A stretch of DNA of 43,115 nucleotides from a virus. This document shows positions 1-43,115 of the stretch, in pieces (position 1 is the first letter of the stretch; each line of letters opens with the position of its first letter). Below the pieces are notes generated by a model. That model had not been told where the DNA came from, did not search any database, and saw only the letters and a list, made by a program, of their open reading frames with translations. The translations under genes were made by a program, and so were the position numbers. The stretch lies in IMG/VR virus record IMGVR_UViG_3300027797_001672, positions 1 to 43,115 of that record; one strand, given 5' to 3'.

Positions 1-235
1 CTGGATCTGGAGTCGTTGTTGTAACGGGTGTTGGGCTCGGCTCTGGTGTAGGGGTTGGTGTAGGTGTGGGCGCAGGTGTAGGTGAAGGTTCTGGTGTTGG
101 TGTGGGAGTTGGTGTAGGTGTAGGTTCTGGTGTTGGCGTTGGTGTTGGCGTTGGTGTTGGTGTAGGTTCTGGTGTTGGCGTTGGCGTTGGTGTAGGTTCT
201 GGTGTTGGCGTTGGTGTTGGCGTTGGTGCTACATA
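1..235 (-). repeat. Tandem repeat coding the Pro-Thr-(Glu) linker
   Basis: Short imperfect repeats of GGTGTTGGCGTT type on the plus strand, read on the minus strand as CCA-ACA/ACG-CCA with periodic CCA-GAA-CCT (Pro-Glu-Pro). It codes an extended, probably disordered linker of roughly 75 residues within the window. Repeats of this type change length easily by slippage. The plus-strand reading gives a meaningless Val-Gly polymer. Confidence 0.85.
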
Positions 236-1093
236 TGTAGCACCAGTAACAACATTTGAATTTGCAGAGTAAAGGGCAAATGTGTCGTTATCTGATCTAA
301 TATGAAATGACCATACTGTTCCTGCGGGGCGAAGGCCGTCTAGCAAGGAGTGATCAATTGTAATTGTTGTGTTTAAAGAATTTGGTCCGCCAACATTTCC
401 AGTTGCGATTCCCCAGCCATTACACCCAGAGCAATTAAAACTTATAGCATATCTTTCTGGCTGTGTGTTGCCAGTATCGGGTGCTTCCCAAACCAAAACT
501 GTTGATGTCTCATTGCTAGATATAGTTAAATTTCTTGGGGCTCCAATGGTTTTAACAACTGTTGGTGTCACAGATAAAGAGGCATTAGTAAATATAGTTC
601 CGTAGCATCCAGCCCAGCCTAATCCGTCTGTTCCGCTTATTGTTATTGTTACATTTTCATTTGGAGATGTGGTAGTTAGCGAAAGGGTTTTATTAATACC
701 ACTGGTTGAATAGTTGCCTCCCGTTGAAATATTTTGATTAGAATCTTGAATCCTTATTGTAGACTGGGCTCCAGGAACATCTGATCTATTCCGAGCATTT
801 ACTGTAAAAACAACTGCAGATGGCTGAGATATTGTTACTACTTGAGTAACTGGCGTGTTAACATACGACATAACAAGTGCATCGTCATCCCAAGCGCCCA
901 TACTTGGACCACCATTGTCGCAGGAGGCATTATTGTTTGCTGAGCCAGTGATATTTGCTCCAGACCACCCGCCGCCAGTTGATGAAAAAGATCCGTTTAT
1001 TAGTGTGTCTGCAGCATTAGCTTGGGAGGGACCAGAAAAAAGCCAACCCACTGAGAGTAGGAAGGCTGTAAATATTCTTAACTTCTTAGTCAA
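1..1093 (-). CDS. Secreted beta-sandwich/Fn3 protein with Pro-Thr linker (partial, runs off left edge)
   Basis: Open for 364 codons from a TTG at 1093-1091 to the window edge, with no stop. The TTG is preceded by GGAGGT (1101-1106) at a 7-base spacing, an excellent ribosome binding site. The N-terminus is a classic signal peptide: MTKKLR, a hydrophobic core, then a probable cut after SQANA. Residues about 28-175 ([13 protein letters not shown] start, Thr/Ser-rich strands) look like a galactose-binding or carbohydrate-binding beta-sandwich. Residues about 178-285 ([15 protein letters not shown]) resemble an Fn3 domain. From about residue 288 comes a PTPTPEPT-type linker. Such linkers join domains in exported actinobacterial proteins. 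It is the last gene of the FmdB/dehydrogenase string but has its own -10 element. Role unknown; a secreted glycan-binding protein made in infected cells, or a decoration or adhesion protein, are possible. The C-terminal domain is outside the window. Confidence 0.85.
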
Positions 1094-1136
1094 CTAAGGG
1101 ACCTCCAGGTAATGCAATATTTTTGCTTACCTGTTA

Positions 1137-1142
1137 ATTATA
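1137..1142 (-). promoter_or_regulatory. Candidate -10 element for the secreted protein gene
   Basis: Minus-strand TATAAT lies between the stop of the FmdB-like gene (1161) and the GGAGGT/TTG start at 1093, giving a leader of about 37 bases. No good TTGACA-like -35 is visible at 16-18 bases, so this is only a moderate promoter call. Transcription could also read through from the upstream gene. Confidence 0.45.
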
Positions 1143-1160
1143 GCAGAATGTTAGTTTAAA

Positions 1161-1349
1161 CTACTTAGGATTATCGGTTTTATAAAAGCCATTACCCTTA
1201 AACTGTATGCCAAATGGCGTAAAGAATCTTATCATATTTGATTCGCATTCTACGCATGTGTATCCTGGATCATCATCTTTAATTGATCTATGCACTGACA
1301 TTGTTGCATGTGCATCGTCATATGAACATTTGTATTCGTATACTGGCAT
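1161..1349 (-). CDS. FmdB-like zinc ribbon protein
   Basis: 62 residues. The start MPVYEYKC and the C-terminal stretch FKGNGFYKTD are hallmarks of the FmdB family of small zinc ribbon proteins, annotated as putative regulators. The family normally has two CxxC knuckles. Here the second is intact (CVEC, about residues 32-35), but the first is reduced to one Cys (CSYDD), so zinc may be bound differently or not at all. The start overlaps the stop of the dehydrogenase gene in a TAATG junction, so the two are probably translationally coupled. Family function is poorly known; a role here is not inferable beyond that. Confidence 0.8.
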   Translation of the reverse strand: MPVYEYKCSYDDAHATMSVHRSIKDDDPGYTCVECESNMIRFFTPFGIQFKGNGFYKTDNPK

Positions 1350-1945
1350 TATTTTGCATTACTCGCTACGTGTGGTGTTAGTATGAGATTCGGACAATCC
1401 CATAAAGGGTGGTCTGCTGGAAGTGGGTCTGGATCAACCTGATCAATTGCAGCAAATATTCTATTTTTATGTAACTCTTCTACTAAGTCCATTGTATTTA
1501 CAATGGGACCCTTGCTCATATTTATAAACAGAGATCCATCTTTCATTCTTGAAAACACATCTTTATTAAACATGTTTCGAGTTGAATCATTTAGCTCTGC
1601 TAATACTATAATTATATCAAATCTTTCTAGCATTGGGAAGAACTTATCTATAATTAATGAGCCCTCGCTACCAGTTCTTGAAAAATTAGTTACTTGCGCT
1701 CTTGGGGCAAATGATTTAATTGCCTGAATTCTTTTGCCTATATGGCCATTACCTATTACAGCTATCATTTTGCCATCTAGGCTTTGTTGCTGGCTAAATA
1801 TCCATTTATGATTACGTTGATTTTCTAAATACATTGGTATACCTCTGTATGAAGCTATAGCAAGACCTATTGTGAACTCTGCTGTTAGCACCGCTGTGTC
1901 ATGATTTCTTCCATCAAGACCACGATCTTCGTTTATATATCCCAT
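1349..1945 (-). CDS. Shortened D-2-hydroxyacid dehydrogenase-like protein (NAD-binding domain)
   Basis: 198 residues, compared with about 310-330 in the family. It matches only the central part: TAEFTIGLAIA, the Rossmann glycine motif GNGHIGKR (about residues 65-72), LNDSTRNMFN, and the terminal LTPHVAS carrying the catalytic-position His. The N-terminal half of the substrate domain and the C-terminal tail are absent. Of the catalytic triad, Arg is replaced by Lys (INMSKGP in place of the usual NxARG) and Glu by Asp (DPDPLPADHPLW in place of xxEP). NAD binding is plausible, but ordinary dehydrogenase activity is doubtful. It shares TAATG junctions with both neighbours. It may be a repurposed host-derived gene; I see no second half nearby that a frameshift could restore. 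Confidence 0.8.
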   Translation of the reverse strand: MGYINEDRGLDGRNHDTAVLTAEFTIGLAIASYRGIPMYLENQRNHKWIFSQQQSLDGKMIAVIGNGHIGKRIQAIKSFAPRAQVTNFSRTGSEGSLIIDKFFPMLERFDIIIVLAELNDSTRNMFNKDVFSRMKDGSLFINMSKGPIVNTMDLVEELHKNRIFAAIDQVDPDPLPADHPLWDCPNLILTPHVASNAK

Positions 1946-2352
1946 TATTTTTTAGATTTAGCCCTAGCCTTAGCAAGAGCATCAAAATCTTTTACTTTAG
2001 TATCTCCTAGGTATCCCCAAGCATGCCCGTCCGTAATCATCTGCTCATTTATAGATATGGTTTGATCATCAATAAATAGCCATCCAAGTATTCTTCCATA
2101 CTTTTCTGAGGAGTCCATCTTTTCAGTTTTTATCTTTACATTTTTTGCATCTTTTAATTTAGACTTAAGGTATTCTTTTGCCTCAAGACCTAACTTTTTT
2201 TCTGCCAAGTCTTTTGTTCTTGACTCTGGCGTATCAATACCAGCAAGCCTGACTCTTGATGCAAATAATATATCAAAACCAAGGTCGATGAGGACATCAA
2301 TTGTGTCCCCATCAACTACGGCTTCTACCTTCTTAACGTAGTATTCGTACAT
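1945..2352 (-). CDS. Staphylococcal nuclease-like (SNase) endonuclease
   Basis: 135 residues covering a complete SNase-like OB-fold domain. Conserved blocks are AVVDGDTIDV (about residues 11-20), RLAGIDTPE (about 36-44, holding the first catalytic Arg and the Glu) and KYGRILGWLF (about 84-93, holding the second catalytic Arg), so the catalytic set appears intact. Family members cut DNA and RNA in a calcium-dependent way. No signal peptide is visible, so action in the infected cytoplasm is likely, for example on host nucleic acid. It lies between the endolysin and dehydrogenase genes with TAATG overlaps at both ends. The C-terminus is Lys/Ala-rich. Confidence 0.85.
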   Translation of the reverse strand: MYEYYVKKVEAVVDGDTIDVLIDLGFDILFASRVRLAGIDTPESRTKDLAEKKLGLEAKEYLKSKLKDAKNVKIKTEKMDSSEKYGRILGWLFIDDQTISINEQMITDGHAWGYLGDTKVKDFDALAKARAKSKK

Positions 2353-2927
2353 TACTTCTTCTTAACTACGGCTTTCTTTACTGGGGCTGCCGCTTTTTTA
2401 ACAACTGGCTTTCCAAATTTTGGTCTTCCAAATCCTACAATTCCTACGATCTGGCTTCTGCGAAGCTTTGATCCGTTCTTCTTTTTGTAAGCACGATTCT
2501 TAAGGCAACACTCTCCACCATTTCTTTGATCGCCCTTCTTATCTGAAGATGTATTTCCTTCTACAACATCTACTGTTCCGTCAGTATTGACTGCGACAAC
2601 AATTCCCACATGAGAAATTCTATCGACGCCATCTGATGGGAAATCAAAATAGGCAATATCTCCTACTTCTGGTGTTGCTACTTCTGCCATCTGCCATGTA
2701 CCTGCTTTAATAAATGCCTGTGCTCCCGCTGGTGTGTAAACCGTGTTAGGAATCTTTACGCCAGCCTGATCTGCCACCCACATACAGAAACTTCCGCACC
2801 ATGGTTGAAAGTTTGATTTTGTAAACTTACCATACTTTGTTTCATTTTCTTTTGGACCCTCGATAGTGCCAACTTCTGCTAGTGCTACCTCTACTAATCT
2901 TGCTGCCGTACCCTGTTCTGCTGCCAT
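2352..2927 (-). CDS. Endolysin, CHAP-domain peptidoglycan hydrolase
   Basis: 191 residues. A CHAP cysteine peptidase/amidase fold spans about residues 10-170: catalytic Cys in QPWCGSFC (about 41-48), His in SHVGIVV (about 105-111), and an acidic/Asn position in VVEGNTSS. CHAP enzymes cut peptidoglycan peptide or amide bonds. The last 30 residues are a Lys/Ala/Pro/Val tail (KPVVKK, KKAVVKKK), which may bind anionic cell wall or membrane instead of a folded wall-binding domain. No signal peptide is seen. The start has AGGAGAAG at good spacing and is the first gene after the tRNA cluster. No holin with clear membrane spans is adjacent. Confidence 0.85.
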   Translation of the reverse strand: MAAEQGTAARLVEVALAEVGTIEGPKENETKYGKFTKSNFQPWCGSFCMWVADQAGVKIPNTVYTPAGAQAFIKAGTWQMAEVATPEVGDIAYFDFPSDGVDRISHVGIVVAVNTDGTVDVVEGNTSSDKKGDQRNGGECCLKNRAYKKKNGSKLRRSQIVGIVGFGRPKFGKPVVKKAAAPVKKAVVKKK

Positions 2928-2978
2928 TTTACTTCTCCTATTGTATATTTGGTATTAAAGTATTAGTATACCATTTAG

Positions 2979-3051
2979 TGCCTCCAGTTGGTTTCGAACC
3001 AACGACCCGCAGATTAAAAGTCTGCTGCTCTACCAGCTGAGCTATAGAAGC
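2979..3051 (-). tRNA. tRNA-Lys (UUU)
   Basis: A 73-base cloverleaf: acceptor GCTTCTA pairs with TGGAGGC (two G-U pairs), the anticodon stem GCAGA/TCTGC closes a CTTTTAA loop, and the T-arm GTTGG/CCAAC holds TTCGAAA. The anticodon UUU reads AAA/AAG. CCA is not encoded. It is last in the four-tRNA cluster and 52 bases before the endolysin start. Confidence 0.93.
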
Positions 3052-3055
3052 TTTG

Positions 3056-3128
3056 TGCCCCCCACTGGATTCGAACCAGTGCTGTATGGATTTTAAGTCC
3101 ACTGCCTCTACCGCTGGGCTAGGGGGGC
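3056..3128 (-). tRNA. tRNA-Leu (UAA) with short variable region
   Basis: The acceptor GCCCCCC/GGGGGGC is perfectly paired, the anticodon stem GTGGA/TCCAT closes a CTTAAAA loop (anticodon UAA), and the T-arm ACTGG/CCAGT holds TTCGAAT. Only about five bases separate the anticodon stem from the T-stem, so the long variable arm expected of bacterial tRNA-Leu is missing. The D-stem is weak (about three pairs). CCA is not encoded. It may be charged unusually or misread; the UAA anticodon itself is clear. Confidence 0.85.
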
Positions 3129-3132
3129 GACG

Positions 3133-3205
3133 CCCCCTCGGCACGATTCGAACGTGCGACGCAGGCCTTAGAAGAGCCTCGCTCTATCCTCTGAGCTACG
3201 AAGGG
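3133..3205 (-). tRNA. tRNA-Arg (UCU)
   Basis: Acceptor CCCTTCG/CGAGGGG (one G-U), D-stem GCTC/GAGC, anticodon stem AGGCT/GGCCT around CTTCTAA (anticodon UCU, reads AGA/AGG), T-arm GCACG/CGTGC around TTCGAAT. The first pair is C-G rather than G-C. CCA is not encoded. Confidence 0.92.
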
Positions 3206-3209
3206 ATTG

Positions 3210-3283
3210 TGCGACAGGTAGGACTCGAACCTACGATTACCGAATTATGAGTTCGGGGCTTTAACCAACTAAGCTACTGTCGC
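3210..3283 (-). tRNA. tRNA with CAU anticodon (elongator Met or lysidine-type Ile)
   Basis: Acceptor GCGACAG/CTGTCGC is fully paired, anticodon stem CCGAA/TTCGG encloses CTCATAA, and the T-arm GTAGG/CCTAC encloses TTCGAGT. The G1-C72 pair argues against an initiator. Elongator tRNA-Met and tRNA-Ile2 (CAU modified to read AUA) share this loop, and I cannot separate them by eye. It is first in the cluster, about 10 bases after the -10 of the cluster promoter. Confidence 0.92.
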
Positions 3284-3293
3284 TAGTTTGTTA

Positions 3294-3321
3294 AGTATAT
3301 AATATAAATTAGATTTGTCAA
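3294..3321 (-). promoter_or_regulatory. Promoter for the tRNA-lysis unit
   Basis: Minus-strand TTGACA (3316-3321), a 16-base spacer, then TATACT (3294-3299). The -35 overlaps the stop codon of the oxygenase gene, and the first tRNA begins 11 bases after the -10. It probably drives the tRNAs and then the endolysin gene string. Confidence 0.75.
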
Positions 3322-3974
3322 TAGTTTTTTACTGCTGGGGTTCTGTCACCAGTTTGCAATCTATGGTTTATGTCATTAAAATCAAACATTGTAACTGCAG
3401 AATACTTTGTGCCAGAAATTACACTTTTTGCTTCATGAAGATACATAATATTAGATGGAAAAAATAATATATCACCAGCTTCTGGCCTATATGTATAGTT
3501 ATCAAAATATGGGAAGGATAACTCTCCGCCCTCAAAATCATCATTAAAATATACAACACAAGAAACTACAGAAGAGTAAGATGGTCCGTGGTCTACATGT
3601 GATTTAAAATAAGCACCAGGTTCATATTTTATAAAATTAATTGATTCCATATAGTTTAATGGCGGTGTATTTACAAACTGTTCCATGTATTCATTTAAAC
3701 ATGCTACTATTGCATCTTTTGTCTCTTGCCATACAATCTCTAAATCTTTTTTATCTTCAGACATTAGCTTAAAGCTTAATTTATTTACCTTATGGTCTAC
3801 ACAATTTCTAACGCTGTGATCTTTTTTTCGAAACGAAACGGCCACATCGTTCCATTTAAATATTTCAGTTGGGTTAACTGATAGCAACTCTTCAAGTCTT
3901 TTTGGTATATCTTTAGGGTTAGGCATGGCATTTTTATATATGCGGAGTCCTAAAAATGGTTCAAGTATTTCCAT
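3318..3974 (-). CDS. Fe(II)/2-oxoglutarate-dependent dioxygenase (prolyl 4-hydroxylase-like)
   Basis: 218 residues. The double-stranded beta-helix core lies at about residues 115-205. The iron triad is visible: HxD in FKSHVDHGPSY, and the distal His in MYLHEAKSV. The usual 2-oxoglutarate-binding Arg position is Lys (SGTKYSAVTMF). Strands VVYFNDDFEGGELSF and GDILFFPS are typical of the P4H-like group. Family members hydroxylate protein side chains or other substrates; the phage substrate is unknown. The start at 3974 has AAGGAAGG at good spacing and overlaps the end of the upstream small gene by 14 bases. It ends at the tRNA promoter. Confidence 0.85.
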   Translation of the reverse strand: MEILEPFLGLRIYKNAMPNPKDIPKRLEELLSVNPTEIFKWNDVAVSFRKKDHSVRNCVDHKVNKLSFKLMSEDKKDLEIVWQETKDAIVACLNEYMEQFVNTPPLNYMESINFIKYEPGAYFKSHVDHGPSYSSVVSCVVYFNDDFEGGELSFPYFDNYTYRPEAGDILFFPSNIMYLHEAKSVISGTKYSAVTMFDFNDINHRLQTGDRTPAVKNY

Positions 3975-4215
3975 TAATACCTTCCTTATTTGAATATTGA
4001 TTTTCTACAATTTGCTGTACGTACTCGGAGAAATGTTTTCTAATACTGCCCATGGGTCTTGATCCGAAAGTCTCCCACAGCCTGTTGTACTCTATTATAT
4101 TTTGTAGTGTTGTTGGGCATACGATTAGCCCATTGTATGTCTTCATTACGGTTGGCAAAGGCACATGCTTTGTGCAACACTTACACTGCCTTGCCATCTC
4201 TTGATATTCGCTCAT
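3961..4215 (-). CDS. Small Cys-rich protein downstream of terminase
   Basis: 84 residues, no family recognised. The N-terminal part CKCCTKHVPLP followed by GLIVCPTT offers Cys and His residues that could bind one zinc ion; the rest looks helical (NIIEYNRLWETFGSR, HFSEYVQQIVENQY). Its ATG overlaps the terminase stop (ATGA), so the two are probably co-translated. A DNA-binding or packaging accessory role is possible from position only. Confidence 0.75.
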   Translation of the reverse strand: MSEYQEMARQCKCCTKHVPLPTVMKTYNGLIVCPTTLQNIIEYNRLWETFGSRPMGSIRKHFSEYVQQIVENQYSNKEGINGNT

Positions 4216-6014
4216 AGTATTTGCATCCTGTCCATTGCTTCTCTCAAACCTTCAGGCATTCTTGGCGCCCTAATCATGTTATAAGATGTTGTGTCTGGGT
4301 CATCTTTGGCCCCAAAGTCATTATCATAGTTCATTGATTCGTATGTATGTATATTTATTTCTTGATTATTATCAAACCTTGTTCTACTAATTGAATTAAA
4401 TATTGCTCCACACGTGGCATCCGCTAAATCCTTAGAGCCTTTTCTTGGGTGATCTACCTTGTCTCGCATAATTCTAAGCTGACATAGCTCGTCTATCAGC
4501 AGAGGTATGTGTGGCCCAATAAGCCTTTCTTCCGCTACAATCATTGCCATGTCGTCATAGTGTTTTTTAGCGACAGATAGAATCTCTGTATTGATGCCAT
4601 ATTGTTTTAGTTGTTGCATCATATCATGAGAGTTCCATCTGTCAAAGGTACAAATTGCTATATTAAATCCTCTTGTTTTTAATGAAAGAATATAGTCTTT
4701 TACTTCTGTAAAGTCAACTGATTTATCTGGTGTTGGCGTCCAATATCTGACTGCGTCAACCTCTACAATGGGTGCAGGTTGCGAATAAGTGTCTGTCACC
4801 TTTACGTTAACCCATTTATTAACATGCGCCATTGTTACAGCACAATGGTCGTGCTTTTGCGCTAGGTCTACGTGTATATAATATTTTTTATCTGGGTCTG
4901 GGAGAAACCATTCTTCAAGCCTTCCAAAATTATCTACAGCTAATTGGCCTACATTAAATGCCTTCTCTACTTTTTCCCTTGACTTAAAAAATGCATCTAC
5001 TGCGTCAGGCGGCATGCAAGCAAATCTTGAAAGGGCATCAGTCGGATTTGTATAAAATGCTGTTTTAAAATCGTCAATTTTTCTTACTGGGTTTATCTCC
5101 CACGTAGGTCTTTTAATAGCATAAACTTTAGGGATCTTATAAGATATTATATGATCTTCTTCCCACTGTATTTCAAATTCATTTCCACTTGTTCCGTCTG
5201 GCATCTCTTCGTACATCTTAAATTTATGATCTCTGATTACAGTTTCTTTTTCTCCTACAACCGCATCATATCTTTGCTGTATGTAATCATTCTTAAATCT
5301 AGGGAATGAAAGAAGAATAACTTTGCCAAAGTCTGGAAAACGAGAGTCTACCGATGCCCTATACATATCATACACAGCACTACCTGTTTTTGCTTGATCG
5401 TGACCAGTTGTATTATCAATTGCAAAGCCAGAAATTTCATCCAGAATAACAACGATAACGTTATATCCTTCCCAAGCCTCTCTTTCTGAGTGGCCAGAGT
5501 GAACCGTTATAGCCTTGTTAAACTGGATTTCAGATGCTTTGGAATAGTACTTGCCAACAAACCATGGGGACTTGTCTATGCGACTCCTGAAGCCCTTAAA
5601 AAATACGTTAGTTGCTTGCTGGGAGTTGATTGCAATATTAATAATGTCAATAGAGTCACCAGGTGGCTTTCCGTAATATGTCGCTGGATCTTTTAAGCAT
5701 AATAGCAAGTAAACTATATACGCTACGGCAATTGTAGAGCAATAATCTTTTCCAGAACCTTTTCCCAATTGAGCTACAACTTCATTGGCAGTTTGTTTAA
5801 ATCTTATATGACCTTCATCTTCACCAAATAATTTTTTTAAAGTAGACTCTTTATATATCTGAGAACTTTTTTCAATTAATATGTATTGATATTCTGAAAG
5901 CGGTGGTAAACCTAGATACTTAGGGTCATTTACAAACGTACGAAGGTCTACTGGCTTTTCTTCAAACTCTTCGCCATCTAAAATGTCAATTAAATCTGAA
6001 AAATCAAACGACAT
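4212..6014 (-). CDS. terL: Terminase large subunit
   Basis: About 600 residues, the motor and nuclease that packages DNA into proheads. The N-terminal ATPase has a Walker A-like GKGSGKDY (about residues 85-92), and Walker B is VVILDEISGF (about 185-194). The C-terminal RNase H-like nuclease shows acidic residues in YIHVDLAQ, CTFDRWNS and SKDLADAT, the expected order. I chose ATG 6014 because GAGG lies six bases upstream; TTG 6026 and ATG 6020 are alternatives that would add two to four residues. It overlaps the small subunit by 11 bases and couples to the next gene by ATGA. Confidence 0.92.
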   Translation of the reverse strand: MSFDFSDLIDILDGEEFEEKPVDLRTFVNDPKYLGLPPLSEYQYILIEKSSQIYKESTLKKLFGEDEGHIRFKQTANEVVAQLGKGSGKDYCSTIAVAYIVYLLLCLKDPATYYGKPPGDSIDIINIAINSQQATNVFFKGFRSRIDKSPWFVGKYYSKASEIQFNKAITVHSGHSEREAWEGYNVIVVILDEISGFAIDNTTGHDQAKTGSAVYDMYRASVDSRFPDFGKVILLSFPRFKNDYIQQRYDAVVGEKETVIRDHKFKMYEEMPDGTSGNEFEIQWEEDHIISYKIPKVYAIKRPTWEINPVRKIDDFKTAFYTNPTDALSRFACMPPDAVDAFFKSREKVEKAFNVGQLAVDNFGRLEEWFLPDPDKKYYIHVDLAQKHDHCAVTMAHVNKWVNVKVTDTYSQPAPIVEVDAVRYWTPTPDKSVDFTEVKDYILSLKTRGFNIAICTFDRWNSHDMMQQLKQYGINTEILSVAKKHYDDMAMIVAEERLIGPHIPLLIDELCQLRIMRDKVDHPRKGSKDLADATCGAIFNSISRTRFDNNQEINIHTYESMNYDNDFGAKDDPDTTSYNMIRAPRMPEGLREAMDRMQIL

Positions 6015-6540
6015 CAGCATCCTCAATTATTACTGCTTCAACTATGCCAGTAATTTGAGAAAGTCTTTTTGCCACTTCCATTTTGCACTTAGGGCAAGAT
6101 GCGGTTGTTTCCTTTAATATTCCTACCAGAATTTCTTGCTTGCGTTCTGTTTCTGCAATTTGAGAAGCTATCTGAGTATTTTCTAAAACACCAACTGATT
6201 GAAGCATTGCTATTCTTTTAGTCTCTATGTCTGCTATCAGCTTTAGGGCAGCCGCCTTAACGCTAAGCTGGCCCTGCGTATCTGCGTCTTCCACAGTCTT
6301 CCAGGCCTCTTTAATAAGCATTGCGTAGTGTTGGTCTGCACCAGATATTGCTTCTCTGGCACGGTCACGAATGTTGCTGTCATTATGAACAACACCCTTC
6401 CACTCATCAATAAACTCTAAAACTTCTTTTCTGGAAAAGCCAGTTGATGTGGCTATCTGTGTTGCTGAATTACCTTTTAAAAGCTCTTCTACAACCTTGT
6501 TCATACGGTCAAAGTGAACCGCTGGCTCTATTTCATTCAT
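6004..6540 (-). CDS. terS: Probable terminase small subunit
   Basis: 178 residues directly upstream of and overlapping the large subunit. Residues about 21-45 form a helix-turn-helix (NSATQIATSTGFSRKEVLEF), the usual DNA-recognition part of small terminases. A long helical segment follows (about 60-135), suited to oligomerisation. A CPKCKM pair near residue 155 may bind metal. Assignment rests on context and architecture, not on a diagnostic motif. The ATG is preceded at exactly six bases by TATAAT, and no Shine-Dalgarno sequence is present, so the message may be leaderless. Confidence 0.7.
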   Translation of the reverse strand: MNEIEPAVHFDRMNKVVEELLKGNSATQIATSTGFSRKEVLEFIDEWKGVVHNDSNIRDRAREAISGADQHYAMLIKEAWKTVEDADTQGQLSVKAAALKLIADIETKRIAMLQSVGVLENTQIASQIAETERKQEILVGILKETTASCPKCKMEVAKRLSQITGIVEAVIIEDADVV

Positions 6541-6546
6541 AATTAA

Positions 6547-6552
6547 ATTATA
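6547..6552 (-). promoter_or_regulatory. -10 element for a leaderless terminase transcript
   Basis: Minus-strand TATAAT, then TTAATT, then the ATG of the small terminase gene. A -10 six bases before the ATG puts the transcript start at or next to the A of ATG, the arrangement of leaderless genes in Actinobacteria. No clear -35 is seen. No Shine-Dalgarno sequence exists in front of this ATG, which supports the reading. Confidence 0.55.
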
Positions 6553-6567
6553 CCATGTTTTAGTTGA

Positions 6568-6894
6568 CTAGGACTTATTGGCTATTTTAAGAAGAATTAA
6601 ATATCCTATTAAATCATCAATATCATTATCGCCAGGAAATGCTTTATCGTTTTGAATTCTATTTAATTTATCATCAATTCGGACACGAATCTGTTCTGTT
6701 GAATCCGCCTTGGAAAATATGCGAATTGGATCTAGTGCTGAGTTTCCGTATGAGATATTTTTCTTTATAAGCATCTCTGAAATCTCTAAACACTCTCTAA
6801 TGATCTTGTGGCCAGAAGGAGCATCTGTTGCAATTAACTGAAGGTCTGTTATCCAAGCCTGATATCCGCCATCTTTATTTGGGTACTCGCTCAT
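6568..6894 (-). CDS. DUF1599/Nmad1-like protein (nucleotide modification associated)
   Basis: 108 residues from ATG 6894. The pattern KKNISYGNSALDP, FSKADSTEQIRVRIDDKLNRI and DDLIGYLILLKIA resembles the DUF1599 group (nucleotide modification associated domain 1), all-alpha proteins distantly like MazG. A longer reading from GTG 6957 is open, but the 48-residue HTH gene occupies that sequence in another frame and stops in an ATGA overlap with this ATG, so 6894 is the better start. A role in phage nucleotide metabolism or DNA modification is inferred from the family name only. Confidence 0.72.
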   Translation of the reverse strand: MSEYPNKDGGYQAWITDLQLIATDAPSGHKIIRECLEISEMLIKKNISYGNSALDPIRIFSKADSTEQIRVRIDDKLNRIQNDKAFPGDNDIDDLIGYLILLKIANKS

Positions 6895-7037
6895 TTTTTT
6901 CTCAACAATCCAAACTCTTGTAAATATCTCTGTATAGTCATAGCAGAGACCCCGCACTCTTTACCTATTTCCGTAACTGTTTTCTTTTGAACTATGTATC
7001 TTCTGTATAGCCAATCTTTGCTTTGATAAAGTTTCAT
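6891..7037 (-). CDS. 48-residue helix-turn-helix protein
   Basis: ATG 7037 to TGA 6891. The protein runs MKLYQSKDWLYRRYIVQ, then EIGKECGVSAMTIQRYLQEFG, a clean helix-turn-helix of the short phage type (recognition helix about residues 30-42). It is bracketed by ATGA overlaps on both sides, with the RuvC-like gene before and the DUF1599-like gene after, which is strong evidence that it is translated. Probably a DNA-binding regulator or a partner of a nuclease; its operator is unknown. Confidence 0.82.
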   Translation of the reverse strand: MKLYQSKDWLYRRYIVQKKTVTEIGKECGVSAMTIQRYLQEFGLLRKK

Positions 7038-7600
7038 CGCTTAGTAAGCACCTGGTTACTATAGTGTGCAATTCCAAAGCTATCTGCAACATCAAAATCT
7101 ATAATTTCTAAACCGTATTTTTTATTAAAATAATCAGCAGTTCTTTGCTTTCTCATATTTCTTAACTGATTTTTATACCAAGATTCAGCATACCCTGGGT
7201 TAGCCAACCTTATTGCAGACTTCTCATCTTTTGTAGGGTTTTTGTTGCCAATGTACGCCTGCCACGAGGATGGGCTAATAGTAATAACCTTAGCACCAGT
7301 AGACATAAGCTCAGCAATAACAACTCCATAGACATAAGACAATTTTATCACAGCATCTGGTGATCTGACAAGTATTGCACCCTCTACGGCAATATAATCA
7401 CTCTTTAATTCATCTAGCATCATTGCCATTTTGTTTTTTGCATCATAAATTTTTTCATATATATCTTCGCCAACAAGATTTATCTTTCCCCACTTTAGGG
7501 GAATATCGTCTTCCATTAAACAAAAGGCTATAGAGTTGGTTGAGGCATCTATCCCTAAAACCCTATTTGCTTTTGTCTTTATGAGGCTAGCTAATTTCAT
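7034..7600 (-). CDS. RuvC-like Holliday junction resolvase
   Basis: 188 residues with an RNase H-like fold. Acidic catalytic positions are visible in order: VLGIDASTNS (about residues 14-23), IAVEGAIL (about 69-76) and DFDVADSFGIAHY (about 168-180). This is the RuvC pattern, a little longer than typical phage members. It would resolve branched DNA from recombination before packaging, working with the RecA of this operon. AAGGAA lies six bases before the ATG. It overlaps the upstream zinc protein by 14 bases and the HTH gene by ATGA. Confidence 0.85.
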   Translation of the reverse strand: MKLASLIKTKANRVLGIDASTNSIAFCLMEDDIPLKWGKINLVGEDIYEKIYDAKNKMAMMLDELKSDYIAVEGAILVRSPDAVIKLSYVYGVVIAELMSTGAKVITISPSSWQAYIGNKNPTKDEKSAIRLANPGYAESWYKNQLRNMRKQRTADYFNKKYGLEIIDFDVADSFGIAHYSNQVLTKR

Positions 7601-7865
7601 CTACTATTCCTTGTAATAATTTCTTTGATTTAGAATTTGATTTCTTTAAACAGGAAGAGCAAGATTCATCTGAGTTGTATCTGCTAAGCTGAGATTTACA
7701 TGTTTTACATAACCTGACTGCACCCTTTTTGATAGCTTTTTTTTCATAATACTTTTCCATGATTCTTTTATTTGTTGCAACCCTGCAACACTCATCTGTA
7801 CAATATTTTTGATTATGGGTTTTCCCAATAAAATCTTTAGCGCATTCCGTATTAGCACAAATCAT
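7587..7865 (-). CDS. Small double zinc-knuckle protein
   Basis: 92 residues. The N-terminal half has C-x4-C and CTDECC (MICANTECAKDF, NQKYCTDECC), a common phage zinc-ribbon layout. A second site is CKTC and CSSC (about residues 53-73), followed by a Ser/Lys-rich stretch. Two zinc sites on a basic protein suggest nucleic-acid or protein binding, perhaps as a nuclease accessory since it sits between Cas4-like and RuvC-like genes with ATGA coupling. No specific function known. Confidence 0.8.
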   Translation of the reverse strand: MICANTECAKDFIGKTHNQKYCTDECCRVATNKRIMEKYYEKKAIKKGAVRLCKTCKSQLSRYNSDESCSSCLKKSNSKSKKLLQGIVDEIS

Positions 7866-8653
7866 ATCTTAGGAACCTTATATAAGTCTATTTCTACTGT
7901 GCCCACTGGACCAGACTTGTCATAGCATGCCTTTTTAACTGGGCAATAAGTACAGGGCATCTTTGACTTAGTTGATCCTGATGGCCTTACTGGTAGGTCT
8001 CCATTTTGAAAGTTATCCCAGACTTGCTCCATCCAAGAAAATGCCTCTTCGATTATTGCTTTATTCTTATCATTCATTGAAATAGGAATAATTAATATCT
8101 CTTGGGTGTTTTTGTTTTCATACAGAAAGAATCCTTCTTTAGCATTCTTTAATTTCATATAGGTTAATAGCTGAAGCATATGGTTTGCTGACGACTTCAT
8201 CTCTGACTGCCTAGTATCCCATACCTCTTGCTTTGCCGTCTTGATTTCACCAATCACAGTTTCGCCATCATACTCCATAATAAGATCTATAAAACCTCTA
8301 ATTGGAGGATATTCATTAATAATCTCTTCTTCTTCAGCTTTCCATTCTGGCATAGTCTTGATTAGCTTTTGCAGTCTCTCGTGAGCTTGTGTTCCTTGAG
8401 CCATATTGGCAACAGCTACAGCATCATTATCATCAATAAAGACTGCGCCAGAAAACGCCATGTACCAATATCTTGGACAAGTTCCATGACCGTATCCAAG
8501 TGAACTTGGGCTAAATGATTTCTTTGTCATCTCGCCGTCTGCTCTTTTTGTATTTCGATAGGATTCATCTAGCAGGGCAGCAAATTTTTCTGGGTCAAAA
8601 AACTTTCCAGTGTGTTTTTTAAACTTAAGATTCTTTACAATATCTCTGGCCAT
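7862..8653 (-). CDS. Cas4/RecB-like PD-(D/E)XK exonuclease with Cys cluster
   Basis: 263 residues. The nuclease core has the acidic residue of RGFIDLIMEY (about residues 120-129) and the ExK pair of VIGEIKTAKQ (about 134-143), with a Gln-containing motif later in HMLQLLTYMKL. A Cys near residue 59 (HGTCPRYWY) plus CTYC and AC at the C-terminus (about 233-243) match the four-Cys iron-sulphur layout of Cas4-type nucleases. These resect DNA ends. In this operon it would act with RecA and the RuvC-like enzyme in recombination or replication. No cas genes are nearby. Confidence 0.87.
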   Translation of the reverse strand: MARDIVKNLKFKKHTGKFFDPEKFAALLDESYRNTKRADGEMTKKSFSPSSLGYGHGTCPRYWYMAFSGAVFIDDNDAVAVANMAQGTQAHERLQKLIKTMPEWKAEEEEIINEYPPIRGFIDLIMEYDGETVIGEIKTAKQEVWDTRQSEMKSSANHMLQLLTYMKLKNAKEGFFLYENKNTQEILIIPISMNDKNKAIIEEAFSWMEQVWDNFQNGDLPVRPSGSTKSKMPCTYCPVKKACYDKSGPVGTVEIDLYKVPKI

Positions 8654-8992
8654 TTATGAGTTATACCTAACGACATACTTAAGTGCATCTACAAGCTTGT
8701 CTATGGACTCTTTTACTGAATAATATACATTCTTTTTATTGTTATTTACGGTACCAGCTTTGTCTTTAGCAATAGTAGAGTAAACAGAAGACATTACTGC
8801 AAACTTAGTAGACATTGCTTGCAGTTCCATAATAAGAATAGGGGCTTTTGCTGATGGAACATCTGGTGTCATCAATAGCTTTACAACAATAGCCAATGCT
8901 TTGTCTAGGTGCTCATCTTGCATGTATTCGTGCAGATCATTGAACTCTGTTATATCACTAATTAATTGAAGTGTGTTCTTATCTTCCGCCAT
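8654..8992 (-). CDS. Hypothetical helical protein next to the Cas4-like nuclease
   Basis: 112 residues, no family recognised. It appears wholly alpha-helical, with an acidic N-terminus (MAEDKNTLQLISDITEF), a mid-helix rich in Met/Ala and a basic linker (TVNNNKKNVYYS). No Cys cluster or nucleotide-binding motif. The stop is immediately followed by the ATG of the nuclease, so a partner or loading role for that enzyme is possible but unproven. Confidence 0.75.
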   Translation of the reverse strand: MAEDKNTLQLISDITEFNDLHEYMQDEHLDKALAIVVKLLMTPDVPSAKAPILIMELQAMSTKFAVMSSVYSTIAKDKAGTVNNNKKNVYYSVKESIDKLVDALKYVVRYNS

Positions 8993-9086
8993 TTTTAATC
9001 CTCTTATCTAATTTGTCTATGAACAACCCCATAGGGTATCCAATTAAAAATCCTACTGCAATCCCGCAAAGGAAAAACATTTCCAT
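8979..9086 (-). CDS. 35-residue membrane microprotein
   Basis: ATG 9086 to TAA 8979. MEMFFLCGIAVGFLIGYPMG is one hydrophobic span with Gly spacing, followed by a charged end (DKLDKRIKNGG). Its ATG overlaps the XapX stop (TAATG), and its end overlaps the next gene by 14 bases, so it fits the coupled operon. Possibly a partner of the XapX protein in the membrane; far from the endolysin, so a holin role is not supported. Confidence 0.68.
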   Translation of the reverse strand: MEMFFLCGIAVGFLIGYPMGLFIDKLDKRIKNGGR

Positions 9087-9244
9087 TAGATGAACCTCTG
9101 AACTATTCCGAAACCAATCCAAAGACCAACTATTCCCATCAGTCCTGCGAATACAGGAGGTGCTGGAATTGGTAGTTTAAGAATACTAAATATTGCACCT
9201 ACCGCAGTGCCAGTTAATGTTGTTAAAAAAATTTCTTTAATCAT
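9086..9244 (-). CDS. XapX-domain membrane protein
   Basis: 52 residues. Two hydrophobic stretches joined by a proline-rich turn: TLTGTAVGAIFSILKLP, then IPAPPVFAGLMGIVGLWIGFG. The Gly-rich first helix, the P-x-PAPP turn and the GLxG pattern are those of the XapX (DUF1427) family, small two-helix membrane proteins of unknown function found in bacteria and phages. The ATG lies within the last codons of the upstream gene, and the stop is a TAATG junction with the 35-residue membrane microprotein. Confidence 0.8.
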   Translation of the reverse strand: MIKEIFLTTLTGTAVGAIFSILKLPIPAPPVFAGLMGIVGLWIGFGIVQRFI

Positions 9245-9542
9245 GATTGTCCTCCCAGAATTGCATTAGTTCTTCTAATACAGTCCATTCAATAATTCCA
9301 AGTCGTACCTTGGAATCTTTACCTATAATAATCTTTAATGCTGGATGCATATCTCTGCTTACTTTAAATGTATCAGTGCATATCTTTGCCCAGATGTCTT
9401 TATTTAAAGTGAATGATGATCCTGCTTCTTTATAATCAACAAGGAACTGTTTCCATTGAGCGTCACCCTTTTGATAATCTCCACGCCCACTGTTTTTTTG
9501 AGCCTTAGCCCCATCCCTTTTGACTTCTGATCTTTCTGACAT
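9237..9542 (-). CDS. Hypothetical protein in the RecA operon
   Basis: 101 residues. The first 30 are basic and polar, likely disordered (RSEVKRDGAKAQKNSGRGD). The rest looks folded, with NKDIWAKICTDTFKVSRD and KVRLGIIEWTVLEELMQFWED. No recognised family or catalytic motif. Stop-start overlap with the upstream zinc-ribbon gene and an 8-base overlap with the XapX gene place it in the recombination operon. Confidence 0.75.
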   Translation of the reverse strand: MSERSEVKRDGAKAQKNSGRGDYQKGDAQWKQFLVDYKEAGSSFTLNKDIWAKICTDTFKVSRDMHPALKIIIGKDSKVRLGIIEWTVLEELMQFWEDNHD

Positions 9543-9739
9543 CAGCCAACACTATACCTTGTCTCATGCCCATCCTTACATTTCCAGTACATCTCCATGG
9601 AATTTGTGTTGAATTCATATGACTCAACATATAAATCACACTTTGAGCAAGGCCTCATCTGTTTTATTATTTGAATATTTTCATCAAGAATATTTTCTTC
9701 AACATTAATATTTTTTAAAAATTCATTAAGATTTGGCAT
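9542..9739 (-). CDS. Small zinc-ribbon protein downstream of RecA
   Basis: 65 residues from ATG 9739, which has AAGGA at suitable spacing; a TTG three bases upstream is a less likely start. The N-terminal half is an acidic helix (NINVEENILDENIQ). The C-terminal half has CSKC and a C-x2-GH pair (YWKCKDGHETRYS), enough for one zinc site of CCCH type. It overlaps the RecA stop by 14 bases. Function unknown. Confidence 0.75.
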   Translation of the reverse strand: MPNLNEFLKNINVEENILDENIQIIKQMRPCSKCDLYVESYEFNTNSMEMYWKCKDGHETRYSVG

Positions 9740-10730
9740 CAATGTCCTTAATTAGCTGATCAACAACCTTTGGATTATCTTTTAAGTATGTGACAGCTTT
9801 TGCACGACCCTGTAATCTTTCTCCATTTATAGTGTACCAAGCGCCGCCCTTTTCTATAGCGCCAACCATTTCTGCGACATCCAGAGTCTCTCCAACAAGA
9901 TCAACTCCTAGAGATTCTCCTTGGTAGTAGAAATCGTATTGTCCAGATAAGTTAGGGGGGCCGAGCTTGTTGTAATCAATAATCCAATTGACTGGTCTGC
10001 CAACTCTTTGTTCAATAATCTTGTCACCAACCTTAACGCCTGCTTTGATAGCATTAGCTTCAGCCTCAGAAGACCAAAGCTTAATGACGGTGGAAGAGAA
10101 GAACTTGACTGCCATTCCTCCTGTCGGTATGTGGGAGGCATGCATAGATCCAAACTGATTTCTTTGTTGTGAGATGAGTACCAATAGTGTGTTCTTGTTT
10201 GCATAGTTTAACATCTTGACTGCGTGAGTCATATCCTTTGCTTCAGCGCCGATTTGCTTTGTGTCTTGCAAATCTTTCATTTCATTACCATCTTTTTCAA
10301 AATAAATAGCTGGTAGTAATGCTGATATAGAATCAACTACAATAATATCAACACCCGCATCCATTAGCTTGGTAGCAACATCGACCATATCATTAACTGT
10401 TTTAGCTGGTGAGTAGATAAGGGAAGACGAATCTACTCCAAGCATCTCTGCCCAAGCCTGATCGTAGGATGCTTCAGCATCAATCCATGCACAAGTCTTA
10501 CCTTCTTTTTGTGCAATCGCAATCATCTGTAAACAGAATGAAGATTTTCCCGCTGACTTATTGCCCCAAACAAGAACCTGTCTTCCGTAGCCAAGCCCAC
10601 CTTTTAAGGCCATGTTAAGGCCAATGCTTGGTGTCTTTTGCTTTTCTACTTTTACGTCTTGTGCTGCTTTAACTCTTGCTCTTGTTTTTGGATCTAGTGC
10701 TGCTAGGATATCGTCTATCGCTATAGTCAT
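9726..10730 (-). CDS. recA: RecA-like recombinase
   Basis: 334 residues. Walker A is GNKSAGKSS (about residues 56-64), Walker B is DIIVVDSISALLP, and the stretch ISQQRNQFGSM with TGGMAVKFFSS corresponds to the loop region that contacts ssDNA in bacterial RecA. It promotes strand exchange and would act with the phage ssDNA-binding protein, Cas4-like nuclease and RuvC-like resolvase. It is divergent from host-type RecA, for example where RecA has NQIR, so it is a phage lineage and not a recent host capture. A TATAAT at 10752-10757 may give it a separate promoter. Confidence 0.9.
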   Translation of the reverse strand: MTIAIDDILAALDPKTRARVKAAQDVKVEKQKTPSIGLNMALKGGLGYGRQVLVWGNKSAGKSSFCLQMIAIAQKEGKTCAWIDAEASYDQAWAEMLGVDSSSLIYSPAKTVNDMVDVATKLMDAGVDIIVVDSISALLPAIYFEKDGNEMKDLQDTKQIGAEAKDMTHAVKMLNYANKNTLLVLISQQRNQFGSMHASHIPTGGMAVKFFSSTVIKLWSSEAEANAIKAGVKVGDKIIEQRVGRPVNWIIDYNKLGPPNLSGQYDFYYQGESLGVDLVGETLDVAEMVGAIEKGGAWYTINGERLQGRAKAVTYLKDNPKVVDQLIKDIDAKS

Positions 10731-10751
10731 TTATTCTCTTTCTTTTATACA

Positions 10752-10780
10752 ATTATATCATTAAAATAAATTGCCGTGAA
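10752..10780 (-). promoter_or_regulatory. Candidate promoter upstream of recA
   Basis: TATAAT (10752-10757) lies 17 bases from TTCACG (10775-10780, four of six bases matching TTGACA) on the minus strand. It overlaps the end of the MazG-like gene. It could add internal transcription of recA and the downstream recombination genes. Moderate evidence only. Confidence 0.45.
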
Positions 10781-11153
10781 GCTTTGCTCTATCCTTATTT
10801 ATTTCCATTTTTTTAAATAGAATTTCATCTAAGCTATGTTCTACAAATCCACCATTACGCATTGATGCATACAAATCAAGAGTTCTAATTAATATATCAA
10901 CCATCTCTTCTACAATTTCTTCAGACCCTTTATTCTTTCTCATAGCTTCAAGAACTTCAGTGACCTCAGAGTGTATCAATGCTAATTTGTTTCCAAATAC
11001 ATCAAAGTTTTTTGGCTTATCCCAAAAACCTTTTTCAATTGCAGTCTCGTGCAATAATGCTGCAAGTACGTCTAGCCCATAGTCTGTGACTAGTACCATC
11101 TCGCCTTTACTCGAAGTCTGTAATGAGCTGGTCGTTATTGAACCCTGATTCAT
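10761..11153 (-). CDS. MazG-like NTP pyrophosphohydrolase
   Basis: 130 residues. The all-alpha MazG signature is seen as LIHSEVTEVLEAMR (metal-binding Glu residues about 61-66) and VEEMVDILIRTLDL (Glu and Asp of the second motif). Such enzymes hydrolyse (d)NTPs or ppGpp-like nucleotides. The start MNQGSI at 11153 has AAAAGGAA before it but overlaps the upstream gene by 47 bases; ATG 11099 (MVLVTDYG) is a later alternative that would remove most of the overlap. It would tune nucleotide pools for the polymerase encoded just upstream. Confidence 0.78.
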   Translation of the reverse strand: MNQGSITTSSLQTSSKGEMVLVTDYGLDVLAALLHETAIEKGFWDKPKNFDVFGNKLALIHSEVTEVLEAMRKNKGSEEIVEEMVDILIRTLDLYASMRNGGFVEHSLDEILFKKMEINKDRAKLHGNLF

Positions 11154-11358
11154 TTTTTCCTTTTAGCGTAAATGTAAATGTCTGATCATCTGAATTGTAA
11201 TCGACCTTAAGTTCTTGGTCATCTGTTGCAGCATTCATAAATAAATCTGTGGACACTGTGATTGTGCCAAGCGTCTCTAGTGCCGCAATTAAAATCTTTG
11301 GTACGCTAAGGGCACCAAATATATCCTCTGCTGTACTCACTTTAATGTCTTCTGTCAT
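11107..11358 (-). CDS. Hypothetical protein following DnaE
   Basis: 83 residues, no family recognised. Acidic, with a beta-strand pattern in the second half (GTITVSTDLF, ELKVDYNSDDQTFTFTLKG). AAGGAG precedes the ATG by five bases, and the ATG overlaps the polymerase stop (ATGA), so it is almost certainly expressed with the polymerase. A polymerase accessory role is possible by position only. Confidence 0.75.
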   Translation of the reverse strand: MTEDIKVSTAEDIFGALSVPKILIAALETLGTITVSTDLFMNAATDDQELKVDYNSDDQTFTFTLKGKNESGFNNDQLITDFE

Positions 11359-14300
11359 TTTATCTCCTTGATATTTAGCGTTCCGTCATCTAGTTTAGCT
11401 AACGTCACCTTGCATTTCATTCCTTCTCGCATTTTTGCTAAAGTCATTTTATACATTGCTGGGAAAGCAATTGCTCTTGTTAACTTTTTGTCTCTGTCCG
11501 ATAAGACGATGTGGCTCATTTGCTTCCCAGCCTTGGTTGTGTAAGGTGTAAAGTTTACCACAATGTACTCGTCTTTTTCAAGATCATACGTTTTTCTGTA
11601 CAGATAATCAACAAATAGGTCACTAGAGTCTGGGCTTATATCGGACACCTTTATATACCTAGCTATTCTGTTGTCTCCAACTAGAATAAAATACATCTGT
11701 CCTGCTTCAATTTGTGTTTGCTCAGTATGGAATAAACCAACAGAACCAGTCTCATCAACTAGCTCAACTCTAGCCCACCCATTTCCACGCTTGATGGACT
11801 TAACCATTCCAAACATTACAAATGAACCAAGATCGTCAAACTCTTCAATTGGTCTTGCCTGAGCTTTAATCCTTGGAGGAATTCCTTCAAGATTAAATGT
11901 TGGAATACCTAAGTATTCATAGTAATTGTCTTTTTCATTTCCTTGCCTTTTGTTATCAGTAAACGCAGCACCGCCGATGGAGTTAAGAGCAGCAATAGCA
12001 CGGCTATTAATGCCAGAACCCTTTTTCGATGCCTTATCAATAAAGTCAGCATAGTCACTGAACGGTCTTCTTTCTATTATCTTGTTTGCAATACTGTCTG
12101 AAATAAACTTTACTTCAGCCAATCCAAATCTAATTGCATTATCTTGTAAAGAAAAATAAACCTGGGACTCATTGATATGAGGTAGTAGTACTTTTAGCCC
12201 AAGTCTTTTTGACTCAATTAAATATTCTGTTCTTGCGTCTTTATCATTTTCATTTTTAAGAATTGAAAACATGAACTCAAGCGGATAATAAAACTTAAGC
12301 CAAGCAGTATAATAACTAAGCATAGAGTAAGCAACAGCATGGGAACGGTTAAAAGAATAACCAGCATGCGCTTCAAAATCATGCCATAGCGCTTCGGCTT
12401 TTTTCTTAGTAATGTGTTCTGAAGCCCCAGCAATAAACTTATCTTTGAACTGGTCAAACTCTTTTGCATCCTTTTTCTTTCCAATAATCTTGCGGACCTT
12501 ATCAGCCTCTGCCCAAGTCATACCGCCCAAGTGTACGCATGCCTGCATAACTTGCTCTTGATATATAATAACACCATATGTATTCTCGGTAAAAGGCTTC
12601 ATAATTGTGTGCATGTAGTCCACAGCTTCGTTGCCATTCTTGCGACTAATGTAGGCTGCACCCACTGTATTCATTGCGCCAGGGCGCACAAGTGCATTAG
12701 AAGCAGCAAGATCTTCAAACTTATCTATACCCATCTTAATCAAAAGGTTTGTATAGGGCGTTGCTTCTGCCTGGAATACACCCTTTGTATACCCGTCGTT
12801 CAACATCTTGTAAACATTAGCATCGTCCATAGTCATTTCAGAAAGATTAATTGTTTTGCCGTGTCTATCTTTAATTGATTTAAGGGTATCAGAGATCACA
12901 GATAAAGTCTTAAGACCTAGTGCATCTAGCTTAATAAGACCTATATCTGCAACCGTATCCATATCGTATGCGACGACTGGAATTCTTCCTGATACTTTAT
13001 CTTGAGAGTCTTCACGAGATTCAACTGGTGCAAACTTTCTTAGATCATCCTTTGCAACAACTACGCCAGCGGCGTGTACACCAACTGATCTGATTCTTCC
13101 ACGAAGTCTATCGGCAAGCCAAACAACTTCTGGGTAACGCATTCTAAATTCTTTTGTATTAGGGGAATCAATAAAGTCCTCAAAGGTATCTACTGACTTT
13201 AGTGCACGGTTAACTTCTTGAAGGGGAACCATGAAAACACGAGAAGCATCTCTAACTACACCTTTGTCTTTAAAGTATGTATAGGTAGAGATAGAGGCAA
13301 CGTGCTTAAACTTCTTCTTTAAATAATCTTTAACTTCTTTGCGACGGCGGTCTTCAAAGTCTGTATCAATATCTGGAAAGTCATTGCGCTCTTCATTAAT
13401 AAATCTAAAGAACAATAGGTCATATTTAATTGGGTCAACATCAGTAATCCCTAATGTATAACAAACTAAAGATCCAGCGGCAGAGCCACGACCTGGACCA
13501 ACCATAATGTTATTTTCTTTAGCCCAATTAATCATATCCCCAACAACAAGAAAGTACGAAGCAAAATTCTTCTTGGCAATAATCCCAAGTTCTTCGTTAA
13601 GCCTGTCCATATAAATAGGGTCTGAAGCCTTCTGAAGCCTCTGTAAGCCCTTTTCAGCCAGCTCCCTTAGTCTTTCATCGGCATCTGTCTTTGGGACTGG
13701 CAGGAGGTCTAGGCCCTGATAGAAGTCATAGTCTCCAACCTTATCTGCAATTTCCATTGTATTCTCATATATGTCTGTTCGATTAATCCCAGCTTTATTA
13801 AAGTCTGCCTCTATTTCGGAACGGCTTTGAATAAACAAATTCATATCTTGGAATGAAATTCTACGGTCAGGATAAAGATAGTTAAATCTATCTAACATGT
13901 CTTTCATATTTCTGGACATATCGAAGTCCATATCTTTATCAGCCTTTGGAGATGTTGATAGAATGAGTAATGCTTCTTCTAATATTCTATCTTCTTCTTT
14001 AGCAAAGTGGGCATCTCCTGTTGCCACCGCTTTAATTTCAAGCTTGTCTGCTAATTCTAGAAGGGCGGAGTTGATCTCCATAGGGTTATGTGATTGCACT
14101 TCCACATAAAAATCTTGTCCGAAAGTTTGTTTAAAGCCTTTGAGAAGAAGTTCTGCTTCCTCCATGTTACCTTTATCGATAGCCTTACTAATGAGTCCAT
14201 TAAGACATCCGCTGAGAACGATAATACCTTCGCTATAATCATTTAAAACCTCTCTATCAATACGTGGCTTATGATAAAAGCCTTCGTTCCAAGCAAGTTC

Positions 14301-14624
14301 TTGTAGAATATTTATATTCTCCAGCCCCTTTTTATTTTTCGCTAGCAGAATAATATGGTTGTAGGCCTGAATAGACTTGTCTGTTTTAGAAGATCTGTCA
14401 AACCTATCGGTTGGAGAAATGTACGCCTCAACACCAAGAATTGGCTTAATGCCAGTTTCCTTTGCGGCAATCTGCATATCTCTGTGTGAAGAGAGAGTAC
14501 CATGGTCTGTAATTGCAATCGCAGTTTGCCCAGCATCTAACGCTGCTTGGCATAATTCTTTAGGTGAATTTAGTCCATCCATTAATGAATAATAGGAGTG
14601 AACATGTAGGTGTGTAAAGCTCAT
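11355..14624 (-). CDS. dnaE: DNA polymerase III alpha subunit (DnaE-type)
   Basis: 1,089 residues from ATG 14624. The N-terminal PHP domain (about 1-250) retains its metal-site motifs: FTHLHVHS, ITDHGT, GVEAY and ATGDAHF. The polymerase active site is seen in GPGRGSAAGS, PDIDTDF (about 415-421, two catalytic Asp) and IKLDALGLKTL (about 563-573, third Asp). The C-terminal region (about 960-1089) has an OB-fold pattern (MFGMVKSIKRG, VELVDETGSVGLF). It is somewhat shorter than cellular DnaE. No separate proofreading exonuclease is seen, so the intact PHP site may do this job. The ATG is a TAATG junction with the upstream 68-residue gene; an in-frame ATG at 14642 lacks a binding site. Confidence 0.93.
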   Translation of the reverse strand: MSFTHLHVHSYYSLMDGLNSPKELCQAALDAGQTAIAITDHGTLSSHRDMQIAAKETGIKPILGVEAYISPTDRFDRSSKTDKSIQAYNHIILLAKNKKGLENINILQELAWNEGFYHKPRIDREVLNDYSEGIIVLSGCLNGLISKAIDKGNMEEAELLLKGFKQTFGQDFYVEVQSHNPMEINSALLELADKLEIKAVATGDAHFAKEEDRILEEALLILSTSPKADKDMDFDMSRNMKDMLDRFNYLYPDRRISFQDMNLFIQSRSEIEADFNKAGINRTDIYENTMEIADKVGDYDFYQGLDLLPVPKTDADERLRELAEKGLQRLQKASDPIYMDRLNEELGIIAKKNFASYFLVVGDMINWAKENNIMVGPGRGSAAGSLVCYTLGITDVDPIKYDLLFFRFINEERNDFPDIDTDFEDRRRKEVKDYLKKKFKHVASISTYTYFKDKGVVRDASRVFMVPLQEVNRALKSVDTFEDFIDSPNTKEFRMRYPEVVWLADRLRGRIRSVGVHAAGVVVAKDDLRKFAPVESREDSQDKVSGRIPVVAYDMDTVADIGLIKLDALGLKTLSVISDTLKSIKDRHGKTINLSEMTMDDANVYKMLNDGYTKGVFQAEATPYTNLLIKMGIDKFEDLAASNALVRPGAMNTVGAAYISRKNGNEAVDYMHTIMKPFTENTYGVIIYQEQVMQACVHLGGMTWAEADKVRKIIGKKKDAKEFDQFKDKFIAGASEHITKKKAEALWHDFEAHAGYSFNRSHAVAYSMLSYYTAWLKFYYPLEFMFSILKNENDKDARTEYLIESKRLGLKVLLPHINESQVYFSLQDNAIRFGLAEVKFISDSIANKIIERRPFSDYADFIDKASKKGSGINSRAIAALNSIGGAAFTDNKRQGNEKDNYYEYLGIPTFNLEGIPPRIKAQARPIEEFDDLGSFVMFGMVKSIKRGNGWARVELVDETGSVGLFHTEQTQIEAGQMYFILVGDNRIARYIKVSDISPDSSDLFVDYLYRKTYDLEKDEYIVVNFTPYTTKAGKQMSHIVLSDRDKKLTRAIAFPAMYKMTLAKMREGMKCKVTLAKLDDGTLNIKEIK

Positions 14625-14830
14625 TAGTATCCGCCTGTGCATTCATTTCTAGTGTGATATAACCTAATTTTAGTTAATATCTTTTTTGTTGGTGCATATA
14701 AATCTTCTTTACAGCATCCACATTTCATATGCCATTCTCTAGCAAAGAAATCGTATACTGCACCTACATAATTTTTATACTTATTTGAAACAAATGTCTC
14801 AAATGGATCTGGTATCTCGTAGGTAATCAT
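14624..14830 (-). CDS. Small CxCC...HxxxxC protein heading the polymerase operon
   Basis: 68 residues. Aromatic N-terminal half (SNKYKNYVGAVYDFFAREW), then CGCC and, 20 residues on, YHTRNEC, a plausible C2HC zinc site. No named family. It is the first gene after the 14.85 kb terminator. Its ATG lies exactly six bases after a TAGAAT -10 box with a good -35, leaving no room for a leader, so it is probably translated from a leaderless message. The stop overlaps the polymerase ATG, so its translation may set that of the polymerase. Confidence 0.75.
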   Translation of the reverse strand: MITYEIPDPFETFVSNKYKNYVGAVYDFFAREWHMKCGCCKEDLYAPTKKILTKIRLYHTRNECTGGY

Positions 14831-14836
14831 GTTGTC

Positions 14837-14865
14837 ATTCTACTAAATAACACAGGGGCAGTCAA
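14837..14865 (-). promoter_or_regulatory. Promoter of the polymerase-recombination operon (leaderless)
   Basis: TTGACT (14860-14865), a 17-base spacer and TAGAAT (14837-14842) on the minus strand, then GACAAC and the ATG at 14830. The -35 lies inside the hairpin of the preceding terminator. The start of transcription is expected at about 14830, the A of the ATG. Confidence 0.72.
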
Positions 14866-14878
14866 TAGACTGCCCCTG
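14853..14878 (-). terminator. Hairpin terminator after the ssDNA-binding protein gene
   Basis: A perfect 11-bp stem CAGGGGCAGTC/GACTGCCCCTG with a four-base loop, starting 13 bases after the stop at 14891. The run after the stem on the minus strand is TGTTATTTAG, a modest U-tract. Matching AAATA/TATTT flanks could let it act in both directions, although no plus-strand gene is present. Confidence 0.78.
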
Positions 14879-14890
14879 CTATTTAATTAT

Positions 14891-15562
14891 TTACCAGTCT
14901 AAGTTGCTGCTTGTGGCTGAAGGCTCATCTGCATGAGTACTTTCTCCAGCAAAGAAAGCTTCTTGTTCTGTGTAAGGCATGTCACGAACTGCTGCAGTTT
15001 CAAGTTCAAACAGCTCTAACCCTGAAGCATCAAACGGTGCTTCATCTTTTGCCAAAGGAATGATTGTGTAACTTGTATCTGTTTTTGTTCCAGAACGCTT
15101 AACACGCCACATCAGATTAGTGATGCTTCCCATTTCGCCAGCATATTCAATTAGTGTTGGAGTAATTGTTTTACCACTTGACCCCTGAGAAAGAATAGCC
15201 ACGTATGGATCTTCCTTGCCATCGTCAACAAGAACATTAATGTAAAGTCGTGAACGACCCTTCCATCCCGCCTTGTAATCTTTACGGTGTTGCTCACATC
15301 CGTAGCACTTGCCTTGGTCTTCCATTGTGCAAAGACCCTTACGGCGATAATCTTTTGGATTTGTGTGCTCTACAGCAATAAATCCAAGACCAGCCTTTTC
15401 GTTGTATGTTGGTGAGTCTGGATCTAGTTCCTGCAAGAAACGAATCTTTACGCTTTCTGCATCCTCTAGCTTTACCCAGCGACCTTTTGTTCCTTCGCCA
15501 CCACTTGATTGTGGTTTGTCCATAACTTTATTAAGATCTTTTAGACCTTTTACTATTCCCAT
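14891..15562 (-). CDS. ssDNA-binding protein (phage type)
   Basis: 223 residues. A Cys/His site (CTMEDQGKCYGCEQH, about residues 78-92) sits inside an OB-like beta-rich core (RLYINVLVDD, YVAILSQGSSG). The N-terminus is basic and flexible, and the C-terminus is acidic, ending in NLDW. An acidic tail with a terminal aromatic residue is the usual partner-contact end of ssDNA-binding proteins such as T7 gp2.5 and SSB. Followed directly by a strong terminator and preceded by AAGGAGAA, it is likely made in large amounts. Assigned on architecture and its place after the helicase and primase genes. Confidence 0.75.
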   Translation of the reverse strand: MGIVKGLKDLNKVMDKPQSSGGEGTKGRWVKLEDAESVKIRFLQELDPDSPTYNEKAGLGFIAVEHTNPKDYRRKGLCTMEDQGKCYGCEQHRKDYKAGWKGRSRLYINVLVDDGKEDPYVAILSQGSSGKTITPTLIEYAGEMGSITNLMWRVKRSGTKTDTSYTIIPLAKDEAPFDASGLELFELETAAVRDMPYTEQEAFFAGESTHADEPSATSSNLDW

Positions 15563-15604
15563 ATGTTTCTCCTTTGTAGTTGATGGTATAAATCCATCTG
15601 TTTA

Positions 15605-16609
15605 TTATTTTTGATGGGTCCAAGATTGATATTCAATATTGGAAACTGCGTTTTTAATACAGGCTTTAATTTCCTCTTCGGTCATATCACCAGCATCTTT
15701 TGCATCATGTGGATATATCTTACCATATTCATACGAAGCCCACAAGAGGTCTTTATTGTTTAATCTAGAGACTATGCTGTTGGCAAGCTCACGCCCAGCG
15801 TGGTCCGCATCAGTCATTAGAGTAACCTTATTAAAATATCTATTTATTAATGCCAAGTTTTCTGTGGATATATGGCCACCAAGCGTTGCAATAACATTGG
15901 GGAATCCAGCCTGATGCACACGGATTGCATCAAAGCTAGACTCTACAATAATAACATTGTCACCTATTTTTTTAGCACGGTGAATGTTAAACATAGTTTT
16001 ACTTCTTGGTAGATTGGTGCTGTTCTTAAATTTCTTTTCTGATATTGATCTTCCAACAATACCAACTGCAAGGCCGTCTGGGCTGTGTACTGGAACTGTA
16101 ACCATGTCCTGCTTTGGGGAATAGCCTAAAGAAAAGTGCGCCATCGAAGACATATCAATGCCCCTAGACTTAAAATAATTTTGTGCTTCTGGGCTGGCAA
16201 CTAGGTCGTTATATAAATTCTTTAGTATCTCTTCTGGGAACTCTACGAAGTCTGGCTTGTCTTCTAGCATATCGTTTAGCAGATCATCAAAGTTTTCTAG
16301 TGTCTCTGCCTCTTTTGAATAGACGTATCTCATAGCTTCAAAATCATTCTTATGTAAAACTCTTTTAACTATCTCTATCAGTGATCCAGTTTCACCACAT
16401 GATGGATTAAAGCATAACCATGCGCCAGTTGTTTTACTTATGCTGCAGCTAGCACTATGTCTATTGGAATGAAATGGGCAGTAGAAAGAGATCTCTATAT
16501 CTGTTTCACCCGCTACCTGTAAGCCAAGGCTTTTTACAATTGCCTTTATATGCTGCTTAGAGTATTGCGTGGTATCAGCTTTCCTTGCGTAATTGCTTCG
16601 TGATGCCAT
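15605..16609 (-). CDS. DnaG-type DNA primase (CHC2 zinc finger plus Toprim)
   Basis: About 334 residues from ATG 16609. The zinc finger is FYCPFHSNRHSASCSI and WLCFNPSCGETG (about residues 42-74), the CHC2 type. The Toprim catalytic part has the Glu of VIIVESSFDAIR (about 198-209) and the acidic pair in LMTDADHAGREL (about 241-252). The helicase-binding C-terminal domain of cellular DnaG is absent or very short. AGGAAAG lies eight bases before ATG 16609; an ATG at 16660 is open but has no binding site and deepens the overlap with the upstream gene. It would prime lagging strands with the DnaB-like helicase. Confidence 0.88.
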   Translation of the reverse strand: MASRSNYARKADTTQYSKQHIKAIVKSLGLQVAGETDIEISFYCPFHSNRHSASCSISKTTGAWLCFNPSCGETGSLIEIVKRVLHKNDFEAMRYVYSKEAETLENFDDLLNDMLEDKPDFVEFPEEILKNLYNDLVASPEAQNYFKSRGIDMSSMAHFSLGYSPKQDMVTVPVHSPDGLAVGIVGRSISEKKFKNSTNLPRSKTMFNIHRAKKIGDNVIIVESSFDAIRVHQAGFPNVIATLGGHISTENLALINRYFNKVTLMTDADHAGRELANSIVSRLNNKDLLWASYEYGKIYPHDAKDAGDMTEEEIKACIKNAVSNIEYQSWTHQK

Positions 16610-16857
16610 GCCGTCTTCTTTCCTACATAAGTGCCATAGAGTGTCATTAAGAACATCCATGTCGTGCCATCAAATTCTACCGAAAAGTTAGTGTCTATGT
16701 CAAGTACCCTAAGATACCCTTTGTCTCTCATCTGGTGCGTAAGCATACTTTCATATTGATACTTAATGCGAACCATATCAGAGTCATCTAAAAATTCAAC
16801 TCTAACCTGGAATCTTTTTATCGGTTTGTGATTCATTATTTTGGAACGGATTCTCAT
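16546..16857 (-). CDS. Hypothetical protein between helicase and primase
   Basis: 103 residues as given; ATG 16836 (MNHKPIKRF) would give 96 and a smaller overlap with the helicase end. No family recognised. It looks like a small alpha/beta fold (FQVRVEFLDDSDMVRIKYQYE, DTNFSVEFDGTTWMFLMTLYG). It overlaps both the helicase (56 bases) and the primase (64 bases), unusually deep overlaps that still leave each frame open and protein-like. Confidence 0.62.
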   Translation of the reverse strand: MRIRSKIMNHKPIKRFQVRVEFLDDSDMVRIKYQYESMLTHQMRDKGYLRVLDIDTNFSVEFDGTTWMFLMTLYGTYVGKKTAWHHEAITQGKLIPRNTLSSI

Positions 16858-18064
16858 AAATCTCTTTGACGATACCCCTGTTGATATCCCAATCTAAGTA
16901 TAAACCAAATTCATGTCCATGTCGATTCTTACGTGATACAATCTCAATCATATTTGTTCCTGGATATCTGTGGACTGCCATCGCCATATCAGCATCATAT
17001 TCAATAGCCTTTGACCAAGCTACCTGAGACATCATGGGTGGATTATCTTGATCTGAAACATCGTCTGCAGTTGCTGCGGTAATATCAATAATAGGAATAT
17101 TGTTTGATACTGCAAGCATCTTAAATTCACGGGAAACATTTCGGTTTCTTTCAACTTCAGAGTTGCTTCGCTTGTTGTCATTAAATAGCTGGTGGTAATC
17201 AAGGATAACCAAGTCTGGCTTGTGCTGGTCGATCTTCCCTTGAATAGTTGCTGGAGTTACCTCAGTGTTACCCTCATTTGAAATAAGGATAAAGCTATTC
17301 TTGTCAGCAAATTTCTTTGTTGACCATGAGCGGAAGTCATCAATGTTAATGTCTCCCCTTGAAAAATCAGAAGCCTTAAATAATCCAGAGCCAAGCATTG
17401 TATAAATACGATCACGCATATTCTCTGGTGACATTTCAAGGGATACAATCATAGGCTTAAACCCTTGCTCCCACGCTTTACAGGCAAGGTAGGATGTAAA
17501 CCACGTCTTACCACGCCCTGGCCAGCCGATAGCGACGATAAGGTGGCCTGGAGCCATACCTGTTGGGTATGCCAAATCTATAGCCTCAAAACCAGTCTTG
17601 ATGCCTGGAGAACCACCCATCTCTGCAGAGCGTACCTTAAGCAATTCCATATATCTAATTGCTGCATCTGCATCCGTGATGTCTAGATCTCGAACATTGT
17701 TTGTGAACCTGCTGAGGCCAGCTAATTGAGACTGCATGTTCTCAAGAACTCTTGAGGCAGCATCTTCTTTAAGCGATGATCCAGCACGGAGAATAATAGT
17801 CTTAAGTTTGTTTGAAATAAATTCATTCTTAAGTGTGTCTAGGTAGTATCCTGTCTGGCCTTTAACATCTACTGGCTCAAAGTCTTTAAACTTTTCTTGA
17901 AGAATTCCTGCTTCTGGAACGGCTTTAAACTTATAGTAGTATGACTTTAGACCGTCCCAAATATCTTTATGTGATGTAAATAGATCATCTACGTTATCCG
18001 CAAGGAGTGTACTAATGTCTTTATTTTTGCATACCGCTGAGATTAACTCTGCTTCTGTATTCAC
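16802..18064 (-). CDS. DnaB-like replicative helicase
   Basis: 420 residues. The N-terminal helical domain (about 1-115) is DnaB-like. The RecA-like motor has Walker A GWPGRGKTWF (about 179-188), Walker B DLVILDYHQLF and the later SRKNRHGHEFG region near the C-terminus. It forms the ring that unwinds the fork ahead of the phage DnaE polymerase. The start is GTG at 18064 in a GTGA overlap with the upstream gene, with GGCGGA upstream. No intein or insertion is seen. Confidence 0.87.
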   Translation of the reverse strand: MNTEAELISAVCKNKDISTLLADNVDDLFTSHKDIWDGLKSYYYKFKAVPEAGILQEKFKDFEPVDVKGQTGYYLDTLKNEFISNKLKTIILRAGSSLKEDAASRVLENMQSQLAGLSRFTNNVRDLDITDADAAIRYMELLKVRSAEMGGSPGIKTGFEAIDLAYPTGMAPGHLIVAIGWPGRGKTWFTSYLACKAWEQGFKPMIVSLEMSPENMRDRIYTMLGSGLFKASDFSRGDINIDDFRSWSTKKFADKNSFILISNEGNTEVTPATIQGKIDQHKPDLVILDYHQLFNDNKRSNSEVERNRNVSREFKMLAVSNNIPIIDITAATADDVSDQDNPPMMSQVAWSKAIEYDADMAMAVHRYPGTNMIEIVSRKNRHGHEFGLYLDWDINRGIVKEIYENPFQNNESQTDKKIPG

Positions 18065-18384
18065 TCTAGTCCGCCTTGCTCTACCATCTTCTTCGTTTCC
18101 TCTAGTAACAAACGACGCTTTGCCTTATCCTTTTCAATCTCAGTCCTGACTGTATCCATCTTGTCAAAGTTGTATAAAAAGAACTGGATAGTATGTCCGT
18201 GCTTTGTTAGATTGAAATAGTATTCAAGCAACTCTTTAGCACGATCAAATCCTACACTATCAATCACATCTTGCATAGCCCATTTTTCACGGAACTTGTT
18301 TATTGATGGGGCCTTACCATACTTCTCTTTGTAAAGGTTTTGATAGAGAGAGAGAAGGATATATGGCTCTTTGCTATTTGCCAC
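18061..18384 (-). CDS. Conserved-type small protein upstream of helicase, possible loader
   Basis: 107 residues. PYILLSLYQNLYKEKYGK, KFREKWAMQDVIDSVGF and LLEYYFNLTKHGHTIQFFLYNFDKMDTV form a compact all-alpha unit, followed by a charged C-terminal helix (EKDKAKRRLLLEETKKM). Proteins of this look sit beside helicase genes in other phages. A helicase loading or initiation role is inference from position; no ATPase motif is present. Its stop overlaps the helicase GTG. Confidence 0.72.
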   Translation of the reverse strand: MANSKEPYILLSLYQNLYKEKYGKAPSINKFREKWAMQDVIDSVGFDRAKELLEYYFNLTKHGHTIQFFLYNFDKMDTVRTEIEKDKAKRRLLLEETKKMVEQGGLE

Positions 18385-18577
18385 GCTTTAGCTCTTCCTC
18401 AACCTCTTCTGTTTTTTGAATTAGTTTGTTCTCAACAAAAGTATATACTCGCTCTGTTGCAGCTTCTACTGTCTCGCCTTGCCTTACATCATCTTCAATG
18501 CCTACACCAATCTTAATGCTTTCATAGTTACCAAGATTTCTAGTAAAGGACAAATCTACTTTTACTCTCGTTGTCAT
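18374..18577 (-). CDS. Hypothetical acidic protein of the replication operon
   Basis: 67 residues. Starts with alternating strands (TTRVKVDLSFTRNLGNYESIKIGVGIEDDV) and ends with a charged helix (KLIQKTEEVEEELKRGK). Looks like a short beta-meander plus helix. No motif for catalysis or metal. ATG overlaps the stop of the C2H2 microprotein (ATGA), and an 11-base overlap joins it to the next gene. Confidence 0.75.
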   Translation of the reverse strand: MTTRVKVDLSFTRNLGNYESIKIGVGIEDDVRQGETVEAATERVYTFVENKLIQKTEEVEEELKRGK

Positions 18578-18684
18578 TTGTGCTCCTTCTTTATGTGGTT
18601 GGATAATGTTATGTGTGCAAAATCGGATCTTACTTCAAGCTCTTTATTACAGGTTGGGCAAATAACTATTCGGCTACTTGCCAT
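18574..18684 (-). CDS. 36-residue C2H2 zinc-finger microprotein
   Basis: ATG 18684 to TGA 18574. The sequence has CPTC near residue 9 and HIKKEH at the end, giving Cys-x2-Cys-x17-His-x4-His, a full zinc finger in a protein with almost nothing else. It overlaps the stop of the upstream 45-residue gene and the ATG of the next gene (ATGA), supporting real translation. Likely a DNA- or protein-binding regulator; no target known. Confidence 0.75.
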   Translation of the reverse strand: MASSRIVICPTCNKELEVRSDFAHITLSNHIKKEHK

Positions 18685-18811
18685 CCTTATCACCTTTAGC
18701 CTTAATAATTAATACTGGGCCGTTCAATGAATTCCAGTATTCAACTTCTGCTTCACGCTTGCGTTTTTTTGCAGCGCCTGTCTCAAGTGTATAACGTGCC
18801 ATTTCAGCCAT
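18674..18811 (-). CDS. 45-residue basic protein
   Basis: ATG 18811 to TAG 18674. Lys/Arg-rich helix (GAAKKRKREAEVEYWNSL) then a short strand (GPVLIIKAKG). The ATG forms a TAATG junction with the HTH protein gene upstream, and the end overlaps the C2H2 gene by 11 bases. No family recognised; nucleic-acid binding is plausible from charge only. Confidence 0.65.
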   Translation of the reverse strand: MAEMARYTLETGAAKKRKREAEVEYWNSLNGPVLIIKAKGDKDGK

Positions 18812-19296
18812 TACTCCGCCTTCCATACTGGGACAAACTTTCCGTCTTCTGTCTTAGTATACAATACTAAGTTGTTTTTGAGAAGGGCTTGAACCTCTGC
18901 CTTTGAAGGAATCTCTTTTGAGTGTCCTGAATCTAATATGTGTTGGTGTATATCTAATATGTTCTTTTGATTAAACATATACTGAGACCAATTTTCGCTA
19001 TCTGGTTGTCCTATTGGATATATCTTTTGAGGGGTAGCAACCTTTTCATTTAATATATATTCTTGTATAGTTACCCTATGCTTGTTAAGCATAGAGGCAA
19101 CTTCTACAACAGTATAAGCAGTCTCCATATTCTTTTTAACCTGGGAATATGAATACATAACTCTCTTCTTGTCTGGGTAACACCAAGCAATCATTTCATC
19201 CTTTGATCTGGATGCTTTTAAAACCTTATGTATCTTATCGTTTAAGAAGAAATACCGTAAGCTTTTTGATTTGCCGTCTCTTTTGATTCCAGCCAT
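18811..19296 (-). CDS. Helix-turn-helix (MerR/excisionase-like) protein
   Basis: 161 residues. Residues about 60-95 (AYTVVEVASMLNKHRVTIQEY) are a MerR/Xis-like helix-turn-helix followed by a wing (VATPQKIYPIG). The N-terminal part is basic (RDGKSKSLRYFFLNDKIHKV). Possibly a transcriptional or replication regulator near the start of the early operon; no integrase is in the window, so an excisionase role has no support. The ATG lies 55 bases inside the upstream zinc gene, so a later start remains possible. Confidence 0.72.
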   Translation of the reverse strand: MAGIKRDGKSKSLRYFFLNDKIHKVLKASRSKDEMIAWCYPDKKRVMYSYSQVKKNMETAYTVVEVASMLNKHRVTIQEYILNEKVATPQKIYPIGQPDSENWSQYMFNQKNILDIHQHILDSGHSKEIPSKAEVQALLKNNLVLYTKTEDGKFVPVWKAE

Positions 19297-19427
19297 TTTC
19301 CGAAAGCACTCGTTTCTTTATTGCACATCCAGCGTTTGCCGCACATGATACAGAATAATTCCATATGTAGTTTTTGTGAGAATACTCTGTCTACAAAAAC
19401 TCGTCCATTACATTTTCCGCACCACAT
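19242..19427 (-). CDS. Zinc-ribbon protein
   Basis: 61 residues. CGKC (residues 3-6) and CIMC (about 26-29), with one more Cys further on (RWMC), make a four-Cys zinc ribbon. The rest is basic and polar. TAATG junction with the phosphoesterase gene. It resembles ribbons used for nucleic-acid or RNA polymerase contacts, but the function is unknown. Confidence 0.75.
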   Translation of the reverse strand: MWCGKCNGRVFVDRVFSQKLHMELFCIMCGKRWMCNKETSAFGKWLESKETANQKAYGISS

Positions 19428-20227
19428 TATAAGGTAAACAACTTCCCGTCAACGACACATGAATAGTCAGGAGCCACGTGGATCATCTGAATATGTGGGT
19501 AATCATTAACAATGTGAGCAATTGCAAATCCCTTTTGCCAATCGTGATGCTGCATGTATTTCATTCCTGGACCCTTTTCATCACACATGTGGCCAAGCTC
19601 ATAGCCTCGAAGTGTTTCTCCTTCTCCGCCGTTTCTTAATTCATAAGTGACTAGGTGTGATGCAATTCTGTGAGAGTGGCCTCTAATTAAAGATACTTGC
19701 AGGTCTTCCATATCTTTTCGAACTGAGCCTGTTGCTGCAATTGAAAGGCCGTGGTGTACGTGAATGTCTCCAAATCTGCGCTTTGGCAATTCGTTATAAT
19801 GAATGTATTCATATCCTAATGAATCAAGTCCCCATAAAGCTTCTGGAGTTACTTCGTTTATATAGTCTGGCAATTTTGCATCTACATAATTAAAAATTCT
19901 AACATCGTGATTACCAAGCGCTGAAAATAGCTGCGCTTCTGGGAGCATGTCTCTTGTCTTCGCATAAAAGTCTCTTGCGCCCTTTGCTTCGTGACGCATC
20001 ATTGGAACAATAAGATCACGGCTATCTGTCTTGTGCAGATTTAAAAACTCTGCTGATCGACCTTCTGTGTACTTGCTATAGCATGCTTGATCATCTGTAT
20101 CGCCAAGGTAGTCAACGACATCTGGCTTAAACCACTTCATTACTTTAAACCAAAGCGCAATCATCTTATCGTCTTGATATGGGAATTGCTGGTCGGATGA
20201 AATCATCCACTTTAAATCGTTGCTCAT
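19427..20227 (-). CDS. Calcineurin-like metallophosphoesterase
   Basis: 266 residues with the metallophosphoesterase motif series: SSDQQFP (motif I, with Gln in place of the usual His of DxH), YLGDTDDQ (GDxxD), LGNHDVR (GNHD), HVHHGLS and RGHSHRIAS (GHxH). Two-metal hydrolysis of phosphomonoesters or diesters is expected, perhaps on nucleotides or nucleic acid. The His-to-Gln change in motif I may alter metal affinity. First gene of the early operon, with AAGGTAG before the ATG and a promoter, palindrome and hairpin upstream. Confidence 0.85.
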   Translation of the reverse strand: MSNDLKWMISSDQQFPYQDDKMIALWFKVMKWFKPDVVDYLGDTDDQACYSKYTEGRSAEFLNLHKTDSRDLIVPMMRHEAKGARDFYAKTRDMLPEAQLFSALGNHDVRIFNYVDAKLPDYINEVTPEALWGLDSLGYEYIHYNELPKRRFGDIHVHHGLSIAATGSVRKDMEDLQVSLIRGHSHRIASHLVTYELRNGGEGETLRGYELGHMCDEKGPGMKYMQHHDWQKGFAIAHIVNDYPHIQMIHVAPDYSCVVDGKLFTL

Positions 20228-20243
20228 TGTCTACCTTAATATG

Positions 20244-20269
20244 TAAAAAAGTCACGGGTACGTGACTTT
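20244..20269 (-). terminator. Hairpin with U-tract between tail and replication modules
   Basis: Nine-base-pair stem AAAGTCACG/CGTGACTTT with a four-base loop, then six T residues in all on the minus strand, a textbook intrinsic terminator for transcripts coming from the tail genes. It lies downstream of the promoter at 20282-20309, so it would also form at the very 5' end of that promoter's RNA. Confidence 0.8.
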
Positions 20270-20270
20270 G

Positions 20271-20291
20271 ATGTTACAGTAATTGTAACAT
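20271..20291 (-). promoter_or_regulatory. Operator-like palindrome over the -10 box
   Basis: An 8-bp inverted repeat ATGTTACA/TGTAACAT with a five-base centre, spanning the -10 TACAAT and the start of transcription. Position and symmetry fit a repressor or activator site for a dimeric DNA-binding protein. Confidence 0.6.
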
Positions 20292-20309
20292 ATTGGTGAT
20301 GGCTGTCAA
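20282..20309 (-). promoter_or_regulatory. Main promoter of the replication module
   Basis: Consensus TTGACA (20304-20309), a 16-base spacer and TACAAT (20282-20287) on the minus strand, close to the end of the last tail-module gene. The start of transcription should be near 20275, with a leader of about 48 bases to the phosphoesterase ATG. Confidence 0.78.
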
Positions 20310-20313
20310 TAGG

Positions 20314-20751
20314 TTAAGCGGCTGCTGGTGTTCCAGTAGCAAATACAACTACTTTGATATTTGATTTAGTTGCTGATCTAAATAAAACAAATGCTGCGGT
20401 GGTTGTTACCTTGGAAACCTGTGTAAATATTTGAGACTGTGCGAATGATGGCTGGCTAATACCCTCAATATAAAATTGAACCCATACTGTTGGCGCTGAA
20501 GCCCACTTTTGTTTGCCAAATTTAAATTCTTTTGGTTTGGGTGTACCTGATTCTACAGTGATTGGAACAGGGCCAGAATTCCACAGCATGGTTGTAATTT
20601 GATCTTTCTTTCCTTCTTCTTGAGCATTTTCCAATATAATGCTTTGTGCTGTGCTTTTTGCTTCTATTGCTCCTAGATCTATAATAAGATTGTTAATGAT
20701 CTCTGCTGTTACTGGATCTCCAGGAGTTATAGCTCTTGATTTTATTGCCAT
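20314..20751 (-). CDS. Tail-module protein, possibly H-type lectin-like
   Basis: 145 residues. The N-terminal 55 residues look helical (TAEIINNLIIDLGAIEAKS). The rest is beta-rich: FGKQKWASAPTVWVQFYIEG, VSKVTTTAAFVLFRSA, NIKVVVFATG. The pattern of a Pro-x-Val strand, a VTTTxF strand and a final hydrophobic strand resembles the H-type lectin fold found at phage tail tips, suggesting a receptor-binding role. This is fold-level resemblance only. It is the last gene before the module boundary terminator and follows the coiled-coil gene by three bases. Confidence 0.65.
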   Translation of the reverse strand: MAIKSRAITPGDPVTAEIINNLIIDLGAIEAKSTAQSIILENAQEEGKKDQITTMLWNSGPVPITVESGTPKPKEFKFGKQKWASAPTVWVQFYIEGISQPSFAQSQIFTQVSKVTTTAAFVLFRSATKSNIKVVVFATGTPAAA

Positions 20752-20754
20752 TCT

Positions 20755-20913
20755 TTACTCCTTTGGCTGTTCCGCTGGAACTTCCTGTGATTTATTTGCT
20801 TCAGCAAGCTGTGTTATTTCTGCACGAAGAATTGCTATGTGTGTCTCATATTGTGAGACAATCTCTCCGATGCGCTGTTGCAAAGCCTGTATTACTAGTT
20901 CTAATTTTTCCAT
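20755..20913 (-). CDS. 52-residue coiled-coil protein
   Basis: ATG 20913 to TAA 20755, preceded by AAGGAGATATA. The whole chain is a heptad-like helix (EKLELVIQALQQRIGEIVSQYE, ILRAEITQLAEAN) with a short Pro/Glu end. Likely an oligomerising tail-associated or chaperone-like factor for the neighbouring tail proteins. A good promoter ends about 25 bases upstream, so it is probably expressed with the putative lectin-like gene. Confidence 0.8.
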   Translation of the reverse strand: MEKLELVIQALQQRIGEIVSQYETHIAILRAEITQLAEANKSQEVPAEQPKE

Positions 20914-20935
20914 TATATCTCCTTGATAGATTTAC

Positions 20936-20964
20936 AGTATACCATTATGGTGTATTGTTGTCTA
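20936..20964 (-). promoter_or_regulatory. Promoter for the coiled-coil and lectin-like genes
   Basis: TAGACA (20959-20964, five of six to TTGACA), a 17-base spacer and TATACT (20936-20941) on the minus strand, overlapping the end of the 67-residue zinc gene. It would boost these two small genes relative to the large tail operon. Confidence 0.62.
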
Positions 20965-21148
20965 GTTCATGCAAGGAATTATATGACTCAGTTGTCATAT
21001 CTGCATCTTTAATGCCCCTATGTCTTGCATAAGATTCTTTTAGTGGTGATTCGCAATCTGGGCATGTTGCATAGGCCCACGAACTATCTAATGAAGCAGC
21101 GTAAAGCTCTTTGTCATCTATACATACAGAACAAAAAAACTTAAACAT
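20945..21148 (-). CDS. Small zinc-ribbon protein after the tail fibre
   Basis: 67 residues. CSVC (residues 6-9) and CPDC (about 29-32) form a zinc ribbon. The C-terminal part is polar (YARHRGIKDADMTTESYNSLHELDNN). The start overlaps the fibre gene end by eight bases. A possible fibre-assembly helper by position; no family recognised. Confidence 0.72.
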   Translation of the reverse strand: MFKFFCSVCIDDKELYAASLDSSWAYATCPDCESPLKESYARHRGIKDADMTTESYNSLHELDNNTP

Positions 21149-24002
21149 TATTTCCCTCTAATTCTAATAGTTTTGCTTCAAGCAAGTCAACTTGAGCTTT
21201 CAAATCTCTAACTACTGGTATTAATAAAAATGCCATATTCTGTGGATTTCTAAGTGATGTTGGCTCTCCATTCATATTTCTTTCAACAAATAGCCCGAGA
21301 CCTGCATCTTCTAGATCTTCAACTATTGGGCCCATTCCATGAGTTCCCCAAACTTCGGATTGAGTTTCTGGATGATTGTTTATATAGGTATAAAAAGTTG
21401 GCTTAACTTTTAATATTCTTTCATAATAATGTCTTGGAACGTCAACAATATTTTCTTTAAATCTTCTAGATGAACTGTCTAATACAGATTCTACTATATA
21501 TCTAAAAGTCCTGGCTCTCACGGTATTTCTAATTTCTGCAGCATAGTCTAGATCAGAAGCATTAAGAACATCCACTGCAATTCTATTCACATCTGTTGCA
21601 GTTTGAACTCTAAAAGATTTAACTCTATCTGTATAAGGATTTCCTATTCTAAATACGTAGTTATCTCCAGTTGTCCATCCTAGATAAACCTTGTCTCCAA
21701 ATATAATTCTTGGTAGGACTCCAGCTGCGGGGGTTGTTGGAGCCTTTAAATCTCCAGTCGTGGATCCAATATCAAATCCTCCGATAGTGCCAGATGTTGC
21801 GGTAACTTGGCCAGTAAATGAACCAGTGGCTGCGCTTAAATTTCCAGCAAAGGAAGCACTGCCAGATGAAGAAATTGCAAAAGTTGTTTTTGTTCCGTCG
21901 TATGCTGTAAGTCCTGTTGAGTTTAATACAACATACGATCCGCTTGATGGAGTTATTCCTTGAGAAGTATTAATTGTAAACGTGCCTGGAGTTATTACTA
22001 TACCGTTAGATGTAATGTTTGTAATTTGATTATTTGCAGATGCAATTGCAAATCCTCCAGCCTCTAGCTTTGTGTCCAGACCTGTTTTTGTAGCATATGT
22101 TGTATCTGTTCTTTGTGTCCAGGCTGATCCAGTCCATGTCTTTAATACTCCAGTACTGTCGTGTATCCACACATCTCCAACTTTTGTTGCAGTTGGCGTA
22201 CCTGACTGTACAAAAATAGCATTTTTTGTAGCAATATTAGTATTTAGTGTTGTATTGGTGACATAAGCACCTTCAACAGTTGAAAGTCTACCACTAAGTG
22301 CTGTTGTAGTAGTTGTAAGAGTGTAATTGTTTAAAGAGCTTGTAGTAGCATATCCTGGAATTGAAGATCCAGCACCTAATCCTATTACTGCTCCTTCGGC
22401 ATAAAGAATTCCTTCTTTGCTAACTTTGAATGGAGCATTTGAAGAGCTGTTGCTTCCAACCCACAATCTAAAATCATCAGTTGCACTTAATCTAACAATA
22501 GGATAAACAGATCCTACTTGATTTCCCAGCGTAATGTTTCCACTGCTTTCAATTATTGTATTAGAGCTTTGAATATATCCATTTGTTTGCGATGTTGCAT
22601 TAATTGTCCAGCCGCCTACAAATCCTTTACGAGCATCTATCAATCCGTCTGATGCTTGAATAAAAACGCTTTGTGCTCCGCTTGCATCATGTGCATATAG
22701 GCCACCAGATTGCATGACAACTCTTGCTCCAGATACCGATCCATCTTGTGCAAATGTTCCACCAGCAATTATGCTTCCTGTGGTTACTCTGAGGTTTCCA
22801 GTAAATGTTCCGCCAGTTGCATTTATTTTACCAGTTGTATATATATCTGATCCGTCCCAGTATAAGAATGAGCTTGCGCTTCCAACTCTAAACTGGCCCG
22901 TGTTTAGCCAATAGTTATGGCCAAAATTTGTTGTTGATCTGTCTAATATAATTCCATTGTATGTCCCAGCTGTTTGTGTTGGAGTAATTGTTGTAGATGT
23001 ATTTATAGATTGCGCTATACCAGTTCCTATTTTAAATAGGTCCGCTGTTTTTCCGCCAATAGATATTATAGATCTTAATTGAACATTCCCCGCTGGTGCG
23101 TTAGGGTCTGAGACTGGACCAAAACTTCCAGAGGCAACCTGTCCAGATATTCCAGTGTTCCAAGAAATACTGTTAAATGGGCTTTTTGCTGTAACCTGCC
23201 AATAGTAAACTGTGTTTGGAGTTAATCCTGTTATAGAAAACTTAGTAGTTTCTTTTCCGTCTACCTGACCATACTCCCATAATGGATTAGTGACGGTTTC
23301 AGGATTGTTGGGAGACCATCTAATCACATAACCATTTGTATCTGCGTCTGTGCTTGCGGTCCACGACACATCAATTTTTATACTAAATCCACTCTTATCT
23401 TCAGGATCAATTGAAGGAGTTACACCTACACCAGTTGGCGCTTTAGGAACTTTTGTTGTATCTATTTCAGAATTCAGGATTTCTACTGGGCCAGCTGTTA
23501 CCTCTGATATATTTAAATCATCCCACCTATCTCTTGACCTAACCTTAACCCATCTTGGAGCATAGCTAGAAGCTTGAATTGTTACGTTAGTAGAAGTTCC
23601 AACGTAGACAATGTTTTGTGTAGCAAAATCACTTGTAAGACTTTCAAATATCACTACGTCGTCTTGTGTGCTCAACGGATCTAGGTCAAATTTAACTCCA
23701 TAAGATTTAAATCCTGATGTCAGTGTCAGGTTTTTAACTGGAAGGGTTCCATTTTCTATTACATGCTTTACTAAATATGCAGGCGATCTTTCACTTTCAG
23801 TTATTAACTTTGTTTCTTCGTTTTCGTGTAAATATGTGAAAAAAAACTTATACGTTTTATCTTTTACTGGGACCATTCTTATTGTTTTGGTATACGAGTT
23901 TGCAGATGTTGATTTAGCTTTTTCTGCAGCGGCGTTTGGATCTGTTTCAAGATCGGCTGGAATTCCACCGCCGTCAGTCATCATTGGGCCTGTGTATACC
24001 AT
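21141..24002 (-). CDS. Tail fibre with Fn3 domain and S74-type chaperone
   Basis: 953 residues. An Fn3 domain lies at about 180-290 (PKAPTGVGV, TPNTVYYWQVTAKS). A long Gly/Thr/Ser-rich beta-repeat shaft follows (repeats such as ATGGTFTGNL, ATSGTIGGFDIG, about 390-800), typical of trimeric fibres. The end is a Peptidase S74 intramolecular chaperone (about 843-953): SSSRRFKENIVDV contains the Ser and Lys of the usual cleavage site, then a terminal coiled coil (KAQVDLLEAKLLELEG). This domain helps fibre trimerisation and cuts itself off. Likely carries host receptor contact. The start MVYTGP follows the upstream stop by no gap. Confidence 0.87.
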   Translation of the reverse strand: MVYTGPMMTDGGGIPADLETDPNAAAEKAKSTSANSYTKTIRMVPVKDKTYKFFFTYLHENEETKLITESERSPAYLVKHVIENGTLPVKNLTLTSGFKSYGVKFDLDPLSTQDDVVIFESLTSDFATQNIVYVGTSTNVTIQASSYAPRWVKVRSRDRWDDLNISEVTAGPVEILNSEIDTTKVPKAPTGVGVTPSIDPEDKSGFSIKIDVSWTASTDADTNGYVIRWSPNNPETVTNPLWEYGQVDGKETTKFSITGLTPNTVYYWQVTAKSPFNSISWNTGISGQVASGSFGPVSDPNAPAGNVQLRSIISIGGKTADLFKIGTGIAQSINTSTTITPTQTAGTYNGIILDRSTTNFGHNYWLNTGQFRVGSASSFLYWDGSDIYTTGKINATGGTFTGNLRVTTGSIIAGGTFAQDGSVSGARVVMQSGGLYAHDASGAQSVFIQASDGLIDARKGFVGGWTINATSQTNGYIQSSNTIIESSGNITLGNQVGSVYPIVRLSATDDFRLWVGSNSSSNAPFKVSKEGILYAEGAVIGLGAGSSIPGYATTSSLNNYTLTTTTTALSGRLSTVEGAYVTNTTLNTNIATKNAIFVQSGTPTATKVGDVWIHDSTGVLKTWTGSAWTQRTDTTYATKTGLDTKLEAGGFAIASANNQITNITSNGIVITPGTFTINTSQGITPSSGSYVVLNSTGLTAYDGTKTTFAISSSGSASFAGNLSAATGSFTGQVTATSGTIGGFDIGSTTGDLKAPTTPAAGVLPRIIFGDKVYLGWTTGDNYVFRIGNPYTDRVKSFRVQTATDVNRIAVDVLNASDLDYAAEIRNTVRARTFRYIVESVLDSSSRRFKENIVDVPRHYYERILKVKPTFYTYINNHPETQSEVWGTHGMGPIVEDLEDAGLGLFVERNMNGEPTSLRNPQNMAFLLIPVVRDLKAQVDLLEAKLLELEGNNV

Positions 24003-24977
24003 TTAAAAGCCCAAGCCCAACCTATATTCAATATCCATCTGTTTGCCTAAAGTTTTTGTAATAACATCAGTAAGTACAGATCTACTTATCATTCCATAAT
24101 CTGTTCTAAAAGAATCTTCATCGTTTATTCTAAGTCCGTCTAGCAAGGCTGTTGTTGCTCCAGAGCTTTTTGCCTTAACTCCAATTGATATTTTAACTAT
24201 TGATGATTTGTCTGGTGTGCCAGATGTAAAACCGCTAGTGTACAGATTGCTTAGCTTTAATGGCTTAACCTTATATCCTATTGCGGAATCTCCCGTATAC
24301 TGTGTCGATGTCTCGCCAGGATATCTAATTTCATAGTAGTTGTTGTTTGAATCATATGCTCTTAAAAATATGTAGTCTAAATTTAAATCGCTTTGATAAT
24401 ATGCTAAAGTCATGCTATCGTTTGCGCTATACCCAGAAATATCTAAATTAAAATCATAAAAATACTCTTTTGTCTGTGACGATGAAGCGCCCATTGACAT
24501 ATAGTACGGACCTATTTTAGGGGATGACACGGTAACTAAACTTGGGTAATTTCCAGAACTGTCAACCCAGGACTGATTGTCTTCAAATGAAGATATGGAC
24601 CTGCTTGCAAAGTCAGTTGTTCCAATAGTTATGTTTGGGAATAAACCAATCTCATTTATTATTCCAGATACATCTACTGGGATTGTTGTTTTATACACAA
24701 CACCATATGTGCTTTGGCCAGTTGTTTGGCTTGTTTGGATATCTACGCTTGTTATATTGACTTGTGATCTATAGAATTCAAAATTAAGCTGCGTGTCATT
24801 TACTGTTGCTGGTGTCGAGCCAATTCCCAAAGCAATGTCTTTTGCTGTGGTTACCGCCTGGCCAGCTAAGTATTCAGTTATATATCTTTTACCAAACTTA
24901 GTTAAAATATTTTTAGACCTTGCGATCTCTTTTCCATCTTCATAGAATACGTATTCTCCGTAAATATTACTGTCCAT
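24003..24977 (-). CDS. Minor tail protein
   Basis: About 324 residues from ATG 24977; a TTG at 24995 with GGAGA upstream is an alternative giving 330. No named domain. Beta-rich: GEYVFYEDGKEIARSKN, FASRSISSFEDNQSW, then a jelly-roll-like section (YFYDFNLDISGYSAND, VKISIGVKAKSSG) and LGKQMDIEYRLGLGF at the end. The N-terminal ITEYLAG, ALGIGSTPATVNDTQL pattern resembles baseplate or fibre-attachment proteins. Position between the tail hub and fibre genes supports a tip role. Overlaps the previous gene by 11 bases. Confidence 0.75.
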   Translation of the reverse strand: MDSNIYGEYVFYEDGKEIARSKNILTKFGKRYITEYLAGQAVTTAKDIALGIGSTPATVNDTQLNFEFYRSQVNITSVDIQTSQTTGQSTYGVVYKTTIPVDVSGIINEIGLFPNITIGTTDFASRSISSFEDNQSWVDSSGNYPSLVTVSSPKIGPYYMSMGASSSQTKEYFYDFNLDISGYSANDSMTLAYYQSDLNLDYIFLRAYDSNNNYYEIRYPGETSTQYTGDSAIGYKVKPLKLSNLYTSGFTSGTPDKSSIVKISIGVKAKSSGATTALLDGLRINDEDSFRTDYGMISRSVLTDVITKTLGKQMDIEYRLGLGF

Positions 24978-25311
24978 ATATATTTGCCCCCACAACTGAA
25001 TCTCCTACGTGATTTTTAACATTAAAAACAAATTCAATGTACTGATTTTTATTTTTATCTGTGACAAGCTTTTTACTTACTAAAGTAATGTCTTCAAGGT
25101 TGGGTGCATCAAATTCATTTGGTAGCGGTGGTGGATCTACAACTTCCCCGCCCTCGCCGCCTTCTCCGTCAGACACAACAACCTGCTCAAGAGAATATGG
25201 GTCAACTATAACATAGTAGTCTGGCTTAAGTGTTTTAATTAATGGGTCTCCTGGGAAAAGGAAAAGCTTTTGAGGCTTTGCCGAGGCTGAGGAGGGCTGT
25301 CTATTAGTCAT
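24967..25311 (-). CDS. Small tail-module protein
   Basis: 114 residues. N-terminus polar, with a KLFLFPGDPLIKTLKPDYYVIVDP strand section, then a Gly/Glu linker (SDGEGGEGGEVVDPPPLP) and a short C-terminal beta unit ending in NIYGQ. Looks like a connector between two larger tail parts. No family recognised. Confidence 0.72.
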   Translation of the reverse strand: MTNRQPSSASAKPQKLFLFPGDPLIKTLKPDYYVIVDPYSLEQVVVSDGEGGEGGEVVDPPPLPNEFDAPNLEDITLVSKKLVTDKNKNQYIEFVFNVKNHVGDSVVGANIYGQ

Positions 25312-25328
25312 ATCTACATTCTACCATT

Positions 25329-28300
25329 TCATCCAGTATAAATCGATCTACAGACTATACTTGTAGTTGGTGGAGAAGTAGAGTCATAAGTGTTGTCTAA
25401 CGATAATATTACAAATTTGCTAGCCGCATATCCTGTAGGTATTCCTACATCTTCTGTGGAATATATTTTATTGGCTGGGTACGATACCTCAATAACATCT
25501 CCTACCTGCAAAAGGGGGTTAATAAAAGTTTGAAGCGACAAGACTTTCTGTTGTTTTGACCATTGATCTGTCATCCATTTTGCAAGTGCTTTTGCCTCAT
25601 CTTCCCTTTGAATCCAAGTTGAATCAAATGCCACTTGCTCTTTCTTATCTTCGTCTGTTAAGTCTGGGTTAATATATTCAAATTGATCCGAAGGAGTTAT
25701 GAAGTCCCCAACTACAATAAATTGTTTTTCTTCTCCGTTAGCAAGAGATGTAAATGCACCAGTGTTATTTAATACAAATGTATCCATGGTAAATGGATCA
25801 AGGGATGCTCCAACAATTGTTACGTCCTCGTTATTTACCAGCTTCGTATATCTTGGGAATCCTGGTGTTGTATATCTTGCTTTAATTCTTCTTAGCTCTC
25901 TTGCGACTGGCCCAAATTCTTTTAGCCATGAAACGGTAGATGTTGTTTCACCTTTATTGAATATGAAATCCCCAAAAGTTTTTATTACAGAGGAAGTTCC
26001 ACCAACAAATCCTTTGTATAAACTATACTCATCTTTTGAAAGAAATTCTTCTTTTGAAATTGATGTTGTGTAAACATAGTCAAATGCTGACACTCCTTGC
26101 AAAGACAACAGGCCAATTTTTTCTGTTATACCTATTGGGTCTGTATCAATTACTGCAATGACAGCATTATTAATTGATATCTTAAGTGCTAAAGCTTTTT
26201 TTGTTCCATTTGCTGGAATGGACCAGTTAGCCTTTATATCAATTCTATAAAGCTCTCCGCCATTAATATTTGTTATAATTGTTCCATCTGTTTCTTTTTG
26301 AGACGTTGTCATCTTGATAGGCTTGCCAGCAGTTATTTTATAAAAATTAACATCTCTATAGTTTTTGTCAACTGTTGCATTCTGTGAAGTTCCTATTGAA
26401 AGCATGTATCCGCTTTTATTATCTGGGCTTAAAGCAAATGCAATGCCAGATATTGTTTTTTGGTTTCCTGTGGCCTTTTGAGACACTTCATCAACTAGTA
26501 ATGGGAAATACATATTAGTTCCAATTGCAAAGCTGTTATTGCTGGTCGGAGTAACCTCTCCCAAAAATTTAGCATTCTCTTTAGATGTTACTAACGAGTA
26601 TATTGTGTTTGGCACAATTGTATTTGGTTTTGTAGTGTCATCATTTGCTTTTTCTGTATGGAGTGGGGCATTGATTGTCATCATTGATCTGGGTATAGAG
26701 TTTAAAAGGTTATCTTTATTTTTTATAGGGTTTCCTTTTTCATCTCTTTTTACTTCTGTTTCTGTTAACTTAAAAATAGACTGATCCACACTGCCGAATG
26801 TTCCTGCAGCAGAAGTCCATTTTCTGCCTTCCCATTCATTGGCAAGTGAATCTGTATCTACATTATGGGTTAATGACGCTGTGTCTGTAGGCTTTACTAC
26901 TTCAAAAACATTTCTAGCTTTTATTCTGTATGTGCCAGTTGGCTTAAATGTGTTTGGTTGTGCTAGCCCTTGATATTTTTGAATATCCGACTCAGATGTT
27001 ATCCATTTTGATGCAGAGATTTCTTCTCCAAGTGGAATATATTCATATAAGATGGCGTCATATTCAATAATTTCTTTTTCTACAACTAGGTACCCAGTAA
27101 ATGAATAGAACTGCTTTTCTTGCCCTGATATAACTACTGGCTGTAATCTGATGACTCCATCTTTTGCGTGAAGCTCTGGCTTATCGGCATTCCATGGTGG
27201 CTCAACTGGGATTAATCGCTCTGTCAAAGCAGCGGCACCAAGAGTTACTACTGGCGATGTGTACAGGTTGTCGGCGTTTACTAAATAAGAAGAGCTTAGC
27301 TGTGGGCTATATAAAACTTTAATCGCCTTTACTGACGGTACATTGTCAATAGATAAAGAAGCTATGTTTGCTAGGTTCGTAACGGAGCCAGAATATTTTG
27401 GGGAATATCTAAACGATGCTCTTATGGGATTATCTTTTGCGAATATCTTATCTCTAGGATAAAACTGCAGGATGTCATTGTGGTCAAATATTGCTACCGT
27501 CTGTGTGTCTTTACATAGATCTTGTATATGCTGCCATACGGTCTTTTCTTTATCTGTGTACCAGTGGAAAGGTGTTATGGTAGAAGTGTCACTATCAGAC
27601 AAATTAAATTGATAATTTGTAAATCCAATTGAATCTAAGAGCCTTCTGATTATTGCAACGGAAGACATGTCTGATGTTACTATGTCTGGTGGCTTTATGT
27701 ATTGAAGTTCTCTAGCACCGTCCAAGGACATTATGTCTACCAAGCCAAATTCATCAACGCTATAAGAATCTATGTAGAATGTTCCAAGCTTTACAATCTC
27801 CATATCAACTCTTACGTATGGATTAAGGATAACATTTTTATATAAATTGATTTTATTTTTATTAAATGAATTTATCTTATCGTAGTTTTCATATCCTTTG
27901 TCGTATGCATTTACTGAAATTCTCATTGAGTTTGCTGTTACATCTCCGACTGGGACTATGCCGTCAACTTTGTCAGATGAGTTTGCTGATATATTAAAAG
28001 ACTCTACCCTATCTCCTATATCAATAACATATCTTGCTGACAGCTCGACCATTCCGAGAAATCCTAATTTAGGCGCAGTGCTTGTATCTGGTTTGGTTGA
28101 TATTGGCACACTTATCTTTTTTACTTCTAGTTTTAATTTATGAATGTCAATAGATTTTTGAGTATCTAAATCTGCCTCAACAGTTGTCCATGTTGGAAGT
28201 CCGTTATAGTATATGTTTATAACACCATTAACAATCCCAGCAGATGTTCCATTATAGATTGTTGTTTCGACCCCGTCCTTATTTGTTGCTTTTAGGTTCC

Positions 28301-28847
28301 ATTCTGTTGGAGTTGAGTGTGATGTTTCAAACTTAACAACTATTTTATTAGCCGCCGCTGTTTTTAAAATTGGGTACTCTACAGTTAATATGCAATTGGT
28401 TAGAGATGTATCTCCTGTTGGGCTAAGCACTACAGATGGGGATACCCAATATTTATATGGCAGCTGCATGCTTGAAAAGTATAATCTTTTATTAAAAGAA
28501 CTTGACGATGCATATGACTGCTTTGACCCTATTCCACTTTCTAAGTTTGCCCTTACGCTTCTGTCTCCGTCAATGATATACTGAATGCCAGCCAGCTTTG
28601 GTCTTCTTGGATCTATTATGCTGGTTATTGGAAATAGCTTTTCAAATGGTCTATAAGTATTTCCATAAGCATCTGTTTTTGTTACCTGAAGATCACCAGA
28701 AGGATTTGCGGCTGTTCCATTTGGGCCACGCATAGTAACGCCATCAATTAAATCATTCATGTTATATTCTACGAAGCACCCATTAGTCATTTTAAATGAC
28801 TGTGACGTGTTTAAATATCCAAGTAAGCCTGGTGATCCTGTAATCAT
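25329..28847 (-). CDS. Large minor tail (hub/baseplate) protein
   Basis: 1,172 residues. The middle part (about 395-480: IIRRLLDSIGFTNYQF, TVWQHIQDLCKDTQ, ILQFYPRDKIFAKD) resembles the hub and protease-like domains of siphovirus tail tips. Residues about 720-930 (GYMLSIGTSQNATV, LALKISINNAVIAV, EKIGLLSLQG) look like a concanavalin/LamG-like lectin domain. It probably forms part of the tail tip and may bind surface glycans. TAATG junction with the upstream tail gene. No catalytic motif could be confirmed by eye. Confidence 0.78.
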   Translation of the reverse strand: MITGSPGLLGYLNTSQSFKMTNGCFVEYNMNDLIDGVTMRGPNGTAANPSGDLQVTKTDAYGNTYRPFEKLFPITSIIDPRRPKLAGIQYIIDGDRSVRANLESGIGSKQSYASSSSFNKRLYFSSMQLPYKYWVSPSVVLSPTGDTSLTNCILTVEYPILKTAAANKIVVKFETSHSTPTEWNLKATNKDGVETTIYNGTSAGIVNGVINIYYNGLPTWTTVEADLDTQKSIDIHKLKLEVKKISVPISTKPDTSTAPKLGFLGMVELSARYVIDIGDRVESFNISANSSDKVDGIVPVGDVTANSMRISVNAYDKGYENYDKINSFNKNKINLYKNVILNPYVRVDMEIVKLGTFYIDSYSVDEFGLVDIMSLDGARELQYIKPPDIVTSDMSSVAIIRRLLDSIGFTNYQFNLSDSDTSTITPFHWYTDKEKTVWQHIQDLCKDTQTVAIFDHNDILQFYPRDKIFAKDNPIRASFRYSPKYSGSVTNLANIASLSIDNVPSVKAIKVLYSPQLSSSYLVNADNLYTSPVVTLGAAALTERLIPVEPPWNADKPELHAKDGVIRLQPVVISGQEKQFYSFTGYLVVEKEIIEYDAILYEYIPLGEEISASKWITSESDIQKYQGLAQPNTFKPTGTYRIKARNVFEVVKPTDTASLTHNVDTDSLANEWEGRKWTSAAGTFGSVDQSIFKLTETEVKRDEKGNPIKNKDNLLNSIPRSMMTINAPLHTEKANDDTTKPNTIVPNTIYSLVTSKENAKFLGEVTPTSNNSFAIGTNMYFPLLVDEVSQKATGNQKTISGIAFALSPDNKSGYMLSIGTSQNATVDKNYRDVNFYKITAGKPIKMTTSQKETDGTIITNINGGELYRIDIKANWSIPANGTKKALALKISINNAVIAVIDTDPIGITEKIGLLSLQGVSAFDYVYTTSISKEEFLSKDEYSLYKGFVGGTSSVIKTFGDFIFNKGETTSTVSWLKEFGPVARELRRIKARYTTPGFPRYTKLVNNEDVTIVGASLDPFTMDTFVLNNTGAFTSLANGEEKQFIVVGDFITPSDQFEYINPDLTDEDKKEQVAFDSTWIQREDEAKALAKWMTDQWSKQQKVLSLQTFINPLLQVGDVIEVSYPANKIYSTEDVGIPTGYAASKFVILSLDNTYDSTSPPTTSIVCRSIYTG

Positions 28848-29533
28848 TAAACTTCTTCCAGTGCTATAGATACATCCCAGAATTCTTGCGCCTCTGGCAG
28901 AACCGTAACGGCAGATGCCGTTGATGAGGCAGGTGTTCCAGATATAGTTCCTGCAACAGTAAATGATGTTGGGGTAGCTGCTGTAACAGTAAATACTCCA
29001 TTATACGCTGCAAATGTTGCTCCTGATACTTTAACTTTATTTCCAACTGCAAAACTATTTTTACCAGTATATGTTGTTACTGCGCTAGCGTATGATATTG
29101 CGGTTATACTTGAATTTTTAAATACCCCGCCCGTTCTTAAGTTTCTTTTTGTAACAGTAAAGCTGCAAGAGGTGAACGACATCATCATTGTTTTCTCTCT
29201 TGAAGCCACTCCGTTTGGAGAAACCTTTACATTAAATGCACCCTGTCCAGCAACTGATTCATAAAACTCTTTAATGTTCATAGCTCCCCAAGCCCCATCT
29301 ACTGTCATAGAAGCATAGGTCGGTAAGCCTATCCAGCTGACTGAGAGGATGTCTTTGTCAGCAATAAATATTTTTCTTAATGTTCCATTTGACATTCTCT
29401 GGGTTTTTTCAATTCTCTGTATATCCAATGTAGCGCTTGCTCTATTGTGCTCGCTTAATGCCTGCCAGACTACAGGAGTAACCGATGTGTTTTCAAATGT
29501 TATAAGAGATCCAAGCGGAAGGGTTAGTGCCAT
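28847..29533 (-). CDS. Distal tail-like protein
   Basis: 228 residues directly after the tape measure gene, the usual place of the distal tail protein. It starts with a beta-rich domain (ITFENTSVTPVVWQALSEH, LRKIFIADKDILSVSWIG). About residues 145-205 form an inserted repeat-like domain (GNKVKVSGATFAAYNGVFTV, SFTVAGTI) of the type seen in phage surface proteins. The end (EAQEFWDVSIALEEV) returns to the core. TAATG junctions at both ends. Confidence 0.75.
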   Translation of the reverse strand: MALTLPLGSLITFENTSVTPVVWQALSEHNRASATLDIQRIEKTQRMSNGTLRKIFIADKDILSVSWIGLPTYASMTVDGAWGAMNIKEFYESVAGQGAFNVKVSPNGVASREKTMMMSFTSCSFTVTKRNLRTGGVFKNSSITAISYASAVTTYTGKNSFAVGNKVKVSGATFAAYNGVFTVTAATPTSFTVAGTISGTPASSTASAVTVLPEAQEFWDVSIALEEV

Positions 29534-32500
29534 TATTTAACTCCTACTGTCATTGGTATGCCAGACATTTTAGAATTGCGGGAATCAAGAGTCTTGATTG
29601 CTGTGATAGTCTTCTGTGTTACTATATTTGACAATTGATTTATATCCCCATCGAATCCATTAATGTTATTTGTAATATTATATGTTGCTCCACCCATTGT
29701 AGCATTATTAGCGTTTGGATTAAAGGGGTTCATGTTAGCAGGAACAACTGCTTCATTCTTATGAAGCATAGCAAGCATATCTACAGGAACGCTATTTATT
29801 CCAGTTTCAAATTTAGGTATCTTAAGTTTGCCCCCGCTTACGTACCCCCCAGTTGCTCCTCTAAATACATCGTCATCTAGTAAATCTGTAATCTGAGCTA
29901 TTTTTACCATAAATTCTTTATTGGATATAGCGCCATTAGCATACTGACTTATAATTGAGTCTCGCATTACTTTTAGGTCATTCTCATTTGGGTAAATTTT
30001 TCCACTTTGGTATTTTCCAAAACGTGTCCACATTAGAAGCGCATCTAAAGCTTTTTGAGTGGTGCTAATTCCAGGACCAATTTCTCCTATTGAAGTTCTA
30101 TATGTATTAAGAATAGAGCTAAAAGGATTGTTTCCTGAGCCCCTAGCCAACATATCTATGTCACTAGAATTATGACCACCATCAAACCTTACTCCAAGCT
30201 TAGCTGCCATTTCCATTATTGTTGCTTCATTTAAAGATTGATGCTCTCCGCCTACGGCGTATGAGTACGGTTGATCTATTCCAATTTGTTTTTTTGCTTT
30301 ATCAATTGCTAATATTTGCAAAGCTCTTTGAGCGCTTTGACCTGCATCTCCCTCATAAGGATTTCTTGCTGGGGCATAGAAATCTTGATCTCCGTACATT
30401 CTTACATGATCTGGGTCAGTCTTTTTGGCTGGGTCGAACTGCTCTATTGGCCTTAAGTTTTTATTTCCATTAACTTCTTTTAGTATTTGATCAAGCTCTA
30501 CTTGAGAGTATTTTTCTTTTGATAAATAAAATATTTCTTTTGTTGAAGGATTTTCTGCCATTACTGGAAGAGGTCCTCCGTCTTTGTGCAACCCAAGCTC
30601 TGTTAATTTTTTAATGTACGCTGCTTCTTCAAGTGGAAATACTGAGCTGAGCTTTCCTTCTTTTTTGCTGTAATGGAATGGCTTGCCAAATCCTTGCAAG
30701 AAATAGCTATCGTTTGAATGAAGCTGTTCTGGCTTACCGTTATATTTCATTAAATTAGAAAGTGTACTTACTATAAATGGCTTATCTGGTTTCCATGCGC
30801 CCTGCATATGAGATTGAACTGCATCATAAATTCCAAAGTGTCTTGATGTTCTAGCTATGGAATGTGAGGCAGCGTCATCGGTTCCAGCAACTGAACCCTT
30901 TGGCCCTACAAATCTATCAAATATTTTAAATCCTGCAGCTGTTTCAAAAAGATCTCCTTGTCCGTCTGTTTTTGGAAACTCATCATTAAACACTCTTATC
31001 ATTGGAATATCGTCTGGCGTCGTAGGAATATAGTATGGTTCCATTCCTCGTGCTCTGTAGGCTGCAATCTCTGCTCTAGTTAAAGGTTCTTCTCCGCGAT
31101 TTCCAAAGAATCCACCTCGTAGGCCGCCATTGTATTCAGTTCTTGCATCTGCTGCTATTTTTGCCAACCTGGCATTCTCTGCATACTCTGCAGCCATTCT
31201 AGAAAGTATTGGTGACATTGCTTTTGTTTTAGATTTAATAGCAATGGAATCTTTTGCATTGCCTCGCATTGCAGAAATTAATTGAACAAGCCCTTCTGAG
31301 CTTGAAGAGTTTGTTATAGCGTATGGGTCAACATTTTTTAAATTCACATTACCTGCTGCTAGCATATTCATTAAAAATTCTTTTACGTCTCTATCGCCCC
31401 ATTGATATCCTGAATTCATTTTGTCCAGCAGGTCTTGAGCTTTTTTGTTTGAAGGATCTTTTTTCAAAACATAGGACAGTATTCCCTCTGGGGTTGTAGG
31501 TATAACAGCAGAAACCTGATGATTTGTTAACAATGAACTTAAGTTTTCATCTATTCCTTGGAATACAACAGCATCATTTCCAAAAGGTCCTCCTGAATAA
31601 AGTGGTACGCTCATGCCTTCATGCAATACGTATGGAGGATAAACAGTGTTTGGTTTAAACTGTTCTGCAGTAACTTTTACCTTTGGCTTTTGTATTGTTG
31701 GTGCTAGCTTGCTTTCAACAAATGGCCTTGCTCCGCCAATTACTGCAGCAGTTGCTGTGTTTGTCGCAAGCTTTGATCCTGCTGCTCCAAGGAATGGGAA
31801 TGAGCCCTTTGGCAACAAGGCGCCAAGCCCTGGTATTCCTTTTGAAATTCCCAACTGCTCAATAAATGCTCTTCCAAATGCGGTTGACACTGTGCCGCTT
31901 AATCCAGCAGTCAATAGGTTTAGTCCACCAGTCACCCATTCGCCTGTTTTAAAATCTTTTCCTGTGCTGTCCATCTTGGAAGCATTTGGACCAAAAGTCA
32001 TTGTTAATATTTTACTGGTTATGTCTTCGTGAATTGCACCAGTTCCTCCTCCATTTTGAAAGAGGCCTTTCCAGTTTGATGCCGTTGTGTATTTTTCCCA
32101 TTGAGAAGGGCCCTTTTTAGTCCATTCCCCATTTTTATTCTTATAGTAATCAGGATTTTTCTCATACAATTTGTCCATTGCTTTAGAGTTTGCTGCAGCT
32201 TTTGCTGGACTTAATGCACTCATGCTCGGACCTGAGTAAGGTGCTTTGTAATTACTTGCCATATGCCCTGCACTCAAATGCTTATGTCCTACTGCTCCAC
32301 CCTTATGAAATTTGCCAGGAAGCTTTAAGTCTAATAAATACTTTACATTTTTTTCAAGTATTGTGCGTAGAACTCTTAGCTGACCCTCATCAGTTATTCC
32401 GCTCTTAGTTAAAATATCATCTATGAATTTCTCTGGGCCTTGCTTGGCTATTGACTTTCTTACAGAAGAGAAGCCTTTAGTAAATTGAGAAGCTTGCTTT

Positions 32501-35500
32501 CCAACCAGCTCGCTGCCAGCTTTTAATGCTGTCTCGGCTGGGTTAGCTAAATTATCTATTATTCCCCAGTCAAATGCTCCAAGAGTTTTTTTGCCCTTAA
32601 GCAGTAGGTTTCCTGGATGCATGTCTCCGTGCCCTAGTATAGATGAAACTGCTTTCATCTTTCCAAAGCTCTTCATTGAAGCATTGGCTTTAAGCCAATC
32701 CATGTCAAGGAATCCATGTGGCAACATCGCACCAGCGTCTTCTAGTGTTTTCATTCCCTTTGATGCAAAATCTTTACTTAATACGGCAGATATATTATTC
32801 CAAGTGCCTAAGATGTTGTCGGTACTTGGCATTTTAAATCTTTTAGCTATTGTGGAACCAGTTACTTCCAATGCACCTTCCATTACATCCTGCATAATCT
32901 TCATGTAATGTACAGATCCATCAGCGGCTTTCATTATAGATGGCCTTGACTTTCCTGCTGTAGCCTTTCCTATATTTATTAAATCATCAAAGTTTCCAGC
33001 CTTTAGCTTTTGTCCAACTTTAATTGCTGTAGGGATTTGTTTGATTGATTGTAATGATTTAGGAATTGCTTTTAATGCTTTAGGGATTGCTTTTATTCCC
33101 TTAATGCCAGCTTTAATTGCTGCTGGTCCGACAAACCAAGAGGCTATGGATGTGTAGTCATTCCATTTGCTTTCGCCTGAATATATGTTACTTACAGACT
33201 GCATAAAGTCTCTTCCACCAAGTTCTAGAAGTACCTTTCCTGCGGGGGTATATTCTGCGGCAGTTCCATAAATGTCAAATGCTTTATGAACAAATTTAGA
33301 CCAATCAGACCTTGTGCTCGGATCTGAGGCTGCTGAAGGGCCTAGGAACTTCCAGAATCCAGTTGCTCCAGGGACTCCATTGGTTTCAGCACTTGAAGTG
33401 TTTCCAAGATTCATACCTTGCTCTTCACGCCATTGATCTACTGTCTTATACTTACTCTTAGGCTTTGGTAAATTTCTTCCGTGACGATGACCCACTTCGC
33501 CACCTGTGTGGAATCCAATAGCTTTTTTAATTTTCTTAAATAGCTTACCCCAGTTGACAGTTGACTGCATTGATCCGCCAGATGTTAACGTGCCATTGGT
33601 ACCAATTAGCTGTCCACTTGAACCGAGCATTCCTCCGCCTTCAATGGAACCTCCGCCTTCAAGTCTGCCTTTACTTAAAAATGTTTGATGCTTTTCTGGA
33701 ATAAACTCTGGATAAATTGTTTTATATTTATCAGGCAGGAATAATTCTGCTCTTCTATTTTTAGCTCTGTTCTCAGCAGTTGTATTTGGAACAAGAGGTC
33801 TGTACTCCCCGTATCCCACTGGCGTAAATGCTGTACCAGGAACAAACTTTGACATGTACTCTGCAATAGCGTTTGCTCTATTTTGTGAAAGGATCTTGTT
33901 GTCTTTTCCTTTACCTACAGAGTCTGTGTGTCCTTGAACAACTATTGATGCTAGCTTATGCTTAATAAGATCTTTAGCAATTGCCTGAAGTTCTAGTCTT
34001 TGTTCTTTATTTAATGTGTAAGAGTTTGTAGCAAAATTAGCTGTAATAGGCGGAACTTCAATTTTAATAACCTGCTTATTAGCATCTTGCCATGCTTCTA
34101 TTGGGCCCATCAATTTTCCGCCTTGATGATCTACATTTACAGTTGTTGATCCATTTCCAAATGAGCTCTTGTGATCAGATTGAGCAGTTGGTTTTATAGG
34201 TCCGCCCGCTGCATATTTACCAGCATTTAGTGCATCAAATGTGTCTACTCCATACTTAGCTACGGAGTCTGCTTTAATTACATATTCACCATTTGATAAG
34301 TAGGCTGGGATAGAATCAGATGTTGCAGTTCCTGCTCCCCTAATATGTCCACCATCTGCTCTGTTATACGGGTTACTAGTTCTTTCTATGCTTCCATTAT
34401 CTCTAACTTTAAAGGTAGAAATCTTTCCGTCTTTGTCTGTTACAGAGAAAAATTCACCAGGATTTACCCCTCTTTCTTTTGCAAGTGCCTCAAGTCTCTG
34501 GCTTATTCCCCACGGGCCCCAGTCTTTTCTACCATTACCATAGCTGTCTAAAGAAGCTCCTGATATAGTTGTTGTACCTGTTCCAGCTTTCCCAAGATTG
34601 TATGGGTCTGACCTAGTGCCGCTTCCAGAGTCTGGACCAATATTTAATCTTTTGCCATCAATATTTATAATCACATTTCCGTTAACATCAATTGTACTTA
34701 ATGCACCAAGCTTGCCTTCAAGGCTAGCAACCATTGCAGCGCCTAAGTCTAGATCTTTTAATCCATTAAGTTTAACCCCAGCCTTTTCTGCTGCGTCAGC
34801 AACTGCTGCAAGCATCTTCTTTGACTGTTCGCCCGTCTTCCAAGCTTGTCTTTCTGCTTCTGGCTTCTTTAGCAATTCTATTTGCCAGTTAAGCATCGCA
34901 GTATTTACTTCTGAAATTGCACTTTCAGTATCGGTAATTTTGCCACTCAAATCGCCAAGCTTTTCTCCTGCCAACTGAGCATTATCTGAGATATCTTGCT
35001 GCTTACTCTGTATAGCCTCAATTAGTTTTTGAAGGGGAATATTCTTTAGAATATTTGAATCTTCAATTGATTTTCTTTGTGCGTTATATTGAAGCTCACT
35101 TTGGTATCCTTGTATATCAAGGCTTGCTTGTTGAGCACCAGCAATGTTTCCAGTTGCAAGTGCGGCATCATATTCTGCCTGCTTCTTTGCAATCTCTCTT
35201 CCTATATCGCCTTCTTGCTTTGCTGCATCTAGCGCCTTAAGTCTTGCATCTGCAAGTTTATTGTTTGCATCTATTTGTTTTTGAAGTGAGGCAATCTTAT
35301 CTCTGTCTGATATTTGATCTGCGACAGATTGTCCTCTTGCCGCTTTTTGGTATTTTGCTTGTTGCTGCAACATTCTGTTGAGATCAGCATATTGCTTTTT
35401 TAATACGCCTTCTCTGTTGGCAGATTCAACTTTTTTACCTAAAGATATCTGAAGGTTATAAAGATCATTTGTTTGTTCTGCGTTAAGGGCCCTTAAGTCT

Positions 35501-38500
35501 CCAGTGTATCCCTTAACCTGAATTCTTGTTTTTTGCCATAAAGATAAAGCAGTTTCTTGCTCGTTAACAATTTGTTTAATTGATGGGTCAATTTTTGCCA
35601 TCTCATCAACGACCTCTTTGGTTAAGTAAACTTGATCTTCAATTTCGCTATTAATTTCGTCAATAGCAGCCTGTTCTTGATCAAGCATTAATTGCTTTTC
35701 TTGACCACTTGAAAAGTATGTTCCCTCCTTAGCTGCTTTTTTACGTGCTTCCTTTAAGGCTTTTGCTTGTCTAGACTCGACATCCGTAGACAAAGCCATC
35801 ATTGCAGTATTTAGCTGATTTGCTTGTTCTGTGGCATTACGGTTAGTTCCCATTGCAATAGTCAAACTATCAATTGCAGATGCTGCAGCAGACGCTGTAT
35901 CTTTTATGTCATTAAATCCTTGTGATCGAACTGTGTAGGCTGCCGCATTTGCTGATTGGTCTGATAATGCGTACATCGTATATATCTTTTTAGCCGCATC
36001 TTCTGCTGACATGCCCATAGCAATTAACTGTTCTTTAAGTCTTATGGCAAGCTCTCTTTGTTTTTGTGCTTGTTTTTCTGGATCTTTATCAACTGTTTGA
36101 TTAATTAAATCTACTTGATCAGAATAATTAGTTTTAACTTCTTTTTTTAACTTTTTATACTCCTCAATAGTTACATCTATAGGTGTTCCAGACCCTTGCA
36201 TGCTTTCGTATAAAAGAGTATTTCTTTCTTTCAATGCCTTTGCATTATTGATCGCTTCTTTGATTTTGTCATTAAAGTTTGTAAACTTAAGGCCTGCTTT
36301 TTCTGCAGCTTCTGCAGTCATGCCATATCCTAATGCATTTAGTCTAAGGGCTTCTTTGTGAGCCTGCCATCTATCCCACGCAATCTTTCCTACTGTAGCA
36401 ACTGTGCCGAGTGCAAGATTAAATCGTGTAAATATACTTAATGATTTTCCGAGTGCTTTGCTGAAAAGGTTTGAGCTTCCAGTTAGCTTGCTTAACATTG
36501 TTCCGTATTTAGTTAACTGTGGTGTACCAAGAACTTTATTAGATCCAACTGCAAACATTGGAGTTCTTGCTTTTACAAATTTATCGCCCATAATGCTTGT
36601 GCCTTTTCCTGCACCTGCATTCATCATATTTCCCATAGCCAAGAATGGAAGGATTGATCCAACTTGTTTAATTACATCTCCGCTGGTTCCGCCAACTTTA
36701 TCGCCAGCATAATTTGCACCTTGCTGTATTCCAAAAAATAATAATAGCTGCTTTAGCATTGGGACTATTCCACCAAACCTAAAGCCATTTGGAATAGATC
36801 CGCCAGCCTTATATCCATTTGGAATTATTCCACCAGCATTTCTTGGAACAAATAGTTCTGGCCCCTTCTCTCCAACAATGTATGGCTGGCCTGCATTAAC
36901 TGGTCCGCCCATTTCTCTTTTTTCTATTCCGAAAACCAACTGCTTTAAAGTTTCTGTTAGTGGTGTATCTTTTTTAGATTCCCAGTTTGCAAACTTCTTT
37001 CTAAGAATTTCTCTATCTATAGCAGAAAGAACTTTTCTTCCTTCTGGTGCAGACAGTGTTGAGGAAGCCGCAGATCTTATTACAGAATCCATGACCTCTG
37101 GCTCTACTGCTTTTATTAAATGGCCCTGTGCGTTCTTAGCATATCCATATGGCATTTCTTTAGCAAGTGATGCAGCAAATTTATCATAAAGAATTCTTTG
37201 CGTTCTCTTTGTTAATCCAGTAGATCCAAAAAGCTTTTCAGCCATTCCTATCTGTAAGGATGTTACTCCCCATCCGCCAGTAGAATCTTTTCCAAATCCT
37301 GCGCCGATTCTATGCATTGCTTTGCCTTTTGTAATTGCTTCAAGCAATCCACCAAATCTAAATCCATTTGCATCAGTTTTAAATGCATTGTCTGACAGAC
37401 TTGCTGAATGACCAGTTTGTCTACGCTTTAGTTCATCTGCCGCCACCATCTTTGCTATAGCCGCTGGTGTCATTTGTTTTTCTGGTGACATCTGTAGGCC
37501 AGAGTGAATTCCGTGTAGCTCTTTCCAGTTGACTCCTCTTGCATCAGATAGTCTTTTAATCATTGCTTCATAAACAACTTTTTCTTCTGGGTTTAAATCA
37601 AATCTTGAAACTGTCTGCTTGAGCTTTGGTAAAGCACTTTCAATCTCTTTAAGCATACGGCCATGATATTCATCTGCTGTCATACCTTTTGGTATTTGAT
37701 GAGTTGACTCAGCAAAGAATTTCTTAGCTCCGCTCCCTTTTCTTCCCAATAGATTTATATAAGCCTGATCTTTTACTGACGGCATAACAGCTGAGTACCC
37801 TCTAAGCCCAGATGCTGCTGAGAATACTCCAGCTGGCCCCACGTCTGAAAGAATGTTTCCAGATAAATTACCTCTTGCTAAATCTTTGTCTCCACGTAAA
37901 GCTGATGCGACTAGCTGTCTAAAGTATTCGTCTGTAGTAAATTTAGCATCTGTTGCTGCAATCTTTGGATCAAATTTAGATTCTAGTGCTAACAGCCTTC
38001 TTCTGCCAGTTGGATCGGTAGGGTCTCTCATTACAACAACTTTTTGTGTTGGAGCATGTAATCCATGAACCTCACGAGCAATTTGTGTTGCTCTCATTTC
38101 TGCAACTGCTGCTCTTTCGTCTAATACTGGTTTTACGAATACTTTTTCGTCGCCCTTCATATAGAGTCCACCAACTCCTGGAACGGGGAAGCTGCGCCCT
38201 GAAGTAGGGGATAGCAGTTCTCCGTATTGAGTTACTGGAGTCTTTGCAAATCTAGAATTGGTAACTGCCTCGTTTGCTTTTTCCATTGCAGCTCTTTTTG
38301 CTCTTTGTTCTTCAACTTGTTTTATAGTTTTAGGCATGCCAATAAAGAAAGGCTTACCGTATCCATATCTTCCTTTTGCTACGGTTCCTCCAAGAACTTT
38401 TCCGCCTGTATTTAAACTTTCAATTCTTGCAGTATATAGAGACCCTATTCCGTCTTTTAATTCTCCAGAGGCAGTTACGCTTCTTCCTGCTTGTCTACCT

Positions 38501-41500
38501 CTAACTGTTCCGTAAGAAAGAAGTTCGTCAAAGAAATTTGAATTATTTCCTCCGCCAACTTTATTTAAATGTCTTCTTAAAATTCTTTCTGCAAACATTT
38601 CAAATGTGTCGTCTGGACCAAAGTTTGGCTTTGTGCGAGATTTTCCTCTGCCACGTAATGCTGTGATCAATGATCTGTATGCTTTCATAAATTGAGCTGG
38701 GTTTCCGCTATAACCTAAATTTTCTGCAGCTGATCTCATAATCACCATCGGATGAATTGGTACACTTTCTAGGTCATCTGCAAAGGCTGATGCGTTTCCA
38801 CCGCTAATTGCTTTTTTGTTTGCACTTGATGACTGAGGACCCATTGCCCCTGGTACAAAATAATCATCTGATCCTTCTATGCTTCTCTTACCTGAAAAAT
38901 GGCCCTTCTCAATTCCCTTCCAAAGTCCTTTAATTTCTTTGTCAGTCATCTTTTCAAGATCACTAGGCTTATAGAAACCACCTGTTTTTGGATTTGGATA
39001 AAGTCTGCCAAACATTGTCATACTTTCATCTAGCCACTGACGTTGTCTGGTTGCGTTACCGCCAGTTTTTGTATCAAAGAAAGCTCTTGCAAAAACCTTT
39101 GATCTTCCTTCTGGTATATACCTAGCTCCTAGCTTTCTTACCATTCCTGGAATAATTGACCCGCCAAATACTCTTCCCATTCCAGATGTATTTCCAGGTC
39201 CGCCATTTAATTCATACATCAAAGGCATATTTCTTTTTGCAATATTCGCTGGTATGACTGCTTCTCCAGGTGTTAATACAACTGGGACTTGTCCGCCTTC
39301 TTGTGCATAATAAGACTTGCCTCCAAGTATATTTGTTATTAACGGAAGATGCTTTTCAGTTGCAGCTTTATTAATTACAAATGCGCCAGGCTCTGCTGTG
39401 GTGTGGTAGGTATCTGTGTCACCAGTTCCTGGGACAAAGCCTCCTTTTGCAAACCTTGGCTTTGTTGTTTCAATGTTATATCCAGCACCTGATGTTCTTA
39501 CGCCACCGAGAGCTCTTGCAATTCTATCAACCATTGCTTTTGTAGGGCCCTTATGAAACATTTCTTTCATATTAGATTTGCCTGTAGCTGGATCTACAAC
39601 TGGCTGAGAAGTAAGTGGTACTGTGGTAAGGTTTGCTGTTCTGCCCATTCCTGCTGCAGTTAATCTTGTTGTTTCTGCAAGCATTGCTTCAACAGTTGCA
39701 TTTAATGAAATAATTCTTGCTCTAGCTTGTTCTACAGTTATTTTACTTTGTTGAACTTGCTGTACGATTGCTGCAGTTTCTTTTGCGGCAAGGTCTGTTA
39801 TCTGACTAAACTCTGGGAGTAGTGCTTGATATGAATCGGATAAACTTGATGTAACAGTTCCTGTTGCCATAACTTCTGCTTTTAATATTTTAAGTTCTGC
39901 TTCAGATTGCATAGCAATAGCAGCTGTCATAGCATGCCATTTTGCAGCCTCTGCTGCAACAATTCCTGTGGAGGTTCCACCTACTGATGTTAGGCCAGGT
40001 ATCTTTGGAAGATCTCCATCCATATAGGCCTGTGGGTTTCTACCAACTCTTATGTTTACTGGCTTTGCTCCTGGAACTGTTCCAAATATTGTTCCTTCTT
40101 GTGGATTGCCAGAAGGGATCAAATGAGACATATCTCTTGAATATGGTCTACCGACTAGGGGGTTATTTTTATCTACTACTCTGCCTGAACCGCCTGCTGC
40201 CATAATTACTCCGCCTGCAACTGTTGATACTGCTGGCTGAACTGCTACCTTTGCTGCATTTGCTTTTGTTTCTAAGTTTATAAAAGATTCAGCTAAAGTA
40301 TTTACTGCATTAGATAAAACAATAGTTGCTTCTGTGTCTGAGTAGAATGAGGTGGCTAATCCTTTAGCTGCAGCATCTGCGGCTATGATCTCTGGCGTTA
40401 GAAGCCTGAACCCTTGACCGCCTTTTGCAAGTTGTCTTAAGTGGAATATTCCCTTAACTACGTAACCAATAAAGTTACCCATTACACCAGCCATCATAAT
40501 TAGTGGACCAGCTATTGCAGTTAATCCTCCCAATACGTTTAGTAATGTTTTAACTGGCTCGGGAAGCTTTTGGAAAAACTTTATAATTGCGTCAACAACT
40601 TTTAAGACCTTTGTGCTTATTCTTAAAAATTGCTCTCCTGCCCCAGCAAGATCTGCTTGTACTGATGCCCAGGCTCTTTTAAATTGTCCAGAGGCTGACT
40701 CTGTCATCATCTTTAATTCTCGCTCTGAGATTGCTGCTAAATCTGTCACGCTTGCTTTCATTAAGTCCATAACCTGAAGTGTCTGTGATCCAGACTTTCC
40801 TAGGTTTTCAAACAGAGCTGACATTCTTGCAAACTGGAACTTACCAAATAGTTGTTCAATTGCTCTAGATTTATCTAGCGGATTAAGATTGTCTAGTGCG
40901 GCCTGCAATGATAATATTGTTGCAGTTAGATCACCAGCATTATTATTTACAATACCCTTTAGATCAATTCCAAATCCAGCGAACTGCTCTGTTGCAACCT
41001 TGGTTGGGTTGATAAGTGATGCCATTGCTGACTTAATTGCGTTTGCGCCTTCTGATGCATTTACTCCACCTTCTTTCATTGCAGTAAGGTAAAGTGCTAA
41101 ATCTTTTACGTCTCCGCCAAGAGATTTGATTACTGGACCTGCTTTTGGAATAGCTTCTGTTAAATCTGCAAGGCTTGTTGATGTCTGGTTTTCAACTGCG
41201 TTGAGGAAGTCAATTGATTGGGCTAGTTCATCGGTGCTCTGCTTAAAAGCATTTTGAATTGCAAGAGTTGCTTTCATAGCATCTTGTCTATCAACTTCAC
41301 CAAGTACTGCAAGTCTTGTTGTTTGCTGTGTGGCGGCAATTAAATCATTGCCCTGTTGCCCTGTTGCTGCTAAGTCTGCAGCAAGTGCGATTGTTTCTTT
41401 ATATGCAACGCCATAAGAGCTAGCAATTTCTCTAGCTGTTGCAGTAACATCTTTTCTTACTTGTGCTAAATCTGCAGATGAAGTTGCGGCAAGACCGCCA

Positions 41501-42156
41501 TAAACCTTTGTTAGTCTTACTAGCTCTGCATCTGCTTCTCTAAATGCTTTTTGGGCTGCTGCTCCAAACATAACTAGCGGAACTGTTAGTCCTACTGTTA
41601 GCTGTCGTCCCGCCCACTGTGTATTTTTACCCCAGTTGATAAGTCCTGTTGATCCATCAAGCATGACCTTATTCATGATTGCAGCTTCTTGTCTAGCAAT
41701 CGCCATCTTGTTCTTTATTTCATCAAGACCTTTTGCAACCATTACGTTATATTGCATATGGCCTTGTGCGTTTTTACCCACAGGCTGTACTATTGCTTGC
41801 TGAAGCATTACTTGCTGCTTAGCAAGATCTCTAATTAATGAGCTTGTTTTCTTTGTATGGCCGCTCCAAGCATTATAATAATCGTTGAGCTTGAGGCGAC
41901 CCCTATCTAAATTCTTACCGAACTTGTCTACGTCTGAAGATAGTGATACAAAGTGTTGAGAGAACTGGCCTGTTGATGTAAGCGTTGTAGCAAACGACTT
42001 GTTCATCACTGCAATTTGGTTTGCAAGCTTTGCGTTTGTTCCCGCTGTTGTTTCTTGTAACTTTACGAGTTGGGCAGTAACCGCAGCTAGTTGAGCTCTT
42101 AGGCTCGTGAAGTCTGCGTGGGCTGTAATATTGGTCGTTATTATATTATCTGCCAT
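29533..42156 (-). CDS. Giant multidomain tail tape measure protein
   Basis: 4,207 residues. The N-terminal coiled coil leads into a TP901-type tape measure core (about 190-455: LVRLTKVYGGLAATSS, SLADLTEAIPKAGPVIKSLG), then a hydrophobic stretch (about 535-575). Later regions: kinase-like segment 1 (about 1320-1440), hydrophobic region (about 1790-1870), long coiled coils (about 1990-2430), OmpA-like domain (about 2700-2806), kinase-like segment 2 (about 3065-3210), and an unidentified globular region (about 3450-4000). Gly-rich motifs ending in GEAVIPAN or GEYVIKAD recur. It sets tail length and is delivered into the host. No Shine-Dalgarno precedes the ATG; the sequence there is an AT repeat. 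The frame is open throughout. Confidence 0.93.
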   Translation of the reverse strand: MADNIITTNITAHADFTSLRAQLAAVTAQLVKLQETTAGTNAKLANQIAVMNKSFATTLTSTGQFSQHFVSLSSDVDKFGKNLDRGRLKLNDYYNAWSGHTKKTSSLIRDLAKQQVMLQQAIVQPVGKNAQGHMQYNVMVAKGLDEIKNKMAIARQEAAIMNKVMLDGSTGLINWGKNTQWAGRQLTVGLTVPLVMFGAAAQKAFREADAELVRLTKVYGGLAATSSADLAQVRKDVTATAREIASSYGVAYKETIALAADLAATGQQGNDLIAATQQTTRLAVLGEVDRQDAMKATLAIQNAFKQSTDELAQSIDFLNAVENQTSTSLADLTEAIPKAGPVIKSLGGDVKDLALYLTAMKEGGVNASEGANAIKSAMASLINPTKVATEQFAGFGIDLKGIVNNNAGDLTATILSLQAALDNLNPLDKSRAIEQLFGKFQFARMSALFENLGKSGSQTLQVMDLMKASVTDLAAISERELKMMTESASGQFKRAWASVQADLAGAGEQFLRISTKVLKVVDAIIKFFQKLPEPVKTLLNVLGGLTAIAGPLIMMAGVMGNFIGYVVKGIFHLRQLAKGGQGFRLLTPEIIAADAAAKGLATSFYSDTEATIVLSNAVNTLAESFINLETKANAAKVAVQPAVSTVAGGVIMAAGGSGRVVDKNNPLVGRPYSRDMSHLIPSGNPQEGTIFGTVPGAKPVNIRVGRNPQAYMDGDLPKIPGLTSVGGTSTGIVAAEAAKWHAMTAAIAMQSEAELKILKAEVMATGTVTSSLSDSYQALLPEFSQITDLAAKETAAIVQQVQQSKITVEQARARIISLNATVEAMLAETTRLTAAGMGRTANLTTVPLTSQPVVDPATGKSNMKEMFHKGPTKAMVDRIARALGGVRTSGAGYNIETTKPRFAKGGFVPGTGDTDTYHTTAEPGAFVINKAATEKHLPLITNILGGKSYYAQEGGQVPVVLTPGEAVIPANIAKRNMPLMYELNGGPGNTSGMGRVFGGSIIPGMVRKLGARYIPEGRSKVFARAFFDTKTGGNATRQRQWLDESMTMFGRLYPNPKTGGFYKPSDLEKMTDKEIKGLWKGIEKGHFSGKRSIEGSDDYFVPGAMGPQSSSANKKAISGGNASAFADDLESVPIHPMVIMRSAAENLGYSGNPAQFMKAYRSLITALRGRGKSRTKPNFGPDDTFEMFAERILRRHLNKVGGGNNSNFFDELLSYGTVRGRQAGRSVTASGELKDGIGSLYTARIESLNTGGKVLGGTVAKGRYGYGKPFFIGMPKTIKQVEEQRAKRAAMEKANEAVTNSRFAKTPVTQYGELLSPTSGRSFPVPGVGGLYMKGDEKVFVKPVLDERAAVAEMRATQIAREVHGLHAPTQKVVVMRDPTDPTGRRRLLALESKFDPKIAATDAKFTTDEYFRQLVASALRGDKDLARGNLSGNILSDVGPAGVFSAASGLRGYSAVMPSVKDQAYINLLGRKGSGAKKFFAESTHQIPKGMTADEYHGRMLKEIESALPKLKQTVSRFDLNPEEKVVYEAMIKRLSDARGVNWKELHGIHSGLQMSPEKQMTPAAIAKMVAADELKRRQTGHSASLSDNAFKTDANGFRFGGLLEAITKGKAMHRIGAGFGKDSTGGWGVTSLQIGMAEKLFGSTGLTKRTQRILYDKFAASLAKEMPYGYAKNAQGHLIKAVEPEVMDSVIRSAASSTLSAPEGRKVLSAIDREILRKKFANWESKKDTPLTETLKQLVFGIEKREMGGPVNAGQPYIVGEKGPELFVPRNAGGIIPNGYKAGGSIPNGFRFGGIVPMLKQLLLFFGIQQGANYAGDKVGGTSGDVIKQVGSILPFLAMGNMMNAGAGKGTSIMGDKFVKARTPMFAVGSNKVLGTPQLTKYGTMLSKLTGSSNLFSKALGKSLSIFTRFNLALGTVATVGKIAWDRWQAHKEALRLNALGYGMTAEAAEKAGLKFTNFNDKIKEAINNAKALKERNTLLYESMQGSGTPIDVTIEEYKKLKKEVKTNYSDQVDLINQTVDKDPEKQAQKQRELAIRLKEQLIAMGMSAEDAAKKIYTMYALSDQSANAAAYTVRSQGFNDIKDTASAAASAIDSLTIAMGTNRNATEQANQLNTAMMALSTDVESRQAKALKEARKKAAKEGTYFSSGQEKQLMLDQEQAAIDEINSEIEDQVYLTKEVVDEMAKIDPSIKQIVNEQETALSLWQKTRIQVKGYTGDLRALNAEQTNDLYNLQISLGKKVESANREGVLKKQYADLNRMLQQQAKYQKAARGQSVADQISDRDKIASLQKQIDANNKLADARLKALDAAKQEGDIGREIAKKQAEYDAALATGNIAGAQQASLDIQGYQSELQYNAQRKSIEDSNILKNIPLQKLIEAIQSKQQDISDNAQLAGEKLGDLSGKITDTESAISEVNTAMLNWQIELLKKPEAERQAWKTGEQSKKMLAAVADAAEKAGVKLNGLKDLDLGAAMVASLEGKLGALSTIDVNGNVIINIDGKRLNIGPDSGSGTRSDPYNLGKAGTGTTTISGASLDSYGNGRKDWGPWGISQRLEALAKERGVNPGEFFSVTDKDGKISTFKVRDNGSIERTSNPYNRADGGHIRGAGTATSDSIPAYLSNGEYVIKADSVAKYGVDTFDALNAGKYAAGGPIKPTAQSDHKSSFGNGSTTVNVDHQGGKLMGPIEAWQDANKQVIKIEVPPITANFATNSYTLNKEQRLELQAIAKDLIKHKLASIVVQGHTDSVGKGKDNKILSQNRANAIAEYMSKFVPGTAFTPVGYGEYRPLVPNTTAENRAKNRRAELFLPDKYKTIYPEFIPEKHQTFLSKGRLEGGGSIEGGGMLGSSGQLIGTNGTLTSGGSMQSTVNWGKLFKKIKKAIGFHTGGEVGHRHGRNLPKPKSKYKTVDQWREEQGMNLGNTSSAETNGVPGATGFWKFLGPSAASDPSTRSDWSKFVHKAFDIYGTAAEYTPAGKVLLELGGRDFMQSVSNIYSGESKWNDYTSIASWFVGPAAIKAGIKGIKAIPKALKAIPKSLQSIKQIPTAIKVGQKLKAGNFDDLINIGKATAGKSRPSIMKAADGSVHYMKIMQDVMEGALEVTGSTIAKRFKMPSTDNILGTWNNISAVLSKDFASKGMKTLEDAGAMLPHGFLDMDWLKANASMKSFGKMKAVSSILGHGDMHPGNLLLKGKKTLGAFDWGIIDNLANPAETALKAGSELVGKQASQFTKGFSSVRKSIAKQGPEKFIDDILTKSGITDEGQLRVLRTILEKNVKYLLDLKLPGKFHKGGAVGHKHLSAGHMASNYKAPYSGPSMSALSPAKAAANSKAMDKLYEKNPDYYKNKNGEWTKKGPSQWEKYTTASNWKGLFQNGGGTGAIHEDITSKILTMTFGPNASKMDSTGKDFKTGEWVTGGLNLLTAGLSGTVSTAFGRAFIEQLGISKGIPGLGALLPKGSFPFLGAAGSKLATNTATAAVIGGARPFVESKLAPTIQKPKVKVTAEQFKPNTVYPPYVLHEGMSVPLYSGGPFGNDAVVFQGIDENLSSLLTNHQVSAVIPTTPEGILSYVLKKDPSNKKAQDLLDKMNSGYQWGDRDVKEFLMNMLAAGNVNLKNVDPYAITNSSSSEGLVQLISAMRGNAKDSIAIKSKTKAMSPILSRMAAEYAENARLAKIAADARTEYNGGLRGGFFGNRGEEPLTRAEIAAYRARGMEPYYIPTTPDDIPMIRVFNDEFPKTDGQGDLFETAAGFKIFDRFVGPKGSVAGTDDAASHSIARTSRHFGIYDAVQSHMQGAWKPDKPFIVSTLSNLMKYNGKPEQLHSNDSYFLQGFGKPFHYSKKEGKLSSVFPLEEAAYIKKLTELGLHKDGGPLPVMAENPSTKEIFYLSKEKYSQVELDQILKEVNGNKNLRPIEQFDPAKKTDPDHVRMYGDQDFYAPARNPYEGDAGQSAQRALQILAIDKAKKQIGIDQPYSYAVGGEHQSLNEATIMEMAAKLGVRFDGGHNSSDIDMLARGSGNNPFSSILNTYRTSIGEIGPGISTTQKALDALLMWTRFGKYQSGKIYPNENDLKVMRDSIISQYANGAISNKEFMVKIAQITDLLDDDVFRGATGGYVSGGKLKIPKFETGINSVPVDMLAMLHKNEAVVPANMNPFNPNANNATMGGATYNITNNINGFDGDINQLSNIVTQKTITAIKTLDSRNSKMSGIPMTVGVK

Positions 42157-42165
42157 ATATATATG

Positions 42166-42830
42166 TTACTCTATAGAGTATCCTAATCCCGCTCCGACAC
42201 CAAATCCAGCTTCCGCTGCTAAGCCACCTTGTAATGAAACAACATCGTCTGCTGATGCGTTAATACCAAGTGCTCTTCTTCTAACGTCTTCGAAGGTTGA
42301 TCCCCCCTTATTTTCATTACTGCTTTCATTTAACTCAACGCCTTGTATTAAAGCTAAGAACTTTCTTTTCTCTTCTTCAGTTTTTTGCATTGACTTAAAA
42401 GTCTGGACCATCTCTGGCATTGAAAGACTATCTTCTAGTTCTTCGTAATTTTTCCAATTACCTAAAAGAAATACTTCCCCTTCTAAGGCGGCTAAATCTA
42501 GTTCTGACCAGCCAGTACTGTTGCCGCTAGTAGGTTTGGGTCGTCCATCTTAATTCCTCCGCATACTTCAAGAATGCGATTGATTGTTGGAACGTCAAGT
42601 GTGTCTTCAAATGCGTCAATATCTTTAACTAGCTCTGGGAGTTGCTTTTCTAAAGCCACTGCACATGCTTCAATTAAAATTGTTAGTGTTTCATCTTCTG
42701 ATGTTACTTCTGCTGTCTTTTGAATGACGACCATAAACTTGCGAAGCTCTTTAATTGTTAAAGGCTTAAGCTTAACTGTTGCGCCATTAGCTAGTTGAAT
42801 TTCTTCAACATCATATACCGTACTTGCCAT
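42166..42830 (-). CDS. Tail assembly chaperone G-T fusion made by -1 frameshift
   Basis: The shorter product (to 42498) shifts at CCCAAAC (42540-42534), where the ribosome re-reads the last C and continues in the -1 frame with CCT ACT AGC. The -1 frame stays open to 42166, giving about 221 residues in total. The T part runs from PTSGNSTGWSELDLAALEG through KNYEELEDSLSMPEM to a Gly-rich end (GFGVGAGLGYSIE). This two-product layout just before the tape measure gene is general among siphoviruses; the fusion recruits tail tube protein onto the tape measure. Confidence 0.85.
42498..42830 (-). CDS. Tail assembly chaperone G (zero-frame product)
   Basis: 110 residues. MASTVYDVEEIQLANGATV begins a short beta section, followed by helices (LTIKELRKFMVVIQKT, LTILIEACAVALEKQL). 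AGGAGG at ideal spacing gives strong initiation. Stop TAG lies 12 codons after the slippery site. It coats the tape measure protein during tail assembly and is not in the finished virion in known systems. A -10 TACAAT and a terminator lie upstream. Confidence 0.87.
   Translation of the reverse strand: MASTVYDVEEIQLANGATVKLKPLTIKELRKFMVVIQKTAEVTSEDETLTILIEACAVALEKQLPELVKDIDAFEDTLDVPTINRILEVCGGIKMDDPNLLAATVLAGQN
42534..42540 (-). promoter_or_regulatory. -1 ribosomal frameshift site CCCAAAC
   Basis: The heptamer fits X XXY YYZ in the zero frame (C CCA AAC at the Asp-Pro-Asn codons). After slipping, the tRNAs re-pair on CCC AAA. A strong downstream hairpin is not obvious by eye; only short pairings near the CAGTACTG palindrome are seen. 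Confidence 0.83.
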
Positions 42831-42859
42831 TTTAATCCTCCTAGGATCTTGTCTTAATT

Positions 42860-42888
42860 ATTGTATCATATTCAAAATACAAGAGCAA
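42860..42888 (-). promoter_or_regulatory. Candidate promoter for the tail assembly/tape measure operon
   Basis: TACAAT (42860-42865), a 17-base spacer and TTGCTC (42883-42888, the first three bases matching) on the minus strand, immediately after the terminator. The leader to the chaperone ATG would be about 25 bases and includes AGGAGG. Confidence 0.5.
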
Positions 42889-42891
42889 TAG

Positions 42892-42915
42892 AAAACCCCC
42901 CAATTTCTTGGAGGG
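42892..42915 (-). terminator. Intrinsic terminator after the tail tube gene
   Basis: Eight-base-pair stem CCCTCCAA/TTGGGGGG (one G-U pair) with a GAAA loop on the minus-strand RNA, followed by TTTT. It starts about 25 bases after the tail tube stop, with an AT-only stretch between. It would separate strong tube expression from the chaperone and tape measure genes. Confidence 0.82.
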
Positions 42916-42939
42916 CAATCTATTAATTAATTAAATTAA

Positions 42940-43115
42940 TTATGCTACTAGGACACGGTCAACAATAACGCCGTATTCCTTGCCTGCCTTTGCTTCTACT
43001 GGAAGCAAACGGAAGGTTACTGGGAATGTTGTTGCTGCGTTACGTGATAGTGAGAACTGTGACTGTTGTACAGAAAGAACACGACGAGCATAATATACAC
43101 GCTCTGCCTTTGTTA
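42940..43115 (-). CDS. C-terminal end of a probable major tail tube protein (partial)
   Basis: The minus strand is open from the window edge to TAA 42940-42942, giving 57 residues that end in KEYGVIVDRVLVA. The stretch TFPVTFRLLPVEAKAGKEYG alternates like beta strands. The place, just before a strong terminator and the G/G-T chaperones, is that of the major tail tube gene. Codon use is richer in preferred codons such as CGT, GTA and CCA than the surrounding genes, fitting high expression. The start lies outside the window. Confidence 0.72.
   Translation of the reverse strand, partial: TKAERVYYARRVLSVQQSQFSLSRNAATTFPVTFRLLPVEAKAGKEYGVIVDRVLVA

Follow-up and report, generated by a model that had tools for sequence, protein, structure and literature searches.

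What a phage might do with an exported protein whose gene lies among its lysis genes is the question raised by the left end of the window, by which we mean the whole 43,115-bp phage fragment from a virus record that was analysed. A minus-strand gene (1093→2) is truncated here, and its product was proposed, in a preliminary description of the sequence, not to be a standard virion or lysis part and to be able to act at the infected cell surface. The analysis supports this part of the proposal, and supports an exported protein with binding-type domains; the further suggestions, a block to superinfection and the binding of glycans, stand as hypotheses. The features needed for the argument are the following.

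2..1093, minus strand: 5′ part of the surface-protein gene, 364 aa (ORF list; dN/dS; 128 IMG/VR relatives of the N-terminal half)
1101..1106, minus strand: Shine-Dalgarno sequence GGAGGT (ACCTCC on the plus strand), 7 nt upstream of the TTG at 1091-1093 (sequence)
1013..1093, minus strand: predicted signal peptide, residues 1-27, cleavage expected after ANA (sequence; family scan)
560..1012, minus strand: head domain, residues 28-178, a putative CBM/galactose-binding-like jelly roll (AF2 and VIA-align; low pLDDT)
848..949, minus strand: two-allele variable segment of the head, residues 49-82 (pN contrast between alleles)
242..559, minus strand: FN3-type domain, residues 179-284, common to PA14-headed relatives (sub-cut-off Pfam; VIA-align)
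2..241, minus strand: Pro/Thr-rich stalk with PT/PEP repeats, residues 285-364, continuing past the window (direct repeats D1)
3..272, plus strand: Val-Gly-rich open frame, antisense of the stalk and no gene (ORF list; linkers of relatives)
2352..2927, minus strand: CHAP-domain endolysin, the upstream neighbour (Pfam CHAP 1.8e-12; PHROG endolysin 4.4e-24)

The minus-strand frame encodes 364 aa from a TTG codon and runs off the contig end. Because the codon directly before this TTG is an in-frame TAG stop, the TTG is the first possible start, and the Shine-Dalgarno sites of relatives (AGGAG/GGGGG) are comparable to its GGAGGT. Against eight relatives the window gene differs by 38-72 synonymous and 15-34 nonsynonymous changes, and with a dN/dS of 0.098-0.162 the minus frame is evidently a gene on which purifying selection acts. 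The claim of a real gene with a TTG start, GGAGGT, a signal peptide, two β-sandwich domains and a PT-rich linker is thereby upheld (dN/dS 0.10-0.16), as is the warning that the plus-strand Val-Gly frame at 3-272 is misleading; this frame is merely the antisense of the PT linker and was rejected as a gene. The linker, whose repeat number the preliminary description had suggested comparing among isolates, varies in relatives in length from 58 to 88 aa and is missing from relative L004. The preliminary description had named closure of the frame just left of the window, or disrupted frames in close relatives, as grounds for abandoning the gene; full-length homologues instead reach 630-970 aa, and no disrupted frame was noticed except in the PA14-headed L076 (7488-8780), where the frame ends early in the coiled stalk, reflecting either a truncated gene or an assembly error at the contig end.

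These relatives supply the part of the protein that lies outside the window. A search with the N-terminal 289 aa returned 128 IMG/VR loci, 80 of which were fetched, and a search with the conserved C-terminal domain returned at least 579; IMG/VR contigs are mostly fragments, and 90 distinct full-length members were analysed, with counts that depend on HMM thresholds. Their common plan comprises a signal peptide, a head, often an FN3 domain, a stalk that is Pro-rich and/or Ala/Glu-rich and coiled, a conserved C-terminal domain of ~100 aa (LPPETPVEVRT...ITAEVA...GSIGADM), a hydrophobic helix and a basic tail. The signal peptide of the window protein was called from n-, h- and c-regions and an AxA site read from the sequence, and a scan of the family finds an N-terminal hydrophobic segment in 82 of the 90 members and AxA in 85. 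We infer that the window phage's own C-terminal half follows the family plan, since the N-terminal halves of L003, L008 and L013 are 89-95% identical to that of the window.

The C-terminal hydrophobic helix is present in all 90 members (best 19-mer Kyte-Doolittle 1.6-2.1), is only moderately hydrophobic and Ala/Val-rich in most of them, and leads into a Gly/Ser-rich tail with a mean net charge of about +3, compared with about −10 for the stretch before the helix. This contrast is a type I charge pattern (N-out/C-in), which would place the head outside and the tail inside. In L030, which terminates in 'VVVAAIIVGTIATLSIRRM', and in L033, the protein ends directly past a stronger TM helix. A search for an LPxTG motif or a membrane anchor had been suggested, and only the second half of it bore fruit, in the form of the helix found throughout the family; no LPxT[GASN] occurs in the last 80 aa of the 90 members, arguing against a sortase anchor, and no lipobox occurs in their first 60 aa, arguing against an Llp-like lipoprotein, so that both modes of anchoring were rejected. 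Judged by sequence, signal peptide, AxA site, C-terminal helix and basic tail mark the product as a phage-encoded protein exported to the host envelope. The earlier word "secreted" thus holds for export and probably not for release, given the helix and the basic tail, and the surface protein is probably a type I membrane protein rather than freely secreted. A model of the conserved C-terminal domain (pLDDT 65) has no significant match in the PDB; the best E was 0.15, and weak winged-helix-like matches occurred.

By predicted start site, the family almost never begins with ATG. ATG with a Shine-Dalgarno sequence is found in 3 of the 90 members and TTG in 29, while 46 have only ATT, CTG, ATC or ATA with a Shine-Dalgarno sequence before the signal-peptide core (ATT only in 35, CTG in 8). 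The family's two-TM partners, described below, do start with ATG. Such avoidance of ATG at the predicted start sites suggests low or regulated translation of the surface protein.

The outermost part of the protein is predicted to be a binding domain. The AF2 model of head plus FN3 domain is all-β with a mean pLDDT of only 53; in this model, residues 4-153 match CBM-type jelly rolls by Foldseek and VIA-align (Z 8-9.5), among them CBM16, CBM22, a porphyran-binding CBM and other jelly rolls, and residues 153-262 match FN3 domains or chains (VIA-align Z about 8). Toxin binding components also occur among the fold-search matches and were taken simply as more instances of a jelly-roll fold. At the sequence level the window head has no match in Pfam or the PDB, so that it is not assigned to a CBM family, and no PA14 match in Pfam is found in the window protein itself; its FN3-type domain, 88-96% identical in aligned relatives, gives Pfam Tissue_fac/fn3 matches below the cut-off only. 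PA14 is matched above the Pfam cut-off in relatives L030, L059 and L018. The heads appear to have binding folds, PA14 by Pfam and CBM-like by fold in a model of pLDDT 53. By HMM class, the 90 members divide into PA14 plus FN3 (51), PA14 within a coiled stalk (18), a window-type head plus FN3 (7), FN3 with an unclassified head (2) and proteins matching no head HMM (12), several of which contain a third β domain ('GGVTYNNVYVGSNATITFG') in the coiled stalk.

Heads and phage lineages do not travel together. Four head types occur among phages whose TerL is 94-97% identical to that of the window, and L003 carries a window-type head that is 95% identical, yet its TerL is only 77% identical. Judged from these comparisons of sequence, the heads are uncoupled from the phage backbone, an outer head being exchanged between phages on a constant base. 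Variation is also concentrated within the window-type head, where residues 49-82 exist as two alleles with a pN of about 0.24 compared with at most 0.07 elsewhere (Fisher p 1e-8 to 5e-11); because pS is raised in this segment too, segment exchange is as likely an explanation as selection on single changes. Each genome has one copy of the head, and the tail genes contain no copy at the sequence level.

Directly downstream of the surface gene lies a second component, a two-TM protein of 55-62 aa that is found in each of the 87 distinct loci for which 900 nt or more of downstream sequence is available, and in 7 of 7 records of 98 kb or more. In the 84 of the 90 members with a resolved junction its frame overlaps the surface-protein gene, by 7 nt in 67, 4 nt in 14, 8 nt in 2 and 1 nt in 1, with the partner ATG within the last codons of the surface-protein gene. 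The apparent absence of the module from some TerL relatives was traced to fragmentary contigs, which extend no further than about 9 kb from TerL. The core of the partner (DQxWTLLGMFIAWVVLDGSAK) is nearly invariant. In a distant family represented by DSL-LC01, L085 and L086, a homologous two-TM segment is fused in frame to the C-terminus, and in L084, which is 76% identical to DSL-LC01, this segment is a separate overlapping frame. The profiles of the two partner families match each other (hhalign probability 91.5%, P 8.6e-7), the partner HMM matches within the locus (E 2.5e-4), and the fusion supports a physical complex of surface protein and partner. For the C-terminal domains of the main and DSL-LC01 families, hhalign aligned 17 columns only, which does not establish homology. 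It is thus very probable that the module consists of a signal peptide, exchangeable head, FN3 domain, stalk, C-terminal membrane base and two-TM partner.

In 76 of the 87 loci the partner is followed by another two-TM gene, which is holin-like on the basis of a weak PHROG match and its topology. Relative to the surface gene, the CHAP endolysin is encoded upstream in the window clade and further downstream in the PA14 clade. The preliminary description had placed the gene after the lysis genes; its position is more exactly within the lysis region, with the partner and then, in most relatives, the holin-like gene following. Several other genes accompany the module. In the PA14 clade a second secreted family (MNSFKK..., Ig-like, S-layer-like) is encoded directly upstream of the surface gene, next to TerL, as in L018:6375-7421, L021:5546-7306 and their relatives, with a C-terminus such as YNALATKWNKKNPKAKVALKK. 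A subtilase with a signal peptide lies a few kb downstream of the module (L009:14375-15505, Peptidase_S8 6e-17; L003:14788-15954), and an HslV/proteasome-like peptidase (L003:13672-14226, PHROG 1040, 4e-19) is conserved downstream of it.

The best reading of this module, held tentatively and a little short of probable, is that of a display protein on the surface of the infected cell that masks the phage receptor; the masking function, taken by itself, is slightly more doubtful. The Sec pathway would export the surface protein, the C-terminal helix would retain it in the membrane in type I orientation, the partner would anchor or oligomerise it, and the stalk would carry the head through and beyond the wall. 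The head may then bind a host-surface glycan or protein that is the phage's own receptor, which is the less certain step. Infected and lysing cells, together with their debris, would thereby be masked against superinfection and loss of progeny, as proposed by analogy with T5 Llp, which masks the receptor in Gram-negative hosts and limits both, and head swapping would track the diversity of host surfaces. Against receptor masking count the often early production of superinfection-exclusion proteins, a lysis-gene neighbourhood that fits control of lysis as well, the only moderate hydrophobicity of the C-terminal helix in most members, the low confidence of the head model, and the position of this phage's own C-terminal half and partner outside the window.

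Control of lysis, or disruption of the envelope, is the main rival and on balance unlikely. Here the surface protein and its partner would regulate or assist the neighbouring holin, for instance by sensing the exterior, so that lysis is delayed once the head engages its ligand, or by disrupting the outer envelope. The holin-like gene downstream in 76 of 87 loci and the endolysin upstream in the window clade are in keeping with such a role, as is the combination of a constant part near the membrane with heads that vary, which suits a receptor-like signal, and actinophage lysis cassettes carry several TM proteins, such as LysF1a and LysF1b (PMC13056207). However, lysis itself needs no exchange of heads, in the PA14-headed clade the endolysin is not always a direct neighbour, and the partner resembles no known holin in Pfam or PHROGs, having no PHROG match and only a sub-threshold Pfam match to CdaA_N. 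Less likely again is a broader version in which the phage makes a cell-surface receptor whose membrane-proximal domain and two-TM partner relay an outside signal (crowding, or a second phage) to the neighbouring holin, thereby fixing when the cell lyses, or in which the module belongs to a general surface-conversion system that re-coats freshwater actinobacteria. That the protein is an adhesin, sticking infected cells or debris to neighbouring cells or particles for spread, aggregation or protection from grazing while leaving the phage receptor unblocked, is improbable: microbial adhesins likewise carry PA14, CBM-like and FN3 domains on a long stalk, and the secreted Ig-like proteins and subtilase of the same phages suggest wider surface remodelling, but the hosts are presumed to be free-living and planktonic. 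A virion component, such as a receptor-binding or decoration protein misread as secreted, is very unlikely, for while the heads resemble phage tail protein domains (Foldseek viral matches) and swap like host-range domains, a Sec signal peptide and a C-terminal TM helix are ill-suited to tail assembly in the cytoplasm, and the gene sits with the lysis genes, far from a tail cluster (about 20-43 kb) that holds no copy of the head.

Receptor masking invites comparison, by description, with T5 Llp and the lactococcal Sie proteins, which are likewise phage-encoded, exported, located at the envelope of the infected cell and presumed to act on the phage receptor; these are small proteins without the exchangeable lectin-like heads, stalk and obligatory two-TM partner of the present module. 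Microbial adhesins with PA14, CBM and FN3 domains share the head-stalk-anchor plan and binding folds, whereas the present protein is phage-encoded, has no LPxTG and is specified within a lysis region by a gene whose frame overlaps that for the two-TM partner. In cluster F1 phages, LysF1a has two TMDs (N-in/C-in), LysF1b has one (N-out/C-in), and both are required for efficient lysis (PMC13056207). This pair and the TM proteins of Gordonia phages (PMC9671378) resemble the module in combining a small N-in/C-in two-TM protein with an N-out/C-in protein beside lysis genes, but, compared by description with LysF1a/LysF1b, the N-out protein here is 630-970 aa long and has a signal peptide and a binding head. 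A further counterpart is WJZ48438.1 of Actinomycetia phage DSL-LC01 (OQ999401), a hypothetical protein whose FN3-type domain is 49% identical over 101 aa and which also has a signal peptide, a WAGNYGT-type head segment and a hydrophobic C-terminal helix; it differs in being a single fused polypeptide that includes the two-TM segment and in its combination of heads. Literature searches found no description of the module, which seems to be a widespread means, new to the literature searched, by which phages re-coat or sense the surface of their hosts.

Freshwater actinobacteria are among the most abundant bacteria of lakes, and their phages have barely been cultured. The presence of a two-gene module in hundreds of freshwater actinobacterial phage contigs would mean that phage proteins are routinely displayed on infected cells. 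Should the heads bind the phage receptor, they would offer a sequence-based handle on the surface structures that these phages use on uncultured hosts, and superinfection exclusion by surface display could be tested in Gram-positive hosts; lysis control, the alternative, could be tested directly as well, through the linked holin-like gene.

The proteins of the window are colinear with those of Streptomyces phage Faust (Stanwilliamsviridae) from the tail genes through DnaE, RecA, RuvC and terminase, with TerL 62% identical, and the module is absent from Faust (no HMM match with E ≤ 1). Relatives encode WhiB, the usual marker of actinophages (PMC10202952), and the host is an actinobacterium, presumably from freshwater. 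Two scans of 84,980 species genomes, in which an FN3 plus C-terminal chimera and the neighbouring Ig-like secreted family served as queries and patterns were few and short, found no cellular relative. Elsewhere in these genomes, the interval between TerL and endolysin carries variable cargo in L100, L160, L101 and L111 (carbamoyltransferase-, GDSL-, peroxiredoxin- and kinase-like, by eye). In the window, the minus-strand gene at 1349-1945 occupies a cargo slot that varies between relatives and encodes the NAD-binding domain of a D-2-hydroxyacid dehydrogenase without most of the flanking catalytic domain, and four tRNA genes (Lys, Leu, Arg, Met; 2978-3283, minus strand) lie between a 2OG oxygenase and the endolysin. 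The tape measure protein (29533-42156, minus strand) is 4207 aa long, about twice the length of Faust's, and contains an OmpA domain (1.7e-18) as well as, at residues 3169-3206, a sub-threshold ABC1/APH kinase-like motif (HGDMHPGNLL...DWG).
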